Positions 1 to 64,000 of a stretch of DNA of 64,000 nt are shown in pieces. The position numbers were made by a program, and so were the translations under genes. The stretch is from Oscillatoria salina IIICB1 (lineage in GTDB: Bacteria > Cyanobacteriota > Cyanobacteriia > Cyanobacteriales > SIO1D9). Below the pieces are notes generated by a model. The model saw only the letters and a program-made list of their open reading frames with translations, ran no database searches and was not told the origin of the DNA. The DNA lies in the NCBI RefSeq assembly GCF_020144665.1, contig NZ_JAAHBQ010000025.1, positions 1 through 64,000 on the forward strand. The letters run 5' to 3'. Each line of letters starts with the position of its first letter. Position 1 is the first letter of the stretch.

Positions 1-311
1 TTGTTCTGAGTTTTTAATCAGATTTTGTTGACAGCCAAACAATTAAAATCACCTCCTTCTGTTTGGAGAAATTTTACCACAAATATTTCCTTGGTACTAC
101 ACTTCTAAAAAGTCGCCCTCCGCTCCGCTAAAGGGCGAGGCTTTAAACCCAGTTTTTCTGGTAATCAGCAAATAATTGTCCTCAAAAAGCGATTTTTTAG
201 GTATTGTCAAATTGCGGCGATGCTGCTCTGATTAAAATGAGATTCTTCATAATGGTAGCATAAGCAAATTTTTATACAAAAGGTTATACTCTCCCTTAAA
301 ACATTATATCT
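1..311. other. Gene-free left edge
   Basis: No convincing coding sequence is visible here on either strand. The only structured element is a stem-loop around 107-138, listed separately. The upstream gene context is cut off by the window edge. Confidence 0.6.
107..138 (-). terminator. Rho-independent terminator (minus strand)
   Basis: A perfect 7-bp stem (TCGCCCT at 113-119 with AGGGCGA at 132-138) is followed, in the minus direction, by a run of five T (complement of 107-111). It would end a transcript coming from the right, such as the possible 72-residue membrane protein at 312-530. Confidence 0.45.
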
Positions 312-530
312 TTAATTAAAGAAAAAGTAAACAAAAAATAATATCTTTAATTTTCGCCATTTCCAGACAGAAGGAAAAAGAGAAGCGATGAGGTAAAACC
401 CAGCAACGCCAAACAGAGACAATGTTAAGTAGGCAAACAAGTAAAAATCATGCCAAACTACTGATAGAGGTAGACTGGCATTTTTTAGTGATAATGATAA
501 TATCGAGCAGACGAGAACTGCTAGCAGCAA
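312..530 (-). CDS. Possible small membrane protein
   Basis: A 72-codon frame read divergently from the glutamate-cysteine ligase gene. The product is very hydrophobic, with two likely membrane-spanning stretches (roughly residues 1-16 and 31-53) and a short basic segment near the end. The start would be TTG and I see no Shine-Dalgarno sequence before it, which argues against it. A terminator-like hairpin 170 nt downstream on the same strand is mild support. I do not recognise a family; it may not be a gene. Confidence 0.25.
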   Translation of the reverse strand: MLLAVLVCSILSLSLKNASLPLSVVWHDFYLFAYLTLSLFGVAGFYLIASLFPSVWKWRKLKILFFVYFFFN

Positions 531-548
531 CCACAGGAGAAAACCACA

Positions 549-1685
549 GTGCTGTCCAAAGGCTTTGAAATAGAAATTTACACAGGAACACCATCTGGCG
601 AAATAATTGGACTTAGCGATCGCATCGTCAGAGACTTAAACGGCTTCGTGCGAGAACCAGACACCCGTAACGTAGAATATACCACCGCACCCTGCCACTG
701 CTACGATCGCCTACTGTGCGCCTTGCTGCGACCAAGACAAGAACTGAGAAAATACTTAAGTAAAATCGGAAATTATACCCTCATCCCAGGAAGTACCTTA
801 TCCCTAGGAGACAGCAAAAACTTTTATCGTTCCGACCCCAACAACCCTTATCATGACTACATCGAACAAACCTACCACACCAAAGTAGTCACCGCCAGCG
901 TTCACATCAACATCGGCATTTCCGACCCCGAAACCCTGATCAAAGCTTGTCGTCTAATTAGAGTAGAAGCACCATTATACTTAGCCTTAAGCGCCTCATC
1001 TCCCTTCTTAGACAGCAAACCAACCGGATATCATTCTACCCGTTGGGCAGTCTTCCCGAAAACCCCCACCCACGTACCCCTCTTTGAAAATCACACCCAC
1101 TTCATCCGTTGGACAAACGAACAGCTAGCATTAGGAACAATGAAAAACGTGCGCCATTTGTGGTCATCAGTTCGACCAAATGGATCGCGCCGCCCTTATA
1201 ATCTCAACAGACTCGAACTAAGAATTTGCGACTTAGTAGTAGATCCGATCGCCTTATTAGCCATAACCGCTTTCCTCGAAGCGCGACTGCTGCAACTAAT
1301 GAACGATCCTACACTCGATCCCTTAGAACAAAGTAGCATTTCTCCAGAAGACTTAGTAACCCTCACCGATGCCAACGAAGAAGCAGCCGCTAAATCTAGT
1401 CTCGATGCGTCGCTGCGACATTGGCAAGATGGTCGAGAAATTTTAGCAAGAGACTGGATAGAACAACTTTATCCTGAAGTCTGGCAAATAGCAAAAACAG
1501 GTGGTTTTAGCTGTTTTCTTTCCCCCGTGAAGAAAATTTTGCGTCAGGGAAATACAGCCCAGCAATGGTTAAAGCAGCAGGAAATGGGGTTAGACGTTGA
1601 GGAAGTTATTATCCAAGCAATTCAAGCTATCCACCAGCAGGAAATAGATTTAGAAGACAAGTTGTGTCAGATGTTGGTAGCTTAG
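549..1685 (+). CDS. gshA: Glutamate-cysteine ligase, cyanobacterial type
   Basis: Catalyses the ATP-dependent joining of glutamate and cysteine, the first and rate-limiting step of glutathione synthesis in the cytosol. The 378-residue length and overall sequence match the cyanobacterial GshA family, which is distinct from the proteobacterial enzymes. Recognisable stretches are the N-terminal GFEIEIYTG and the central SVHINIGI strand, which contributes to the ATP-grasp-like active site of GCS enzymes. The start is GTG at 549: it sits 9 nt after AGGAG (535-539) and is the first codon in frame that agrees with the family's length. It is monocistronic, with an STRR-type repeat directly after the stop. 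The glutathione it makes is the natural carrier of the persulfide used by the sulfur locus at 16-20 kb; that link is inference. Confidence 0.93.
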   Translation: MLSKGFEIEIYTGTPSGEIIGLSDRIVRDLNGFVREPDTRNVEYTTAPCHCYDRLLCALLRPRQELRKYLSKIGNYTLIPGSTLSLGDSKNFYRSDPNNPYHDYIEQTYHTKVVTASVHINIGISDPETLIKACRLIRVEAPLYLALSASSPFLDSKPTGYHSTRWAVFPKTPTHVPLFENHTHFIRWTNEQLALGTMKNVRHLWSSVRPNGSRRPYNLNRLELRICDLVVDPIALLAITAFLEARLLQLMNDPTLDPLEQSSISPEDLVTLTDANEEAAAKSSLDASLRHWQDGREILARDWIEQLYPEVWQIAKTGGFSCFLSPVKKILRQGNTAQQWLKQQEMGLDVEEVIIQAIQAIHQQEIDLEDKLCQMLVA

Positions 1686-1689
1686 ACAG

Positions 1690-1800
1690 TGAGCACGTAG
1701 CCGCATGAAATAGTTACCAGTTATCAGTGAACAGTGAGCAGTTTGTCTTCTAATTTCCCCTTGTCTCCCAATCCCCAGTCCCCAGTCCCCAGTCCCCTTG
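1690..1800. repeat. STRR-type composite repeat (inverted copy)
   Basis: Contains several CCCCAGT heptamers in tandem (about 1768-1798), preceded by a GTTACCAGTTATCAGTGAACAG segment variant and a CCTTGTCTCCC segment. Read on the minus strand, the order GGGGACT array, GAGACAAGG, ACTGTTCACTGATAACTGG matches the composite blocks at 36 kb, 50 kb and 53 kb, so this is the same element in opposite orientation. Confidence 0.8.
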
Positions 1801-1909
1801 AAACTGATTACAAAATTTAATCAATGGGAAAATTTCGAGTATGATTAGAAAAATCTATAGATAAACTGAAACTAAAAATTAGTAATTGACAATATATAAC
1901 TATTGAATT

Positions 1910-2395
1910 ATGGTTCGGGTTGTGTTGGTTGAGCCGCAAATACCGCCAAATACAGGAAATATTGCGCGGACTTGCGCGGCGACAGGAACAGAGTTACATT
2001 TAGTGGGACCGTTAGGATTTGAGATTAGCGATCGCTACCTGAAACGAGCAGGTTTAGATTATTGGCCTTATGTTAATTTACACTGTCACGAGAATTGGTT
2101 AGACTTCAAAGCTTTTCATCAGCGTCACGGTGGTAGGTTAATTGGTTTCAGCGTTAGGGGTAAAAACTGTTATGCGCAGTTTAAATTCCAAGCTGACGAC
2201 TGGTTGTTATTTGGTAGTGAAACTACAGGTTTAGCTTCAGTCGTCTTGGAATTTTGTGACGAAACGCTGTATATTCCCATGACTCAACCAAAAGTACGCA
2301 GTTTAAATCTTTCTGTGAGTGCTGCTGTGGGTTTATTTGAAGCAAGACGACAGTTAGGTTATCTCAAATCAGTTGCTAATTCTTCACTAGATTGA
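1910..2395 (+). CDS. trmL: tRNA (cytidine(34)-2'-O)-methyltransferase
   Basis: A SPOUT-fold methyltransferase that 2'-O-methylates the wobble nucleotide of certain leucine tRNAs. At 161 residues it has the usual length of the TrmL/YibK family. The family signatures are present: N-terminal EPQIPPNTGNIARTCAATG (about residues 8-26), the FGSETTGL segment (about 102-109) and the knot-forming IPMTQPKVRSLNLSVSAAVG near the C-terminus, which binds S-adenosylmethionine. The start is ATG at 1910. It stands alone between an STRR block and a long leader region. YibK-like paralogues of unproven specificity exist, so the exact tRNA target is inferred from family membership. Confidence 0.92.
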   Translation: MVRVVLVEPQIPPNTGNIARTCAATGTELHLVGPLGFEISDRYLKRAGLDYWPYVNLHCHENWLDFKAFHQRHGGRLIGFSVRGKNCYAQFKFQADDWLLFGSETTGLASVVLEFCDETLYIPMTQPKVRSLNLSVSAAVGLFEARRQLGYLKSVANSSLD

Positions 2396-2606
2396 ATTTG
2401 CCTTGACGATCTTGTCTGTCTTTTACGGCGTCGAGCGCTATCTCAATTCCCGATTATTCAGTTGGTGAGTTGTTTGGCTATCAGCGCTCTATTTATATAT
2501 AGATATATAAAAAAAAAGAGGATCGGAAAGTTAGAGCGGGAGAAAAAATCGGTTAATTAAGCTACAAATAAGCGGAAAATTGATAAGAAATTTCTATTAA
2601 CAAACG

Positions 2607-2638
2607 AAAAAAAAATGCTCTCTCACTTCTAGAGAGAG
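2607..2638 (-). terminator. Hairpin with T-run, minus-strand terminator candidate
   Basis: A perfect stem (CTCTCTC at 2618-2624 with GAGAGAG at 2632-2638) is followed on the minus strand by CA and then eight to nine T. On the plus strand only ATTTATT follows, so termination should be better for minus-strand transcripts. No minus-strand gene lies to its right. Confidence 0.45.
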
Positions 2639-2819
2639 ATTTATTAAGTGAAAACCTTGACATCAAAAGGATTCTGACATCAAATGAGATAAAAGTTAGT
2701 TACCTAACAATCAGCAGGTATGACTGAAAACCTCAATCTAAACTAAAATCAGTAATAATACGGTTGCTACTAAGATAAGAACGGACTTAGAGTGCAATCT
2801 AGCGTATGCTGCTAGTAAA

Positions 2820-3232
2820 AAAAAATCGGTGCATCTCCTCAGCTTTCCACGCTTAGAGTGATGATTAGCAGAAGCGAGCGCGTACTAATAAGATTTAGTT
2901 ATCTTCCGGAGGAAAGTAGAACCCGTTAGTATCTAAATTTCAGCGAGCGCGTAAATTACCGCAAACCTTGCTAGAACAGGGATTTAATCGATGCTTTCCG
3001 CTCAAAACTGAAAGTGGAAAAATTTCTAACTACCGATTGGGAGAATAAATTATTCAGACCAAAAGACTTGTCTAAATTGAAAAACCAAGGTAATCTTGCC
3101 TAGGTTACTTGATATATATTTACAGTCAACGATCCAAATCACTATGATAAAGTGAGTTGAGTCACTGACTAGCCAAAAGAGCATCGTCACTAACGGACAG
3201 TCAATTGCTCGTCACACACTAGGAGGTCGTTT
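2820..3232 (+). promoter_or_regulatory. Candidate structured 5' leader of the M23 hydrolase gene
   Basis: The stretch contains GGAGGAAAGTAGAACCCGTTAG (about 2908-2929). This loosely resembles the conserved GAAxCCGUCAGC end of the ydaO/yuaA (c-di-AMP) riboswitch, a class known to precede cell-wall hydrolase genes. The G-rich 5' motif of that class is not evident, so this is only a candidate. Confidence 0.2.
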
Positions 3233-5743
3233 TTGAAACGCGAAAATATTCAGAAGGCCAAACCTGTTACTTCCTGTCCAGTAAATTACTGTGAGGCACT
3301 AGCAAAACCAAGTGCAAAAGAGCATCTGGTCGCCCAAATAGCAGTCAACGAAGGACAGCGTCGCGCTAGGACTTCGGCAGCGATGATTGGGCTAGCTATC
3401 TCAATGGGCGCAACCGGGATATTGCTGCCGAAAGTCGGCGATGAAGCGATCGCTGCCGATGGAAGCCTCACAAACTTAAATCTCAGACAGGAAACTGCTG
3501 ATACCAGCCCATCTCAGTCAGCTAGAGTAGCTATATCGCCATCTCCAAGCACGCAACTAGGCTCAGAAGCGATTCAGCCAACCGTACCAGTGGTAAAACA
3601 CCAGGTGCAAAAAGGAGAAACCCTTTGGCAGGTGTCGCAGAACTACAAAGTGGAACCAGCAGCGATCGCGACTTCTAATCAAATTTCGTCAAACTCGAAT
3701 TTGTCCACAAGTCAAAAGCTGGAAATCCCTGTGGAAAGCTTGTCTGGTTCTTCTGCTGGAGAGCCAACTCAAGTACAGCCAACTAAGGAAGTCTCAGCGT
3801 CGGAATCTTTACCAACAGGTGGAACGGTCGCGATTCCCGGACAAGAAAATGAGTTGTCGGAAAATAGACAACAAGTCGCTGTCAATAATTTAACTAGGCA
3901 GCAAGAGCGCTTAGATGACAGACTCAACCAACTGCAATTTGAAAAGCCGGAAAAAGGTGCGAAAGCGGAGGAAGAGTCACAAGGGACGGAAACTGCTAAG
4001 CCAATACAAGCAAGCAATTTAGCTCAAAGTATCGCGGCGACAGAATCTTCGGAACCAGTGCTGATTCCCGTTCCGACGCCAGGAAATAACGAAGCAAGCG
4101 TCTCGATACCAATCCAAGTTGAGTTACCAGAATCGACAGCTAGCGAAACACCAACAGCAGAAGAAAAAGTAGCTAAGCAAGAGCTCGATTCAGTATCTAT
4201 TCCCGTAGAATCACCGGAAACTACAGCCAGAGAAAGTTCTCAACCACCAGAAACAGCTAATTCAAATAACTCCCAGAGTCCGGTTGTTAGTACAATCCCA
4301 TCGCCGGAAAAACCGACAACTAAACCACAACAAAACGAAACTGAAAGTGTCACCATTCCAGAATTAGTTGTCGAACCACAACAAACGGCGGCAGTACAGT
4401 CATTTCGCCAGAACGAAGTAACTCCACCAGTAGTATTGGCAGGAGAACCAACAGTTTATCAAGTTCGACCAGGAGATACTCTCAACGCGATCGCTCGCCG
4501 TCATGGATTATCCGCCGCAGAACTAATTCAAGAAAACAATCTTACTAATCCTCACCTGATTAAGGTCGATCAGCAATTAAGAATTCCACGAGCTACCACT
4601 GCTCGCAATCAAGATCGAGAAAACGTTGCGATAATTCCGGGTCTGACTCCGATTCCAGACGAACCAAAAGCGAGATCGTCCCAATCGGCAAATAATTTCA
4701 GCACTATAGTACCCACTGAACCTCTATCTGATTCCTCTTCAACAGTAAGTAACCGACAACAAGGAAATAATCCTGCGGGAAATACAAATAATAGTTCTCC
4801 TTCTTTGGCTGCTCATCTGCCTTCTGTTGAGGTTCAAACATATTCAGAGTCTCATGCCTCGGTAGAAAAATTAAAGGCTGATATCCTGAGAATGCGTCAG
4901 GAATATCAAGCGCAACAACAAGTAGAGCCAGGAACCACAGCGGTTAATATATCTGTGGAGCCACCAGCTACTAATAACAATGTGGCTAGTTCGACTCAGG
5001 TTAATCCAGAGTGGCAAAGCGATCGCACTAACTCATCACAAGCTGAGTTAACTGCGAATGAAGGTTCTCGTACTACCTCACCAACTCAACCTGAATTAGT
5101 CTTTAACCAGGAACAACCTGAGCTAGTGGTTGACCAAAATGAACCTGAGCTAGTGACTGAGGTTGAACCAGAGGTAGCATCAGAAGAAAATATTCCCGAA
5201 CAAACCGTTGCTAGTCGCGATCGAGAACTGGTAGCAGTTGCTCCCGCACCAGTAGAAGAATATAACCCCATGCTGCAAATCCCGGTGGGAGAAATGGTAT
5301 CTCCAGATTTACCTCCTCTCTCTCCACCAGAAGAATATCTCCCAGATAGTCCCGCTCGCTTTAACGGTCATATTTGGCCCGCTAAAGGGGTACTGACTTC
5401 TGGCTACGGTATGCGTTGGGGACGAATGCACAAGGGTATCGATATTGCCGGACCTGTAGGTACTCCAATTGTCGCTTCTGCACCTGGTGAAGTGGTAACT
5501 GCTGGTTGGAATTCGGGCGGTTATGGCAACTTGGTAGAAGTTAAACACCCTGATGGCAGTTTGACTCGCTATGCTCATAACAGCAAAATTATTGTTCGTC
5601 GCGGTCAAAATGTAACTCAAGGTCAGCTAATTGCGGAAATGGGTAGCACTGGCTACAGCACTGGACCTCACTTACACTTTGAAGTCCATCCAAGCGGACG
5701 TGGGGCAGTTAACCCCATGGCTTTCTTGCCGAAACGAAATTAA
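3233..5743 (+). CDS. LysM and M23-peptidase cell-wall hydrolase
   Basis: A peptidoglycan-directed protein of 836 residues. It has two LysM modules, one near residues 122-166 (GETLWQVSQNYKV) and one near 406-453 (PGDTLNAIARRHGLS), a short coiled-coil segment near 225, long low-complexity Ser/Thr/Pro/Glu/Gln linkers, and a C-terminal M23 (LytM) domain from about 720 to 828. The M23 zinc-site motifs HKGID and HLHFE are both intact, so it should be an active endopeptidase and not an EnvC-like activator. A hydrophobic segment near residues 50-67 may be a signal anchor. The start is TTG at 3233, chosen because AGGAGG (3221-3226) sits 6 nt ahead. It probably acts in septal or envelope remodelling. 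The long upstream leader suggests RNA-level control, which is inference. Confidence 0.9.
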   Translation: MKRENIQKAKPVTSCPVNYCEALAKPSAKEHLVAQIAVNEGQRRARTSAAMIGLAISMGATGILLPKVGDEAIAADGSLTNLNLRQETADTSPSQSARVAISPSPSTQLGSEAIQPTVPVVKHQVQKGETLWQVSQNYKVEPAAIATSNQISSNSNLSTSQKLEIPVESLSGSSAGEPTQVQPTKEVSASESLPTGGTVAIPGQENELSENRQQVAVNNLTRQQERLDDRLNQLQFEKPEKGAKAEEESQGTETAKPIQASNLAQSIAATESSEPVLIPVPTPGNNEASVSIPIQVELPESTASETPTAEEKVAKQELDSVSIPVESPETTARESSQPPETANSNNSQSPVVSTIPSPEKPTTKPQQNETESVTIPELVVEPQQTAAVQSFRQNEVTPPVVLAGEPTVYQVRPGDTLNAIARRHGLSAAELIQENNLTNPHLIKVDQQLRIPRATTARNQDRENVAIIPGLTPIPDEPKARSSQSANNFSTIVPTEPLSDSSSTVSNRQQGNNPAGNTNNSSPSLAAHLPSVEVQTYSESHASVEKLKADILRMRQEYQAQQQVEPGTTAVNISVEPPATNNNVASSTQVNPEWQSDRTNSSQAELTANEGSRTTSPTQPELVFNQEQPELVVDQNEPELVTEVEPEVASEENIPEQTVASRDRELVAVAPAPVEEYNPMLQIPVGEMVSPDLPPLSPPEEYLPDSPARFNGHIWPAKGVLTSGYGMRWGRMHKGIDIAGPVGTPIVASAPGEVVTAGWNSGGYGNLVEVKHPDGSLTRYAHNSKIIVRRGQNVTQGQLIAEMGSTGYSTGPHLHFEVHPSGRGAVNPMAFLPKRN

Positions 5744-5765
5744 GTTTCTACTGACTGAATTTTTG

Positions 5766-5793
5766 GGGAGCCATCCGGCTCCCTCGGTTTGAA
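5766..5793 (+). terminator. Terminator of the M23 hydrolase gene
   Basis: GGGAGCC (5766-5772) pairs perfectly with GGCTCCC (5777-5783) across an ATCC loop, 22 nt after the stop codon. The tract that follows is only moderately T-rich, so the terminator is of average quality. Confidence 0.5.
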
Positions 5794-5861
5794 AATTATT
5801 TTTTCTGCCTTGCCAAAAACCGGTTCAATTGTGTTAAGATAAAAAACGTGCAAAAAATATT

Positions 5862-5934
5862 GGCTCAGTAGCTCAGGGGTTAGAGCACGGGACTCATAAG
5901 CCTGGTGTCGTTGGTTCAAATCCGACCTGAGCCA
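5862..5934 (+). tRNA. tRNA-Met (CAU), elongator type
   Basis: A 73-nt cloverleaf with acceptor stem GGCTCAG/CTGAGCC, D arm GCTC...GAGC, anticodon loop CTCATAA (anticodon CAU) and T arm GTTGG-TTCAAAT-CCGAC. The discriminator is A and CCA is not encoded. The acceptor begins G-C, unlike the unpaired first position of initiator tRNA, so it is the elongator form or possibly an Ile(CAU) decoder. The last anticodon-stem pair (31-39) is an A-G mismatch. Confidence 0.95.
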
Positions 5935-5942
5935 TTTTCGCT

Positions 5943-7958
5943 CTAAGCTAAATAATGGCGGAGGATCTCGGCGACAGACCAAGCTTGCGCGATCGCGCCT
6001 TGGGGTGCATGGGGCGGATCTCCATCAAAGATTTCGGAAACTGAACCCAGACAAGCTTGCTCCTCGAAGTGAGTCAGTAAAGGTTGCCAATCGAAGGGAA
6101 GGGGTTGTTCGGGATAAAATCGCTCCCAACTGCGGATAAAAGGTCCGATGAGCCAACTCCAGACAGTACCTTGATGGTAAGCGCGATCGCGCCATTCTGA
6201 AGAATTAAGGTAGGAACCCACATATTCCGGATCGCCTGGATCGAGGCTGCGTAAACCGTAAGGAGTTAATAAGCGCTCTCGTGCTAGATTTATCGCTTTT
6301 CGCCCTTGTTCCGGGTAAAAGCCACAGTGATGCAAGGATAAGGCAATAATTCCATTCGGACGAATCTGAGTATTCAAGCGATCGTCGGGCTCGATCGCGT
6401 CAGACAAATAACCGATCTGGGGATACCAAAACTTTTGCAACGAAGCCTTGACTTTTTTTGCTTGTTGTGTATAAGTAGAGATTTCTTTCTCCAAGCGTTC
6501 CGAATCAGTATCGCGTTCTCGAAGTAAGCGAGTCGCCCACTGATTTGCCCAGCATAAAGCCGAATACCACAAAGCATTAATTTCGACAGTTTTTCCTCGA
6601 CGTGGCGTAATCGGTTCCCCATTCACGATCGCATCCATCCAAGTGAGAGCAACATTAGGCGCATCCCAAGTTAATAATCCGTCAGAGGCATCAACGTGAA
6701 TATTGTAGCGAGTACCACTGCGAAAAGCTTTATAAATTTTCCGTACTACCGGATATTGTTCTTTAAGGAAAGCCCAATCTGCTGTAGCTTCCAAGTAGAG
6801 TCCGAGAATTTCGATCCACCACAGAGAAGCGTCAATGCTATTGTAAATGGGTTCGCCCTCGGCATCGGGAAAAGTATTGGGAATAATGCCATCTCGACAA
6901 TAGCAACCAAAAGTTTTCAACAAACCTTTAGCAAGGCGATAGCGTTTGGTAGCTAAAGCTAATCCAGGAAGGGCGATTAAAGTATCTCTACCCCAATCAT
7001 CAAACCAGGGATAACCAGCTATAATCGTCGGACTATCTAGTGAGGTGCGGTAAGCTACAAATCGATCGCTAGATTGTAGTAATCGTTGGGAAATTGAGTT
7101 ATGTGAGTAATTACTGGGGAAAATTTGGCTGAGGCGTTTCTCTTCTGCTCGGAGAGTTTGAGAAAATATTTCTGGGGATAAAGGTGGTAGATTTTGCAGC
7201 CATCCGGTTCTCGCTTCGAGGATTAAGCTTTCTTGGGGTTGTAAGCCGATCTGTAAATAGCCTGGGCTGTAAAGGTCTTCTTTTGCGCCCTCACCGCGTC
7301 GATGTTCTTCTGGGTAGTAGTAATTCCAGTACCAGATGGGATCGGAATAATATTGACCTTTACTCCAGCGTAGCTGCCAGGGGGTTCCCGGATGGTTTTG
7401 GTGTAAGCTTTGGAGGACAATTTGTTGGGGAGCAATTAACTGGGAAAACTGGATTTCGCAAGAGGCTAATTGCTGGTGATGAAAATTGCGATCGCCAATT
7501 AAGGGACGCAACCACAAAATAGCTGGTTGGCTTCCTTGATAACGGTATTGAATGAGAATTCGGTTGCTAAATTCTGTTTCGCTGTCTGTCTCGCTTGTTG
7601 ATAATCCATGAGGCATAACTAAACGTCGAGTTAGTTGCCAATTATCTTGACCCCAAATCCAAGTTGGGACGGGGTCAATCCCAAACGATCGCAGTAGTTG
7701 GTAACCTTCGGGATTAATCGCATAATCTTCTTGATTTTCGCCGGAAAGCCAGAAATTTGTCCCTAAAGCGATTACTTTACCTGCTACTTCTAAACTGGCA
7801 TCCAGATGAGACAGTAACAGAGTACGCTTTCCGGGTGGGTCGAGCGCCGCAATTAACCAACCGTGGTACTTACGAGTCTTTGCCTCACATACAGTCCCGC
7901 TCGCGAAACTTCCCAATCCATTTGTCAGCAACCATTCTCTAGTATCTAAGCTATCCAT
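5943..7958 (-). CDS. Glycogen debranching enzyme (amylo-alpha-1,6-glucosidase, GH133)
   Basis: A 671-residue protein related to the C-terminal alpha-1,6-glucosidase half of eukaryotic debranching enzyme, the single-activity form common in cyanobacteria and archaea. The N-terminal beta domain (to about residue 260) opens with WLLTNGLGSFASGTV. The (alpha/alpha)6 barrel follows and carries GYPWFDDWGRDTLIALPG (about 315-332), the acidic motif where the catalytic residues lie in this family. Other barrel motifs are YNSIDASLWWIE and GTVWSWLIGPF; the usual QAWSVAEILR comes just before the stop. It would trim alpha-1,6 branches of glycogen and so complements glgC at 11.3-12.6 kb. It ends 8 nt from the tRNA-Met gene on the other strand. 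The start is ATG at 7958. Confidence 0.9.
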   Translation of the reverse strand: MDSLDTREWLLTNGLGSFASGTVCEAKTRKYHGWLIAALDPPGKRTLLLSHLDASLEVAGKVIALGTNFWLSGENQEDYAINPEGYQLLRSFGIDPVPTWIWGQDNWQLTRRLVMPHGLSTSETDSETEFSNRILIQYRYQGSQPAILWLRPLIGDRNFHHQQLASCEIQFSQLIAPQQIVLQSLHQNHPGTPWQLRWSKGQYYSDPIWYWNYYYPEEHRRGEGAKEDLYSPGYLQIGLQPQESLILEARTGWLQNLPPLSPEIFSQTLRAEEKRLSQIFPSNYSHNSISQRLLQSSDRFVAYRTSLDSPTIIAGYPWFDDWGRDTLIALPGLALATKRYRLAKGLLKTFGCYCRDGIIPNTFPDAEGEPIYNSIDASLWWIEILGLYLEATADWAFLKEQYPVVRKIYKAFRSGTRYNIHVDASDGLLTWDAPNVALTWMDAIVNGEPITPRRGKTVEINALWYSALCWANQWATRLLRERDTDSERLEKEISTYTQQAKKVKASLQKFWYPQIGYLSDAIEPDDRLNTQIRPNGIIALSLHHCGFYPEQGRKAINLARERLLTPYGLRSLDPGDPEYVGSYLNSSEWRDRAYHQGTVWSWLIGPFIRSWERFYPEQPLPFDWQPLLTHFEEQACLGSVSEIFDGDPPHAPQGAIAQAWSVAEILRHYLA

Positions 7959-8160
7959 AGCTGGTAAAAAGTTATCAAGTGGCTAAAGCTACTCAAAATC
8001 GTTATGAGTATGATATAGTTGTAACAGTTCGTAAAGTAATGGTTAAACCTGGTTCTAAGAGCCATTAGCATCCTAGTGCAAGAAACTGCTTGGGATGCAA
8101 AGGCAACTGGAAACAGTAAAACCAAACTATGTAGTTGAGCAAAAAGTATAAGGAGAACAA

Positions 8161-8760
8161 ATGACTAACGAAGGATGCTTAAGAGTAGGTCAACAAGCTC
8201 CCGACTTTACAGCTACCGCCGTAGTCGATCAGGAGTTTAAAACAATTAAATTATCTGACTATCGCGGTAAGTATGTAGTGTTATTTTTCTATCCCCTCGA
8301 CTTTACCTTCGTTTGCCCCACAGAAATCACAGCTTTTAGCGATCGCGCCAAAGAATTTGAAGAGGTCAACACTCAAATTCTTGGTGTTTCCGTAGACAGT
8401 GAATTTTCTCACCTAGCTTGGATTCAAACCGATCGCAAAAATGGTGGAGTCGGCGACTTAAACTATCCCTTAGTTTCTGACATCAAGAAAGAAATCAGCA
8501 CCGCTTATAACGTTCTCGACCCAGAAGCAGGTGTTGCCCTGCGAGGACTTTTCCTCGTTGACAAAGATGGTATCCTCCAGCACTCTACCATCAATAATTT
8601 GTCCTTCGGTCGGAACGTTGACGAAACCTTGCGCACCCTCAAAGCAATTCAGTACGTGCAAGCGCACCCAGACGAAGTTTGTCCCCAAGGTTGGCAACCA
8701 GGTGACAAAACAATGGTTCCCGATCCTGTCAAGTCCAAAGTTTACTTTGCATCTGTCTAA
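8161..8760 (+). CDS. Typical 2-Cys peroxiredoxin
   Basis: A thiol peroxidase of 199 residues that reduces hydrogen peroxide and alkyl hydroperoxides in the cytosol using thioredoxin. The peroxidatic Cys52 lies in DFTFVCPTE and the resolving Cys174 in [10 protein letters not shown], the arrangement of the typical AhpC/Prx1 class found in cyanobacteria and chloroplasts. The start ATG at 8161 is preceded by AGGAG 5 nt upstream. The 200-nt region before it, shared with the divergent debranching-enzyme gene, contains a GCATCC...GGATGC dyad. A second peroxiredoxin-like gene follows 198 nt downstream, so the pair forms an oxidative-stress cluster, although the gap suggests separate transcription. 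Confidence 0.95.
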
Positions 8761-8958
8761 AGATGGATTTCAGCAGTTGCCGTGGGCAACTGCTAAATTT
8801 ATCAGCAATTTCTGGCAGATCTTGCCTTCAAGCCCCAACTTCCAAGCATAAGATTAATCAATCATTAATCAAAAATTAAATTGTGGATGCTGGGGCTAAT
8901 CTGATAATTATATTTTCTAAGTAAATTAATCTGTAGTAGTTAACAAATAAAAATACTC

Positions 8959-9501
8959 ATGCTAACTTCCACCGATTTGCGAGGCTTAATCAACGGTCGT
9001 TTTCTCCGCAATTTCATCCCAATTCCGGCAACCAGTCGTTTACAATTAGGAAGCAAAACTCCAGAAATTGTTTTACCAGATATTACTAACAATCGGGTTG
9101 TGAGATTATCAGAATATCAAGGTCAACAGCCTGTATTACTAGCGTTTACGCGCATTTTTACCGAAAAACAGTATTGCCCTCTTTGTTATCCTCACATTAA
9201 AGAATTAAGCGAGAATTACGAGCGGTTTACAGAACAAGGGGCAGAAGTTTTAATGATTACCAGCACCGACAAACAACAAACCCAGCAAGTAATTAAAGAT
9301 TTAGGGATGAAAATGCCTTTATTAAGTAATCCTAGCTGTGATGTTTTCAGTACTTACGAGACAGGACAAGCATTAGGCGCCCCCTTACCAGCACAGTTTA
9401 TCCTCGATCGCGAAGGCAGACTGCGTTTTAAACATTTATTTTCGTTTCTAGATGCTAATGCGGGCGTAGAAAAACTGTTAAAAGTGCTGGCAGATATCTA
9501 G
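8959..9501 (+). CDS. Peroxiredoxin-like (AhpC/TSA, redoxin) protein
   Basis: A 180-residue thioredoxin-fold protein of the AhpC/TSA superfamily. The core runs from about residue 30 (GSKTPEIVLPDI) to the C-terminus. The presumed active-site segment is FTRIFTEKQYCPLC, in which a CxxC pair replaces the single peroxidatic Cys of classical peroxiredoxins, so it may behave as a thiol-disulfide oxidoreductase instead of a peroxidase. DREGRLRF is the usual strand pair near the end of the fold. The N-terminal 28 residues are not typical of the fold. The substrate is unknown. It follows the 2-Cys peroxiredoxin gene on the same strand. Confidence 0.8.
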   Translation: MLTSTDLRGLINGRFLRNFIPIPATSRLQLGSKTPEIVLPDITNNRVVRLSEYQGQQPVLLAFTRIFTEKQYCPLCYPHIKELSENYERFTEQGAEVLMITSTDKQQTQQVIKDLGMKMPLLSNPSCDVFSTYETGQALGAPLPAQFILDREGRLRFKHLFSFLDANAGVEKLLKVLADI

Positions 9502-9592
9502 ATTGTCCTGTAGCTTTAAAATTAACTCCAAACAAGAAAATGCAATTAAAATAACCTTAGAAATTACCTCTTTGTTTGAGTAAAAAACAGCA

Positions 9593-9832
9593 ATGGAAGA
9601 AACGATTAGGATTCGTGCAATTAACCGTCAGGATTGGGATAGAGTTCTCAAAGGTTTTGAAGCCCAAAATATGCAACAGGTTTTAGAAGTAGTGCGTTCA
9701 GACGGACAAAAAGCAGGCACAATTTGCGAATCTCAGGATGGTAAATGCTATGTGAATGGACATCCAGAAACAGACTATGCCTCTCTTCAAGCAGCCGCAA
9801 CTGCATTGATGAAAGGCGAAGCAGAAAGTTAA
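9593..9832 (+). CDS. Small conserved-looking hypothetical protein
   Basis: A 79-residue soluble protein that I do not recognise by function. It is acidic at the end, shows alternating strand-like and helical segments, and contains a hydrophilic VRSDGQKAGTI...DGKCYVNG pair that reads like a small alpha/beta domain. It lies 91 nt after the peroxiredoxin-like gene on the same strand, and a 30-nt palindromic repeat follows about 60 nt after its stop. The start is ATG at 9593, with no strong Shine-Dalgarno sequence. Codon use resembles its neighbours, which makes a real gene likely. Confidence 0.6.
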   Translation: MEETIRIRAINRQDWDRVLKGFEAQNMQQVLEVVRSDGQKAGTICESQDGKCYVNGHPETDYASLQAAATALMKGEAES

Positions 9833-9891
9833 GTTTAATTGATGAAGAATTTGGTACTCTACCAACCAAATTTTTCTTTAGATCCTAACTC

Positions 9892-9921
9892 TGTAGAGAC
9901 GTTGCCGACAACGTCTCTACA
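9892..9921. repeat. TGTAGAGACGTTG palindromic repeat, copy 1
   Basis: Two perfect 13-nt arms (9892-9904 and 9909-9921) around a 4-nt centre. A closely related full palindrome occurs at 27304-27333. It lies between the ends of two convergent genes. Confidence 0.85.
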
Positions 9922-9953
9922 GTAAATTAGGAGAATTTTTTTCGGGCTGGATG

Positions 9954-10955
9954 CTAGAGACTAACATGAGATAAGTGGCTGCGGGGGTTGTAACTGCGGG
10001 CTGCGCGGATTTTCTCATAGTATTCTCTTTCCGTAGGAGTGATATCTTTAGGAGTAGCGATCGCTATTTTTACCAATTGATCGCCTCTTCCTCCTTTAGG
10101 TTTAGACCAACCTTTACCACGCAATCGTAGCGATTGACCAGAACGAACCCCAGCCGGAACTCTAACAGTTACTTTACCATCCGGTGTCGGCACTTCAATC
10201 GCTGCCCCTAAGACTGCTTCGTCAGGAGAAATTGGCACTTCACAAACCAAATTATCTCCTTCAAACTGGAAGAAAGAGTGAGGGATAAGTTCCACATTCA
10301 AGTATAAATCGCGGCGAATACCCGTGTAGGGGTCAACTGCACCTTTACCCCGAACGCGAATGCGGCTACCTTGTTTAGCACCAGGAGGAATGCGAACCTC
10401 AATCGTTTCACTACCCAGACTAAGGCGTTTTTGTACCCCACGAAAAGCTTCGGAAAATGTCAAGCGAATTGTCGCTTCCGTATCCGTTACAGGTGCTTGT
10501 TGACTATAGCCACCAAAGCCTGTGGCAAAATCATTAAATCCAGAAGCACCATTTGAGGTGTTGTAGGAGGTATAAGTTCGGCTACGAGTACCACCACCCG
10601 GAGTAGAAAAGCGACCGAGTAACTCATTAATAAATTCGTCAAAACTGCCATATTGACTAAAATCAAAGCCGCCAAAGTCAGTATTAACCCCAGTTCCCGG
10701 CGACCAAGTTTGCTGTCCCGCTTGTTTCCAATATTGACCAAACTGGTCGTATTTTCGACGCTTTTCTGGGTCAGAAAGGACTTCGTAGGCTTCGCTGATT
10801 TCTTTAAAACGAGCTTCTGCTTTTTTGTCTCCAGGGTTACGGTCTGGGTGATATTTTAAAGCTAGTTTACGAAATTTCTTTTTAATTTCCTCACCACTGG
10901 CGGTTTTGTTAACCCCCAAAATGGTGTAATAGTCTTTGAAGTCAGTAGAAGCCAT
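9954..10955 (-). CDS. J-domain co-chaperone (DnaJ type II, CbpA-like)
   Basis: A 333-residue DnaJ-family protein that would stimulate the ATPase of a DnaK chaperone. The J domain (about residues 6-71) has the essential HPD motif at 36-38. A Gly/Phe-rich stretch follows (about 75-155, with many GFG and FGG elements), and then the two beta-sandwich substrate-binding domains (about 160-310; [18 protein letters not shown] and the matching [19 protein letters not shown]). The CXXCXGXG zinc fingers of true DnaJ are absent, so it is a type II (CbpA/DnaJ2-like) protein. The ATG at 10955 is preceded by GAGGAGG about 11 nt upstream. A 380-nt gap with a terminator separates it from glgC upstream, so it probably has its own promoter. 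Confidence 0.9.
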
Positions 10956-11337
10956 CTCGCGCCTTGCCTCCTCAATAGTAGTTGAATATTAGTTAATAAA
11001 TTTAGTAGTTTGAAGCTTTTACCTCAAATTTAAGATATCAGAGTGGCTAAGTAGGTTGAGTTCGGTTCTTACGAGAGGCTCTCAGCGCAATATCCGTACC
11101 TAGAGGATTAAGTCTTAGTATCGAGCTACAAGAGTGAGTGAGGTATTCCGTATTTGACGCAGAAACCGCAAAAGGCTGATATTGCTGTAACTGTTTAGTT
11201 TTTTTTAATAATCATAGCTTAATTTAATTGTCAAGAAAAATTTTCCTCTTGAATTTAAGCCAAGAAAGGGAAGACTGTAGACAGTATCTTCCCCAAGAAT
11301 TATTTTCTATTTTTAACTGGCGTAGAGTATCCAGTCA
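10956..11337. other. Gap between glgC and the J-domain gene
   Basis: No coding sequence is visible. The right end contains the glgC terminator (11265-11294). The left part is the presumed promoter and leader of the J-domain gene on the minus strand, ending in its GAGGAGG ribosome-binding site. Confidence 0.6.
11265..11294 (-). terminator. Terminator of glgC
   Basis: On the minus strand, GGGAAGA-TACTGT pairs with ACAGT-CTTCCC (one small bulge), followed by TTTCTT. It lies about 45 nt past the glgC stop codon. Confidence 0.6.
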
Positions 11338-12627
11338 CTAAATCACCGTGTCATCTGGAATCATCGCATTCTTGAGAACGACAACAATGCCATTTTTAAT
11401 ATAGAAACCCTCACTTTCGCGATCGGCTTCTTCCACGCGGTCTTTATTTAAAATCAAAACTTTGCGACCGATGCGAGCATTTTTATCGATAATCGCACGG
11501 CGAATTGTGCTACCTGCACCAATTCCTACTGGTACGTTGCCATTTTGTAAGCCGGACTGCCGTTCGGCAAAAGGCTCATAAAAATCAGCACCCATAAGTA
11601 AACTATCTTCGATTTTGCAATTAGCTTCAACCCGACTGCGTATGCCCAAAACTGAGTGACTAATTTGACATTCTTTGAGAATACATCCTTCACCAATAAT
11701 TGATTCAGTGACGTTACAGTTTAACAGTTTGGTTGGAGGTAAATAACGGGGACGAGTATAGATCGGAGCAGTTTCATCATAGAAGCTAAACGGTGGCTGC
11801 GGTTGCATTGTTAATGCCAAGTTAGCATCATAGAAAGCTTCAATTGTCCCGATATCTTCCCAGTAATCCTTAAATAAGTATGCTTGAACGTTATATTTGT
11901 CAGCATAAGCAGGAATTACTTCTTTACCAAAATCTGTTTGTTCGGAATTTTCTTCCAGCAGTTTTTCCAAGACTTCTTTCTTGAAGACGTAGATACCCAT
12001 TGAGGCGATGTAAGGTGTTTTTTTGGCTTGTTCGGGAGAGAGTCCCAAAACAGTAGTATCTACAGCCATTTCTTTGAGAGCGTCGCCTTTGGGTTTTTCG
12101 CTAAAGTCAATTACCCTGCCGTTATTGTCAATTTTGACCAAACCAAAGCTAGAAGCTCGTTTTTCATCAATTGGCACTAAAGAGAGAGTAATATCTGCTC
12201 CGGTATCGCGGTGATGTTGCACGAAGTGGCGGTAGTCCATGCGGTAAAGATGGTCGCCGGAGAGAATCAAATATTCGTCAATATCCCATTCTTTCATCAA
12301 CCAAAGATATTGGCGTACCGCATCAGCAGTACCTTGAAACCATTCTGTATTGGCACTGGTTTTTTGGGCGGCTAAGACTTCAACGAAACCATCGATTAAG
12401 CCGGAAAAGTTGTAGGTGCGGGCAATATGGCGATTGAGAGATGCAGAGTTAAATTGGGTTAGGACATAGATTTTGTAAATTTCGGAGTTGATGCAATTAC
12501 TTACGGGAATATCAATGAGACGATATTTTCCGGCAAGGGATACTGCTGGTTTTGCCCGTACTTTGGTTAAGGGATAAAGACGGGTTCCAGCGCCGCCTCC
12601 GAGAATAATGCTTAATACTTTTTTCAC
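11338..12627 (-). CDS. glgC: Glucose-1-phosphate adenylyltransferase (ADP-glucose pyrophosphorylase)
   Basis: Makes ADP-glucose from ATP and glucose-1-phosphate, the committed step of glycogen synthesis, and in cyanobacteria is activated by 3-phosphoglycerate and inhibited by phosphate. The 429-residue length is standard. The N-terminal nucleotidyltransferase signature [18 protein letters not shown] (about residues 10-27) and the [11 protein letters not shown] segment are intact, as are [10 protein letters not shown] and the glucose-1-phosphate loop around FSEKPKG. The C-terminal left-handed beta-helix (about 295-429) carries the allosteric region. The start is ATG at 12627. It is transcribed alone, with a good terminator after it. 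Confidence 0.96.
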
Positions 12628-12753
12628 GAGAAAACCTCTCGACTGCCAGTGAACTCACAAGTTAAGTTTATGACTCTATGGGTACATCTGGGCAAGAAAC
12701 TCTGGAGGTATTTTAGTTAAGGAGGGGAGGAGTGGTGGTTATTTGTGGGGTTG

Positions 12754-13350
12754 TTAGAGGTTGAAAATAAAGCTCAGATCGAGGTTTAATCCGGGTAAGA
12801 CAGTTTCTCCGTCAAGGGTGGGTGGAGTTGCTGCTGTGGAAAAGGTTAGGGTTTCGACGGGCTGAGAAGGGCGATATATTTCAATTTGGGGTGTGAGAGG
12901 ATCGATTAACCAACCGAGACGGCAACCGTTGGTGAGGTATTCTTGCATTTTGGTTTGTAGTTGGGGTAGCCGATCGCTCTCGGATCGCAGTTCGATGAGA
13001 AAATCAGGACATAGGGGTGGAAAGCGTTTTTTGTCTTGGGGAGATAAGGCTTCCCAGCGATCGCGTTTTACCCAGGATACATCAGGGGATCTTTTTGCGC
13101 CGTTGGGTAAGCGAAATATAGTTGAGGAGTCAAAAACGTAGCCGAGATTAGTTTGACGATTCCAGATAATGATATCGCCAATTAAGCTAGCATTTCTAAT
13201 CCCACTTTCTCCACCTGTTGGGGACATGATAATTAATTCTCCTTCAGCCGATAGTTCCATCCGCCACTCTTCGTTAGCGACGCAAAGGTAATAAAATTGC
13301 TCGTCGGTAAGCGCGACGGTATCGGGTACGTTGAGGGTAACAGTTTCCAT
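12754..13350 (-). CDS. Uma2-family (DUF820) putative nuclease
   Basis: A 198-residue protein of the Uma2 family, a restriction-endonuclease-like PD-(D/E)XK fold that is heavily expanded in cyanobacteria and has no established role. Typical motifs are present: ELSAEGELIIMSPTGG (about 33-48), the acidic strand SPDVSWVKRDRW (about 88-99) and CPDFLIELRSESDRL (about 114-128), which supplies the D...ExR/K core. GCRLGWLIDP follows, as in most members. It is monocistronic; a second, divergent member lies at 43.6 kb. The ATG at 13350 fits the family N-terminus. Confidence 0.85.
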   Translation of the reverse strand: METVTLNVPDTVALTDEQFYYLCVANEEWRMELSAEGELIIMSPTGGESGIRNASLIGDIIIWNRQTNLGYVFDSSTIFRLPNGAKRSPDVSWVKRDRWEALSPQDKKRFPPLCPDFLIELRSESDRLPQLQTKMQEYLTNGCRLGWLIDPLTPQIEIYRPSQPVETLTFSTAATPPTLDGETVLPGLNLDLSFIFNL

Positions 13351-13549
13351 TGTTCAAATTTGGCTTTTGCGGTGATGAGATTATTGTAGGATTTTAGTCT
13401 TGTCGCTGGCGACTGGCATACTGGAAATTAGACGGTTAAGCGATCGCTACGCTCAATAATTTTGTTAAATAATTTTTCTTAAACTTAACAAGATAACCTT
13501 CGGTGAGTTTATTGATGCTTCCTCATCTATCCTAATTGCAATCGCTAAT

Positions 13550-15709
13550 TTACATCATCCCTGCTGATTGTAATGCCATCTCCAACAAATTTTCTTGGGC
13601 GCTATCAGCTTTATCATCTGCGGGTGGCTTTCTTTGGATATAACTACCATCAGCTTGTAATTCCCAAGCTTGACGATTATCGGAAAGCATAACCCCTAAA
13701 ATTTCTTGCAAATCTTTAGTAATTTCGGAATCTTCTATAGGAGTAACTGCTTCTACTCGACGATCTAAATTACGCGGCATCCAGTCGGCGCTACCGATAT
13801 AAACTTCTTCATTACCACCGTTTTGAAAGTAATAAATCCGGGAATGTTCTAATAAACGACCAATAATACTAACTACCCGAATATTTTCACTAACTTTTTC
13901 AACTCCGGGACGCAAACAGCAAATTCCTCGAACAATTAAATCAATTTTTACACCTACTTGAGAGGCTTCATAAAGAGTAGCAATAATTTTCTGGTCTACT
14001 AAAGAATTCATTTTAGCAACAATGCGACCTTTACTGCCGTATTCCATCTCGCGGCGAATCATGGCGGTCATGCGATCGCGTAAACTTACAGGTGAGACTA
14101 ACAGTTTGCGATAGGATCTTTGTCGTGAATAACCTGTTAAATAATTAAACAAGTCGGTTAAATCTGCACCTAAATCCTCGCGACAGCTTAAAATTCCTAA
14201 ATCTGTATAAATTTTCGCTGTTTTGGGATTATAATTTCCGGTTCCGATATGAACATAGCGGCGAATTTCACTTCCTTCTTGACGCACAACTAAAGTTACT
14301 TTCGTATGGGTTTTTAAGCCAACTAAACCATAAACTACGTGAACGCCAGCTTGTTCTAAAGTTCGCGCCCAAACAATATTATTTTCTTCGTCAAAACGGG
14401 CTTTTAATTCAACTAAAACTGCTACTTGTTTACCATTTTCAGCAGCAGAAATTAAAGCTTTGACAATTGGTGAATCTCCCGATGTTCGATACAAGGTCAT
14501 TTTGATAGCTAAAACATGGGGATCGTGGGCTGCTTGGGTGATAAAATGTTGTACTGTTCGCGAAAAAGAATGATAGGGATGATGAACGAGTAAATCTTTA
14601 TGTCTGATGACTTCAAAAAAGTCTTCTCCCTGTTCTAATTCGGGTTTATTATTACTCAAACTAGCATCATTAAACCGTTGCAATCTTAAGGGAACAGCTT
14701 GAATTAAAGACGGGTATTTGAGTTGGGGAAGAGGTAAATCCATAAAGGACATTAAATCTCCTAAACCCAACAAACCATCAATGTCATAAACATCAATTTC
14801 TTCTAAACCCATTTCCCGCATTAACATCGAACGCACGTTTTCTGGTGTCGAACTTTGAATTTCCATGCGTACTGCGGAACCGCCGATTCTCCGTTTGCGT
14901 AATTCTTGTTCGATCGCTAACATTAAATCGTCAGCTTCATCTTCTTCTACAGCTAAATCAGCATTGCGAACGATCCGGAAAGCATAATATTCTTGAACAT
15001 TCATTCCGGGAAATAAAGATTCTAAATTATGTGCAATTACTTGTTCTAAAGGAACTGCTGTCCAAATGGAAAAATTGCCTTTTGGTTGCTTGCGTAATTC
15101 TGGCGGGAGAGCTACAAAGCGAGGTAAAACTTTCGGGACTTTGATCCGAGCAAATAAGTCTTCTTCTCGGTTTGGTTCTTTGACAACTACTGCTAAATTA
15201 AGACTTAAATTAGAAATATAAGGAAACGGGTGCGAAGGGTCAACTGCTAAAGGTGTGAGAACCGGAAAAATCTGTTTTTCAAAAATGTCTTGTAAGTAAC
15301 TACGTTGTTCGGAATTGAGGTCTACATAATTAATTAAATGTACTCCTGCTTCAGCTAATTTAGGTCTTAAAGCTTGCTCAAAATGTTCGTCTTGTTGTTG
15401 TACCATTGGACGCAAGCGAGAGGCGATCGCTTCGAGTTGTTCGGTGGGTGTGCGACCATCGGGAGTTAGTTTACTTACACCTGCGGCTACTTGCTGCTTT
15501 AAACCTGCAACTCTCACCATAAAAAATTCGTCCAAGTTAGAGCTAAAAATTGCCATAAATTTGAGTCGCTCTAACAGGGGGGTGCGATCGTCGAGAGCTT
15601 CATGCAAAACGCGATCGTTAAATTCCAGCCAACTAACTTCGCGGTTAAAGTAATATTCTGGATCGTTGAGATTTATCTCTGTCGCTGTAGTTGTTTTCGA
15701 CTTTGCCAT
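13550..15709 (-). CDS. ppk1: Polyphosphate kinase 1
   Basis: Reversibly polymerises the gamma-phosphate of ATP into polyphosphate. The 719-residue protein shows the whole family architecture: N domain (YYFNREVSWLEFNDRVLHEA near residues 18-37), head domain, and two phospholipase-D-like catalytic domains. The autophosphorylated histidine lies in RYVHIGTGNYNPKTA (near residue 486) and the second conserved histidine in LLEHSRIYYF (near 620). The start is ATG at 15709; the 212-nt gap to the TauE gene upstream suggests an independent promoter. An exopolyphosphatase gene at 33.4-35.1 kb provides the opposing reaction. Confidence 0.96.
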   Translation of the reverse strand: MAKSKTTTATEINLNDPEYYFNREVSWLEFNDRVLHEALDDRTPLLERLKFMAIFSSNLDEFFMVRVAGLKQQVAAGVSKLTPDGRTPTEQLEAIASRLRPMVQQQDEHFEQALRPKLAEAGVHLINYVDLNSEQRSYLQDIFEKQIFPVLTPLAVDPSHPFPYISNLSLNLAVVVKEPNREEDLFARIKVPKVLPRFVALPPELRKQPKGNFSIWTAVPLEQVIAHNLESLFPGMNVQEYYAFRIVRNADLAVEEDEADDLMLAIEQELRKRRIGGSAVRMEIQSSTPENVRSMLMREMGLEEIDVYDIDGLLGLGDLMSFMDLPLPQLKYPSLIQAVPLRLQRFNDASLSNNKPELEQGEDFFEVIRHKDLLVHHPYHSFSRTVQHFITQAAHDPHVLAIKMTLYRTSGDSPIVKALISAAENGKQVAVLVELKARFDEENNIVWARTLEQAGVHVVYGLVGLKTHTKVTLVVRQEGSEIRRYVHIGTGNYNPKTAKIYTDLGILSCREDLGADLTDLFNYLTGYSRQRSYRKLLVSPVSLRDRMTAMIRREMEYGSKGRIVAKMNSLVDQKIIATLYEASQVGVKIDLIVRGICCLRPGVEKVSENIRVVSIIGRLLEHSRIYYFQNGGNEEVYIGSADWMPRNLDRRVEAVTPIEDSEITKDLQEILGVMLSDNRQAWELQADGSYIQRKPPADDKADSAQENLLEMALQSAGMM

Positions 15710-15921
15710 GATTTTCTGAAAGCTCTCGTCATCTAACCCTTTACCAGAAAGAATTTTACCATTTTCTTTACCGGGTAGGATTAATTATAATCAGAAAATC
15801 CGAGCAGGCAGCGATCGCTACAGATACTCTCTTCCAAATATGGATTTTTGGGGAGAATATGCTGGACTACTCAAGACACTAACTAGTAAGATTGAGTTCT
15901 TCAAAGATCAACTCATCTTAA

Positions 15922-16707
15922 CTATCTTTTAATCAAGATAAATATTGCTACGGCTAAAACAAAATAACCAAAACCTTTTTCTAAATCTTTAGCCTGGATA
16001 AATTTAGTTAAATAGGCTCCCAATAAAATCCCTACACTAGCAACAGCACTAAAAGATATTAGTAAATTCCAATATATTTCTACATGACCAAAATATCCAG
16101 CAAATCCGGTAACTGCTTTCAGAGCTAAAATAATCAAAGATGTACCGATCGCTTCTTTCATGGGAGTATTTCCTAGTAATACTAGCGCTGGGATTACTAA
16201 AAAACCACCACCAATACCGACAAATCCGGTGAGCATTCCTACTCCTAAGCCTTCCACGGCGATAAATAGCCATTGATAGCGATCGCTGTGTTTTTTATCT
16301 TCATATTTTACTTCGCCCAACTTGTCAAATTTGTCGAGTTTCTTAGAGCTTTTGCGAATCATAGAAATAGATGCTATCAGCATCATTATTCCAAAGCAAA
16401 TTAACTGAATATTTGGTGTAACAATCGGCAAAGATGCCACGCGAGCGCCTAAGTAAGCACCTAACATTGCCGTAGGAGAAAATAAGGCAGCAGTTCTCAA
16501 ATTAACATTTTTTTGTCGCCAATGAGGAATGACTCCAACAAGGCTAACAGCACCAACAATAACTAACGTCATCGCAAAAGCTGATTTAGCTGGTATTTGC
16601 ATCACATAAATTAATACTGGCGCTGCTAAAATCGAACCTCCACCACCTATTAAGCCTAGGCTAATGCCAATACAAGCTGCTAAAATGTGTCCGATAATCC
16701 AAGTCAT
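15922..16707 (-). CDS. TauE/SafE-family anion exporter (probable sulfite exporter)
   Basis: A 261-residue integral membrane protein with about eight hydrophobic segments and the duplicated glycine-rich signature of the family: GISLGLIGGGGSILAAPVL near the N-terminus and GMLTGFVGIGGGFLVIPAL near the middle. A charged cytoplasmic loop (about residues 115-145) separates the two halves. Members export or import sulfite, sulfoacetate and related organosulfonates. Here the upstream genes on the same strand encode a rhodanese and a persulfide dioxygenase, whose product is sulfite, so sulfite efflux is a reasonable inference. The 323-nt gap upstream suggests its own promoter. Confidence 0.88.
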   Translation of the reverse strand: MTWIIGHILAACIGISLGLIGGGGSILAAPVLIYVMQIPAKSAFAMTLVIVGAVSLVGVIPHWRQKNVNLRTAALFSPTAMLGAYLGARVASLPIVTPNIQLICFGIMMLIASISMIRKSSKKLDKFDKLGEVKYEDKKHSDRYQWLFIAVEGLGVGMLTGFVGIGGGFLVIPALVLLGNTPMKEAIGTSLIILALKAVTGFAGYFGHVEIYWNLLISFSAVASVGILLGAYLTKFIQAKDLEKGFGYFVLAVAIFILIKR

Positions 16708-17030
16708 TGTTTTGCTATTAACTCCGAAAATTTAGTTCGATTGCTTAAGCTGAAAATTAACTAAAAAATGCTCTTTAGAAATCAATATTTAATCGATACA
16801 ACCCTAATTGATTAAGCTAATTTTTCAACATAATCCTCAATCAGTCATCAAAACCATTTTTGCGTTTTGTGGCTGAGATTTTTAGACAAAAAAATCCTCC
16901 TGAGAACGCCAATTTGTCCTCATGACTGAGATAGGATTGTCCGAACGGAAGAGGAAATAGGGAAAGTTGCTAAATGCTATCAAATGAGAGAAGTGATAAT
17001 TTTTGACTTTATTTGCCAAAATTATCTAGC
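16708..17030. other. Gap within the sulfur locus
   Basis: A/T-rich sequence without a coding frame or a clear repeat. It is the likely promoter region of the TauE gene (minus strand). I see nothing else in it. Confidence 0.5.
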
Positions 17031-17564
17031 TTAAAATTGTTGGTTCCAAGGCATTTTTGCTAGCAATCTTGCCATTGCACAAATGTTGCTAATGCCTGCA
17101 AAAAGTAAACCAGAACCAACAAAGCCAGTTAAGAGGAGAAACCAGGGCGAAATTAATGACAGTAATGTGCCAGTTAAGATTAAACTTCCAGCAATAATTT
17201 GTACCTGGCGCATAATACTAATTGGGGCTTTTTTATTTATTTTTGTAAAATAACCCTGTTGCTTCCAAGCATTTAATCCTCCCTCTAAATGAGTTACTTC
17301 TTCAACGCCAGCCGCGAATAATTTTTGTGCTGCTTGTGAGGAACGATTTCCACTTTGGCAGTGCAAAACTAATTTTTTATTGTTAACTGGAATTGCTTGA
17401 GGCTCGAAAGTGGATAAGGGGATAAGAATTGAACCGGGGATGTGTTCGCGAGCGTGTTCGGAAGGTTCTCGAACATCAATTAAATTGACTCGATCGTTGT
17501 CTAGCAAAGTTTTGAGAGTAGCGGGATCGATGATTTTTAATCGGTCTTGGAGAATTTTTGCCAT
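17031..17564 (-). CDS. Rhodanese domain fused to DUF2892 membrane domain (YgaP-like)
   Basis: A 177-residue protein. The rhodanese domain (about residues 10-108) has the sulfur-carrying Cys69 in the loop CQSGNRS and the typical HLEGGLNAWKQQGY end. Two membrane helices of DUF2892 type follow (about 120-160). This is the architecture of E. coli YgaP, a membrane-anchored sulfurtransferase. It lies 95 nt downstream of the persulfide dioxygenase gene on the same strand and is probably cotranscribed with it. The role would be to accept or deliver sulfane sulfur at the membrane, next to the sulfite exporter. The start is ATG at 17564. Confidence 0.88.
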   Translation of the reverse strand: MAKILQDRLKIIDPATLKTLLDNDRVNLIDVREPSEHAREHIPGSILIPLSTFEPQAIPVNNKKLVLHCQSGNRSSQAAQKLFAAGVEEVTHLEGGLNAWKQQGYFTKINKKAPISIMRQVQIIAGSLILTGTLLSLISPWFLLLTGFVGSGLLFAGISNICAMARLLAKMPWNQQF

Positions 17565-17659
17565 ATCAATGTCGGGGAATGTTTACTCTGGAAAATCAAT
17601 CAATAAATTGACAATCAAACCTAACAATTTTTGTTTCAATTTCAGTTACTGTCAGGAAT

Positions 17660-18352
17660 TTAGGCAGCTACATTTCCACATTGTTGATTAGCTGGTACGG
17701 CTTCGGCTATTTTTTTAGGATCGGGAAGGTTAAGGTTATTCATTTGTTCGATAAAGCTAGCCCGATCTTTACCAACAAAGCGGGGATTTAATTGCTTTTC
17801 TTCGCCAATTGTAGAAACAGTATGTCCTCGGTAATCATGACCTGGATAGACTAAGGTTTCGTCTGGTAAGGTAAATAATTTTTGGGTAACATGGTCGTAC
17901 ATTAATCCGGAATTACCGCTTTGGAAATCGGTACGTCCACAACCACGAATAAATAAAGAGTCTCCAGTTAATACTCGGTCATTATTAATTAGGTAAGACA
18001 TATGGCTGTCGGTATGTCCTAAAGTGGCGATCGCTTTAATCTCAATCTCTCCTAGTTGGTAAATTTCCTTGTCTTGAATAAAGCGGTTAGCGCAAGCTGC
18101 TTGGGCGTTTTCTGGGACGATTCCTTCGCAATCTGTGAGTGAGCGTAGTTTACCTGTTCCGGTAATATGATCGGCGTGAATGTGGGTTTCTAAGCAAGCT
18201 TTTAACTTTAACCCTAATTCTTGAATTAGTTTTAAGTCTCGCTCTACTTGCTCGATGACGGGATCGACTAAAATTGCTTCTTTGGTCTTTTCGTCGGCAA
18301 TTAAATAAGTATAAGTGCTGGTTTCGTTGTCATATAATTGGCGGAAAAGCAT
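17660..18352 (-). CDS. Persulfide dioxygenase (ETHE1-like metallo-beta-lactamase fold)
   Basis: A 230-residue MBL-fold protein most like ETHE1/Blh, which uses a mononuclear iron and oxygen to turn glutathione persulfide into glutathione and sulfite. The metal-site motif THIHADH is at residues 56-62. Further metal-site and family motifs follow in order: GHTDSHMSYL, LTGDSLFIRGCGRTDFQSG and VYPGHDYRGHTVSTIGEE; the last two are diagnostic for ETHE1-type enzymes as opposed to glyoxalase II. The end (CGNVAA) is slightly variable. It sits in a run of sulfur genes on the minus strand and probably forms a transcript with the rhodanese-DUF2892 gene. The ATG at 18352 has AAGGAG about 5 nt upstream. Confidence 0.93.
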   Translation of the reverse strand: MLFRQLYDNETSTYTYLIADEKTKEAILVDPVIEQVERDLKLIQELGLKLKACLETHIHADHITGTGKLRSLTDCEGIVPENAQAACANRFIQDKEIYQLGEIEIKAIATLGHTDSHMSYLINNDRVLTGDSLFIRGCGRTDFQSGNSGLMYDHVTQKLFTLPDETLVYPGHDYRGHTVSTIGEEKQLNPRFVGKDRASFIEQMNNLNLPDPKKIAEAVPANQQCGNVAA

Positions 18353-18706
18353 ATCTGTGGCTCCTTGTGGAAGATTGTTAATGGCTTTAGGGTATCTGCG
18401 ATCGCCGGCTGGTTTTTAACTGTATGGTTATATAATAATATGAAACTTACAGATTTGACAAGACCAAGCAAAATTTTCTCAGAGAAAAAACTAGAGAGGA
18501 TAACTTAAACGGGATAAAAGTCCTATAATGTAGCTTTTTCCCAGCTTTTTTTGATTAGACTGCTTTGTATTGAAATCTGATTGTCGTTGAATATACACCT
18601 AGTTTCAATTGCTTAACCTCTTAAGAGTTAATCCCCCCAGATTTATGAAATTTAGGGGGGAGAAAAAACTTAAGAAAAATGAGCCTAAATTTCATAAATG
18701 CTATTG
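18353..18706. other. Gap between the two halves of the sulfur locus
   Basis: No gene is visible. The right part contains a perfect long inverted repeat (18641-18699) placed just after the rhodanese stop codon. The left part includes an A/T-rich TTATATAATAATATG stretch (about 18426-18440), a likely promoter or operator for the dioxygenase transcript. Confidence 0.55.
18641..18699 (-). terminator. Long inverted repeat downstream of the rhodanese gene
   Basis: Sixteen-nt perfect arms (ATTTATGAAATTTAGG at 18641-18656 and its complement at 18684-18699) enclose an A-rich loop. The left arm also lies between CCCCCC and GGGGGG runs (18633-18638 and 18655-18660), giving a competing hairpin. It starts 7 nt after the rhodanese stop and may end or stabilise that transcript. 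Confidence 0.45.
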
Positions 18707-19090
18707 TCAACTGACTGATTTATTAGTCTCTAGGTTCAATTTTTGCCATTCCCTCATGCCACCAGTAATATTAAAAACTTCTTCAAATCCTTCTTGAATG
18801 AGAAGCTTTGCCGCCACCGGACTCCGATGTGCTGTCAAACAAATAACCGCCAGGGGTTGTTCTTTAGATAAATCTCGAAACCATTGTGGTAAAAACCAGT
18901 TACGAAGCCCAGGAATTTTCCCGAACAAAATTCGCGGCAAACTAAGATTAACAGCATTAGGAGCGTGACTTGTGGCATACTCTAACTTACTGCGAACATC
19001 AATCAGCAAAGGTGGATTAGATAACTGCATAAATTCCAGGGGCGATAAATCGATCGCCTGAGATTTTAGTTCAGAAAAAGTAGATGTCAT
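18707..19090 (-). CDS. Single-domain rhodanese (sulfurtransferase)
   Basis: A small rhodanese of about 127 residues. The active-site cysteine lies in VICLTAHRSPVAAKLL, a less common loop sequence than the CxxGxRS of most members, so donor and acceptor preference may differ. PLLIDVRSKLEYATSHAPNAV is the usual CDC25/rhodanese motif A, and GGMREWQKL closes the domain. I prefer ATG at 19090 because GAGG lies about 6 nt upstream; an in-frame GTG at 19117 has no ribosome-binding site and would add nine residues. Its start lies 33 nt after the DUF442 stop (6 nt if the GTG is used), so the two are almost certainly cotranscribed. Confidence 0.85.
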   Translation of the reverse strand: MTSTFSELKSQAIDLSPLEFMQLSNPPLLIDVRSKLEYATSHAPNAVNLSLPRILFGKIPGLRNWFLPQWFRDLSKEQPLAVICLTAHRSPVAAKLLIQEGFEEVFNITGGMREWQKLNLETNKSVS

Positions 19091-19123
19091 CAAAACCTCG
19101 TTTAATTGTTGCTTCACTAAATT

Positions 19124-19555
19124 CTAGCTACTTTGAGCCTGGAAATACTCTTGAACAAAGCTTGCTAAAGGACTGTTAGGTTTATTTTCTAATCCTAAAG
19201 CCTCCCATTGTTCGAGATATTGCTGTTCTGTCCAAGCTTGTTTTTCCGCGATAGTTAATAATGCCATCATTCCCGCTCGCAAACCAGATGCACATCGAAT
19301 ATAAATTGGTTGGGATGCAGAATCAACAGCTTGGATAAAGGTTTGCAATGTTTCTGGTTTTAAGTTTTTGGGGAAAACCGGGATACTGAGATAATCAAAC
19401 CCAAGTTGAGTAACTTCTTCTGGATTAAGTTGGTTTCCTTCGGGAGGAGTACATAAATCAACAATTGTCCGGTAGCCTTGTTGGGCAATTTCGCTGAGTT
19501 TTTCGCGGGAATTAAGATTACCGATTGCTAGGGATTCGCTGACGCTTTGAAACAT
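19124..19555 (-). CDS. DUF442 phosphatase-fold protein (Blh N-domain type)
   Basis: A 143-residue protein matching the 'beta-lactamase hydrolase-like' DUF442 family, a protein-tyrosine-phosphatase fold. In many bacteria this domain is fused to the persulfide dioxygenase in Blh; here the two are separate genes of one locus. The family start (SLAIGNLNSREKLSEIAQQGYRTIVDLC) is recognisable. The catalytic loop reads IRCASGLRAG, keeping the Cys and Arg of the C-x4-R signature. The substrate is unknown. It lies between the Rieske gene and the rhodanese gene on the same strand, and the association with dioxygenase and rhodanese implies a part in sulfane-sulfur metabolism. Confidence 0.85.
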   Translation of the reverse strand: MFQSVSESLAIGNLNSREKLSEIAQQGYRTIVDLCTPPEGNQLNPEEVTQLGFDYLSIPVFPKNLKPETLQTFIQAVDSASQPIYIRCASGLRAGMMALLTIAEKQAWTEQQYLEQWEALGLENKPNSPLASFVQEYFQAQSS

Positions 19556-19661
19556 TTATTATCTCCTGTGAATTATCGAGCGATGTTTGGTTGTAAGGGT
19601 AATTGAAGATTAAGGATTGGCAGGGATTTAGTAACGTTTAGGTTGAGGTGGAACTTAGGCT

Positions 19662-20198
19662 TTAAACCCACCAAGGAGTTTTTCCGGTTCTGGGGTCAAT
19701 TTCTGTCCAGGGAGAAATCCAAATCGCGTTTTCTCCCTGGACAGCAATCTGAACTAATTTGAGTGGTAAAGGTGCAGGTCCGCGTAAGACGGAACCATTA
19801 GCGTCATAAAGGGAACCATGACAGGGACATTGAAATTGTTGGTCGATTTCGTTCCAAGGAAAGGTGCAGCCTAAATGGGTGCAGTTGTTGACAATTCCTT
19901 TGCTGTCGAGGGTGCTATCTTGGGTTACGGTTAAGTAAGTGGGTTCGCCTGCTAATCCGGCGATTAAGGCACGGGTTCCTGGGGGTTCGGCTAAAATTTG
20001 AGAAGCGGGAATGGGATTTCCTAAGATATCTTTGGCGATCGTTGCTCCCCCTTCGCCAGTTTCTTTGGGGGGAATAAAGTATTTTGCTAGGGGATAAAGG
20101 ATGCCTCCGGCAGTGGTGGCGACGACTGCTCCGGTGAGAAAGTTCAATAACTGCCGACGGGATAGAGAGGGACTTTCTAGGGGAAGGTTGTTTTCCAT
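19662..20198 (-). CDS. Rieske [2Fe-2S] protein, PetC-type paralogue
   Basis: A 178-residue protein with the full architecture of the cytochrome b6f Rieske subunit. It has an N-terminal SRRQLLNFL segment and one membrane helix (about residues 20-42), then the soluble domain with cluster ligands Cys106/His108 (CTHLGC) and Cys124/His127 (CPCHGS). Cys111 and Cys126 supply the structural disulfide, and GPAPLPL follows. Housekeeping petC is normally next to petA; here there is no petA, and the neighbours are sulfur-oxidation genes, so this looks like an alternative PetC paralogue. It may pass electrons from a sulfur-linked step, but that is inference. ATG start at 20198. Confidence 0.88.
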
Positions 20199-20231
20199 TT
20201 TTTTTCCTTGATTTTGAGTTAAACTTAGGTA

Positions 20232-20444
20232 TTATTGGGGATTTTGCGATTTGTTGGTTCTGATACCTAGGAGGCGATAAATGCCACAAAATCCGATCGC
20301 GGCGCTGAAAATAAATAAAGCTGAAGCGATATCTAATCCGATTCCTAGGGCGGTGTCTCGATAAATATTTAAACCTGCGTAAAGCAGTGCTGCGGCTAAA
20401 ATTAAACGCATGATTCGATCTAGGCTGCCAACATTCCTAAACAT
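20232..20444 (-). CDS. DUF2892 (YgaP-type) small membrane protein
   Basis: A 70-residue protein with the NVGSLDRIMRLILAAALLYAGL opening typical of stand-alone DUF2892 proteins, two membrane helices (about residues 12-26 and 36-56) and a short basic tail. It is the first gene of the upstream half of the sulfur locus, 33 nt ahead of the Rieske gene. The same domain is fused to a rhodanese at 17.0-17.6 kb, so the locus contains it both free and fused. Its molecular role is unknown. Confidence 0.85.
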   Translation of the reverse strand: MFRNVGSLDRIMRLILAAALLYAGLNIYRDTALGIGLDIASALFIFSAAIGFCGIYRLLGIRTNKSQNPQ

Positions 20445-20812
20445 GATGATTCCTCTTGTTGATAGTTAAGAAAATTTTTCTGCCTCCGAAACTTCGCCGG
20501 ATTGCACAATTGAGAGATGAAGGCTTGGCAATCTCGGAAACTGTTTCTCGGTGGAGGGTTTTTCGTGAACTTTTCTTAAGTATATTACTAAATAGTTAAA
20601 TAGTCAAGCCAATATTTAACGGAATGAGTTGGAGAAAGCAGAGGAATTATCGAAGTCTTAGTCGAAACTTGCTCAAATCTGGCAGATTGCGCTGGATTGA
20701 GGTGGGTTTATGTGTTTTAGCGATCGCCCTCGAAGAGGAAGAAACCGTAACCCGATGCGATCGTGAAACGAGAAAAAATCTTCTTCGGTGAAAATACGCG
20801 AAAAGTTTTTTA
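20445..20812. other. Promoter region of the sulfur locus
   Basis: No credible gene is present. It includes two direct TAAATAGT copies (about 20590-20605) within an A/T-rich stretch, a possible operator or promoter for the minus-strand sulfur genes. The right end borders the tRNA-Ala gene and its T-rich 3' flank. Confidence 0.5.
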
Positions 20813-20885
20813 TGGAGGTAAGCGGATTTGAACCGCTGACTTCCTCAATGCCATTGAGGCGCTCTACCAACTGAGCTATACCCCC
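20813..20885 (-). tRNA. tRNA-Ala (GGC)
   Basis: A 73-nt cloverleaf on the minus strand: acceptor GGGGGTA/TACCTCC with one G-U pair, D arm GCTC...GAGC, anticodon stem CCTCA/TGAGG with loop ATGGCAT (anticodon GGC), and T arm GCGG-TTCAAAT-CCGC. CCA is not encoded. A T-run follows the gene. Confidence 0.97.
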
Positions 20886-20960
20886 GCGTGCGCTTTTTTA
20901 TCGCGCATTTGTCATTATCGCTTAAAATATATCCTTTTGTCAAGGTTTTAAAGTAAATTT

Positions 20961-21164
20961 TTAGTAAGGCAGTTGTGAAGTTTGGGTAAGATAACTCATA
21001 CAGTTGCCCATGAGGAAGTAAACAACGAGCATTGCGGCGGCGGAGAGGGCGACTAAAGTGCCAGCCAGCATCAGAGAGAATTCTTGTTGATCGAAAGCCT
21101 CCTGCATCAGATGTAGGGACCAGGCGACTAAAGCTACGTCAAAAATTAGAATACCAATCAACAT
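20961..21164 (-). CDS. Small two-helix membrane protein
   Basis: A 67-residue protein with two hydrophobic helices (about residues 2-20 and 30-52), joined by an acidic loop (MQEAFDQQEF). I do not recognise the family or function. It lies between hisF and tRNA-Ala on the same strand as hisF, about 107 nt after the hisF stop. Coding character is good and there is no overlapping alternative gene. Confidence 0.6.
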   Translation of the reverse strand: MLIGILIFDVALVAWSLHLMQEAFDQQEFSLMLAGTLVALSAAAMLVVYFLMGNCMSYLTQTSQLPY

Positions 21165-21271
21165 ATTTTAAGAATCGTAACATTTGTTTCTATTCTAATA
21201 CACATTACTATTCAGGTAGATGCCACATTTTTCGACTCGTGCATCTACCAGTTTTGTCTGTAGAAGGGAAA

Positions 21272-22042
21272 TTACAGCGATCGCACTGGCACTTCTTTTT
21301 GACTCAGATAAGACTTAATTTCGGCAATGCTCAATTGCCCGTAATGTAGGAGGGAAGCCAAAAGTGCTGCCTCGGCTTTACCTGTAGTCAGTGCTTGATA
21401 AATGTGTTGAGTAGTTCCCGCACCTCCAGAAGCAATGACCGGAATTTCAACTTGTGAGGAGATCGCGCTAGTTAATTCTAGATCGTAACCTGCTTGAGTC
21501 CCGTCAGCATCCATACTGGTAACGAGAAGTTCCCCCGCGCCACGTTGCTCGACCTCTTTCGCCCATTTCAGAGCATCTAAACCAGTATTTTCTCTTCCAC
21601 CGCGAACATAAACATCCCAGCCAGGATTACTTGGATTAGCTCGCCTTTTCGCGTCGATAGCCACCACAATACATTGTTGCCCAAAGCGATCGCTAGCACT
21701 ATTGACAAAATCAGGATTTCGTACTGCTGCCGAATTGATACTAACTTTGTCTGCACCCGCTCTTAACAAATTTTTAATATTTTCTAAGTTTTGAATTCCT
21801 CCCCCCACAGTTAGAGGAATAAATACTTGTTCAGCAGTACGGTAAACTACATCAAGAATAATATCTCGGTCTTCGTGAGTGGCGGTGATATCGAGAAAGA
21901 CCAACTCATCAGCACCCGCTTCATTATAAGCTCGTGCTAATTCCACTGGATCGCCAGCATCTTGAAGATTAACAAAATTGACTCCCTTGACAACTCGTCC
22001 AGCATTAACATCCAGACAAGGTAAAATTCGTTTGGCTAACAT
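21272..22042 (-). CDS. hisF: Imidazole glycerol phosphate synthase, cyclase subunit
   Basis: The synthase subunit that, with HisH, turns PRFAR and ammonia into imidazole glycerol phosphate and AICAR in histidine biosynthesis. It is a 256-residue (beta/alpha)8 barrel. The general acid/base aspartates are present: Asp11 in [15 protein letters not shown] and the Asp of VVAIDAKR (about residue 131). LTVGGGIQ and [12 protein letters not shown] are the phosphate-binding loops. HisH is not nearby, as is common in cyanobacteria where his genes are scattered. The start is ATG at 22042, divergent from ruvB. Confidence 0.96.
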
Positions 22043-22293
22043 AACAGGTTAAAGATAAGAGGTTGATTTATGAAGATTGAAAGACTAAAAGATAACTAAC
22101 AAGTCAATCTTGAATTTTTGATCGCTAAATTTGCATCTAACGCCAAACTATAATTTACCCCAAAGTTGGCGGTTGTGATGCCTAGAGTAGTAAAAAATCC
22201 CTCAAACTGCCAAGATGTTATTTTGGGCAAGAGTATACAGACTTCCTAGTCTAAGATATAAAATTGACCCTAGAGCTAAGATCGAAAAAGCTG

Positions 22294-23388
22294 ATGGCAA
22301 TTAAAAGAACCTCTGAACAACAGGGTAAACTAATCTCGCGACGCACAGTTAAACCAGAAGAAAAAAAACAGTCTCCCCCAAAGAAAAAACCGCCAGAAAG
22401 AGATCGTATCCTGGAAGCGACAGCCGGAGTAGAGGAAACTGATAGTAACGAAGAAAAAATTCGACCTCAGCGTCTCGCCGATTATATCGGACAAAAGGAT
22501 TTAAAAGAAGTTTTGCAGATTGCGATTCAAGCCGCTAAAGGAAGAAATGAGGCAATGGATCACTTGTTGCTGTATGGTCCCCCTGGATTAGGAAAAACCA
22601 CAATGGCGACGATTTTAGCTACAGAAATGGGCGTTAATTGTAAAATTACTGCCGCCCCCGCGTTAGAACGTCCGAGGGATATTGTGGGGATTTTAGTTAG
22701 TCTTAATCCTGGAGATATACTATTTATCGATGAAATTCATCGCTTAACAAGGATGAGCGAAGAATTACTTTATCCAGCGATGGAAGATTGCCGTTTAGAT
22801 ATTACCATCGGCAAAGGACAAACAGCCAAAACTCGTAGTTTACCCTTACCCAAGTTTACCTTAGTCGGTGCAACTACTCGCGTCGGCTCGTTAACTGCAC
22901 CATTACGCGATCGCTTCGGGATGATTCAAAGATTGCGTTTCTATGAAATTGACGAATTAACCCAAATAGTCTTGCGTAGCGCCGAAATTCTCCAAACCGC
23001 CGTAACTGAGTCAGGAGGACAAGAAATCGCCCGTCGCGCTAGGGGAACACCGAGAATCGCTAATCGCTTGCTGAGGCGTGTCAGAGACTATGCTCAAGTG
23101 AAAAAACAGGATACAATTACCCAAGAAGTAGCAGCCGAAGCCTTAGAATTGTATAACGTCGATCGTAACGGCTTAGATTGGACAGATCGACTGGTTTTAA
23201 GCGTAATGATCGAACAATTTAAAGGAAGACCAGTTGGGTTAGAAGCGATCGCCGCAGCTACGGGAGAAGATGCAAAAACTATTGAAGAAGTTTACGAACC
23301 ATACTTACTGCAAATCGGCTATTTAAACCGTACAGCAAGAGGTCGCATTCCCACGGAAGCAGCGAAAAAGCATCTCGGCTACAATTAA
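22294..23388 (+). CDS. ruvB: Holliday junction branch migration helicase RuvB
   Basis: The hexameric AAA+ motor that drives branch migration with RuvA. Walker [10 protein letters not shown], Walker B DEIHR, the sensor 1 GATTRVG and the arginine-finger region APLRDRFG are all intact. The C-terminal winged helix is present ([28 protein letters not shown]). I choose the ATG at 22294 (MAIKRTSEQ); an upstream TTG at 22264 would add ten residues with no better ribosome-binding site. The protein is about 364 residues with a charged N-terminal extension of about 55 residues (many Lys/Glu/Pro), as in other cyanobacterial RuvB proteins. It is divergent from hisF. Confidence 0.95.
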
Positions 23389-23398
23389 TTGGGAATAA

Positions 23399-23716
23399 TT
23401 AACTTTCTTCTTCAATCGAGTCTAACCAATTAGTTAAATCAGTCAAAGCAGTAAAATCTAATAACGCTTCAGCTAATTCTTCCAACTGAGAAAGAGACAA
23501 TTGCTCAATTTGCGCTTCTAACTCAGATTCAATCGTACCAAAACGTCGTAAGATTAGGCGCATAACTAAGGAACGAGCTTCTTGTTGAAGACTTTCACTT
23601 CGTCCTTGTTGAAGACCCTGTTGAAGACCTTCTCGCAGTATCCTTTGATAAATAACTGACTCGCGCATAATGTCATCGGTGAATAATTGAGCAATCAAAC
23701 TTTCTTCAAAACGCAA
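23399..23716 (-). CDS. C-terminal Rpn fragment, tandem copy 3 (array end)
   Basis: Encodes 105 residues equal to the C-terminal part of the Rpn-family protein at 24.4-25.3 kb: the DDIMRESVIYQRILREG helix, a Gly/Gln-rich linker and a coiled C-terminal DUF4351-like region with LSQLEELAEALLDF. The linker reads GLQQGLQQGRSESLQQ, unlike the other copies, and the tail is EEES instead of EQQS. The start would be TTG at 23716 (the equivalent Leu of the parent), 33 nt after the stop codon of the preceding copy where comparable, with no obvious ribosome-binding site. It lacks the nuclease domain. It may be a translated antitoxin-like fragment or simply a duplication remnant. Confidence 0.5.
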   Translation of the reverse strand: MRFEESLIAQLFTDDIMRESVIYQRILREGLQQGLQQGRSESLQQEARSLVMRLILRRFGTIESELEAQIEQLSLSQLEELAEALLDFTALTDLTNWLDSIEEES

Positions 23717-23748
23717 ACCAGCCAGAAATTAGCCGAAGACAAAGAAAA

Positions 23749-24066
23749 TTAACTTTGTTGTTCAATCGAGTCTAACCAATTAGTTAAATCAGTCAAAGCA
23801 GTAAAATCTAATAACGCTTCAGCCAATTCTTCCAACTGAGAAAGAGACAATTGCTCAATTTGCGCTTCTAACTCAGATTCAATCGTACCAAAACGTCGTA
23901 AGATTAGGCGCATAACTAAGGAACGAGCTTCTTGTTGAAGACCTTCAGTTCGACCTTGTTGAAGACCTTCATTTCGTCCTTCTCGGAGTATCCTTTGATA
24001 AATAACTGACTCGCGCATAATGTCATCTGTGAATAATTGAGCAATCAAACTTTCTTCAAAAGACAA
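23749..24066 (-). CDS. C-terminal Rpn fragment, tandem copy 2
   Basis: A 105-residue copy of the Rpn C-terminal region with linker GRNEGLQQGRTEGLQQ and tail EQQS, almost identical to the next unit. The first residues read SFEES where the other copies have RFEE. The frame is open from a TTG to the stop with no disruption, so the sequence has been kept as a reading frame or is very recent. No nuclease residues are present. Whether it is translated is uncertain; termination-reinitiation from the preceding unit is possible because only about 33 nt separate stop and start. Confidence 0.5.
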   Translation of the reverse strand: MSFEESLIAQLFTDDIMRESVIYQRILREGRNEGLQQGRTEGLQQEARSLVMRLILRRFGTIESELEAQIEQLSLSQLEELAEALLDFTALTDLTNWLDSIEQQS

Positions 24067-24098
24067 ACCAACCAGAAATTAGCCGAAAACAAAGAAAA

Positions 24099-24416
24099 TT
24101 AACTTTGTTGTTCAATCGAGTCTAACCAATTAGTTAAATCAGTCAAAGCAGTAAAATCTAATAACGCTTCAGCTAATTCTTCCAACTGAGAAAGAGACAA
24201 TTGCTCAATTTGCGCTTCTAACTCAGATTCAATCGTACCAAAACGTCGTAAGATTAGGCGCATAACTAAGGAACGAGCTTCTTGTTGAAGACCTTCAGTT
24301 CGACCTTGTTGAAGACCTTCATTTCGTCCTTCTCGGAGTATCCTTTGATAAATAACTGACTCGCGCATAATGTCATCTGTGAATAATTGAGCGATCGCAC
24401 TTTCTTCAAAACGCAA
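24099..24416 (-). CDS. C-terminal Rpn fragment, tandem copy 1
   Basis: A 105-residue copy directly downstream of the full-length nuclease gene, separated by the same 33-nt spacer as the other copies. Its linker (GRNEGLQQGRTEGLQQ) is 4 residues longer than that of the parent gene, a 12-bp difference. In the coiled C-terminal part it shares RLILRRFGTIESELE with the other free copies, whereas the parent reads RQLRRRFGKIEPELE. The free copies therefore resemble each other more than the parent. Function is unproven. Confidence 0.5.
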   Translation of the reverse strand: MRFEESAIAQLFTDDIMRESVIYQRILREGRNEGLQQGRTEGLQQEARSLVMRLILRRFGTIESELEAQIEQLSLSQLEELAEALLDFTALTDLTNWLDSIEQQS

Positions 24417-24448
24417 ACCAGCCAGAAATTAGCCGAAAACAAAGAAAA

Positions 24449-25300
24449 TTAACTTTGTTGTTCAATCGAGTCTAACCAATTAGTTAAATCAGTCAAAGCA
24501 GTAAAATCTAATAACGCTTCAGCTAATTCTTCCAACTGAGAAAGAGACAATTGCTCAATTTGCGCTTCTAACTCAGGTTCAATCTTACCAAAACGTCTTC
24601 TCAACTGGCGCATAACTAAGGAACGAGCTTCTTGTTGAAGACCTTGTTGAAGACCTTCAGTTCGTCCTTCTCGGAGTATCCTTTGATAAATAACTGACTC
24701 GCGCATAATGTCATCTGTGAATAATTGAGCAATCAAAGTTTCTTCAAAACGCAAACCAGCCAGAATTTCGACACAAGCGGAAATATTCTGCTGTCGTGTT
24801 GATTCTTCAATAGTAGCGACTCGTTGAGCGATTTGGGCTAACAAATTTTCTGGAGAGTCGCTGCGAGTTAAAGTTGCTAGGGGTAACAAACCAGGGTTAG
24901 CAAGAAATAAGGCTGGATCTTGCTGCCAAAGACGGATGACGCGATAACGATGATAAGTGTTAGTATCCTCGTAGCGGTCAATGTATGCTAGTTCCGAAGT
25001 TGTTTCCTGTAAAAAGATTACCACTTGCGCGATCGCACAACCATATTGTCGCTTCAGCCGGACATAATAGTCCAGCATTCTTAACGGTATGGGTGGACTT
25101 GAGTAAGGTAGAGTTTGAAACTCCACTTGGAGAATTAAATTACCCGCTTGCAAGAAAGTTAGGGAGTCAGCCAGAATTGGTTCGATGCTTAACTCAGTTT
25201 TGAGAACTTCTACATTCTCAACTTCTCTTCCCAGTAACCAACGCACAAAGTCTTCTGGGTAATTTTCAGCGAGATATTTACAAGCGTTGTCGTAAGTCAA
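24449..25300 (-). CDS. Rpn-family PD-(D/E)XK nuclease with DUF4351-like C-terminus
   Basis: A 283-residue protein of the Rpn (recombination-promoting nuclease)/putative-transposase family. The N-terminal restriction-like fold includes the acidic ILADSL (about residues 42-47) and LQVEFQT (about 57-63), the D...E-x-Q core typical of this family. PIPLRMLDYYVRL and FLQETTSEL are also usual. The C-terminal third carries the EG-repeat linker (GRTEGLQQGLQQ) and a coiled region. Rpn proteins are DNases linked to recombination and phage defence. Its 3' third is repeated three more times downstream. The ATG start at 25300 is divergent from xisH. Confidence 0.85.
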   Translation of the reverse strand: MTYDNACKYLAENYPEDFVRWLLGREVENVEVLKTELSIEPILADSLTFLQAGNLILQVEFQTLPYSSPPIPLRMLDYYVRLKRQYGCAIAQVVIFLQETTSELAYIDRYEDTNTYHRYRVIRLWQQDPALFLANPGLLPLATLTRSDSPENLLAQIAQRVATIEESTRQQNISACVEILAGLRFEETLIAQLFTDDIMRESVIYQRILREGRTEGLQQGLQQEARSLVMRQLRRRFGKIEPELEAQIEQLSLSQLEELAEALLDFTALTDLTNWLDSIEQQS

Positions 25301-25485
25301 ATTATCCTCAACAAGAGATTATGGAGGATAGTATAACTAGATTCGGGAAAAAAGGCGATCGCTACGGCTACCATGTTAATCACGTATTTCTCTCAATACT
25401 CTAACTACTCGATTCACCTTACTAAAGGGATAACCAAAACCAGTTAGTTAAAGTAAAATTTTAACTACAGAATAGTTAAATCTAA

Positions 25486-25902
25486 ATGCCAGCAAAAGAC
25501 ATTTATCACGATATAGTCAAGAATGCTCTAATCAAAGATGGATGGACAGTTACCGACGATCCATTAAGGTTAAAATGGGGATTAAGAGAACTTTTTGTAG
25601 ATTTAGGGTTAACAAAGTTAATCTCTGCTCAAAAAGCTAATCAAACAATTGCTGTAGAAATTAAAAGTTTTACTAATCCCTCTCCTATTGCCGATTTAGA
25701 ACAGGCATTAGGGCAATATCTGATTTATCAGGCTATTCTAGAAGAAACCAAACCAGAATATTTTCTGTACTTGGCAATTCGTCAAGTAACTTACGGAGCC
25801 ATATTTTCTGAACCAATTGGTAATTTACTTATTCAGAAGTACCAAATAAATTTACTTATTTTTGATGCAAAAAAAGCGGAGATAGTGCGATGGATAACTT
25901 AG
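25486..25902 (+). CDS. xisH: XisH-family protein
   Basis: A 138-residue protein closely matching XisH, one of the accessory factors named for control of fdxN-element excision in heterocystous Anabaena. The opening MPAKDIYHDIVKNALIKDGW, the AVEIKSFTNPS strand and LEQALGQYLIYQ are family hallmarks. The D...E-x-K arrangement (VDLGL...AVEIKS) gives it a PD-(D/E)XK-like core. It overlaps xisI by 13 nt, so the two are translationally coupled. No fdxN element or site-specific recombinase is visible nearby, and such pairs are widespread in cyanobacteria without heterocysts, so a role in excision should not be assumed. Confidence 0.92.
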   Translation: MPAKDIYHDIVKNALIKDGWTVTDDPLRLKWGLRELFVDLGLTKLISAQKANQTIAVEIKSFTNPSPIADLEQALGQYLIYQAILEETKPEYFLYLAIRQVTYGAIFSEPIGNLLIQKYQINLLIFDAKKAEIVRWIT

Positions 25903-26225
25903 ACAATTACCGAAATATAATTCAAAACAAGCTCAAAGAATATACAGAAATACCTTATGCTTATGGCGATTTACGCTGTCGTTTAATTGTCAGTGATGAC
26001 CAAAACAATTTTTTATTGATTACCCAAGGCTGGGAAGATGATTTGCACGTTCATGGTTGTTTAGTGCATCTGGAAATCATTCAAGATAAAATTTGGATTC
26101 ATCGAGATGGAATAGAAGATGGTATCGCTAACGAGTTGGTAGCAGCAGGAATTCCTAAAAGCCAAATTGTTTTAGGCTTTCATCCTCCCGATGTTCGTCC
26201 GTTTACTGAATTTGCAGTGAGTTAA
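25890..26225 (+). CDS. xisI: XisI-family protein
   Basis: A 111-residue partner of XisH. Family features are NYRNIIQNKLKEY near the N-terminus, the central GWEDDLHVHGCLVHLEI strand, KIWIHRDGIEDGIANELVAAGIPKSQIVLGFHPP and the RPFTEFAV end. It starts inside the end of xisH (ATG at 25890). The pair resembles a toxin-antitoxin-like or two-subunit module, a frequent suggestion for XisH/XisI that I cannot test from sequence alone. Confidence 0.92.
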   Translation: MDNLDNYRNIIQNKLKEYTEIPYAYGDLRCRLIVSDDQNNFLLITQGWEDDLHVHGCLVHLEIIQDKIWIHRDGIEDGIANELVAAGIPKSQIVLGFHPPDVRPFTEFAVS

Positions 26226-26333
26226 AATTTTTTCAAATGAAAACACTATATCTGAGTTTGCCAATTGCATTGCGCTGATTCTCTAGCACAGGGGCAATAA
26301 TAGGTATTGATAACTAGGTAACGAAAATAAACG

Positions 26334-27143
26334 ATGATACGTTGGATTTTAAGTCTGCTGTGTGTGCTGTTAATATTTTCCTCCACTGTGCCTGCTTGGG
26401 CGCAGGATATCCAAGCGCCAGAATTTACGGAGGAGTTGTTACAACAGGGGGATGAAATTGCGAGAAAGGCTTTTGAGGCTACGGATAGAGGCGATTTTGC
26501 TGAGGCTGAGGAATATTGGACGCAAATAATTGAGATGTTTCCGACAAATCCTGCTGCTTGGAGTAATCGGGCGATTTTACGTCTGAGTCAGAATAAAATA
26601 GATTCGGCGCTAACTGATTTGAATGAGGCGATCGCGCTTGCTCCTAATGCTGCCGATCCTTATCTTAACCGTGGTATTGTCTATGAGGCAAAAAAAGAGT
26701 GGCAAAAGGCGATCGCGGATTACAATCGAGTCTTAGCGATCGATCCTGATGATGCTTTGGCTTACAATAATCGTGGTAATGCTAAGGCAGGACAGCAAGA
26801 TTGGGAAGAGGCGATCGCAGATTACCAAAAAGCGGCGGATCTTGACCCTAATTTTGCTTTCGCCCGCGCTAATTATGCTCTCGCTCTCTATCAAACTGGT
26901 AAAGTAAAAGAAGCGGAGCGAACTATCCGCAATCTTGTTCGCAAATATCCCATGTTTCCTGATATGCGTGCTGCTCTTACTGCTATTCTTTGGGAACAAG
27001 GTCAACAAGGAGAAGCGGAAAGTAATTGGGTTGCGGCTGTTGGAATTGATAACCGCTATCAAGACTTAAATTGGGTGAAAAATACTCGCCGTTGGCCCCC
27101 CCTGATGGTAACTGCTTTAGAGAAGTTTCTCAAGATAGATTGA
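26334..27143 (+). CDS. Exported tetratricopeptide-repeat protein
   Basis: A 269-residue protein with a clear signal peptide (MIRWILSLLCVLLIFSSTVPAWA followed by QD, cleavage near residue 23). Four or five TPR units span roughly residues 40-200; examples are PAAWSNRAILRLSQNK, ADPYLNRGIVYEAKKEWQKA and ALAYNNRGNAKAGQQDWEEA. The C-terminal 60 residues are less regular and contain RWPPLMVTALEKFL. It should be a periplasmic or thylakoid-lumen scaffold protein; lumenal TPR proteins of cyanobacteria often assist photosystem assembly, but nothing here specifies a partner. Confidence 0.85.
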   Translation: MIRWILSLLCVLLIFSSTVPAWAQDIQAPEFTEELLQQGDEIARKAFEATDRGDFAEAEEYWTQIIEMFPTNPAAWSNRAILRLSQNKIDSALTDLNEAIALAPNAADPYLNRGIVYEAKKEWQKAIADYNRVLAIDPDDALAYNNRGNAKAGQQDWEEAIADYQKAADLDPNFAFARANYALALYQTGKVKEAERTIRNLVRKYPMFPDMRAALTAILWEQGQQGEAESNWVAAVGIDNRYQDLNWVKNTRRWPPLMVTALEKFLKID

Positions 27144-27303
27144 ATTATATCACTCGTTGTTTAAATACTTACAATTTAGCCCGCGTAGGCGGGCTTTGTT
27201 CGTGTAGCCTATCCTTTAGTCGTCGGGTACTAAAAATTAATTTCCTCATCAAACAAAATGAGATTATACCGTTTTGCTAAATGAATGCTACAGATACATA
27301 CTC

Positions 27304-27333
27304 TGTAGAGACGTTGCATGCAACGTCTCTACA
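27304..27333. repeat. TGTAGAGACGTTGCA palindrome, copy 2
   Basis: A perfect 30-nt palindrome with two 15-nt arms and no spacer. The outer 13 nt match the repeat at 9892-9921. Such elements occur in many cyanobacterial intergenic regions. Confidence 0.85.
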
Positions 27334-27365
27334 CAATTTCATGTAGCGTAAATAAAGCAAATTGG

Positions 27366-27488
27366 TATTATTTGGTCATCGCAAATGGTATTATTACTCG
27401 CCAAAAATGCTATTATTGGTTATGTAAAATGTAATTATTTTTCGTCGAAAATAGGATTATTTTTCATCAAAAATGGTATTATTGGTCA
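27366..27488. repeat. Degenerate 22-bp tandem repeat
   Basis: About five and a half copies of a unit near GGTATTATTGGTCATCAAAAAT in direct orientation; the period is 22-23 bp and each copy differs at several positions. No spacers of constant length are present, so it is not a CRISPR array. Confidence 0.75.
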
Positions 27489-27540
27489 TCCTGAGCGAAG
27501 CGAAGAATCTCCATAGATCCTTCGCTTCGCTCAGGATGAC
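27485..27540. repeat. Long inverted repeat (GTCATCCTGAGCGAAGCGAA type)
   Basis: Perfect 21-nt arms at 27485-27505 and 27520-27540 around a 14-nt loop. The arm sequence belongs to a repeat seen in intergenic regions of unrelated bacteria. Its right arm is the seed of the degenerate array that follows. Confidence 0.85.
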
Positions 27541-27770
27541 ATTGGAAATGAATTTTCGCTCAGGATGACATGAGGAAATGAATTTTCGTTCAGGATGACA
27601 TGGGGAAATGAATTTTCGCTCACGATGACATTGAGCAATAGATAGATTGATTACTCACGATGACATCGAGAAATAGATAGATTGATTACTCAGAATGATA
27701 TTGGAAATCAATTTTCGCTCAAGATGACATTGAAAAAAGTATTGATTTTTCAGAATGACATTGATAAAAG
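27530..27770. repeat. Degenerate array around TTTTCGCTCAGGATGACAT
   Basis: Roughly eight imperfect copies of a unit like GAAATGAATTTTCGCTCAGG followed by ATGACAT, with some copies replaced by AGATAGATTGATTACTCA. It looks like decaying amplification of one arm of the neighbouring inverted repeat. Confidence 0.7.
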
Positions 27771-27779
27771 AATCTAGAT

Positions 27780-28559
27780 TTATCGATCCTTAATCAACTG
27801 CTGAATTAACTCTGGTGTTAATTGTTCGACATTATTTATAACCGTAACTGCACCAGCTTGCTTTAATTTTGTTCGATAAGCTTCTTGACGCTCATTGTTT
27901 TCTTGAACGTGAGGAGGTAAAACACCAACTCCAAGCCAATTTCTCTCTGGTACAAGATTTTTTGCCTTGACAACTGTGTACATATCTGCAACAGTATCAC
28001 CAACATAAATTACTGGATTATTGTTGTCTGAATCTAACTGAGCGACTGTAGCTAATAATCCTGTAGGATCGGGTTTTCCTGGTGCATCTTCCATTGCAAT
28101 TAAAACAGGTTTTTCTAGTCTGAGACGCTTGACTAAAACGTATTCAGCGCTTCCTCTGGTTGCACCGCTAAAAAAGCCCCAGCTAATCTGATTTGCGGTC
28201 AAATTTTCTAGATATTTTCCTTGCAATAATAGCGGTTCTGTGGTAATGTAACCGTTCCAATTTTCCGGGTCTGTACCGCGATAACGAGATTGGAAAAAAG
28301 CTACTAAGGTATCGTAATCTAATTGTAGGCGATCGCGCCCTTGACCAATAGACTCAAAATAACGAAAGACCAATTCTTGAGAGCCTTCCCAATCATTATT
28401 CCAGATTCCTTCCGATTTTAGCGAATCGATGTCTGCTTGACTTGGACGATAAGCACCATTAGTAAAATGCTCCACCGTATCAGCTAAAGCTCGTCGATAA
28501 GAGCCAGCGACATCGCGAATTACCCCATCAATATCAAAAATAACTATAGCACTCATCAC
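27780..28559 (-). CDS. HAD-superfamily hydrolase (subfamily IA)
   Basis: A 259-residue phosphatase-like protein. Motif I FDIDGVIRD (about residues 8-16) contains the nucleophile and acid/base aspartates. A helical cap runs from about 20 to 120, and the acidic motif GDTVADMYTV (about 192-201) carries metal ligands; MEDAPGKPDP holds the conserved Lys. The sequence resembles a HAD subgroup common in cyanobacteria. The substrate is unknown; sugar phosphates are typical for this class. It is divergent from the PSRP-3 gene with a symmetrical dyad between them. Confidence 0.85.
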   Translation of the reverse strand: MMSAIVIFDIDGVIRDVAGSYRRALADTVEHFTNGAYRPSQADIDSLKSEGIWNNDWEGSQELVFRYFESIGQGRDRLQLDYDTLVAFFQSRYRGTDPENWNGYITTEPLLLQGKYLENLTANQISWGFFSGATRGSAEYVLVKRLRLEKPVLIAMEDAPGKPDPTGLLATVAQLDSDNNNPVIYVGDTVADMYTVVKAKNLVPERNWLGVGVLPPHVQENNERQEAYRTKLKQAGAVTVINNVEQLTPELIQQLIKDR

Positions 28560-28581
28560 AAAACCAAGAATAAGAATAAAG

Positions 28582-28602
28582 ACTCAACTAAATTAGTTGA
28601 GT
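28582..28602. promoter_or_regulatory. Perfect dyad between HAD and PSRP-3 genes
   Basis: ACTCAACTAA and TTAGTTGAGT flank a single A, a 21-bp dyad in the 87-nt divergent intergenic region, about 25-45 nt from each start. It could be an operator for either gene. Confidence 0.4.
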
Positions 28603-28646
28603 GAGGTAGAATAAAGTGTTGTCAAGTTTTCTTTTTTCCATTTTCT

Positions 28647-28979
28647 ATGAACGTAACAAAGCCAATGGAGGTGTCATTGGAATCAAGGTTTGTATTAAAG
28701 ATTCTTTGGTTAGACAAAGATGTAGCGATCGCAGTAGACCAAATCGTCGGTAAAGGTACTAGCCCTTTAACTCCTTATTATTTTTGGCCCCGGAATGATG
28801 CTTGGGAACAGCTAAAATCTGAACTCGAAGCAAAAAGCTGGATTTCTGAAACTGAGCGCATTGAACTACTCAACAAAGCTACAGAAATCATCAACTACTG
28901 GCAAGAGGAAGGTAGAAGAGTTCCTTGGAATCAAGCTCAAGATAAGTTCCCAGAAGTAATCTTTACTGGCAGTAATTAA
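28647..28979 (+). CDS. ycf65: Plastid-specific 30S ribosomal protein 3 homologue (PSRP-3/Ycf65)
   Basis: A 110-residue ribosome-associated protein found only in cyanobacteria and plastids. The core [41 protein letters not shown] and INYWQEEGR match the Ycf65 family closely. It binds the small ribosomal subunit and is thought to tune translation. The ATG at 28647 is used; an in-frame ATG at 28665 is an alternative and neither has a strong Shine-Dalgarno sequence. It ends just before the convergent atpC gene. Confidence 0.93.
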
Positions 28980-29092
28980 ACATAATGAGCAATTTTTGCT
29001 CACAAAAGGCTAGTTTAATTTGTTTGCCGATGAACGCAGAGCGGGGCAGATTAGCAATTCTGCCCCAATTTGTTTTTTTTTGCCTGCTGGCA

Positions 29093-29503
29093 TTAAACCA
29101 TACCGCCCGCAGCTTGAAAGCGAGCGCGAGCGCGTTTGAGGGCTTGAGTTGCCTGAATTTTTTCTTGACGATTATTACTATTTTCTGCTTGATTCAGCCG
29201 TTCTTGAGCTTGATTGTAAGCGCTACCAGCAGTGTCTTTGTCAATTTGGTCGCCTCTTTCAGCACCATTGACCAAAATAGTTACTTCATCATTTTCTACT
29301 TCAGCGAAACCGCCCATTAGCGCGATCGCTACCCAATCTTTCCCGGGACGAACTCGCATCACGCCAATATCTAAGGCGCTTAACAAAGGAGCGTGACCAG
29401 TAAGAATACCTAATTGTCCGGTGGTGGAAGGCAAAATTACTTCGTCAGCATCGGAGTCCCAGACTGTACGGTCCGGAGAAAGTACGCGCACGTTTAAAGC
29501 CAT
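29093..29503 (-). CDS. atpC: ATP synthase epsilon subunit
   Basis: The 136-residue central-stalk subunit of the F1 sector, on the cytoplasmic face of the thylakoid or plasma membrane. The N-terminal beta-sandwich opens with [14 protein letters not shown] and contains [20 protein letters not shown], both family hallmarks. The C-terminal helical hairpin (about residues 88-132), rich in Gln and Ala, modulates ATPase activity. It follows atpD by 76 nt on the same strand, the usual cyanobacterial beta-epsilon operon kept apart from the main atp cluster. Confidence 0.96.
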
Positions 29504-29579
29504 TGTTGTTGCTTAGTTCTCAGTTGTTAATTTTTACGCTTGCAGGGGCGCAAGTTACTGCACCCCAAGGAATTAGCTA

Positions 29580-31520
<1,941 letters not shown>

Positions 31521-31808
31521 ATGGTTCCTAACTTAATTCGCTCTCTGTTAGTATCTAGCTTAATCAGCTTTGCCGCTCCTATTTTTTCCATTGGAACTAT
31601 CTTAGCTGTATTATCTCTGATTGGTTACGTTCCAGGTTTAGAGCTAGTCGGGAAGACTGCGGCTGAGGGAGTCGTCGATTTTCTCACTGTCTTCGGTAGC
31701 GGCTGCGCTTGGAATGGGATTGTGACGATCGCTTTTTGTTGTGCTTTAGTTGGAGGTTTATTCGATCTCTCTACTTTCTATCGCTATCAACACTTAGGTA
31801 GTGAATAG
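31521..31808 (+). CDS. Small conserved-looking membrane protein
   Basis: A 95-residue protein with three hydrophobic stretches (about residues 8-20, 22-38 and 63-82) and a polar end. There is no recognisable catalytic motif; two Cys lie in SGCAWNG and AFCCA. I do not recognise the family. Start ATG at 31521. It is monocistronic and divergent from atpD. The base composition and clean frame support a real gene. Confidence 0.6.
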   Translation: MVPNLIRSLLVSSLISFAAPIFSIGTILAVLSLIGYVPGLELVGKTAAEGVVDFLTVFGSGCAWNGIVTIAFCCALVGGLFDLSTFYRYQHLGSE

Positions 31809-31867
31809 CATAAAAAAGTTATTTTGTCAAGAAGGTTAAAGTTAGATTTAGGTAAAATCAAGGGCTA

Positions 31868-31899
31868 GGGGCAGCAAATACAGGAAATTTTGCCACCCC
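31868..31899 (-). terminator. Stem-loop downstream of the 36-residue gene
   Basis: On the minus strand GGGGTGGCAAA can pair with TTTGCTGCCCC (two wobble pairs), 14 nt past the stop codon of the 36-residue membrane protein. The following tract is only moderately T-rich. Confidence 0.4.
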
Positions 31900-31912
31900 C
31901 AATCGAGGCTAA

Positions 31913-32023
31913 CTAGCCAGCGAAACCTAAGAAGACAATGGCGATCGCGCCCACTAAGGCAAAAATAGTCAGCACCTTACCAGCATTAGGGCTTCCCTTC
32001 CAAGAATAATTTTTGTTATCCAT
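31913..32023 (-). CDS. 36-residue single-helix membrane protein
   Basis: A short frame starting at ATG (32023) with product MDNKNYSWKGSPNAGKVL followed by one strong membrane helix (TIFALVGAIAIVFLGFAG) and a TAG stop at 31913. Size and layout (short polar cytosolic or stromal head, a single helix, almost no tail) are like the tiny subunits of photosynthetic complexes, but I cannot match it to a named Psb, Psa, Pet or Ndh subunit. A HIP1-type site (GGCGATCGCG on the plus strand) lies inside the coding sequence and a terminator-like stem follows the stop. It stands alone between two other small genes. Confidence 0.65.
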   Translation of the reverse strand: MDNKNYSWKGSPNAGKVLTIFALVGAIAIVFLGFAG

Positions 32024-32290
32024 AATTAGTTTACTGTTCTTAACACTTCCACACTTATTGTTACATTTTCTGACGTAGATGCAAAGCTATCAGAAGATAG
32101 ATAATCAATTGTGTTTCCCAGTTTTCTACCCAAATCAGTCAAACAGCTAAAAGAGTCAAGTGCGATCGATTTAGCGAAAAAAATCAAGCAAAGTCTAAAT
32201 CTTGACTCCTCTGCATCCCCAACCAATAGCCACAGCTTATATTCAAGAGAGAATTAAACACTTGGTTTCTCAAATTGGTAACTAAATACT

Positions 32291-32890
32291 TTATATTTTT
32301 CCCCATAAAGCTAATCCACCTCCGCGTCCTCTCGCCGCAATTAGGCGATCGCTAGTGATAAAATAGGCAAAAAATGCTTGCTTGGCAATCTTGTCTTGCA
32401 AAAATCTGGCTTCAGCTTCTTTACCACCACGAATATAGCCATCATAGAAAGTTATACCAAATAATTTTACTTTCATTTGGGTAAAATCGAAAGCAAGAAT
32501 ATTTTTCGGAGATAAAAATTTAACGGGACCTTGGAGAGAAAGTTCTAAACCGCTAAACTGAACCGTATTTTCGACTTTTCCTGCTGTAAATTTGTCTTGC
32601 GTTTGCGATTCATTTAGTTGGGAATAGGATAATTTAATGGTAAGCCAACTAGGAAGATAACGTCCCGAACCTAAAACAATTCCTGCACGTTGGCGTGTTT
32701 TTTTTGTACCTGTAATAAAGCATAATTTCCATGTCCCAATAAGTTGTTCGTAATTAGAGGAATGTCTTTCTTTTTTAGCAACTTTTTCTGCTTGTAAAAG
32801 GGCTTTAACTACATTGTTAGGATCGGGTTTATTGCGTTGACGTTTAGTTACTGAGTTAGCAGCTTCAATTAAAAGTTGATTATGATTCAT
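32291..32890 (-). CDS. PAP/fibrillin-like protein
   Basis: A 199-residue soluble protein. The segment YEQLIGTWKLCFITG and later strands resemble plastid lipid-associated (PAP/fibrillin) proteins, lipocalin-like beta barrels that associate with thylakoid lipids and plastoglobules. The rest is strand-rich, with RYLPSWLTIKLSY, GLELSLQGPVKFL and a Gly-rich end (ARGRGGGLALWGK). The N-terminal 45 residues are helical and basic. Assignment rests on weak similarity, so an uncharacterised cyanobacterial family is equally possible. A 64-bp repeat array lies directly upstream of its start, between it and the exopolyphosphatase gene. Confidence 0.6.
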   Translation of the reverse strand: MNHNQLLIEAANSVTKRQRNKPDPNNVVKALLQAEKVAKKERHSSNYEQLIGTWKLCFITGTKKTRQRAGIVLGSGRYLPSWLTIKLSYSQLNESQTQDKFTAGKVENTVQFSGLELSLQGPVKFLSPKNILAFDFTQMKVKLFGITFYDGYIRGGKEAEARFLQDKIAKQAFFAYFITSDRLIAARGRGGGLALWGKI

Positions 32891-32930
32891 TTTGAGTTTG
32901 TAATTAATACTTAGTGTTATTTGAGATCTT

Positions 32931-33374
32931 GTTGGTAGTCAGCGCTAAAGTGCTGTGATAATGAGGACTAAAGTCCTCACTACTAACTAACATTGTTGGT
33001 AGTCAGCGCTAAAGCGCTGTGATAATGAGGACTAAAGTCCTCACTACTAACTAACATTGTTGGTAGTCAGCGCTAAAGTGCTGTGATAATGAGGACTAAA
33101 GTCCTCACTACTAACTAACATTGTTTGTAGTCAGCGCTTTAGCACTGTGATAATGAGGACTAAAGTCCTCACTACTAACTAACATTGTTTGTAGTCAGCG
33201 CTTTAGCACTGTGATAATGAGGACTAAAGTCCTCACTACTAACTAACATTGTTGGTAGTCAGCGCTAAAGTGCTGTGATAATGAGGACTAAAGTCCTCAC
33301 TACTAACTAACATTGTTGGTAGTCAGCGCTTTAGCGCTGTAATAATGAGGACTAAAGTCCTCACTACTAACTTG
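32931..33374. repeat. Seven-copy 64-bp tandem array with paired hairpins
   Basis: Seven direct copies starting at 32931, 32995, 33059, 33123, 33187, 33251 and 33315, the last one ending early. Each holds two dyads: CAGCGCTAAAGTGCTG (or TTT/GCACTG variants) and GAGGACTAAAGTCCTC. It fills the 518-nt gap between two codirectional minus-strand genes, so it would be transcribed into a chain of about 14 hairpins. Confidence 0.95.
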
Positions 33375-33408
33375 GGATTGAGAATTAAAGTCCTTACTAT
33401 GATATGAA

Positions 33409-35109
33409 TTAATTAGCTACTACTGACGGTGACAAACTAGCTATTACTTCCACTTCATACTCTTGCTCAAAAAATTCTTTTTTGTAAGCCAAATTCCATA
33501 ATTCCAAAGCACAGTCATCATTAGGATCGTGGGGAACTAAACTAAGATGTAATTCTTTATTTTCGGGCTTATATTGACATTTTACTTGTTTGATTGCGCC
33601 AATTTGTCGGCGATCTAAAGCGACAGCTAAGCGTAAAATCGCACCAACTTGATTTACTAGGTGACGATATTGTTTGTTAGGTAAGTTTTTGTAGTTATCG
33701 TGCTTTTTCTTAGGTTTACTTTTGCGGTGGTAGCGGGCTAAATTAGCGATTACTTCAACTTCTGTTTCAGTAAAACCTAATAACTCGCCATTACGAATAA
33801 GATAATAGGAATGTTTGTGGTGTGCTGAGTGGGAAATATACAAACCACTATTGTGCAAAATTGCCGCTGACCAAAGTAATTCTCGTTCTTCGTTACCCCA
33901 GCAGTGTAAATCTCCTTGAATTTGGTCGAAAATACTTAAAGCAAAGTTAGCAACTTGGTTACTGTAATCGAAATTCACTTGATATTTATGAGCAAGTTTG
34001 TAGACGCTGCGCTGACGAACTTCGCTTTGATACATTAAGCGATTTTCGATTAAACCGTGAGTGAGCATCCAATCAACAATTATGCCTTCGCGCAAGGCTC
34101 GTTCGCAAATTGTTATTGATTCAAGCTCGAGCATTTTCATAGCTTCGAGCAAAATGATTGCACCCGGGACAATAATTTCGGCTCGTTTTTCTGACATACC
34201 TGGAACTTTGGCGCGATCGCTATAATTGAGAGCAGCTAGTTTCTTAACTATTGCTTCTAAGTCTTGACGGCTGAATTGATATGCGTGTAGGGGACTGGGT
34301 ACCGTTCCGAGATATTCTTTCGCGTGAATTTCTGCTAAAGTTTCAATAGTTCCCGACGTTCCGACTAAGTGCAGTTTTTCACCACTGACAAGACGCGATC
34401 GCATTTCTTCCACAGGACGTTCTAACATTCCCCGCACGTATGCTTCTAAGTATTGCCTTTCTTTGTCGCTAATCGGATCGGTACTAATAAATTCTTGAGT
34501 TAAACGTACTGCACCAACTTTGGTACTGCTAAGAAAACGCGGTTCGTGACTATCTGCAAGGATTAATTCGGTTGAACCACCACCAATGTCAATAATAACG
34601 TGAGGATGGTTGTTAAATTCCATCCCCGATAAGACACCGAGATAAATTCGTCGGGCTTCTTCTTGACCAGAAATTAAGTTGACAAAAATCCCTAATTGTG
34701 AATAAACTGCTTCTAAAAATTCGCGACCATTGGGGGCTTCGCGAACTGCGGAAGTAGCTACAGCGACAATTTGTTCTGCATTGAAACTGATAGCTAAATC
34801 CTTACAGCGTTGCAAAGCAGCAAAAGCCCTTTTCTTCGCCTCTGGAGTCAGATTACCAGTTTTCGGCTCGCGATCGCCAAGTCGGACTGTATCTTTTTCT
34901 TTCGCAATAATCGTAAAAGCAGGTAAATTAGATTCGAGACGCACGACGACCATGTGAATTGAGTTCGTACCAATATCAATAGCCGCAAGAATACGTTCGC
35001 GATCGTTATCTAAATTAGCTAAATTTGCTGGATCTGTTTTAACTTGAGAGAGAGAATTAACCATATTGCCTGTTACACTCGAAATTGCTACCTCAGCCTG
35101 CTTTATCAA
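33409..35109 (-). CDS. ppx: Exopolyphosphatase / guanosine pentaphosphatase
   Basis: A 566-residue Ppx/GppA-family enzyme that removes terminal phosphates from polyphosphate and in some cases hydrolyses pppGpp. The ASKHA-fold signatures are intact: AAIDIGTNSIHMVVV (about residues 42-56), VATSAVREAPN, DIGGGSTELIL and LVGTSGTIETLAEIH. The C-terminal 240 residues form the helical HD-like domain (ILHNSGLYISHSAHHKHSYYLI). ATG at 35109 is used here; an ATG at 35064 (MVNSLSQ) would remove 15 residues. It opposes ppk1 at 13.5 kb. Confidence 0.94.
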   Translation of the reverse strand: MIKQAEVAISSVTGNMVNSLSQVKTDPANLANLDNDRERILAAIDIGTNSIHMVVVRLESNLPAFTIIAKEKDTVRLGDREPKTGNLTPEAKKRAFAALQRCKDLAISFNAEQIVAVATSAVREAPNGREFLEAVYSQLGIFVNLISGQEEARRIYLGVLSGMEFNNHPHVIIDIGGGSTELILADSHEPRFLSSTKVGAVRLTQEFISTDPISDKERQYLEAYVRGMLERPVEEMRSRLVSGEKLHLVGTSGTIETLAEIHAKEYLGTVPSPLHAYQFSRQDLEAIVKKLAALNYSDRAKVPGMSEKRAEIIVPGAIILLEAMKMLELESITICERALREGIIVDWMLTHGLIENRLMYQSEVRQRSVYKLAHKYQVNFDYSNQVANFALSIFDQIQGDLHCWGNEERELLWSAAILHNSGLYISHSAHHKHSYYLIRNGELLGFTETEVEVIANLARYHRKSKPKKKHDNYKNLPNKQYRHLVNQVGAILRLAVALDRRQIGAIKQVKCQYKPENKELHLSLVPHDPNDDCALELWNLAYKKEFFEQEYEVEVIASLSPSVVAN

Positions 35110-35156
35110 AGATATAACTTAAACGGATTATTATTAAATTCACTGACAAAAAAAAG

Positions 35157-36044
35157 ATGGTCAACGCGGTTCAACCAGAACAAATACCTACTTGGCTCAA
35201 AATTATTAAGCTACTGCGGTGGGATAAACCAGCAGGAAGACTAATTCTCATGATTCCTGCATTATGGGCGGTATTTTTAGCTGCTGAGGGCAAACCGCCA
35301 TTACCATTAGTAGGAGTAATCATTTTAGGAACTTTAGCCACCTCAGCCGCAGGTTGTGTAATTAATGACTTGTGGGATCGTAACATCGATCCGCAAGTAG
35401 AAAGAACCCGATCGCGTCCTCTGGCTGCTCGCGCTCTTTCGCTTAAAGTAGGAATAATTGTCGCGATCGCTGCGCTAATCTGTGCCGCGATTTTAGCTTT
35501 TTATCTCAACTGGTTTAGTTTCTTCCTCTGCTGTCTTGCAGTACCAGTAATTGTTTGTTATCCTCTCGCCAAGCGGATTTTTCCCATTCCCCAACTCGTT
35601 TTAGCGATCGCCTGGGGTTTCGCCGTTTTAATTAGTTGGAGTGCCGTTACAGGCAATCTTACCACCTCAACTTGGCTACTTTGGGCAGCAACCGTCAGTT
35701 GGACATTAGGCTTTGATACCGTTTATGCAATGAGCGATCGTGAAGACGACCGCAAAATTGGCGTTCGCTCCAGCGCCCTATTTTTCGGCGATTACGCGGC
35801 TGATGCCGTCGGAGTCTTTTTTGCTGCCACAGTTGCTTTTCTTGCCTATCTCGGCGTTATTAGTAGCTTGGGAATTGGTTTTTGGCTAGCTTGGGGTATC
35901 GCAGTTGTAGGTTGGATTTGGCAATACACTCGCTTACGCTTACCCGAAGTCCCCAAACCAGTTTACGCCGCAATCTTTCGCGAAAATGTCTGGCTTGGCT
36001 TTATTGTACTCGCCGGAATCGTTACTGGTTCGCTTATTAGGTAG
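35157..36044 (+). CDS. plqA: 4-hydroxybenzoate polyprenyltransferase (UbiA family)
   Basis: A 295-residue membrane prenyltransferase with about eight to nine helices. Both aspartate-rich motifs are present: NDLWDRNIDPQVERTRSRPL (about 74-93) and DREDDRKIGVRS (about 194-205). Its closest relatives in cyanobacteria attach the polyprenyl chain to 4-hydroxybenzoate in plastoquinone synthesis; the gene symbol follows that usage and is an inference from similarity. It is divergent from ppx with only about 47 nt between starts, so the two promoters overlap. The ATG start is at 35157. STRR repeats begin immediately after the stop. Confidence 0.9.
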   Translation: MVNAVQPEQIPTWLKIIKLLRWDKPAGRLILMIPALWAVFLAAEGKPPLPLVGVIILGTLATSAAGCVINDLWDRNIDPQVERTRSRPLAARALSLKVGIIVAIAALICAAILAFYLNWFSFFLCCLAVPVIVCYPLAKRIFPIPQLVLAIAWGFAVLISWSAVTGNLTTSTWLLWAATVSWTLGFDTVYAMSDREDDRKIGVRSSALFFGDYAADAVGVFFAATVAFLAYLGVISSLGIGFWLAWGIAVVGWIWQYTRLRLPEVPKPVYAAIFRENVWLGFIVLAGIVTGSLIR

Positions 36045-36535
36045 TTGGTGATTGGGGATTGGGGATTAGGGATTGGGGATTAGGGATTAGGGATTAGGGA
36101 TTAGGGATTAGGGATTAGGGATTAGGGATTGGGGATTAGGGATTAGGGATTAGGGATTAGGGATTAGGGATTGGGGATTAGGGATTAGGGATTAGGGATT
36201 AGGGAGACAAGGAGTATAAACTGATAACTGATAACTGATAACTGTTCACTGAACCCAGTCACCAGTCACCAGTCCCCAGTCACCAGTCCCCAGTCACCAG
36301 TCCCCAGTCACCAGTCCCCAGTCACCAGTCCCCAGTCACCAGTCCCCAGTCCCCAGTCCCCAGTCCCTAGTCACCAGTCCCTAATAAGTAAATTTGCTTA
36401 AGTCTCAACGTAGATGACAAAAAAGGAAAATTCTAACTAAGATTTCCTCGAAAGACAGTCAGACAGGGAAGGAGAACAATCAACGAGCGACCGGATAAAA
36501 TAAAGAAAGCCTCTAAATTTTGCCAGTGGGGATGC
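36045..36535. repeat. Large STRR composite block
   Basis: About 150 nt of GGGATTA/GGGGATT heptamers (roughly 21 units, 36052-36202), then GAGACAAGG and a GATAACT-rich spacer (to about 36248), then about 130 nt of CCAGTCA/CCAGTCC heptamers (to about 36382). The remaining 150 nt before the kinase gene contains its promoter region and no other gene. Confidence 0.95.
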
Positions 36536-39500
36536 GTGGGTATCAAATCATCACAAACAAATGTACAAATGCCAAAAATGTTGAAAGCATTGCAAAAACG
36601 CTATCAACAACGTTGGCGACCCCGACATCTTCTGGTAATGTTAGCGATCGGAGGAACGACGATCGCTGTAAGTACGATCGCTATGATTAGCTACGGTGTT
36701 GTCCGCAGTTTGATTCTGGAAATATTACGAGATGATGCCTTATCCCAAGTAAAACAAGAAGTAACAGAAATTGATGGTTGGTTGGCAACTCGGAAGGCGG
36801 AAATCAAAACCCTTGCTAATTCTCCGATTATTCGCACTGCAAACTGGACAACAGTTGAACCTTATTTACAATCAGAGCAAGAAAGATTACAAAATGATTT
36901 TCGTTCGCTTTCCTTAGTAAAACCGAATGGCAATTTTTTTAGCACTAATGGCGGACGAGGTAATATAAAAGACCGCAAACATTTTCAAGTTGGGATGACA
37001 GGAAAAACTCACATTTCCGATCCCATCCACACTCGTGTAGGTAACGATCCTGTAGTAGTAGTAACAGCCCCATTAAGATCTCTATCTTCCCCAGAAGAGG
37101 AAATCGTCGGCACTTTGAGCGGTACAATTAGCATCGATCGTCTCGCTAAAGAAATTAAGGAATTAAAATACGGTCAGGGGAGTTATGCTTTTGCAATTAA
37201 TTCTCAGGGCGTACCGATCTTACACCCCGATCCCAATAAGGTAGGAACAGAAGATCGCACCGCAGCCAGCTTGCTCGATTCAGAAGAGCCAGATTTAGCC
37301 GCGATCGCGCGGAAAATGCAAGCACGGGAAAAACAAATTGAACAAATAACTCTCAATGGCGACTCAGTTTATATAGCTTATTTTCCCTTAGACGAGACAA
37401 ATTGGTCAGTAGCTTTAGTGATTCCTAGCGAAAATATTGAAGCAGAATTGTTAGAATTAAACATCTTAGCAGGTGTGTTAGGAGTATTGCTAGCACTGGG
37501 AACAGTAGTCGCACTTCGACAAGTACAATTATTCGAGCAAACCCGCGCCCGCGCTGCAAAAGAAGCTTTACTTAATCGCTTAACAAATCGCATTCATGCT
37601 TCTTTGGATTTAGAGGAAAGTTTACCCGCTACCTTAGCGGAATTTGCCAATTTACTAGGTTTAGAGCGAGTTGTTTTTGGTTGGGACGACCGCCAAAATC
37701 AAACATTAGAAATTGTTTGCGAATACCGTCAACCAGAGTTACCCAATTGGAAAGAAAATTTTAGTTGTTTCTCTTTACGAGATCTAGAAGCCCGTTTGTT
37801 ATCTGAAAGTAAAACAGTTCAACTAAAACGAGAAAATCAAACCCATATTGAACTGAAAAGCGGTCAATATCAAGCCTTAGCAATTTCTACTCAAATCGGC
37901 CATCAAGGTTACTTAATCTGTATTCACGGTACTCCCTGGTTATTAAGTAAAAGCGAAAAAGAATTATTAGACGCGATCGCCAATCAACTCGCGATCGCTT
38001 GCACTCAATCTCTACTCTACAAACAAACTCAACAACAAGTTAAACTCCTTGATAGCGCTCTTTCTTCTCTCGAACGCGAACAACAGCAACTACGAGAAGT
38101 AATTACCAGCGCTCCTGTAGCAATGGCAATGTTCGATTTATCAATGCGCTATTTGGCTCACAGTCAGCGATGGTTACAAGATTATGACTTAGGAAAAGAA
38201 TCTTTAATTGGTAAATCCAATTACGAAGTATTTCCCGACTTACCTAAACGTTGGACAAACGAACTAAATCGTGCTTTTGCAGGAGAAATAGTTCATTGTC
38301 CTGAAGACATTTGGGAAAGAGCAAACGGCGAGAAAATTTACCTGCGCTGGGCAGTTCAACCTTGGTATACTCCAGAAAAAGAAATTGGTGGCTTAGTCTT
38401 AGCTACACATCGGATTGACGAATTAGTTCAAGCGAGAGAAGCCGCAATCAACGCAGCCCGTTACAAATCTCAATTCCTCGCTAATATGAGCCATGAAATT
38501 CGTACTCCGATGAATGGCGTTTTAGGTATGGCTGGCTTACTCAGACGAACTCAACTCGATCGCCAACAACGCGAATATACCCAAACAATTGAAAATAGCG
38601 CCCAACATTTATTAACTTTAATTAATGATATTCTTGATTTCTCTAAGCTCGAAGCGGGAGAAATGCAACTAGAAAAACTTGATTTCGATCTCTTGAATTG
38701 CTTCGATGAAGTAATTGAAGTTCTCGCTCCTCAAGCTGAAGAAAAAGGGATCGAACTAGCTACTTTAGTTAATTCTCAAGTCGTTCGCAAGTTACGCGGA
38801 GATCCAGCCCGCTTGCGTCAAGTGCTACTTAATCTTATCGGTAATGCAATTAAATTTACCGACTCTGGAGAAGTGGTTTTACAGGCAAAAATGGTTAGTC
38901 AAACCACCAAAACAGCAACAATTCGTTTTGCTGTCAAAGATACAGGAATCGGGATTCCTTCAGAAGCTCTAAATAAGCTCTTTCAATCATTTTCTCAAGT
39001 TGATGCTTCAACTACACGTCAATATGGAGGCACCGGTTTAGGACTAGCGATTTGCCAACAATTAGTAACTTTAATGCAAGGAGAAATTGGTGTAAAAAGC
39101 GAGCTTGGCGTTGGTTCAACTTTCTGGTTTACTGCTCGCTTTGCTAAACAAAATGTTACTAAGGTTCCCGAAGTTCCGGCAATTTTAAGTAAACTCAAAT
39201 GCTTAATTGTTTCCGCAAGCGCCACAACTTGCCAGTCAGTACGTTATTTACTTAAAACTTGGGGAATAGAACATCTTGATGAAGCCGTAGATCGTACTGA
39301 AACTTTGCAAGCGTTGCATCAAGCAGCTACTTCTGGAAATCCTTATAAAATCGCTATTATTGATACTCAATCAGCTTCAATCGACCTTGAAGATTTAGTT
39401 AGAACAATTCAATCAGATCCCCAACTAGAAACAACTGAAGCGATCGTCATGACTTCGATAAAACATCAAGATCGAATTCAAAAGTTAATAGATTTAGGAG

Positions 39501-40477
39501 TTTCTAATTACTTAAGCAAACCAATTAGAGCTTCTCAACTTTTTGACGCGCTGATGAATGCTCTCGCAAATCTATCGTCAGAAATTGCTTCCCAAATTAG
39601 ATCGGACGAATTTTCAAATAATACTTATCCAGAAAATTCTGACACTTTTACTAGATCAGAAAAATTGTCTGGTTTGGAAGTCTTGCTGGTAGAAGATCAT
39701 CCAACTAATCAACAAGTGATTTTAGGTCAACTGGAGATGTTAGGCTGTGTGGCTGATTGTGCGAGTAACGGTGAAGAAGCACTTTTATTTCTCAGTAAAA
39801 AAAGTTATGATTTAGTTTTGATGGACTGTCAAATGCCAGTGTTAGATGGCTACGAAACTACTAGACAAATACGCCAAAAAGAAGGTCAAAATAATCATAC
39901 AGTAGTTATAGCTTTGACGGCTCACGCGATGCCAGAAGACCGCAATAAATGTTTAGCTGCGGGAATGGATGATTATCTTAGCAAACCAGTGGTTTTGGAA
40001 GGTTTAGCTGAGATTTTAGAACGTTGGGCAAAAGTTACAGATCGTAATTCTTTTGAGAAAAAAGATACTCAAGAAAATACTATCGAACCTGTTGCTAAAA
40101 CAGCAGATAGTAATGGTAGCATTAAATCAGAAAATTGGGAATCGCGCTTACAAAAAATTGTTGATTGGCAGCGTTTAGAAAGAGTTTCTCGTGGTAAAGC
40201 AGCATTTCAGAAACGCTTATTAGAAATTTTTGTTAAGACTACCGAACAGGATTTAGTTGCCTTGAAAGCGGCAATTGAGGCTGAGGATACTAAAAAGATA
40301 CAAGCAAAAGCGCACCGGATTAAAGGTTCGGCGGCGAATGTAGGAATGCTTAATTTGCCAAAACTGGCGGCAGAGTTAGAGAAGTTAGCTAAGTCTAAAA
40401 GTTTGCAATCAGCAAAGGAAGTTTTCGAGGATATTGAACGAGAGTTTCTTGAACTTGCATCGGTAGTAAATTCTTAA
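36536..40477 (+). CDS. Hybrid sensor histidine kinase with two receivers and HPt
   Basis: A 1313-residue membrane phosphorelay protein. Order: TM helix (about 32-57), extracytoplasmic dCache-like sensor (about 60-300), TM helix (about 305-328), GAF (about 350-500), coiled coil, PAS (about 520-630), HisKA with phosphorylatable His near residue 652 ([10 protein letters not shown]), HATPase_c ([28 protein letters not shown]), receiver 1 (about 886-1010), receiver 2 (about 1047-1165; phospho-Asp near 1096 in VLMDCQMP) and a C-terminal HPt (His near 1259 in [12 protein letters not shown]). Receiver 1 lacks the usual acidic pair (LIVSASATT) and is probably a pseudo-receiver. The start is GTG at 36536; an in-frame ATG 11 codons later is possible. 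The signal is unknown. Confidence 0.93.
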
Positions 40478-40484
40478 GTTAAAA

Positions 40485-40979
40485 ATGAGAAAAATTGTCA
40501 TTGGTGTGATGGGTCCGGGAGACAATGCTACTAAAGGCGATCGCGAGAATGCTTATCAATTAGGTAGGTTAATTGCTCAAGCCGATTGGGTACTACTCAC
40601 TGGTGGGAGAAATGTGGGGGTGATGGATGCAGCAAATAAGGGTGCCAAAGCTGCTGGTGGCTTAACTGTAGGTATTTTACCAGGTAATAATACTTATGGT
40701 ATTTCCGAAGCAGTAGATATCGCGATCGCCACCGATCTCGGTAATGCTCGCAATAATCTTAACGTACTTTCTAGCGATGTCGTAATTGCCTGCGGAATCG
40801 GTGCGGGTACAGCATCGGAAATTGCTTTAGCATTGAAAGCAGGTAAACCAGCGATCTTATTAACCGAAGATCGCATCGTCCAAGATTTTTTTACCAGTAT
40901 CGCACGATCTCAGCTTTTGTTTGCAACTAACCCTCCAGACGCGATCGCCCTTGTTAGGGGATTGATAACTGATAACTGA
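40485..40979 (+). CDS. LOG/DprA-like Rossmann protein (TIGR00725 type)
   Basis: A 164-residue protein of the lysine-decarboxylase-like (LOG) superfamily, most like the TIGR00725 group. It has an N-terminal GVMGPGDNAT nucleotide-binding loop, LLTGGRNVGVMDAANKGA in place of the PGGxGTxxE region of true cytokinin-activating LOG enzymes, and CGIGAGTASEIALALKAGKPAI near residue 100, which supplies the phosphate-binding Gly-rich loop. Enzymatic function is not established for this group; nucleotide or nucleotide-sugar binding is likely. It starts 8 nt after the hybrid kinase stop codon and is probably cotranscribed with it. Confidence 0.85.
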   Translation: MRKIVIGVMGPGDNATKGDRENAYQLGRLIAQADWVLLTGGRNVGVMDAANKGAKAAGGLTVGILPGNNTYGISEAVDIAIATDLGNARNNLNVLSSDVVIACGIGAGTASEIALALKAGKPAILLTEDRIVQDFFTSIARSQLLFATNPPDAIALVRGLITDN

Positions 40980-41144
40980 ATCCCCAATCCCCCTAGGGAT
41001 GGATGCTCAAATTTCACTAAAATTACTATAATTCTTTAAGTTTTATTGCGATAGCTTGGTAAAATTTAAGCTGATGACTCCTAATGCCCTCAATTGACTA
41101 AATTCAATTTGGAGCAAAAAAGAAAACAGAGAGGAAAGAACACA

Positions 41145-41735
41145 ATGGCATACGAACTTCCACCATTACCTTACGATTACAAAGCACTCGAACCTCATAT
41201 TTCCGCTAGTACCCTTGAATTTCACCACGACAAGCACCATGCTGCTTACGTGAAAAAATACAACGCGGCGATTGAAGGTACAGAATACGCAGATATGCCG
41301 CTCGAGGAAGTCATCAAAAAAATTTATGGTGATGCTTCTAAACAAGGTTTATTTAACAACGCTGCTCAAGCTTGGAACCACACTTTTTACTGGAACAGCA
41401 TGAAACCCAGTGGTGGTGGTGCGCCTTCTGGAGCAGTTGCTGACAAAATCAAAGCTGACTTTGGTAGCTACGACAAATTTAAAGAAGAATTCAAGCAAGC
41501 TGGTGCTACTCAATTTGGTAGCGGTTGGGCTTGGTTAGTCCTAGATAATGGCAAACTGGAAGTTATCAAAACTCCTAATGCAGAAAATCCCCTCCATTTA
41601 GGAAAAACCCCCTTGCTGACAATGGATGTTTGGGAACACGCTTATTATCTCGACTACCAAAATCAGCGTCCTTCTTACATCGATACCTTCCTCGATAGCC
41701 TCGTAAACTGGGACTTTGTTGCCTCAAATATGTAG
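41145..41735 (+). CDS. sodB: Superoxide dismutase, iron type
   Basis: Detoxifies superoxide in the cytosol. Metal ligands are in FHHDKHHAAYV, AAQAWNHTFYW and DVWEHAYYLDYQ. The Gln in FNNAAQAWNH and the overall pattern indicate Fe and not Mn. I choose the ATG at 41145 (MAYELPPLPY), the conserved family start, because GAGGAAAG lies about 8 nt upstream; a frame start at 41094 would add 17 unconserved residues. The protein is 196 residues. A strong terminator follows 50 nt after the stop, so the gene is monocistronic. Confidence 0.96.
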   Translation: MAYELPPLPYDYKALEPHISASTLEFHHDKHHAAYVKKYNAAIEGTEYADMPLEEVIKKIYGDASKQGLFNNAAQAWNHTFYWNSMKPSGGGAPSGAVADKIKADFGSYDKFKEEFKQAGATQFGSGWAWLVLDNGKLEVIKTPNAENPLHLGKTPLLTMDVWEHAYYLDYQNQRPSYIDTFLDSLVNWDFVASNM

Positions 41736-41784
41736 CGCTTAATCGAGAGGACAAACAAAAAGAAAAAAATTAGTTAATAATTAA

Positions 41785-41837
41785 AAAGTTTAGCTGTTAG
41801 AGCTTGATTTTCAGGCAGTTAACAGCTAAACTTTTTT
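41785..41837 (+). terminator. Terminator of sodB
   Basis: Perfect 15-nt arms (AAAGTTTAGCTGTTA at 41785-41799 and its complement at 41820-41834), with the second arm running into TTTTTT. A strong rho-independent terminator. Confidence 0.85.
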
Positions 41838-41861
41838 ACTTAATTAACGCTCTCAATACTT

Positions 41862-42338
41862 ATGAATCTACGCATCGGTAACGGCTACGATATCCACAAA
41901 TTAGTCCCAGGACGACCTTTAATTCTCGGTGGTGTAGAAATTCCCCACGAATTGGGATTACTAGGACACAGCGACGCTGATGTCCTCACCCACGCGATTA
42001 TGGACGCAATGTTAGGTGCATTAAGCTTAGGAGATATCGGACATTATTTTCCTCCCACCGACCCCCAATGGAAAGGAGCAAATAGTTTAACCTTATTAGA
42101 GCAAGTTAACGAACTTTTGTTAGCACAAAATTGGCAAATTAGCAATATAGATTCGGTAATTGTTGCCGAACGTCCGAAACTAAAACCGCATCTCAAAACA
42201 ATGCGTGAAGTCCTTGCTAAAACCTTAAACATTAACCCCAACCAAATCGGAATTAAAGCTACTACCAACGAAAAATTAGGTCCCGTAGGACGCGAAGAAG
42301 GAATTTGTGCTTACGCTGTCATTTTATTAAATAATTAA
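41862..42338 (+). CDS. ispF: 2-C-methyl-D-erythritol 2,4-cyclodiphosphate synthase
   Basis: Fifth enzyme of the MEP isoprenoid pathway, a 158-residue homotrimer with an active-site zinc. [15 protein letters not shown] (zinc-binding Asp and His), [15 protein letters not shown] and [10 protein letters not shown] are intact, as are KATTNEKLG and REEGICAYA at the C-terminus. The start is ATG at 41862, about 25 nt after the sodB terminator. In plastoquinone, carotenoid and phytol synthesis it feeds the same prenyl pool as the UbiA enzyme at 35 kb. Confidence 0.96.
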
Positions 42339-42341
42339 CCA

Positions 42342-42395
42342 CAGATAAACACAGATTAACGCGGATAAGTAATACAATTTATCTGTGTTTATCTG
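42342..42395. terminator. Inverted repeat between convergent ispF and hydrolase genes
   Basis: CAGATAAACACAGAT (42342-42356) pairs perfectly with its complement at 42381-42395 across a 24-nt loop. It starts a few nt past the ispF stop and lies just before the end of the convergent hydrolase gene; likely a bidirectional terminator, or part of a dispersed repeat. Confidence 0.5.
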
Positions 42396-42411
42396 CGTGC
42401 ATCTGCGGTTT

Positions 42412-43452
42412 CTATTTTAACCAGTTTTCCATAGCTTCTGTAGACTTGACTAAGTGCATTCCCGCTTCAGCAAATCTTTTAAAAGCTTCGTCAGCTTGAG
42501 GTGTATAATCTACAACTCCAGGAACTACAACTGGCGAAGTACAATCTGCAAGTAAATAGATGTTTTGGGTTAAATTAGCATCTCTAGTTTGGATTTCATT
42601 TAATAAGTCGCTAATTGTCCAAGCAACACAATGACTTTTAGCTTGTCCTGCGATAATTACTGCATCAAATTCGAGTAAATATTCAATCAAAGCTGTGTTT
42701 TTTTCCGCGATTTTCTTACCTCGATCATCTTCTAAAACTTCTGGTTGTAAGACTGAGTAATTTTCAGTTAAAGGATTACTTCCTTTCATTTCATAACGAG
42801 TCTGACTATCTCTGGCAATTGAATGGAAAAACAAGGCTTCTTCAACCGCAGAAACTAACGCATGACCAATTCCACCTAACATTCCATGATAGGGCCAAAT
42901 TGTTAAAGGAAATTTGCCACTATTACTTAATTGTTTTGTGTAATGGAGGGCGTATTTTTCTAAGTCTTGGTAATTCCAACTGGAAAGATTATCGGCGACA
43001 GCAGGATTAACTTTCCAAACTCCTTTTTCGACATCTTCTAGAGAAATATTAGTTGCATTTGGTTGAGGATGTTCGCCTTCTTGGTTAAGCCAAAAACGCG
43101 GATGAAAAATTTGCATTGAAGTATGAGTATCCATTGTTGCTGTTATCTGAGTAATAGTTCCCAAATTACGATAAATAAATTCGCACAAACGGATATTATC
43201 TTCAATTGCACCTCGACCAGATTTACCAGCAACAAATAATTCAAAATCTGGATGACAAAAAGTATTTTGTACGTCGATAAGTAACAAGCAAATTCGAGTT
43301 TTGTCTGTTGCTGCGGCTGGGATATTGTGAGATTTTGCCCAATTTTGAGCTTCGACGAATCTTTCTTGATAAGGTACTCGCCAAACTTCGCTGACTTTAG
43401 TAGTATTGAAGAAAGAGGGAAGGGGAAGTTGCTGGGTAGTTGGGGATGACAT
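42412..43452 (-). CDS. Isochorismatase-family cysteine hydrolase
   Basis: A 346-residue protein with a nicotinamidase/isochorismatase fold. The catalytic Asp is in LLLIDVQNTFCHP (about residue 59). TATMDTHTSMQIFHPRFWL supplies metal-site residues, and the nucleophile Cys is in AKSHCVAWTISDLL (about residue 277). It is about 130 residues longer than simple family members because of an N-terminal 45-residue extension and a large central insert, so the substrate probably differs from nicotinamide; I cannot name it. The start is ATG at 43452. Its end lies close to the end of ispF on the opposite strand. Confidence 0.85.
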   Translation of the reverse strand: MSSPTTQQLPLPSFFNTTKVSEVWRVPYQERFVEAQNWAKSHNIPAAATDKTRICLLLIDVQNTFCHPDFELFVAGKSGRGAIEDNIRLCEFIYRNLGTITQITATMDTHTSMQIFHPRFWLNQEGEHPQPNATNISLEDVEKGVWKVNPAVADNLSSWNYQDLEKYALHYTKQLSNSGKFPLTIWPYHGMLGGIGHALVSAVEEALFFHSIARDSQTRYEMKGSNPLTENYSVLQPEVLEDDRGKKIAEKNTALIEYLLEFDAVIIAGQAKSHCVAWTISDLLNEIQTRDANLTQNIYLLADCTSPVVVPGVVDYTPQADEAFKRFAEAGMHLVKSTEAMENWLK

Positions 43453-43606
43453 AATCTTACTCCTAGCTGCCTTTGATTTTATCCTACAAGACTTTATGTA
43501 GTTATTGCGTAACTACAACAATTATAGTCTTCCCTTAATAATCAGCTAGTTTTTTAGAAAATATTTAGCTAAAATTTAATTTATTCGGAGTAAAATAAGA
43601 GTTATC

Positions 43607-44335
43607 ATGATCAAATCAAAAGACAAGATTGAATTACCATCTAGCGCCGAATTACCTGAGTCGGATGGCTTACCTGTGGATAACGAATTACATATTTTAG
43701 TCCCTAATTTTCTCGGCTTTATTCTTGGTTTCATTTGGGCGGAACGCTTTGATTGGTTCTGGGGAACTAATATGGGTATATATTACTCTAGAAGTGTCCA
43801 TCCACGAGTACCAATTGTTCCCGATGGTTTTTTGAGTTTAGGAGTAGAACGAATTCGGGAAAATAGACTAAGAAGAAGTTATGTTGTTTGGGAAGAAAAC
43901 GATATAGCTCCCATTTTTGCTTTGGAAATTGTCTCACTAACTCCTGGCGGTGAATATGACGAAAAAATGAGGAGATATAGTCAATTGGGTAGTCTTTATT
44001 ATCTCATTTACAATCCTGATTTTTGGCAGCGAGATAGACGGGAACCTTTTGAAATGTATCGCTTAGTAAATGGAACCTATCAACGTCAAATTGGAGAACC
44101 TTTTTGGATGCCGGAAATAGGTTTAGGAATTGGACGTAGTATCGGTTTTCATAAGGGTTTTCAGCGCGAGTGGTTGTACTGGTTTGATGAGAGGGGAAAT
44201 CGTTATAATTCTCCAGAAGATACGGCAATTCTTGAACGACAACAACGTGAATTAGCAGAACAAGAAGCTAATCAGTTAAAGAGTTTACTTGCTCGCTATC
44301 AAAACAGATTTGGTGAGTTAGCTGAAAATGAGTAG
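43607..44335 (+). CDS. Uma2-family (DUF820) protein, second copy
   Basis: A 242-residue member of the cyanobacterial Uma2 family, divergent from the one at 12.8 kb. The PD-(D/E)XK core strands are VPIVPDGFLSLGVERI and APIFALEIVSLTPGGEYDEKMRRYSQLG, the latter followed by LYYLIYNPDFW. The C-terminal segment (about 205-235) is a Glu/Gln-rich coiled coil (TAILERQQRELAEQEANQL). Function is unproven. It ends 14 nt before the BadF-type kinase gene on the same strand, so the two are likely cotranscribed, although a functional link is not evident. Confidence 0.85.
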   Translation: MIKSKDKIELPSSAELPESDGLPVDNELHILVPNFLGFILGFIWAERFDWFWGTNMGIYYSRSVHPRVPIVPDGFLSLGVERIRENRLRRSYVVWEENDIAPIFALEIVSLTPGGEYDEKMRRYSQLGSLYYLIYNPDFWQRDRREPFEMYRLVNGTYQRQIGEPFWMPEIGLGIGRSIGFHKGFQREWLYWFDERGNRYNSPEDTAILERQQRELAEQEANQLKSLLARYQNRFGELAENE

Positions 44336-44349
44336 GTGAAAATAGTTTA

Positions 44350-45324
44350 ATGAGTTATGTGTTAGGAATTGATGGAGGTGGAAGCAAAACTATTTGCCTG
44401 CTTGTAGATGCCAAAGGTAATATTTTGGGGCGAGGTGAAGCGGGAAGTTCTAATTATCATACGGTGGGTAAATTAGCGGCTTTTCAATCAATTCTTGAAG
44501 CTATAAGTAAGGCAATTGGTGAGAAAAATAATCTGGAAATTGAAGGAATTTGTTTTGGTTTAGCTGGTGTAGGTCGTCCGCAAGATAGGGAAGTTGTAGG
44601 AGGTTTTATTCAACAACTTCAAGAAAGCAATTTGGGTGCAAATTTTTTGTCTCTTTCACCAGCAAAAATAATTGTTACTCACGATGCAGAAATTGCTTTG
44701 GTTGGTGGAATTGGTGGTGCGGTTGGGGTTGGGGTTATTGCGGGAACTGGTTCAATTGTTTTTGGATGTAATTGTCAGGGAGAAACTTGGAGAGTGGGTG
44801 GTTGGGGTCATGTTTTAGGAGATGATGGTAGCGGGTATAAAATTGCTATTTCTGGTTTACAAGCAGCACTGAAAGCTTATGAAGGACGCTCTCAAAAAAG
44901 TTTAATTCAAGAGCTTTTGCAAGGGAATTATGGTATTATGAATTCAGCAGATATAATTGCGGCTGTGTATCGAGAAGGTTGGGGAGTAAAAGAAATAGCA
45001 GCTTTGGCTCCTTTGGTTGGTGAGGCTGCAAATAAGGGCGATAAAATAGCTAGACAAATTGTTGAACAAGCGGCGATTGATTTGGTAGAAGCTACGCGGG
45101 TAACGATAGATAAACTTTTTCAGCAAACGGAAGTTGTTGAAGTAGTTATTGTGGGAAGTTTATGGCGAGGTTTTGATTTAATGCGAGGAAAATTTACTGC
45201 TGAATTAAAGTTGCTATTTCCGCAAGTAAAAGTTATTTTACCTCGCCACGAACCAGCTTATGGAGCGAGTTTATTAGCTTTAAAAAATTTGACGGAATGT
45301 GGCGATCGCTACGGACTCGTTTGA
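44350..45324 (+). CDS. BadF/BadG/BcrA/BcrD-type kinase (N-acetylglucosamine kinase-like)
   Basis: A 324-residue ASKHA-fold protein. The phosphate-1 motif GIDGGGSKTICLLVD is at residues 6-20, the second nucleotide loop is GVIAGTGSIVFG (about 132-143), and GGWGHVLGDDGSGYKIA (about 154-170) is the sugar-kinase-like signature of N-acetylglucosamine kinases in this family. It probably phosphorylates a free amino sugar in cell-wall recycling, but the family also contains 2-hydroxyacyl-CoA dehydratase activators, which are less likely because the Fe-S Cys residues are missing. The start is ATG at 44350. Confidence 0.85.
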   Translation: MSYVLGIDGGGSKTICLLVDAKGNILGRGEAGSSNYHTVGKLAAFQSILEAISKAIGEKNNLEIEGICFGLAGVGRPQDREVVGGFIQQLQESNLGANFLSLSPAKIIVTHDAEIALVGGIGGAVGVGVIAGTGSIVFGCNCQGETWRVGGWGHVLGDDGSGYKIAISGLQAALKAYEGRSQKSLIQELLQGNYGIMNSADIIAAVYREGWGVKEIAALAPLVGEAANKGDKIARQIVEQAAIDLVEATRVTIDKLFQQTEVVEVVIVGSLWRGFDLMRGKFTAELKLLFPQVKVILPRHEPAYGASLLALKNLTECGDRYGLV

Positions 45325-45328
45325 TAAT

Positions 45329-48300
45329 TTAAGGTAAGTTAGGGCAAGTGGGACGATAGGGTTCGTTACCTAGATACTGCTGCCATTCTTCCTCATAGAG
45401 ATTACGAGTCAAACTGCGACAAGCTTCAGCAATTAAATCCGGCGATCGCCACAGCCACACTCTTGCTGTACCATCAGAGCTATTAGTAGCAATATACTTG
45501 CCGTTAAGACTAAATTCTACCGCCCAAACACAATCTTCGTGGGTCATCCGTCCAATTTCGCGTCCTGTGGCAATTTCCCACACTCTCGCGGTACAATCAG
45601 CACAAGCTGTAGCCAAATATTTGCCATCGGGACTAAAAGCAATACTTTTGATATCTCTACCTGTTTCTCTGACATCCCAGTCGTGACGCATCGAAGTAAC
45701 TTTTGACCAATCTTTTACTCGCCAAACTTCAATGATTCCATCGTAGTTTCCCACCGCTAAATATTCCTCATCAAAACTAAAACTAACGGCGGTAGAAAGA
45801 CATTCTAAGTGTTCGAGAGCAATAATTTCTTCAAGGAGAAAAACATCCCAAATATAAGTAAGATTTTCGACAACTACTGCTAAATATTTACCTTGATAAC
45901 TAAGTGCTAAATCTTGCACTTCGCCTTCCTGGGGAAAACTTTTGACCTCGCTATTTTCGTTTAATTGCCAAACTTTTACCAAACGATCGCTAGTAGCGAT
46001 CGCTAAATTCCTTCCATTTCCACTCCAAACTGTATTGAGGATATTACTATTATAAGTCAAATAATATTTATTTGTTTCAATTTCCATAGATTGTAAGCAA
46101 ACTTCGCCTTCATCAGCAACTACTAAATAACGCCAGTCGGGAGAAATAGCTAACACTTTTCGAGCGGCTAAACTAACAATATTCTGACCAGTTTTTATTG
46201 ACCATAATTGCACTTCTCCTTGACAAATTGTTGCTAATGTTTCTAAATTTGGGTTAAAGGAAACTCTGCCTTGACTACCACCAGCGCAAGGTAAACAAAC
46301 AACTTCTTCACCAGTATTAATTTCCCAAACTCGTCTTGCAGGAGAATATCTGCCAACTGTTGCAATTTTTGTTTCATCAAAGCTAAAAGCAACCGCAATA
46401 GTCGGATGAGTAATCCGAGCAACTTCTGTACCTCTATTTAAGTTCCAAACATAAACAACCTCAAAACAATTGACGCAACACAAACTATTACAGTAATAAC
46501 GTCCGTCATCAGCACTCGCTAAATACTTACCTTGAGGACTAAAATTTAAAGCTACTGCGTTACCTTTATGAGTTAAACAAGTAACTTGCTCGCCGCTAAA
46601 AACATTCCAAATGTAGAGATTAGAATCGCGACTTTCTACAGCCAAACATTTACCATCTTCGGTAAAAACTACATGACTAACAAAACCTTGATATGTCTTC
46701 GCCGTGACTTCTTTTTGATGAGCTAAATCCCATATTTTAGCAGTATTGTCCATACCTACAGTAGCTAAAAATTGACGATCGGAGCTAAACGCGATCGCGC
46801 GAACTCCTTCCTCATGGCTCAAACAAATTTCCTCACCGTTAGTTAAATTCCAAATTCTCACTAAATCATCTTCGCTAGCAGCCGCTAAAAACCGACCATC
46901 TTCACTAAAAGCAAGATATTTGATCTCAGCTTTGCTAGCAAAAGTAAAATATTTTTGGGTTGTCAAATTCCATAATCTCACCGTATTATCCAAGCTAGCC
47001 GTTGCCAAAAATTGACCATCAAAACTCAAAGCCATTGGGTTAATAATCGCGCGATCGCGAATCATTAATTTTGGTCGTGCTACGATCGCTGAAGCAGGTT
47101 GAATTGAGTGGATTTCCTCTTCTGCTTGCACATTCCAAACTTGGAGACAATCACTCTCATTTAAGGTTGCTAAATAATTACCATCACCACTAAAAGCAGC
47201 AGCTAATACCCATTCAAATTGATTCTCCTGCATCGACGCAACGGGACGAGGTAATAAAGCCAAACCGCGACGTAAAGTTTGAGCGCCTTCTAAGGTGGGA
47301 TAACGTCGTAAAGATTCTACTGCTAAAAGCACACTTCTGACTAACAAATCACTCGATGTGCGCCGTAACATTTCCGCTTGTACCGCTAATTGATGAGCGA
47401 GAGCAATTTGCTTTTGTTGTTGGGCTTCCTCACAAACACGCCGCCAACGTTCTGCCTCTTTTTCATGATAAATTTTACTTGCTTCAATAAAATTTATTTC
47501 GCTTGCAGCTAGATCCTCAAAACGCTTTTCTTGCCAAACTTCTGCTTTCGCTAACAAAGCTTTTGGTAATAAAAGATCCTCCTTGCGCTCGCCAACTTCC
47601 CACTGATTAATAGCAAAGCGTAATTGTTCTTGCCAAATGCGAAATTCGCGGTCTATTTCCATCCACTGACGCAAACGTTCCCAACCAGAAATTAAAGCTT
47701 CGTGAACAATTTCTACAGTTTCTTCTCCCGTAGCTTTATCTCTCCCAGTAACTACCAAACGAGCATCAGCCAAACGCATTACTAAATCGGTACTATTTTC
47801 TCCTAATTGAGTGCGCGTTGCTAATCGACGAGTATCGGCAGTTCCTTCACCAGGACGTACTAATTGAATAAAAATTTGTTGTGCTTGTTGCTTTGCTTCT
47901 GAATGCAGAGAATCATAAACTTTTTCGGCGTGTTGAGCTAAAGCTAATTCTACGCCACCAATTTCTTCATAAGCTTTGTGAGTTAAAACAAATTTAACTT
48001 CTGAGTCGGAAGTTGGTAAATTTAATTGCCAATCTGCTAACGATTTTTCCCATAATAAAGTTAACGCAAATTCGAGCAAAGGAAGATTACCTGGTTCCTT
48101 ACTGACAGCTTCCAAAATACGCTCAGTTAAACCAGTTTCAATCTCCACACCAATCATTTGAGCAGGTTTGGCGATCGCTTCGCGCAACTCTTGATTATTC
48201 ATCGAACTCAAATTAACGATCGCACCTTGTAAACAATCGCTAAAAGCCCGATGCGCGATCGCATAACCATAAAAATCTGCTCTCAAGGCGATCGCCAACT

Positions 48301-49279
48301 TAAAATTCGACTTAGGTTGAGCCATCGCTGCTTGTAGCGCGATCGTTAATTCATCTAGAAAACGCCGTACCTCCTCAGCCGAGGGACAAAGCGTAAATAA
48401 CTCTTCAAACTGATCGATGACTAATAATAACTGCTTCGCTTGGCGGTTTTGCTGCAAAACTTGCTCAACCACATCCCGCAAACCATATTCCCCCAAACGC
48501 AACATCGTCGCCAGTTTTTTGATTTCCTTTAACTTATCAACTTCGCTAATTTCCAGTTGTAGCGCCGGAATCAAAGCCGCAGCTAAAGCATAAAAAGGAC
48601 TATTTCCTAACCTTACCGAGACAATAATCCAATCTGAATCTTGCGAAAGAGAATAAATCAAACCAGCCGCGATTACCGAAGACTTACCACTTCCCGAAGC
48701 ACCAACCACAGCCACCAGCGATCGCGATCGTACCGCTTCTAACAACTTTTCGGTAAACTGCTCTCGTCCGAAAAAGTAAGCTGCATCCTCTGTCTTAAAA
48801 GCAGACAAACCGCGATAAGGACATGAGAGCGAAGATAACTGCTCCGAAGATAGAGGATCTTGTACTGCTAACGAGTCAGAGCGAAACTCCTTTTTGTACC
48901 CCGCGCGATCGAGCAAATAATAGATATTATCCCAACGAATCTTGATTTGTTCCTCAAGTTTCGTTTCTAGTAAAGCTTCAACGTAGCGATACAGCCCATT
49001 CGAGAGAGCCACTTTTACCGTACCCAGTGAATCACCTAACTCCAAAGCAATTTTTTCCGGACTGTGAAGGCAAAGCAATCCTCTCAAATAGCACTTTTCG
49101 ACAGGCGTGAGAATTTTCTTCCGGTTATTTAGCCCATTATAGATTTGCTTGGCTGCCGTCAGATCTCGATAAAGCTTTTTTAACTCCCAAGTCTCTTCAG
49201 CCTCAACAAACTTATCATCGTGTTTTCTCGATTGCCTGGATCTCGATGCCACCACGCCATCAGTCTCCGCTAAACCCAC
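45329..49279 (-). CDS. nSTAND NTPase with HTH-like N-terminus and WD40 repeats
   Basis: A 1316-residue multidomain protein. Residues about 55-110 (LTPVEKCYLRGLLCLHSPEKIALELGDSLGTVKVALSNGL) form a helix-turn-helix like that of sigma region 4/LuxR proteins. An nSTAND ATPase follows: PYRGLSAFKTEDAAYFFGRE (about 153-172), Walker A GASGSGKSS (about 190-198) and Walker B LLVIDQFEELF (about 284-294). A helical region spans about 580-670. About fourteen WD40-type repeats fill 676-1310 (DNTVRLWNL, DGTARVWLW and similar). Such proteins act as ligand-triggered switches in signalling, defence or cell death; no effector domain other than the HTH-like part is visible. The start is GTG at 49279, with AGGATC about 10 nt upstream. 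Confidence 0.9.
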   Translation of the reverse strand: MGLAETDGVVASRSRQSRKHDDKFVEAEETWELKKLYRDLTAAKQIYNGLNNRKKILTPVEKCYLRGLLCLHSPEKIALELGDSLGTVKVALSNGLYRYVEALLETKLEEQIKIRWDNIYYLLDRAGYKKEFRSDSLAVQDPLSSEQLSSLSCPYRGLSAFKTEDAAYFFGREQFTEKLLEAVRSRSLVAVVGASGSGKSSVIAAGLIYSLSQDSDWIIVSVRLGNSPFYALAAALIPALQLEISEVDKLKEIKKLATMLRLGEYGLRDVVEQVLQQNRQAKQLLLVIDQFEELFTLCPSAEEVRRFLDELTIALQAAMAQPKSNFKLAIALRADFYGYAIAHRAFSDCLQGAIVNLSSMNNQELREAIAKPAQMIGVEIETGLTERILEAVSKEPGNLPLLEFALTLLWEKSLADWQLNLPTSDSEVKFVLTHKAYEEIGGVELALAQHAEKVYDSLHSEAKQQAQQIFIQLVRPGEGTADTRRLATRTQLGENSTDLVMRLADARLVVTGRDKATGEETVEIVHEALISGWERLRQWMEIDREFRIWQEQLRFAINQWEVGERKEDLLLPKALLAKAEVWQEKRFEDLAASEINFIEASKIYHEKEAERWRRVCEEAQQQKQIALAHQLAVQAEMLRRTSSDLLVRSVLLAVESLRRYPTLEGAQTLRRGLALLPRPVASMQENQFEWVLAAAFSGDGNYLATLNESDCLQVWNVQAEEEIHSIQPASAIVARPKLMIRDRAIINPMALSFDGQFLATASLDNTVRLWNLTTQKYFTFASKAEIKYLAFSEDGRFLAAASEDDLVRIWNLTNGEEICLSHEEGVRAIAFSSDRQFLATVGMDNTAKIWDLAHQKEVTAKTYQGFVSHVVFTEDGKCLAVESRDSNLYIWNVFSGEQVTCLTHKGNAVALNFSPQGKYLASADDGRYYCNSLCCVNCFEVVYVWNLNRGTEVARITHPTIAVAFSFDETKIATVGRYSPARRVWEINTGEEVVCLPCAGGSQGRVSFNPNLETLATICQGEVQLWSIKTGQNIVSLAARKVLAISPDWRYLVVADEGEVCLQSMEIETNKYYLTYNSNILNTVWSGNGRNLAIATSDRLVKVWQLNENSEVKSFPQEGEVQDLALSYQGKYLAVVVENLTYIWDVFLLEEIIALEHLECLSTAVSFSFDEEYLAVGNYDGIIEVWRVKDWSKVTSMRHDWDVRETGRDIKSIAFSPDGKYLATACADCTARVWEIATGREIGRMTHEDCVWAVEFSLNGKYIATNSSDGTARVWLWRSPDLIAEACRSLTRNLYEEEWQQYLGNEPYRPTCPNLP

Positions 49280-49415
49280 ATCTTAGATCCTAACCATTTT
49301 CATAACCAAAATTATGATTTTTATCAGGAGACTAGCAAGCAGGAAAATTTATATCTTATAGGAGAACAGATTTCGAGGGAAATAAATCTCGCCTTTACTA
49401 CATTTGGTAACTGAT

Positions 49416-49721
49416 TTACTCTGTTACCACTCGTAGCAGAGATTTTCCAAAAGAATCATAAGAGATCTTCGGGGTGTAGTTATCGATCCTCCCATCATCT
49501 AAGTGCGTCGAGCGAACGATAATAATTTCTTTTGGAATCAGAATTTGACTGTCAGGACACAATCTTAGTCCGCAGATACACGAATTTACCCTCAAACCAA
49601 TTCTTAGCTCGATTTCATTGAATCGTACTGGGAAAAGGTTATAGTCTGTTGTCGAACACATAAGGAGTGGTAATTTTGTAGGTGCGTGTTTTGATGTAGT
49701 CTGTCTGCACAATGCGGGCAT
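49416..49721 (-). CDS. Possible small hypothetical protein
   Basis: A frame of up to 101 residues upstream of the nSTAND-WD40 gene on the same strand. The part after an internal Met (about residue 21) is more protein-like, with PVRFNEIELRIGLRVNSCICGLRL and IPKEIIIVRS, and has three Cys. I do not recognise a family, no ribosome-binding site is evident, and the N-terminal part may be untranslated. A gene is possible but unproven. Confidence 0.3.
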   Translation of the reverse strand: MPALCRQTTSKHAPTKLPLLMCSTTDYNLFPVRFNEIELRIGLRVNSCICGLRLCPDSQILIPKEIIIVRSTHLDDGRIDNYTPKISYDSFGKSLLRVVTE

Positions 49722-50068
49722 TCTGGCTAGAGAGTTTAGGGGTAAGCACTTTTATTGCCTGTCGGGGTGAATAAAGGTAATAAAGTTTGGCTACCCTTTA
49801 TTGACGGAGACTTTGAGAAGGAAAATTTTAATCGTAGGTGTTGGCGCATCTACGGTTTTTTGTTTTGGGGGATTGGGGATTGGGGACTGGGGATTGGGGA
49901 TTGGGGATTGGGGGGAGACAAGGGGGACAAGGGGGACAAGGAGGAGGGTGAGGAATTAGGGGATAAACTGATAACTTTTAACTGTTCGCTGATAACTGGT
50001 AACTGCTAACTGATAACTGATAACTGTTCACTGGTAACTGATAACTGATAACTGATAACCCCAATCCC
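49722..50068. repeat. STRR composite block with spacer
   Basis: GGGGATT heptamers with GGGGACT variants (about 49868-49914), then GAGACAAGGGGG and GACAAGG units, and then a long AACTGATAACT-rich tract (about 49965-50060). It ends directly at the stop of asnS on the minus strand. No gene is present in this 347-nt gap; a frame running through the heptamers is an artefact of the repeat. Confidence 0.9.
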
Positions 50069-51460
50069 TTAAAATTCTGCACTCAAAGGAGTACGGGGGA
50101 AAGGAATCACATCACGAATATTACCCATTCCAGTCATAAATTGTACCAGGCGCTCGAATCCTAAACCGAAACCAGCGTGAGGTACTGTCCCATAACGACG
50201 TAAATCGAGATACCACCATAAATCTTCGGGGGACATTTCGGTTTCTTGGATGCGTTTTTCTAAGATATCTAAACGTTCTTCCCGTTGGGAACCGCCGATG
50301 ATTTCACCAATTTTGGGTGCGAGTACGTCCATTGCAGCGACTGTCTTGTCGTCATCGTTTAAACGCATATAGAAAGCTTTGATCCCTTTTGGATAATCTC
50401 TGACAATGACTGGTTTTTTGAAGAGTTCTTCGGCTAAATAGCGTTCGTGTTCTGATTGTAAATCGGCTCCCCACTCGACGGGAAACTCAAATTTACGGTC
50501 AGCTTTTTCGAGTAACGCGATCGCTTCTGTATATGTTATCCGCTCGAAGTCGTTATTGATGATATTATCTGCCGTTGCGAGGACAGTATTATCAATACGC
50601 TGGTTGAAAAATTCCATGTCTTCGGCGCAATTTTCCAGAACGTATTGGAAAATGTACTTGAGGAATTCTTCAGCTAAGTCCATATCTCCTTGTAAGTCGC
50701 AGAAAGCTATTTCCGGTTCTACCATCCAAAATTCTGCCAGGTGACGGGAGGTGTTAGAATTTTCGGCGCGGAATGTCGGACCAAAGGTATAAACATTTTT
50801 AAACGACATTGCCATTACTTCGGCTTCGAGTTGTCCGCTAACGGTAAGATAAGCTTGTCGTCCAAAGAAGTCTTGTTCAAAGTCAATTTCTTCGCTGTCG
50901 AGACGCGGAATTTGCTTTAAATCTAAACTGGTGACAGTAAATAACTCTCCTGCACCTTCGCAGTCGCTAGCGGTGATTAAAGGCGTGTGTATCCACAAGA
51001 AACCTTTTTTTTGGAAAAATTGATGAATGGCGTTAGAAGCGGCGTTACGGACGCGAAAAACAGCCCCGAGAGTATTTGTGCGCGATCGCAAATGTCCGAT
51101 CGTACGCAAAAATTCAAATGAGTGGCGTTTCTTTTGTAAGGGATAGGTTTCGGGATCGGATTCGCCGTAAACTTTTAAGTGATTGGCTTGTACTTCGATA
51201 CGCTGTCCTTTTCCTTGGGAAGCAACTAATACCCCAGTTACTTCTACTGAAGCGCCTGTATTAATTTTTTTCAGCAAATCGTTGTAATTTGGCAACTGGG
51301 GATTGAGTACCACTTGCAGACTCGCCATTGATGAGCCATCATTAACTTCCATAAAGGCAAAATTCTTTAACTCGCGTTTGGTACGCACCCATCCTTGAAT
51401 GGTTACTGACTCGTCCGGCTGACCGTTTTTGAGAATATCTGCAATGCGTTGCGTTGCCAT
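50069..51460 (-). CDS. asnS: Asparaginyl-tRNA synthetase
   Basis: Class II synthetase of 463 residues that charges tRNA-Asn. The N-terminal OB-fold anticodon-binding domain ([25 protein letters not shown]) spans about residues 18-100. Class II motif 1 ([26 protein letters not shown]), motif 2 ([22 protein letters not shown]) and motif 3 ([16 protein letters not shown]) are complete. The start is ATG at 51460. It is monocistronic; the stop codon touches an STRR repeat block. Confidence 0.97.
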
Positions 51461-51557
51461 GTTGTCTCTTACCTAAAATTACCAGATTTCACTTTATTTA
51501 ATTATTTTAGTGGGGCGCACGGTTGTACGCCCTTCGTCCCTAACCATTAACTAGAAG

Positions 51558-51923
51558 TTAACCTGCACAAGATTTGAGTAGCCAACCGATAACTACTCCC
51601 AATCCACCAAAGCGTACTGCTTGCCAAAATGGTTCTTTTAAGCTATCCCAGCTAAAGAGACTACTTTCTAAGTTTAGTTCGATTGTGTCTAACTCTTGCT
51701 GAATTTGGGCTAATTCGGCTTTAATTTCCGGAGAATTACGGACTGGGCGCGGTTGTTGTTGAAGTTCCTGCTGACGCTGAAGAAGTTGGGTTTGGATTTC
51801 GCTGTCTCGCTTAACTTGTTGATAGCGTTCGTTGAGAGCGTGCAGCGATCGCTCTACTTCTGCTAAAGTTTGTGCTAATTCGGCTTCGTTGCCCTCCGGC
51901 TGACGAGAATTTTTTCGAGGCAT
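51558..51923 (-). CDS. Coiled-coil protein with C-terminal membrane helix
   Basis: A 121-residue protein. Residues about 10-90 are a charged Glu/Gln/Arg-rich coiled coil (AELAQTLAEVERSLHALNERYQQV and IKAELAQIQQELDTIELN), followed by one hydrophobic segment at the end (VRFGGLGVVIGWLLKSC). It is probably anchored in a membrane by its tail. I do not recognise the family. The start is ATG at 51923; divergent from the DUF6439-like gene with about 40 nt between starts. Confidence 0.7.
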   Translation of the reverse strand: MPRKNSRQPEGNEAELAQTLAEVERSLHALNERYQQVKRDSEIQTQLLQRQQELQQQPRPVRNSPEIKAELAQIQQELDTIELNLESSLFSWDSLKEPFWQAVRFGGLGVVIGWLLKSCAG

Positions 51924-51964
51924 TTTACACTATATTTGAGATATTACTTGCTCGAATTTTTTGT

Positions 51965-52261
51965 ATGTCTCAATCCACTCAGTCTCAGTTATCGAAAACC
52001 GATACCCTCAACCAATTTACCACTATTGAACTCGCTCAGACACTAGCCGAACGAAACGCGATCGCTCCTCTAGACTGGCATCGTCTCAAGCGTAATCGCC
52101 AAGCACAAGCTTTACAGCACGTTAGTGCTGCTTTAGTCTTTTTGCTCAAACAACAACCCTCAGAGGCGCTGCTACACCTCCGTCAAGCGACAGGATGGCT
52201 CGATCGTTCAATTTCCGCACCTCCCTGCCCTACTCACGGCACGAAGGAAACTTCTAACTAA
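51965..52261 (+). CDS. Small conserved cyanobacterial protein (DUF6439-like)
   Basis: A soluble, mostly helical protein of about 98 residues, likely of a cyanobacterium-restricted family of unknown function (DUF6439 by resemblance). The most distinctive part is TIELAQTLAERNAIAPLDWHRLKRNRQAQALQHVSAALVFLL followed by PSEALLHLRQATGWLDRSI. I choose ATG at 51965 because the preceding 31 codons of the open frame overlap the divergent neighbour and are Phe/Cys-rich and unconserved-looking. It overlaps the end of the convergent RsbW-like gene by 4 nt. Confidence 0.7.
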   Translation: MSQSTQSQLSKTDTLNQFTTIELAQTLAERNAIAPLDWHRLKRNRQAQALQHVSAALVFLLKQQPSEALLHLRQATGWLDRSISAPPCPTHGTKETSN

Positions 52262-52710
52262 CTCAATAGCGGTTGTCGTCTTTTGCTACTTTTAACTTGT
52301 TTAGAAAGCCTTAATTTCGTTCCTTGATTGTTCCAGTGAACTTGATCGAAAATTTGGTGCAGAATGCAGAAGCCGCGACCGCTTTCTGATTCTTCTTCCG
52401 GCAAAAGTTCTTCTGGAGAATCAGAACACTTGCAGTGTGGTTGAAAGCCCGCACCTTGGTCAGAAATTACCCAGGAGTATAAATCATTGGTGACAGAAAA
52501 TTCTACTACTACGGTCTTACTGGGGTCGAGTTGATTCCCATGTTTGGCAGCGTTTACCAAGGCTTCTTGTAAACCCAGTCGCACTTCTGGCTGCCATTCT
52601 GGAGGAACCTTTGCCAATAATAAATCTAGAACTGGACAAAGATAAAGAGTGGATGCGAAGCTCATTTTGCCCCAGTTGCCTTGAGTCCGATGCAGTGAGA
52701 TTGCGATCAC
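52258..52710 (-). CDS. RsbW-like ATP-binding regulatory kinase (GHKL)
   Basis: A protein of about 150 residues with the HATPase_c fold of anti-sigma-factor kinases. The N-box is GLQEALVNAAKHGNQLDP (about 45-62), the G1 box SDQGAGFQP and the G2 region ESGRGFCILHQIFDQV. It probably phosphorylates or sequesters an anti-anti-sigma-type partner in partner-switching control. I choose GTG at 52710 because GAGG lies 8 nt upstream and the family begins near IAISLHRTQGNW; an upstream TTG at 52737 is less likely. Four nt overlap with the convergent DUF6439-like gene. Confidence 0.88.
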   Translation of the reverse strand: MIAISLHRTQGNWGKMSFASTLYLCPVLDLLLAKVPPEWQPEVRLGLQEALVNAAKHGNQLDPSKTVVVEFSVTNDLYSWVISDQGAGFQPHCKCSDSPEELLPEEESESGRGFCILHQIFDQVHWNNQGTKLRLSKQVKSSKRRQPLLS

Positions 52711-53366
52711 GTGCTTGACCTCTAGCTTTGTTTGCAATAAAAATTAGATTCTGAGGAGGTAGAGCGCCCATTCGCCTGAAAGTTTAAGCGCTTTGAAAAC
52801 AAAGTTCTGCTTGGGTTTTGCCACTGCAAATAGCTGTAATTACTATTTCTTAGCTGTTCTTCCCTAGGAAGAGATAAGTTTTGATTGAGAAGCAAGTTTT
52901 TCTTTAAGTTTTTCAAATGCCCTCCTGTTCGAGTAAAATTACAACTCTTCACTTTGTTCTGATTAGCTGAGGTTGGTAATTTAGTTGCTCTAACTAATCT
53001 CAAGCTTTTTGCGCCGTAGGCTTTGGCTTTGCTCATAGTGAAATTGAAGTATAATCGGCGCTTTCTTTAGCACCTAAGAGAAAATGATTTCCCCCGTTTT
53101 GGGTGTAGAAAACCGTACATTTCTTATTATACCGAAACTACTCCTAATACTCTAGAGGGGAAATGAGAATTGGTGATTAGTGATTGGGGAGAGGGGGAAG
53201 ATGGGGAAGATGGGGGAGACTTGGAGGAATTAGAGGATAAACTGATAACTTTTAACTGTTCACTGCTAACTGAACCCAGTCCCCAGTCCCCAGTCCCCAG
53301 TCCCCAGTCCCCAGTCCCCAGTCCCCAGTCCCCAGTCCCTAGTCCCCAGTCCCCAGTCCCTAGTCT
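52711..53366. other. Gap with STRR block at right end
   Basis: About 655 nt. The left 330 nt hold a low-quality minus-strand frame that I do not accept as a gene, plus the presumed promoter of the RsbW-like gene. The right part (53170-53362) is an STRR composite repeat that ends at the rlmD stop. Confidence 0.6.
53170..53362. repeat. STRR composite block (CCCCAGT array)
   Basis: A degenerate GATTGGGG-type start, GATAAACTGATAACTTTTAA and CTGTTCACTG spacer, then about twelve CCCCAGT heptamers (53277-53362) with two CCCTAGT variants. It shares its module order with the blocks at 36 kb and 50 kb. Confidence 0.9.
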
Positions 53367-54779
53367 CTAATCGCTTAACTCGAGAAAAGCCGCAGCTTCG
53401 ATGTGGGAGGTTTGAGGAAAGAAGTCAGCAGGTTGGACGTAAGTTAACTGGTAGTCGCCTTTTTGACAGAGTAATTGCAGGTCCCGGGCGAGAGTGGCTG
53501 GTTTGCAGCTAATGTAGACAATACGCTTGGGTTTGATTTGTAAGAGGGTTTCGAGAACGGCGCGATCGCATCCTTGTCTTGGTGGATCTAGTAAAATTAT
53601 GTCGGGGATCGCTGATATTTGCGATAATAAGTCTTCTACTTTTCCTACCTTAAATTTAACGTTGTTAATGCCATTATTCTCAGCGTTACGCTGGGCTTGT
53701 TCGACGGCTGCGGCTTGGACTTCGATCGCGATCGCTTCTTTGACTCGTTTTGCTAAGGGTAAGGTAAATGTGCCGATCCCGCAATAAGCATCGACTAATA
53801 ACTCTTTTCCCTGTAAATTGAGCATCTCGATTATTTTTGCTAATAAGGCTTCGGCGGCTTCGGTATTGATTTGGAAAAATGTTTCGGGACGCAGTTGCAA
53901 GTTAAGATTGGCAAATTTTTCTGCTAAAGAAGGTTGACCTGCGATACAAATTGTGTCTTGACCAAAAATAACATTGGTGCGCGATCGCTGGAGATTGAGA
54001 CAAACTCCGACTAATTCCGGATAGCGTTGCATCCAGTCTTCAGCTTGCCGAGCGATCCCCGGTAAATTTTTCTCAGTAGATACCAGCGTTAATAAAATTT
54101 CCCCTGTATGCCTGCCAATACGCAGCGAGAGGTGTCGTAACTGCCCTTGATGACTTTTTTCGTCATAAATCGACCAACCGCGCTCCTGGATGTCTTTTTT
54201 GACTTCTGCCAAAAGCGGATTTAAGCGGGGATCTTGGACTGGACATTGATTTAAGTTAACCAATAAATGAGTATTGCGACGATAATAACCCGCTTGAACT
54301 TTGCCGCTACTAGATTTAGCGAGAGGATAGGTAGCTTTGTTGCGGTAGCCTAAACTCGCCTCACCCGTTAAAATTGGGGCAACAAAAGGCTCAGAGAAAC
54401 CGCCAATTCTTGCTAAAGCTTGGACAACCTGGTTACGCTTGGCTTGTTGTTGAAATTCATCGCTAACGTGCTGCCATTGACAACCACCGCATTTGTCAGC
54501 CACGATACAGCGAGGACGTATTCGGTGAGGAGAAGCCGTCAATAGTTTGTCTAGTTTACCAAAAGCGTATTTAGGTTTAACGCGAACTAAACGAACCAAA
54601 GCGCGATCGCCTCGAACAGTATCCGGGACAAATACGACGATCTCGCCATAACGTCCCACACCATCACCGCGATCGCTTAAGTCCGCGATCTCCACTTCAA
54701 CTAAACCACCTTGTTGCCAATCAGAAGCCAAGATTTCCTCACGAGGATAGTTTTTCAGTTTTTTCTTAACAAACTTCAT
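53367..54779 (-). CDS. rlmD: 23S rRNA (uracil-1939-C5)-methyltransferase
   Basis: A 470-residue RumA/TrmA-family enzyme that makes 5-methyluridine in 23S rRNA. The N-terminal TRAM domain (about 25-85; VEIADLSDRGDGVGRYGEIVVF) binds RNA. Cys residues in RPRCIVADKCGGCQWQH are the iron-sulfur ligands. The SAM motif DAYCGIGTFTLPLA (about residue 328), LLDPPRQGCD and the catalytic-Cys motif YISCKPATLARDL follow. RlmC or RlmCD specificity cannot be excluded by sequence reading. The start is ATG at 54779. Its stop codon lies directly next to an STRR repeat. Confidence 0.92.
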   Translation of the reverse strand: MKFVKKKLKNYPREEILASDWQQGGLVEVEIADLSDRGDGVGRYGEIVVFVPDTVRGDRALVRLVRVKPKYAFGKLDKLLTASPHRIRPRCIVADKCGGCQWQHVSDEFQQQAKRNQVVQALARIGGFSEPFVAPILTGEASLGYRNKATYPLAKSSSGKVQAGYYRRNTHLLVNLNQCPVQDPRLNPLLAEVKKDIQERGWSIYDEKSHQGQLRHLSLRIGRHTGEILLTLVSTEKNLPGIARQAEDWMQRYPELVGVCLNLQRSRTNVIFGQDTICIAGQPSLAEKFANLNLQLRPETFFQINTEAAEALLAKIIEMLNLQGKELLVDAYCGIGTFTLPLAKRVKEAIAIEVQAAAVEQAQRNAENNGINNVKFKVGKVEDLLSQISAIPDIILLDPPRQGCDRAVLETLLQIKPKRIVYISCKPATLARDLQLLCQKGDYQLTYVQPADFFPQTSHIEAAAFLELSD

Positions 54780-54965
54780 AATAATTTATATTTTCCTGCA
54801 AAAATTTTATCTTCCGTCTACTCACCTCTCACCTCCGCAGCAATTGAGTAAAGCCGATTGTCCTCGAAGGATCTCGCGAAAACGATCGCTTAAATAGATT
54901 CTTCTCTCTTTCTATGTGACCCTGAGAATAGATAAACTACTAATGTTAAGAGTTTTCGCAATAAT

Positions 54966-55451
54966 ATGAGCGTAGTTAGTCAAGTTATTCTTCAAGCCGA
55001 CGACGAACTCCGATACCCCAGTAGCGGAGAACTAAAAAGCATCAAAGAGTTCCTCAATACAGGTTCTCAACGGATGCGAATCGCCGAGACATTGGCGGAA
55101 AATGAGAAAAAGATTGTCGAACAGGCGAGTAAAGAACTCTGGAAACGCCGTCCAGATTTCATTGCACCCGGTGGAAATGCCTACGGTTCCCGTCAGCGAT
55201 CGCTGTGTATCAGGGATTATGGCTGGTATTTACGCCTAATTACCTACGGGATTCTCGCTGGCGATAAAGGACCAATCGAAAAAATTGGTTTAATTGGCGT
55301 ACGCGAGATGTATAACGCCCTCAATGTACCTGTTCCAGGTATGGTGGAAGCGATTCGTTGTTTAAAAGAAGCTTCTCTGGGTTTACTCAGTACCGATGAT
55401 GCGAAAGAAGCAGAACCCTACTTCGATTACATCATCCAATCCATGTCTTAA
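54966..55451 (+). CDS. apcD: Allophycocyanin alpha-B chain
   Basis: The 161-residue phycobilisome core subunit acting as a terminal energy emitter, transferring excitation mainly towards photosystem I. The N-terminus [18 protein letters not shown] is the ApcD signature and separates it from ApcA. The chromophore-attachment Cys81 lies in [27 protein letters not shown] and the [13 protein letters not shown] end are typical. It stands alone, as apcD usually does, apart from the apcABC operon. A candidate small RNA is encoded on the opposite strand about 130 nt after the stop. Confidence 0.97.
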
Positions 55452-55576
55452 TTGATTGCACTGCTGTAATGTCGTCAGTTTGGAATTTTAGGGCTTTCGG
55501 GGTTGTCAGGCGATCGCCACTAAATAGCCTCTAGTCTTTTAATTCTAGCTGACGGCTGAGTGAGTCATTTTGCCAA

Positions 55577-55607
55577 TAAAAAACCGACAGTTTTGTGAAC
55601 CTGTCGG
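55577..55607 (-). terminator. Rho-independent terminator on the minus strand
   Basis: CCGACAG (55584-55590) and CTGTCGG (55601-55607) pair perfectly around a 10-nt loop; on the minus strand six T follow directly. On the plus strand no T-run follows, so it is not the apcD terminator. Confidence 0.75.
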
Positions 55608-55645
55608 CTGCTGATGTGTTCCCTATTGATGACTCGGCTAGAGTT
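55577..55645 (-). ncRNA. Candidate small RNA opposite the apcD downstream region
   Basis: About 69 nt between a promoter-like site and a perfect terminator hairpin (CCGACAG/CTGTCGG followed by TTTTTT on the minus strand). No open frame explains the promoter and terminator. The unpaired middle contains AATAGGGAACACATCAGCAG. No family match can be claimed from reading alone. Start site is inferred from the -10 element and may be off by a few nt. Confidence 0.4.
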
Positions 55646-55651
55646 CAGTTG

Positions 55652-55680
55652 TTTATAGTATGAAGATTTTGCCGAATCAA
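55652..55680 (-). promoter_or_regulatory. Sigma-70-type promoter for the candidate sRNA
   Basis: On the minus strand TTGATT (complement of 55675-55680) is followed after 17 nt by TATAAA (complement of 55652-55657). The spacing is optimal and the terminator lies about 60-70 nt further on. Confidence 0.45.
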
Positions 55681-55851
55681 AGTAGCGACAGCGATCGTTG
55701 CTACACTGTGAATTTAATCACTGCTTGCAACCCCAGAATCGGCGTGGAGTAAGCGATTAATCATTCACAAAATTAAAGTGAAGCGAGATCCAGGCTAGAC
55801 GAACCACCAATCTCCAAGTCAAATTGCTTTATCAGTTAAATATTTATCAAG

Positions 55852-56145
55852 ATGAGGAAGTTTGAAGGTTTCGATACCCCGATAATTGGCAAATCTATTA
55901 ATCCTTTTCATTATTGTGGTGAGTGTGGATATACCACGACAAGAGATGTAGCAGCTAGTCAGGAAATTAGGAATCGTGGGATATCTGCGCTAGGGCATAG
56001 CGTAGCGGAAAATGTCTGTGGACTGGAAGCGACGGGGAGTATCACACGCGATGCTCTAGTTGGCACAGGACGAAGCAGAAAACCTAATTCGCGAGAGTTA
56101 GGAATCTCCCACTTCAAAACCACCTCGCTAAATGAGGTGGCTTAA
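55852..56145 (+). pseudogene. tnpB: IS200/IS605 tnpB C-terminal remnant
   Basis: Encodes the end of a TnpB RNA-guided nuclease: half of the zinc ribbon (FHYCGECGY), the RuvC-III motif TTTRDVAASQ with its catalytic Asp, and RNRGISALGHSVAENVCG followed by the variable tail RSRKPNSRELGI. Everything N-terminal (RuvC-I, RuvC-II, the first CxxC) is missing; the 20 residues ahead of the ribbon (FEGFDTPIIGKSI) do not look like TnpB. No tnpA is nearby. The 3' end of the element is intact, with a hairpin overlapping the last codons, as in active relatives where this region encodes the guide RNA scaffold. The stop TAA directly abuts the start codon of the next gene. Confidence 0.85.
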
Positions 56146-56156
56146 GTGGGGGAGGA
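56105..56156 (+). mobile_element. Right-end hairpin of the IS200/IS605 element
   Basis: Inner stem CCACCTC/GAGGTGG (56120-56126 and 56134-56140) nested in an outer TCTCCCACTT/AAGTGGGGGAG stem (56105-56114 and 56144-56154). This double hairpin is the usual right end of cyanobacterial IS200/IS605 tnpB elements. Confidence 0.8.
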
Positions 56157-56607
56157 TGTCAAGTCTTGGCTGAAAAAATTGCCTAAGCTATCACTAGGGT
56201 TACTTTTAGTCACCTATATCGTTTTCGGCTATATTATTTCGAGCGAAACTGACTCTTGGCAAATTTGGCTATTGTCAGCAGGTTTGGTTTTCCTGATTGC
56301 GTTAGGGTTTGCTGCGCCGATTAAATTAATCAGAACTTGTTTTGGCAGTTTAATCCAAACTGACACTAGAGCTTTTATCTCAGTGATTTTTTTGGCGTTT
56401 GCGGTGGTGGTAATGTTTACTTGGATGAAGTTGTTTATCCGGTTATTAGTTCTGATCTGTGCAGGTGCTTTAGCCCGCCTGGATTTGCAAATGGCTGAAT
56501 ACGAGGAATGGGCAGCTTTTGGGGTTATGGCAGTTATTTGTCTGGGCGGTTTCGCTTTAGGTTTAGTTACTCATCAGTTAATTACTGGTTTTGAGTTACC
56601 AACTTAG
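56146..56607 (+). CDS. Four-helix membrane protein with start codon in IS end
   Basis: A 153-residue integral membrane protein with about four hydrophobic segments (about residues 14-30, 40-55, 78-108 and 125-145). I do not recognise the family. The only early start is GTG at 56146, which lies within the right-end hairpin of the adjacent tnpB remnant. The first few codons (GEDVKSW) are therefore partly of transposon origin, and the native start may have been displaced. An in-frame TTG at about 56179 is the next possible start. The stop overlaps the end of the convergent gene by 4 nt. Confidence 0.65.
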   Translation: MGEDVKSWLKKLPKLSLGLLLVTYIVFGYIISSETDSWQIWLLSAGLVFLIALGFAAPIKLIRTCFGSLIQTDTRAFISVIFLAFAVVVMFTWMKLFIRLLVLICAGALARLDLQMAEYEEWAAFGVMAVICLGGFALGLVTHQLITGFELPT

Positions 56608-57416
56608 TCTTCTTCTGGTGGGATTACTTGTAATCTTCCTTCCGGGGTAACAACGATTTTACCACCGAGTTCTTGAATGCGACGAATTGCCGTTTCGCGA
56701 GTGCGATCGTCTACTGCATTTTGGAAAACAGTCATCCAACCAAAAATTTGAGCCGATTTACTGTCAGGATTTTTGGCTAAAGATGCGGCGGTTTTACGGG
56801 AAAGTTCGGCGACATAATCGCTATCTTCTTCGGAAGAGATATCCGCCCATTCTGCTGCGGTTTCGTAAGATTTTCTGGCTGCTTCGCTATCTCCTAAGAA
56901 GAGTAATTCGTCGGTTCCTTTGATTCGCCAGAGAAAGTAAGATCCAGAGGGAACTTCTGGAGTCATTGACTTTAATCCTTTTTCCATGATCGCAATAGAA
57001 CGTTCTGGTTGGGCAGTATAAATCGCTCCGCTTACGGAAGCGTAGTAATAAGCAAATCGGAACAGAGGATCGCGATCGATAATAATGTCAAAGTAATCTA
57101 AACTTAGTCCATAACCGGTCGCTCTACGAGCTTCTACATCGCCAAAATACTGAAGAAATTGCAGGAACACCCAATCAGCAAATAAGTTGTCAAAGCCGAA
57201 AGTTGGTGCTTTTTTCAGTAAGTTAAGACGAACTTGTTCTAATTGTTCTTCTTTCTGGAAATCTTCGACAGATTTTTGGTTACTTTCCTGAGTAATACTT
57301 TCTAGTTGCGGGGCTTGCAGCCAGCCTATTGTCACGATTCCCGCGACGATTACTACGGCTAACCATAAGTATTGAGTGAGGTGGGAATACTTTTTCATGG
57401 CTATTGACATAATCAA
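56604..57416 (-). CDS. Membrane-anchored TPR-like protein
   Basis: A 270-residue protein with one N-terminal membrane helix (about residues 17-33, LWLAVVIVAGIVTIGWL) and a helical soluble domain. Recognisable parts are NLLKKAPTFGFDNLFADWVFLQFLQYFGD, GLSLDYFDIIIDRDPLFRFAYYYAS and SEAARKSYETAAEWADIS, which read like TPR units. It likely faces the lumen or periplasm. The last 25 residues (GGKIVVTPEGRLQVIPPEED) form a strand-rich tail. Function is unknown. Alternative ATG starts at codons 3 and 7 cannot be excluded. Convergent with and overlapping the previous gene by 4 nt. Confidence 0.75.
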   Translation of the reverse strand: MIMSIAMKKYSHLTQYLWLAVVIVAGIVTIGWLQAPQLESITQESNQKSVEDFQKEEQLEQVRLNLLKKAPTFGFDNLFADWVFLQFLQYFGDVEARRATGYGLSLDYFDIIIDRDPLFRFAYYYASVSGAIYTAQPERSIAIMEKGLKSMTPEVPSGSYFLWRIKGTDELLFLGDSEAARKSYETAAEWADISSEEDSDYVAELSRKTAASLAKNPDSKSAQIFGWMTVFQNAVDDRTRETAIRRIQELGGKIVVTPEGRLQVIPPEED

Positions 57417-57562
57417 TAATTTGTGGTAAGAAACATTGGAGTGGAACTGGAAGAAAAGTTGTCATCCAGCGATCGCCGAATGGAAAAAATTGGGTAAGTT
57501 AAAGATAGGGAGAGTCGCTTGCGGCGATCGCGTTACTACTATTATCAGCCTAACAATCAGCC

Positions 57563-57961
57563 ATGTCTGACAAAAAAAAGTTTAAGATGATTATCACGCT
57601 GCTTTCAGCTACAGCCTTCCTGGGCTCGACAATTGTCGGCATTTACAGTATGTTAGCTGGTAGCACTCGGCAACAAGTAGAAGCCGCCTCAACGACGCAA
57701 ACAGCCTCGATAGAGCAACAGCTAGTAGAGCAAGAAAAAGGTTTTGAGCGAGTCTTAGAGCGAGAGCCAGAAAATCAGTTTGCGCTTCAAGGATTAGTTG
57801 ATACTAGATTAAAAATGGAAGACTTTGAAGGCGCGATCGCCCCAATGGAAAAACTGGTAGAGTTGAACCCAGAGCAACCAGAGTATAATGCCTTGTTAGC
57901 GGCGATCGAGCAGCAAGCAGCTAATAGAAATTCTGTAAAGTCTGGTAGTGAAAATAAATAA
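57563..57961 (+). CDS. Small TPR protein with N-terminal membrane helix
   Basis: A 132-residue protein with a basic N-terminus (SDKKKFKM), one membrane or signal-anchor helix (about residues 9-32), a Gln/Ala-rich linker and two TPR-like helix pairs (QEKGFERVLEREPENQFALQGLVDTRLKMEDFEGAI...). The partner is unknown; its layout fits a membrane-attached adaptor. It is divergent from the membrane-anchored TPR-like gene, which may be functionally related because both are short anchored TPR proteins. ATG at 57563. Confidence 0.75.
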   Translation: MSDKKKFKMIITLLSATAFLGSTIVGIYSMLAGSTRQQVEAASTTQTASIEQQLVEQEKGFERVLEREPENQFALQGLVDTRLKMEDFEGAIAPMEKLVELNPEQPEYNALLAAIEQQAANRNSVKSGSENK

Positions 57962-58017
57962 CCAGTTCAAGTATATATTTAACTAATTATTTATTTTTAA
58001 ACAAAACTGAACTAATA

Positions 58018-60330
58018 ATGAAATGTAATATTTGTCAATCTCAAACCTACCAGTTCTCAAATGCAAAAATATTAAATAAATACAAGATAGATTATTTTCA
58101 ATGTTCAAACTGTGGCTTTGTTCAAACTGAAGAACCCTTTTGGTTAAAAGAAGCATATTCCCAAGCAATAGCTTCTAGCGATGTAGGTTTAGTATATAGG
58201 AATCTAAATTTTGCTAAGATAGTTAGTGGGATAATTTTCCATAAGTTTGACCATAATGCTAATTTTCTTGACTATGGAGCCGGATATGGTTTATTTGTTC
58301 GGCTGATGAGAGATGCAGGATTCAATTTTTATTGGGAAGATAAATTTTGTCAAAATATTTTTGCAAAAGGGTTTGAGTCAACAAAAGATAGAAAGTACGA
58401 ATTAGTTACAGCATTTGAGGTGTTTGAGCATTTTGTAAATCCTCTTAGCGAAATAGAAAATATCTTAAAATATTCACAAAATATTTTATTTAGTACAGAA
58501 TTACTGCCATCTACGAATCCCAAACCCAATCAATGGTGGTATTACGCTTTAGAAGAAGGACAACACATTTCTCTCTACACCAAGAAAGCTTTATTGATTA
58601 TTGCCGATCGATTTAATTTTCAATTATATTCTAATGACTCATCATTACATTTACTAACTCCTAAAAAACTTTCACCACTTTTATTTAATTATTTGTCTAC
58701 TTCGGAATTAATAAAAAAGGAATCACTACTTCATAAAGACTATTTACAACTAACAGGAAAGATTGCCGATAGTCAAGATAAGAAACAAAAGAATGAGGAT
58801 AACAATGCTCATAAGATGATTCCGGTATCGAAACTAAGAATTATTATTGATGGCGTGTTTTTCCAGTTATATAAAACTGGTATTGCTCGTGTGTGGCAGT
58901 CTTTGTTAGAAACATGGGTTGAAAATGGTTTTTCTCAACATATCCTTGTTTTAGATCGAGGGGGAACTGCTCCAGAAATTCCCGGTATTCAGTATCGCTT
59001 AGTCCCCCCTTACGACTATAGAAGAACTGATGCAGATCGCGAAATGCTACAGCAGATTTGCGAAGAAGAAAGTTCGGATTTATTTATTTCAACCTATTAC
59101 ACAACTCCGATAACAACACCCTCTGTTTTCATGGGTTATGACATGATTCCAGAGGTAATGAAAGCAGACTTAAACCATCCGATGTGGCGAGAAAAACATC
59201 AGGCAATAAGACACGCTTCTGCTTACATTACAATTTCGGAAAATACTGCCAAAGATTTAGTTAAATATTTCCCAGAAATATCTTTAGATTCAGTAACAGT
59301 AGCTCATTGTGGAGTTAGCAGTAAATTTTCACCTGCCCGCTTAGAAGAAATTAATACTTTTAAAAACAAATACGGGATTGCTAAACCTTATTTTCTACTC
59401 GTTGGTGCTACTGGAGGTTATAAAAATACAATATTGTTCTTTAAATCTTTTGCTAAAATTGTTAGTAAATCAGGATTTGAAGTCATTTGTACGGGCAAAG
59501 GTGGTGCGCTAGATGAAGAATTTAGAGCTTACTCTTCTGGTAGTGTAGTGCATACGTTACGACTCGGCGATGAAGAGTTGAGAACTGCATATTCTGGTGC
59601 TGTAGCATTAGTTTATCCATCTAAATATGAAGGGTTCGGGATGCCTATTATTGAAGCAATGGCTTGTGGTTGTCCGGTAATTACTTGTCCTAATGGCTCA
59701 ATTCCAGAAGTAGCTGAAGAAGCAGTAATGTATGTTAGCGACGAGGATATTAATGGGTTAGCTAATGCTCTTTGCGATCTACAAAAGCCCGAAGTTCGTA
59801 ATTCGTTAGTTGCCGCAGGATTGAAACAAGCCAAAAAATTCTCTTGGGAAACAATGGCAGAAAAGGTGAGTGCTGCATTAATAAAAGCTACTCTCTTACG
59901 GTTGAATCTCAAGGAGATTAATTTAATCATTTTTCCTGATTGGTCACAACCCGAAGAAGCATTAGGTTACGAATTGCAACAAGTGCTAAAGGCGATCGCC
60001 ACTCACTCAGACAAAAACCAGATTACTCTACTCCTACACATCGAGGATATCTCTGAAGAAGATGCTCAATTATTATTATCTGCTGTCGCCATGAATTTGT
60101 TAATGGAAGAAGACTTAGATGTTTCTGAAGGACCGGAAATTTCTTTCCTGGGACAACTGAGTGAAATCCAGTGGGAATCTCTCCTTCCCCAAATTCAAGC
60201 CAGAATTATCCTTGAAAACGAAAATCAAGCCCATTCCACTCGTTACTTACCTGCGAATTTTACTTCTCATCACTTAGATAATCTCCAAGCAGAAATAAAA
60301 TTTAGCTCGTATAGGGGAAGGGGAACCTAG
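58018..60330 (+). CDS. Fused methyltransferase and family 4 glycosyltransferase
   Basis: A 770-residue two-enzyme protein. The N-terminus has a zinc-ribbon-like pair (CNICQS and CSNCGF) followed by a class I SAM-dependent methyltransferase (about 75-215; FLDYGAGYGLFVRLMRDAG, then AFEVFEHFVNPLSEI) of the type that modifies sugars. From about 275 a GT-B glycosyltransferase follows (RIIIDGVFFQLYKTGIARVW; KPYFLLVGATGGYKN; YPSKYEGFGMPIIEAMACGCPVI; GSIPEVAEEAVMYV). The last 140 residues (about 630-770) form an extra domain with INLIIFPDWSQPEEALGYEL. It probably builds and methylates a glycan. The start is ATG at 58018. A SPINDLY-type glycosyltransferase and a pilin lie downstream on the other strand. 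Confidence 0.9.
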   Translation: MKCNICQSQTYQFSNAKILNKYKIDYFQCSNCGFVQTEEPFWLKEAYSQAIASSDVGLVYRNLNFAKIVSGIIFHKFDHNANFLDYGAGYGLFVRLMRDAGFNFYWEDKFCQNIFAKGFESTKDRKYELVTAFEVFEHFVNPLSEIENILKYSQNILFSTELLPSTNPKPNQWWYYALEEGQHISLYTKKALLIIADRFNFQLYSNDSSLHLLTPKKLSPLLFNYLSTSELIKKESLLHKDYLQLTGKIADSQDKKQKNEDNNAHKMIPVSKLRIIIDGVFFQLYKTGIARVWQSLLETWVENGFSQHILVLDRGGTAPEIPGIQYRLVPPYDYRRTDADREMLQQICEEESSDLFISTYYTTPITTPSVFMGYDMIPEVMKADLNHPMWREKHQAIRHASAYITISENTAKDLVKYFPEISLDSVTVAHCGVSSKFSPARLEEINTFKNKYGIAKPYFLLVGATGGYKNTILFFKSFAKIVSKSGFEVICTGKGGALDEEFRAYSSGSVVHTLRLGDEELRTAYSGAVALVYPSKYEGFGMPIIEAMACGCPVITCPNGSIPEVAEEAVMYVSDEDINGLANALCDLQKPEVRNSLVAAGLKQAKKFSWETMAEKVSAALIKATLLRLNLKEINLIIFPDWSQPEEALGYELQQVLKAIATHSDKNQITLLLHIEDISEEDAQLLLSAVAMNLLMEEDLDVSEGPEISFLGQLSEIQWESLLPQIQARIILENENQAHSTRYLPANFTSHHLDNLQAEIKFSSYRGRGT

Positions 60331-60451
60331 TTTATTTAGCTACGTTTAGCTACTAGCTAATTTGTAGAAACAGACGAAGATACTGTTAACAAATCTTTGA
60401 AAAAAGTTCTAAAGCTATCAAAAAATCGCACCTAAAATTACTATTATAATT

Positions 60452-60728
60452 ATGCCAAATTTATATATTATTGGAGGTGCAAACGGTTCTGGTAAAACTA
60501 CTACCGCCCGACAAACACTTCCTAATCTTTTAGGAGTTTTAGAATATGTAAACGCTGATGAAATTGCTGCGGGGCTTTCTCCTTTTAACCTAGAATCAGT
60601 TATGCGATACTTGGATCGTCTATAATAATTCTGGAGTTGAACCTCAGTTAGTAGCTCAATCAGGTGATAAACAAGAGGTAATTATCTATGAATCCTCAAT
60701 TTGGAATCAAATCATCCTCAATGAATAA
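60452..60728 (+). pseudogene. Internally deleted zeta-toxin-like kinase gene
   Basis: A P-loop kinase of the zeta-toxin-like family was here. The 5' part encodes MPNLYIIGGANGSGKTTTAR and EYVNADEIAAGLSPFN, ending in a stop at 60625. The 3' part continues in another frame: from about 60610 it reads W-IVYNNSGVEPQLVAQSGD and then IIYESSIWNQIILNE, with stop at 60726-60728, which is the normal C-terminus of the family. The central part of about 100 residues is missing. The deletion therefore joined head and tail out of frame, and no functional product is expected. Confidence 0.85.
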
Positions 60729-60909
60729 ACAGGAAATTCCTGTCGGCGAACTCCATCAAAAAATCGATGCTGGAGTTAAAAGTGCGATCGCTAAAGCCAT
60801 AGAAAGACATCGCCGACTCGGAGAATCGATTAGTATTTGGCAAGATGGAAAAGTCGTTACTTTGACCGCAGACCAAATTCCTCCACCTTCATCAAGTTAT
60901 CAAAGTTAG
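60721..60909 (+). CDS. Small partner of a zeta-toxin-like gene (antitoxin candidate)
   Basis: A 62-residue protein, MNKQEIPVGELHQKIDAGVK followed by a helical segment and a Trp/Asp turn (SIWQDGKVVTLTADQIPPP). I choose ATG at 60721 because it overlaps the stop of the kinase remnant (ATGAATAA), the usual coupling of such pairs; an upstream ATG at 60688 lies inside the kinase tail. Its frame is intact although its partner is broken. The antitoxin role is inference from gene order. The end overlaps the convergent GT41 gene by 4 nt. Confidence 0.65.
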   Translation: MNKQEIPVGELHQKIDAGVKSAIAKAIERHRRLGESISIWQDGKVVTLTADQIPPPSSSYQS

Positions 60910-63077
60910 CTGTTATAACGCTGCCACATTTGTCGATAAGCATTCTCCATCTCGCGAGTAAACTGCTTTGCATTCCAAAGCGGCGAAGTTTGCCGAGACT
61001 TTTGCAACTTCCAAGCAACTTTTTGCCTTAAACTTTCATCTGTACCAAAACGAATTCCCCACTCAACATATTCTTCAGCAGTTGTGGCAATTCCCTCAGT
61101 TACGCCCACATTAGTCATAAAAGCATAACTATTGCGAGCAGCAAATTGTTTTCCCACTCGCGTTACTAAAGGAATACCCAACCAGAGAGTTTCTAAAGTC
61201 GTAGTTGCACCGTTATAAGGAAAAGTATCTAAGACCACATCAGCAATTTGTAAATTTGCTCGATGAGTATATTCATCGCGATCGATGTCTAAAAATATTA
61301 ATCTTCTGGGGTCTACTTTCTCTGCTTCAGCAATTTCCGTGAAAAACTTTTGAATCGTCTCCTTATCTGCCGTACCCTTAATTAAAAAGTAGCTATTATC
61401 AACATTTTTCAGGATTCTCATTTGCAAGCGAGTAGTTTCTGGATGACGCTTAAATCCCCTTTGGCTACTTAAATAAACTACCGCATCTTCAGGAATATTT
61501 AAGCGATCGCGTCGCAAAGTAGGTATCCCAATTTCAAATCCGTTGACGGCGACATAAGTTTGGGGTAATCGCCAAATTGTTTCCCGATAATATTCTTGGG
61601 CATTTTTTGGCAAAACATAAGGATCGGCGATGAAATAATCAATAGCTGGTAGTCCCGAAGCATCCCAGCCCAGCCAAGTAACTTGTATTGGTGCGGGTTT
61701 CAATGCCATCACTGTACAAGTAGTATCTAAGGTAACGCTGTCCAAGTCAACGAGAATATCAATTTCATCTTCTCTAATTTGGGTAGCAATAGCTGCGGTA
61801 TCGACACCAAAGCTGCGAACAGTATCTACTTTTTCCACAAACCAATTTTGCGTAAATGGGTTTTCGAGATTTTGGTTGATTAAGTAAAGATAAGTTTGGC
61901 AAGATTCTGCATCGCTATAGTGAAAAAGCCACCGACTCAACCAACCCACAGAATGAGAACGTAAGGTACTAGCAAGATAACCTATTTTTAAACGTCGCGA
62001 TTTTGCTAAATTATTTGACCAAGATTGCTTAAATAAATCTGGACGCAGGGCTTGTAAATTTTCTTGGAAAATTTGAGCTACCTGATTTTGGAACCAACGA
62101 TCTTCTTCTGGCCGATCTTGAAGATAAGGTAAAAAAGATGTATCTACAATTATACTGTTGCGAACAACTTCCGGTTGAGCAGTAGTTTGATGTTTCTCAA
62201 AGATTGACAAGAGTAAAGACTTATGATTTTTTGCCACTGGTGCGGCTTCTCCCCAAGCACCCGCCGATAGTAAAACTTTAAGTAACTCATGGTTTGCTAC
62301 CAGTTTTGAGTTGAGACTATGACAGCGTTTATATAAATCTTTTGCTACTTGAATCGCTTCTTGATAGCATCCTGCTTTTAGGTAAAAACTTGACAAATGC
62401 TTTTGAGGATCGAGATTATTTGGCTCTAGCTGAAGACAAAGCTCCATCAAGCGAGCAGCAAATTTCGGTTCGTGGTATTTATGAGCTATCTGAGTTGCAG
62501 TTTTAATAGCAGGATAAATAAATTCTGCTGGCTTTTGAATATAAGGAAGACAAGCTTCGACAAATTTTAAAGTTTCTGCGGAAGGAAATTCTAAAAATTG
62601 GATAATTATTTTTAAGAGTAACTTTGAATCTATATCCCCAGGCTGATGTTTAGTCAATAATTCTGTGAGATGCCAATCTTGTAGTAGCTCATCAGAAAAA
62701 TTGTTAATTTCTAGAGATAATTCTAGTAAATAAAGTACATTTTCGAGATAATTAGGAGCAATTTCACGTAAATGTTGCCGGATTAGCCAACTAATCTCTT
62801 GATGATTTAATTCTTTTTGTCTTTCAGCTTCTTTAGTCAGTATTTGCACTAATTCTTGAATCCATTTTGCTTCTGTATCGGGAGTAGCTTGAGCAAGAGC
62901 CAAAAACCAAGTTGTTTGAGCTACTTCTTCTTCTCCGCTTAACAGATAAGCAAGTCCTAAATACCAATAACTAGCAGTGTTATTCTCATCAGTTTCAATG
63001 TTTTGTTCGCAAAAATTAATTAATTCCTGGTAATTATCCTCTGAAAGTAGGGTTTCTGCTTGCTGGAGAAAATTCAT
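60906..63077 (-). CDS. TPR-containing O-GlcNAc transferase-like glycosyltransferase (SPINDLY/GT41)
   Basis: A 723-residue protein. Residues 1 to about 340 form TPR-like helices (CYQEAIQVAKDLYKRC; LMELCLQLEPNNLDPQKHL), and about 365-720 is a GT41-type GT-B domain. Diagnostic parts are KIGYLASTLRSHSVGWLSRWL, IDILVDLDSVTLDT, PIQVTWLGWDASGLPAIDYFIAD, FKRHPETTRLQMRIL and the donor-site NGATTTLETLWLGIPLVT. In bacteria such enzymes add sugars to surface or secreted proteins or to glycans. Lying next to the pilin gene and a fused methyltransferase-glycosyltransferase, pilus or surface glycosylation is a reasonable inference. ATG start at 63077. Confidence 0.92.
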   Translation of the reverse strand: MNFLQQAETLLSEDNYQELINFCEQNIETDENNTASYWYLGLAYLLSGEEEVAQTTWFLALAQATPDTEAKWIQELVQILTKEAERQKELNHQEISWLIRQHLREIAPNYLENVLYLLELSLEINNFSDELLQDWHLTELLTKHQPGDIDSKLLLKIIIQFLEFPSAETLKFVEACLPYIQKPAEFIYPAIKTATQIAHKYHEPKFAARLMELCLQLEPNNLDPQKHLSSFYLKAGCYQEAIQVAKDLYKRCHSLNSKLVANHELLKVLLSAGAWGEAAPVAKNHKSLLLSIFEKHQTTAQPEVVRNSIIVDTSFLPYLQDRPEEDRWFQNQVAQIFQENLQALRPDLFKQSWSNNLAKSRRLKIGYLASTLRSHSVGWLSRWLFHYSDAESCQTYLYLINQNLENPFTQNWFVEKVDTVRSFGVDTAAIATQIREDEIDILVDLDSVTLDTTCTVMALKPAPIQVTWLGWDASGLPAIDYFIADPYVLPKNAQEYYRETIWRLPQTYVAVNGFEIGIPTLRRDRLNIPEDAVVYLSSQRGFKRHPETTRLQMRILKNVDNSYFLIKGTADKETIQKFFTEIAEAEKVDPRRLIFLDIDRDEYTHRANLQIADVVLDTFPYNGATTTLETLWLGIPLVTRVGKQFAARNSYAFMTNVGVTEGIATTAEEYVEWGIRFGTDESLRQKVAWKLQKSRQTSPLWNAKQFTREMENAYRQMWQRYNS

Positions 63078-63376
63078 TTTAATTACCTAAAAAACAATGG
63101 GTAATCTCTAAAGATTACCCGTTAAATTTAGATTTGTTTCTTAAAAGTCAGTTTTGCTGACTTGGTACGCCAAAAATTTTGGCAGTTTTAGTGAAAAGCA
63201 ACACTAAGAATGTGTAAGTAAAATTGAGCGTCAGGTGTAGGTTGAATTGACAATATTTAACTCAAAAAACTTCTTTTTGGGCGGCACATCTAACTTAAGT
63301 GCAAAATACATCAACTTTACTCTTACCCAAAATCTTAGCTGCCGCCACAGCCACCGCCTGCTCCGCCCGATCCTAC
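63078..63376. other. Gap between the pilin and GT41 genes
   Basis: No separate gene is visible. Its right edge holds an in-frame Gly-rich extension directly behind the pilin stop (63335-63376). Further left are a GCCAAAA/TTTTGGC palindrome (about 63168-63183) and the pilin terminator at 63089-63120. Confidence 0.6.
63089..63120 (-). terminator. Rho-independent terminator of the pilin transcript
   Basis: GGGTAATC (63099-63106) and GATTACCC (63113-63120) pair perfectly; on the minus strand the stem is followed by ATTGTTTTTT. It lies just before the GT41 start, so pilin and GT41 are separate transcripts. Confidence 0.75.
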
Positions 63377-63946
63377 TTAACTTCCTAAAGCTTTACTAGC
63401 ATTCTGACAACTAGGTGGCTGATTGGTGGTCGCGTTGGATTTGATATAATTTAATGAAGCAAAACCACCAACTAATCCAGGTACATCTGATTGACAAATA
63501 ATCGAACCAGTAACAGCATTATTCGATTTGTTGGTATAGGCTTCTACGCCACCTTCATAACTACGCCATTCTCCTAGTGCATTTGCAGTTGTAATGACTA
63601 GGGTGCCATCAGTGTCATCAGGCTCCATATTGTAGTTATAATTCTTAGTTGTTGTTGTACCAGTGTCACCAGTAAGACTACCAGTAGCTAACTCGTCATA
63701 GCTAGTAGCAAAGCTTCCATCTTCACCAGCATATCTGATGCCTTGTTGTTTGTTAACTGTAGCGACGTTTTGTTTCGCTTCTGACTCTTTGGCTTTGTTA
63801 CTTTGGTTGAGGAAGTTAGGTAAAGCAATAGCAGCCAAAATACCGATAATGATGATTACAACCAATAGCTCAATCAGGGTAAAACCTGCATTTGCTTTTT
63901 TCTTGTTGAGGAGTTGGAGGTATTTTAATTTCAGGTCGCTCTTCAT
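63377..63946 (-). CDS. pilA: Type IV pilin-like protein
   Basis: A 189-residue prepilin. The 21-residue basic leader ends in Gly, followed by the class III cleavage and methylation site FTLIE (mature residues 1-5, with Glu5 present) and the hydrophobic assembly helix (LLVVIIIIGILAAIALPNFL). The C-terminal globular domain has two Cys (SIICQS and PSCQNA), placed to form the disulfide-bonded D-region of pilins. It resembles the cyanobacterial PilA/GspH group used for motility, adhesion and DNA uptake. The gene symbol reflects family only, because many paralogues exist. GTCTCTCC precedes the ATG at 63946, with AAGGAGAGAC about 10 nt upstream on the coding strand. The stop TAA is followed in frame by a Gly-rich extension. 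Confidence 0.9.
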   Translation of the reverse strand: MKSDLKLKYLQLLNKKKANAGFTLIELLVVIIIIGILAAIALPNFLNQSNKAKESEAKQNVATVNKQQGIRYAGEDGSFATSYDELATGSLTGDTGTTTTKNYNYNMEPDDTDGTLVITTANALGEWRSYEGGVEAYTNKSNNAVTGSIICQSDVPGLVGGFASLNYIKSNATTNQPPSCQNASKALGS

Positions 63947-64000
63947 TTTTTAGTCTCTCCTTGAGGTTGGAAATTGCTTGCTTTTTCTCTACTGAAACTA

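Follow-up and report, generated by a model that had tools for sequence, protein, structure and literature searches.

A tandem array of free-standing copies of the 3' end of an Rpn-type nuclease gene in Oscillatoria salina IIICB1

Organization of the array and its parent gene

The window analyzed here is the whole 64,000-nt stretch at positions 1-64,000 (forward strand) of contig NZ_JAAHBQ010000025.1 of Oscillatoria salina IIICB1 (GCF_020144665.1), and array coordinates are given on this window. It carries four direct repeats, all on the minus strand, with start-to-start distances of 350, 350 and 350 bp. The first repeat is the 3' part of a full-length Rpn-type (RpnL-like) gene, referred to here as the parent, which is an intact 283 aa ORF (24449-25300) with a TTG start preceded by GAGGAT. 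Copies 1, 2 and 3, numbered by their order along the minus strand after the parent, are free-standing ORFs at 24099-24416, 23749-24066 and 23399-23716, respectively. Each has 105 codons counted from a TTG that is the first possible start in its frame and 89 codons counted from an ATG (at 24368, 24018 and 23668, respectively). The minus-strand junctions from the parent stop to copy 1 (24417-24448), from copy 1 to copy 2 (24067-24098) and from copy 2 to copy 3 (23717-23748) separate each stop from the next frame by 32 nt. A first-pass annotation had described this layout as one full-length Rpn gene and three open 105-codon frames in units 350 bp apart, with approximately 33 nt between stop and next frame, and our measurements agree with it. 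The array is bounded by a convergent neighbor, ruvB (22297-23388, plus strand), which ends 10 bp from copy 3.

Matches to DUF4351 (PF14261) lie well above the cut-off for the parent and for each of the three copies. With the PF14261 model, the parent domain is placed at 24473-24649 (minus strand), and copies 1-3 are the only short free-standing DUF4351 ORFs found in the 5.96-Mb genome. As this genome is a draft of 163 contigs, the array might be a false expansion introduced by the assembler, but this is extremely improbable because pairs of copies differ at 7-19 of 350 positions and the array lies deep within a 65.6-kb contig, with unique flanks. Similar arrays are also present in finished genomes.

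Two further features were noted in the neighborhood. A XisH/XisI pair (PF08814 and PF08869; 25486-26225, plus strand), in which the two genes overlap, is divergent from the parent, and the intergenic region at 27365-27752 contains short direct repeats of approximately 22-35 bp (CTCAGGATGACATT... and GGTATTATT...).

Several observations connect the parent to the Rpn family (COG5464 / TIGR01784). It has the acidic and Glu-x-Gln/Lys residues of a PD-(D/E)XK active site: D45, E60 and Q62 (E-F-Q) show little or no variation across 48 homologues. TIGR01784 is matched by 35 of these 48 homologues (down to 3.3e-27), while the score of the window parent protein itself is below threshold. The predicted parent model has a strand-strand-helix-strand core, the topology expected of PD-(D/E)XK enzymes. 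A fold search with this model returned nothing significant (best E-value: 0.38, a restriction enzyme), although restriction enzymes head the list. Homologues in public plasmids are labelled Rpn family recombination-promoting nuclease. No significant match was obtained with hhalign against a single E. coli RpnA sequence, and none with PADLOC. Judged from its sequence, the parent looks intact and is a probable DNA-cutting defence toxin.

Predicted internal starts and free-standing copies in cyanobacterial relatives

In E. coli, rpn genes contain an internal start from which their C-terminal end is made as a separate protein, RpnS, an inhibitor of RpnL (Zhong et al. 2023, PMC10327210). RpnS variation takes the form of four-residue repeats and, in a rule based on E. 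coli RpnC only, a single additional repeat put an end to the inhibition of RpnCL by RpnCS unless both partners had it (PMC10327210). As free-standing rpnS genes downstream of their parents have been published (such as ypaA, and with DUF4351 in some species; PMC10327210), the duplicated-tail arrangement is not a new kind.

In cyanobacterial relatives of the parent, the motif F-R-E-[DE]-x-M-x-E-S-V-I-Y-Q stands before the repeat linker. Of 81 relatives, 70 have the internal methionine, and a Shine-Dalgarno site accompanies it in 67 of the 70 scored. Codon choice ahead of this methionine is strongly biased: the glutamate codon is GAG in 51/51 genes (background 32%) and the arginine codon is AGG or CGG in 45/52 (background 24%), so that GGGAGG or a similar sequence is spelled approximately 7-12 nt before the ATG. 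The mean pairing energy to the 16S end is -8.6 kcal/mol, compared to -4.1 kcal/mol for synonymous shuffles, with the observed value lower in 70/70 cases. When only one sequence per 70%-identity cluster is retained (39 representatives under 70% identity), the glutamate codon is still GAG in 28/28, and the same scan recovers the published internal starts of E. coli rpnA and rpnE. At the sequence level, these results strongly support an internal RpnS start in the cyanobacterial family, conserved at synonymous sites. One of the new findings here is the support from codon choice for such a start in the cyanobacterial relatives, by which it appears well supported. The link to RpnS drawn in the first-pass annotation is borne out, and is strengthened both by this conservation and by the published free-standing rpnS genes downstream of rpn (PMC10327210). 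We infer that RpnL is toxic in cyanobacteria as well, and that RpnS inhibits it there.

In many loci of the order searched, one or two C-terminal-only frames lie downstream of a parent. Based on a count from the pair list, parents with downstream copies occur in at least 8 of 30 finished or near-finished genomes. In the tree, free-standing copies cluster with their own parents in approximately 14 clades, which indicates that the duplication happened many times, with the qualification that copy-parent pairs inside one genus are not fully independent. In 17 of 21 pairs from relatives, the copy retains both the site and the ATG, and its homology to the parent extends only approximately 30 nt upstream of the ATG. 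Identity to the parent averages 0.29-0.38 beyond position -42 and at least 0.83 from -18 on. Most free copies in relatives resemble working rpnS genes whose translation would begin at the internal start. The dN/dS of 0.11 between orthologous free copies of two species in one genus (L081 and L110) suggests purifying selection on the free copies of relatives. A 13,628 aa open frame with a DUF4351 end in one genome (G142) was rejected as an artefact of a masked run of N.

A second array is found in the O. salina genome itself (L008/L139, G000:C7:80824-82400, minus strand). Like the window array, it has an Rpn-type parent followed by copies of the parent's own tail with differing four-residue repeat numbers; its C-terminal tail has no Pfam match. 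Unlike the window array, it has two copies, and these start exactly at ATGAGGTGGGATATG with the site retained (parent site -10.1 kcal/mol).

Ribosome-binding site, repeat number and descent of the window copies

In the window parent, the internal ATG is retained, but the Shine-Dalgarno site of the relatives is missing from the 20 nt preceding it (AATTATTCACAGATGACATTATG, 24704-24726, minus strand). At this site, the sequence of all four units is TTCACAGATGACATTATG or a close variant of it, and pairing energies are -0.1 kcal/mol for the parent, the weakest among the parents scored, and -0.1, -0.1 and +0.3 kcal/mol for the copies. The 3 of 70 entries without the site tetramer comprise the window parent, entered twice, and a DUF4351 gene on contig C117, making only two distinct genes without an internal Shine-Dalgarno among those scored, both in this genome. 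This C117 gene (L004, G000:C117:66277-67104), the other close DUF4351 gene of the genome, has no good internal Shine-Dalgarno (-3.6 kcal/mol), in contrast to all scored relatives from other genomes. An altered anti-Shine-Dalgarno was considered as a cause of the loss and rejected, as the 16S end of this genome is intact.

In the window copies, homology to the parent starts approximately 60 nt before the ATG. None of the three copies has a Shine-Dalgarno ahead of an in-frame ATG or GTG, none begins at a ribosome-binding site and start of its own, and promoter-like sites within each unit are weak and near chance. Loss of the site would lower translation. A Shine-Dalgarno is found at the first ATG in only approximately one quarter of window ORFs, which makes initiation without one plausible in the copies. 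As the loss is common to all four units, it most likely occurred before the amplification. In a search of 391 genomes of the order for nearer relatives by which to date it, none exceeded approximately 61% identity in the C-terminal region.

The copies also differ from the parent in their repeats. As previously annotated, the parent linker (GRTEGLQQGLQQ, 24629-24664, minus strand) is 4 codons (12 bp) shorter than that of the copies (RTEGLQQGLQQ vs RNEGLQQGRTEGLQQ), and the copies share residues absent from the parent (RLILRRFGTIESELE where it has RQLRRRFGKIEPELE). The difference in linker length amounts to one four-residue repeat. In copy 3, the linker is rearranged, with an EEES end. The repeats begin approximately 13 residues after the ATG, within helix 2-43 of the predicted model, in agreement with the RpnS pattern of repeats 8-20 residues after the start methionine in the first helix. 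The model of the RpnS part is confident and all-helical, with no significant PDB match.

Linker length differs in 17 of 20 scored copy-parent pairs, nearly always by multiples of four residues. This could mean that the copies are orphan or alternative-specificity antitoxins, with a repeat number suiting another or earlier RpnL allele, that protect against non-self or former toxins. The copies do have a common linker length, different from that of the parent, and in E. coli, too, ypaA exceeds rpnE by one repeat. However, only 13 of 70 pairs of full-length paralogues of similar divergence agree in linker length, compared to 3 of 20 copy-parent pairs, so there is no excess mismatch to explain, and this genome yielded no matching toxin. 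An excess of mismatch was rejected as a sign of selection: because paralogues differ as often, repeat mismatch is family background and not a mark of the copies. We consider alternative specificity of the window copies very unlikely. The broader proposal, that free-standing RpnS with shifted repeats forms a widespread orphan or alternative-specificity class of which the window array is an extreme, with a toxin that has lost its own start and depends on separate genes, seems only a little less improbable.

In the tree, the three copies group together as a clade next to the parent (SH-aLRT 95 and 99), the duplicates being closest to their own upstream parent (support of 99 for the parent-plus-copies clade). 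Identity between units is patchy. Parent and copy 1 show essentially no difference over their last 190 nt, while a dense block of changes (RQLR vs RLIL) lies just before. Such patchiness fits an idea in the first-pass annotation, namely that the copies are a donor pool for recombination into the parent; by gene conversion, they would rewrite its tail and repeat number. In this one strain, though, the pattern gives no direction of transfer, and ordinary tandem-repeat homogenisation yields it too; we regard a donor role as very unlikely. Separately, the cyanobacterial HIP1 palindrome (GCGATCGC) occurs in copy 1 at 24390-24400, and the corresponding sequence in copies 2 and 3 is TTTGATTGC; the HIP1 site was made by three clustered changes.

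The first-pass annotation further proposed that the copies are amplified, dedicated antitoxins. In this case, copy number would offset a scarcity of RpnS caused by loss of the internal site, with translation of the copies started at the ATG without a Shine-Dalgarno or by re-initiation after the upstream stop. All three frames are intact, and of the 7 changes that separate copies 1 and 2, 6 are located upstream of the internal ATG and the seventh is synonymous, a hint of coding constraint. Purifying selection on free copies in relatives and the detection of a tagged E. coli ypaA product (PMC10327210) point the same way. Against this, the copies are also without the site, their repeat number is unlike that of the parent, the two-copy loci L008 and L073 keep the site, and no locus was seen that ties site loss to copy number. 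The proposal is possible but not favoured, and we consider it unlikely that the copies are working antitoxins in this sense.

The copies appear to be duplicated antitoxin ends, but that they still act as antitoxins here is doubtful for three reasons. First, they have no ribosome-binding site. Second, their repeats are mismatched with those of the parent by one unit, a step that abolished inhibition in E. coli RpnC. Third, dN/dS between parent and copies is 0.6-0.9 outside the linker, a ratio that rests on few changes (approximately 10, including a clustered block that may be one conversion event). Because the site is lost and the repeat number mismatched, the copies are most likely poorly translated and untuned to the present nuclease. 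On balance, we lean towards the view that they are poorly translated duplicates that do not match the parent and have stayed similar to each other through recent duplication and conversion. The array would have originated by local tandem duplication of the 3', RpnS-encoding part of an Rpn-type toxin gene, as one of many independent parent-plus-free-standing-tail loci in cyanobacteria. The internal site would have been lost in the lineage before amplification. The first copy would have diverged (one extra four-residue repeat and RLIL..T..S), with a repeat number that stopped matching the parent, and then multiplied to three. Recent duplication and gene conversion would explain the likeness among the copies better than selection for an antitoxin.

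Comparison with E. coli RpnL/RpnS systems

These results extend the gene-within-gene Rpn toxin-antitoxin model to cyanobacteria, through strong sequence evidence for an internal start, and show that duplication of the antitoxin end is recurrent across many lineages. The window array is a natural case in which the internal start signal is gone and the copies remain. It makes two questions testable: whether a free-standing RpnS must match the repeat number of its parent, and how RpnL is restrained without an internal RpnS.

The closest known arrangements are E. coli rpnE-ypaA and rpnC-rpnCS, which, like the window array, have a downstream duplicate of the parent 3' end and four-residue-repeat variation; the extra repeat of ypaA relative to rpnE parallels that of the window copies. 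In contrast, the E. coli loci have one copy while the window has three, and ypaA starts at AAGGAGAGATTAATG while the window copies are without such a site. In RefSeq, ypaA is annotated as a pseudogene (E. coli K-12, L141:1805-2002). Homology of the window C-terminal sequence to RpnA was not detectable with hhalign and a single RpnA sequence. RpnS inhibits RpnL in E. coli, and both toxicity and inhibition are predicted for the cyanobacterial family. The likeness to the gene-within-gene RpnL/RpnS systems (COG5464) consists of a PD-(D/E)XK-like N-terminal domain and a helical C-terminal part with four-residue repeats. The internal start of those systems is also found in the cyanobacterial relatives, and it is the ribosome-binding site of this start that has been lost in the window parent.
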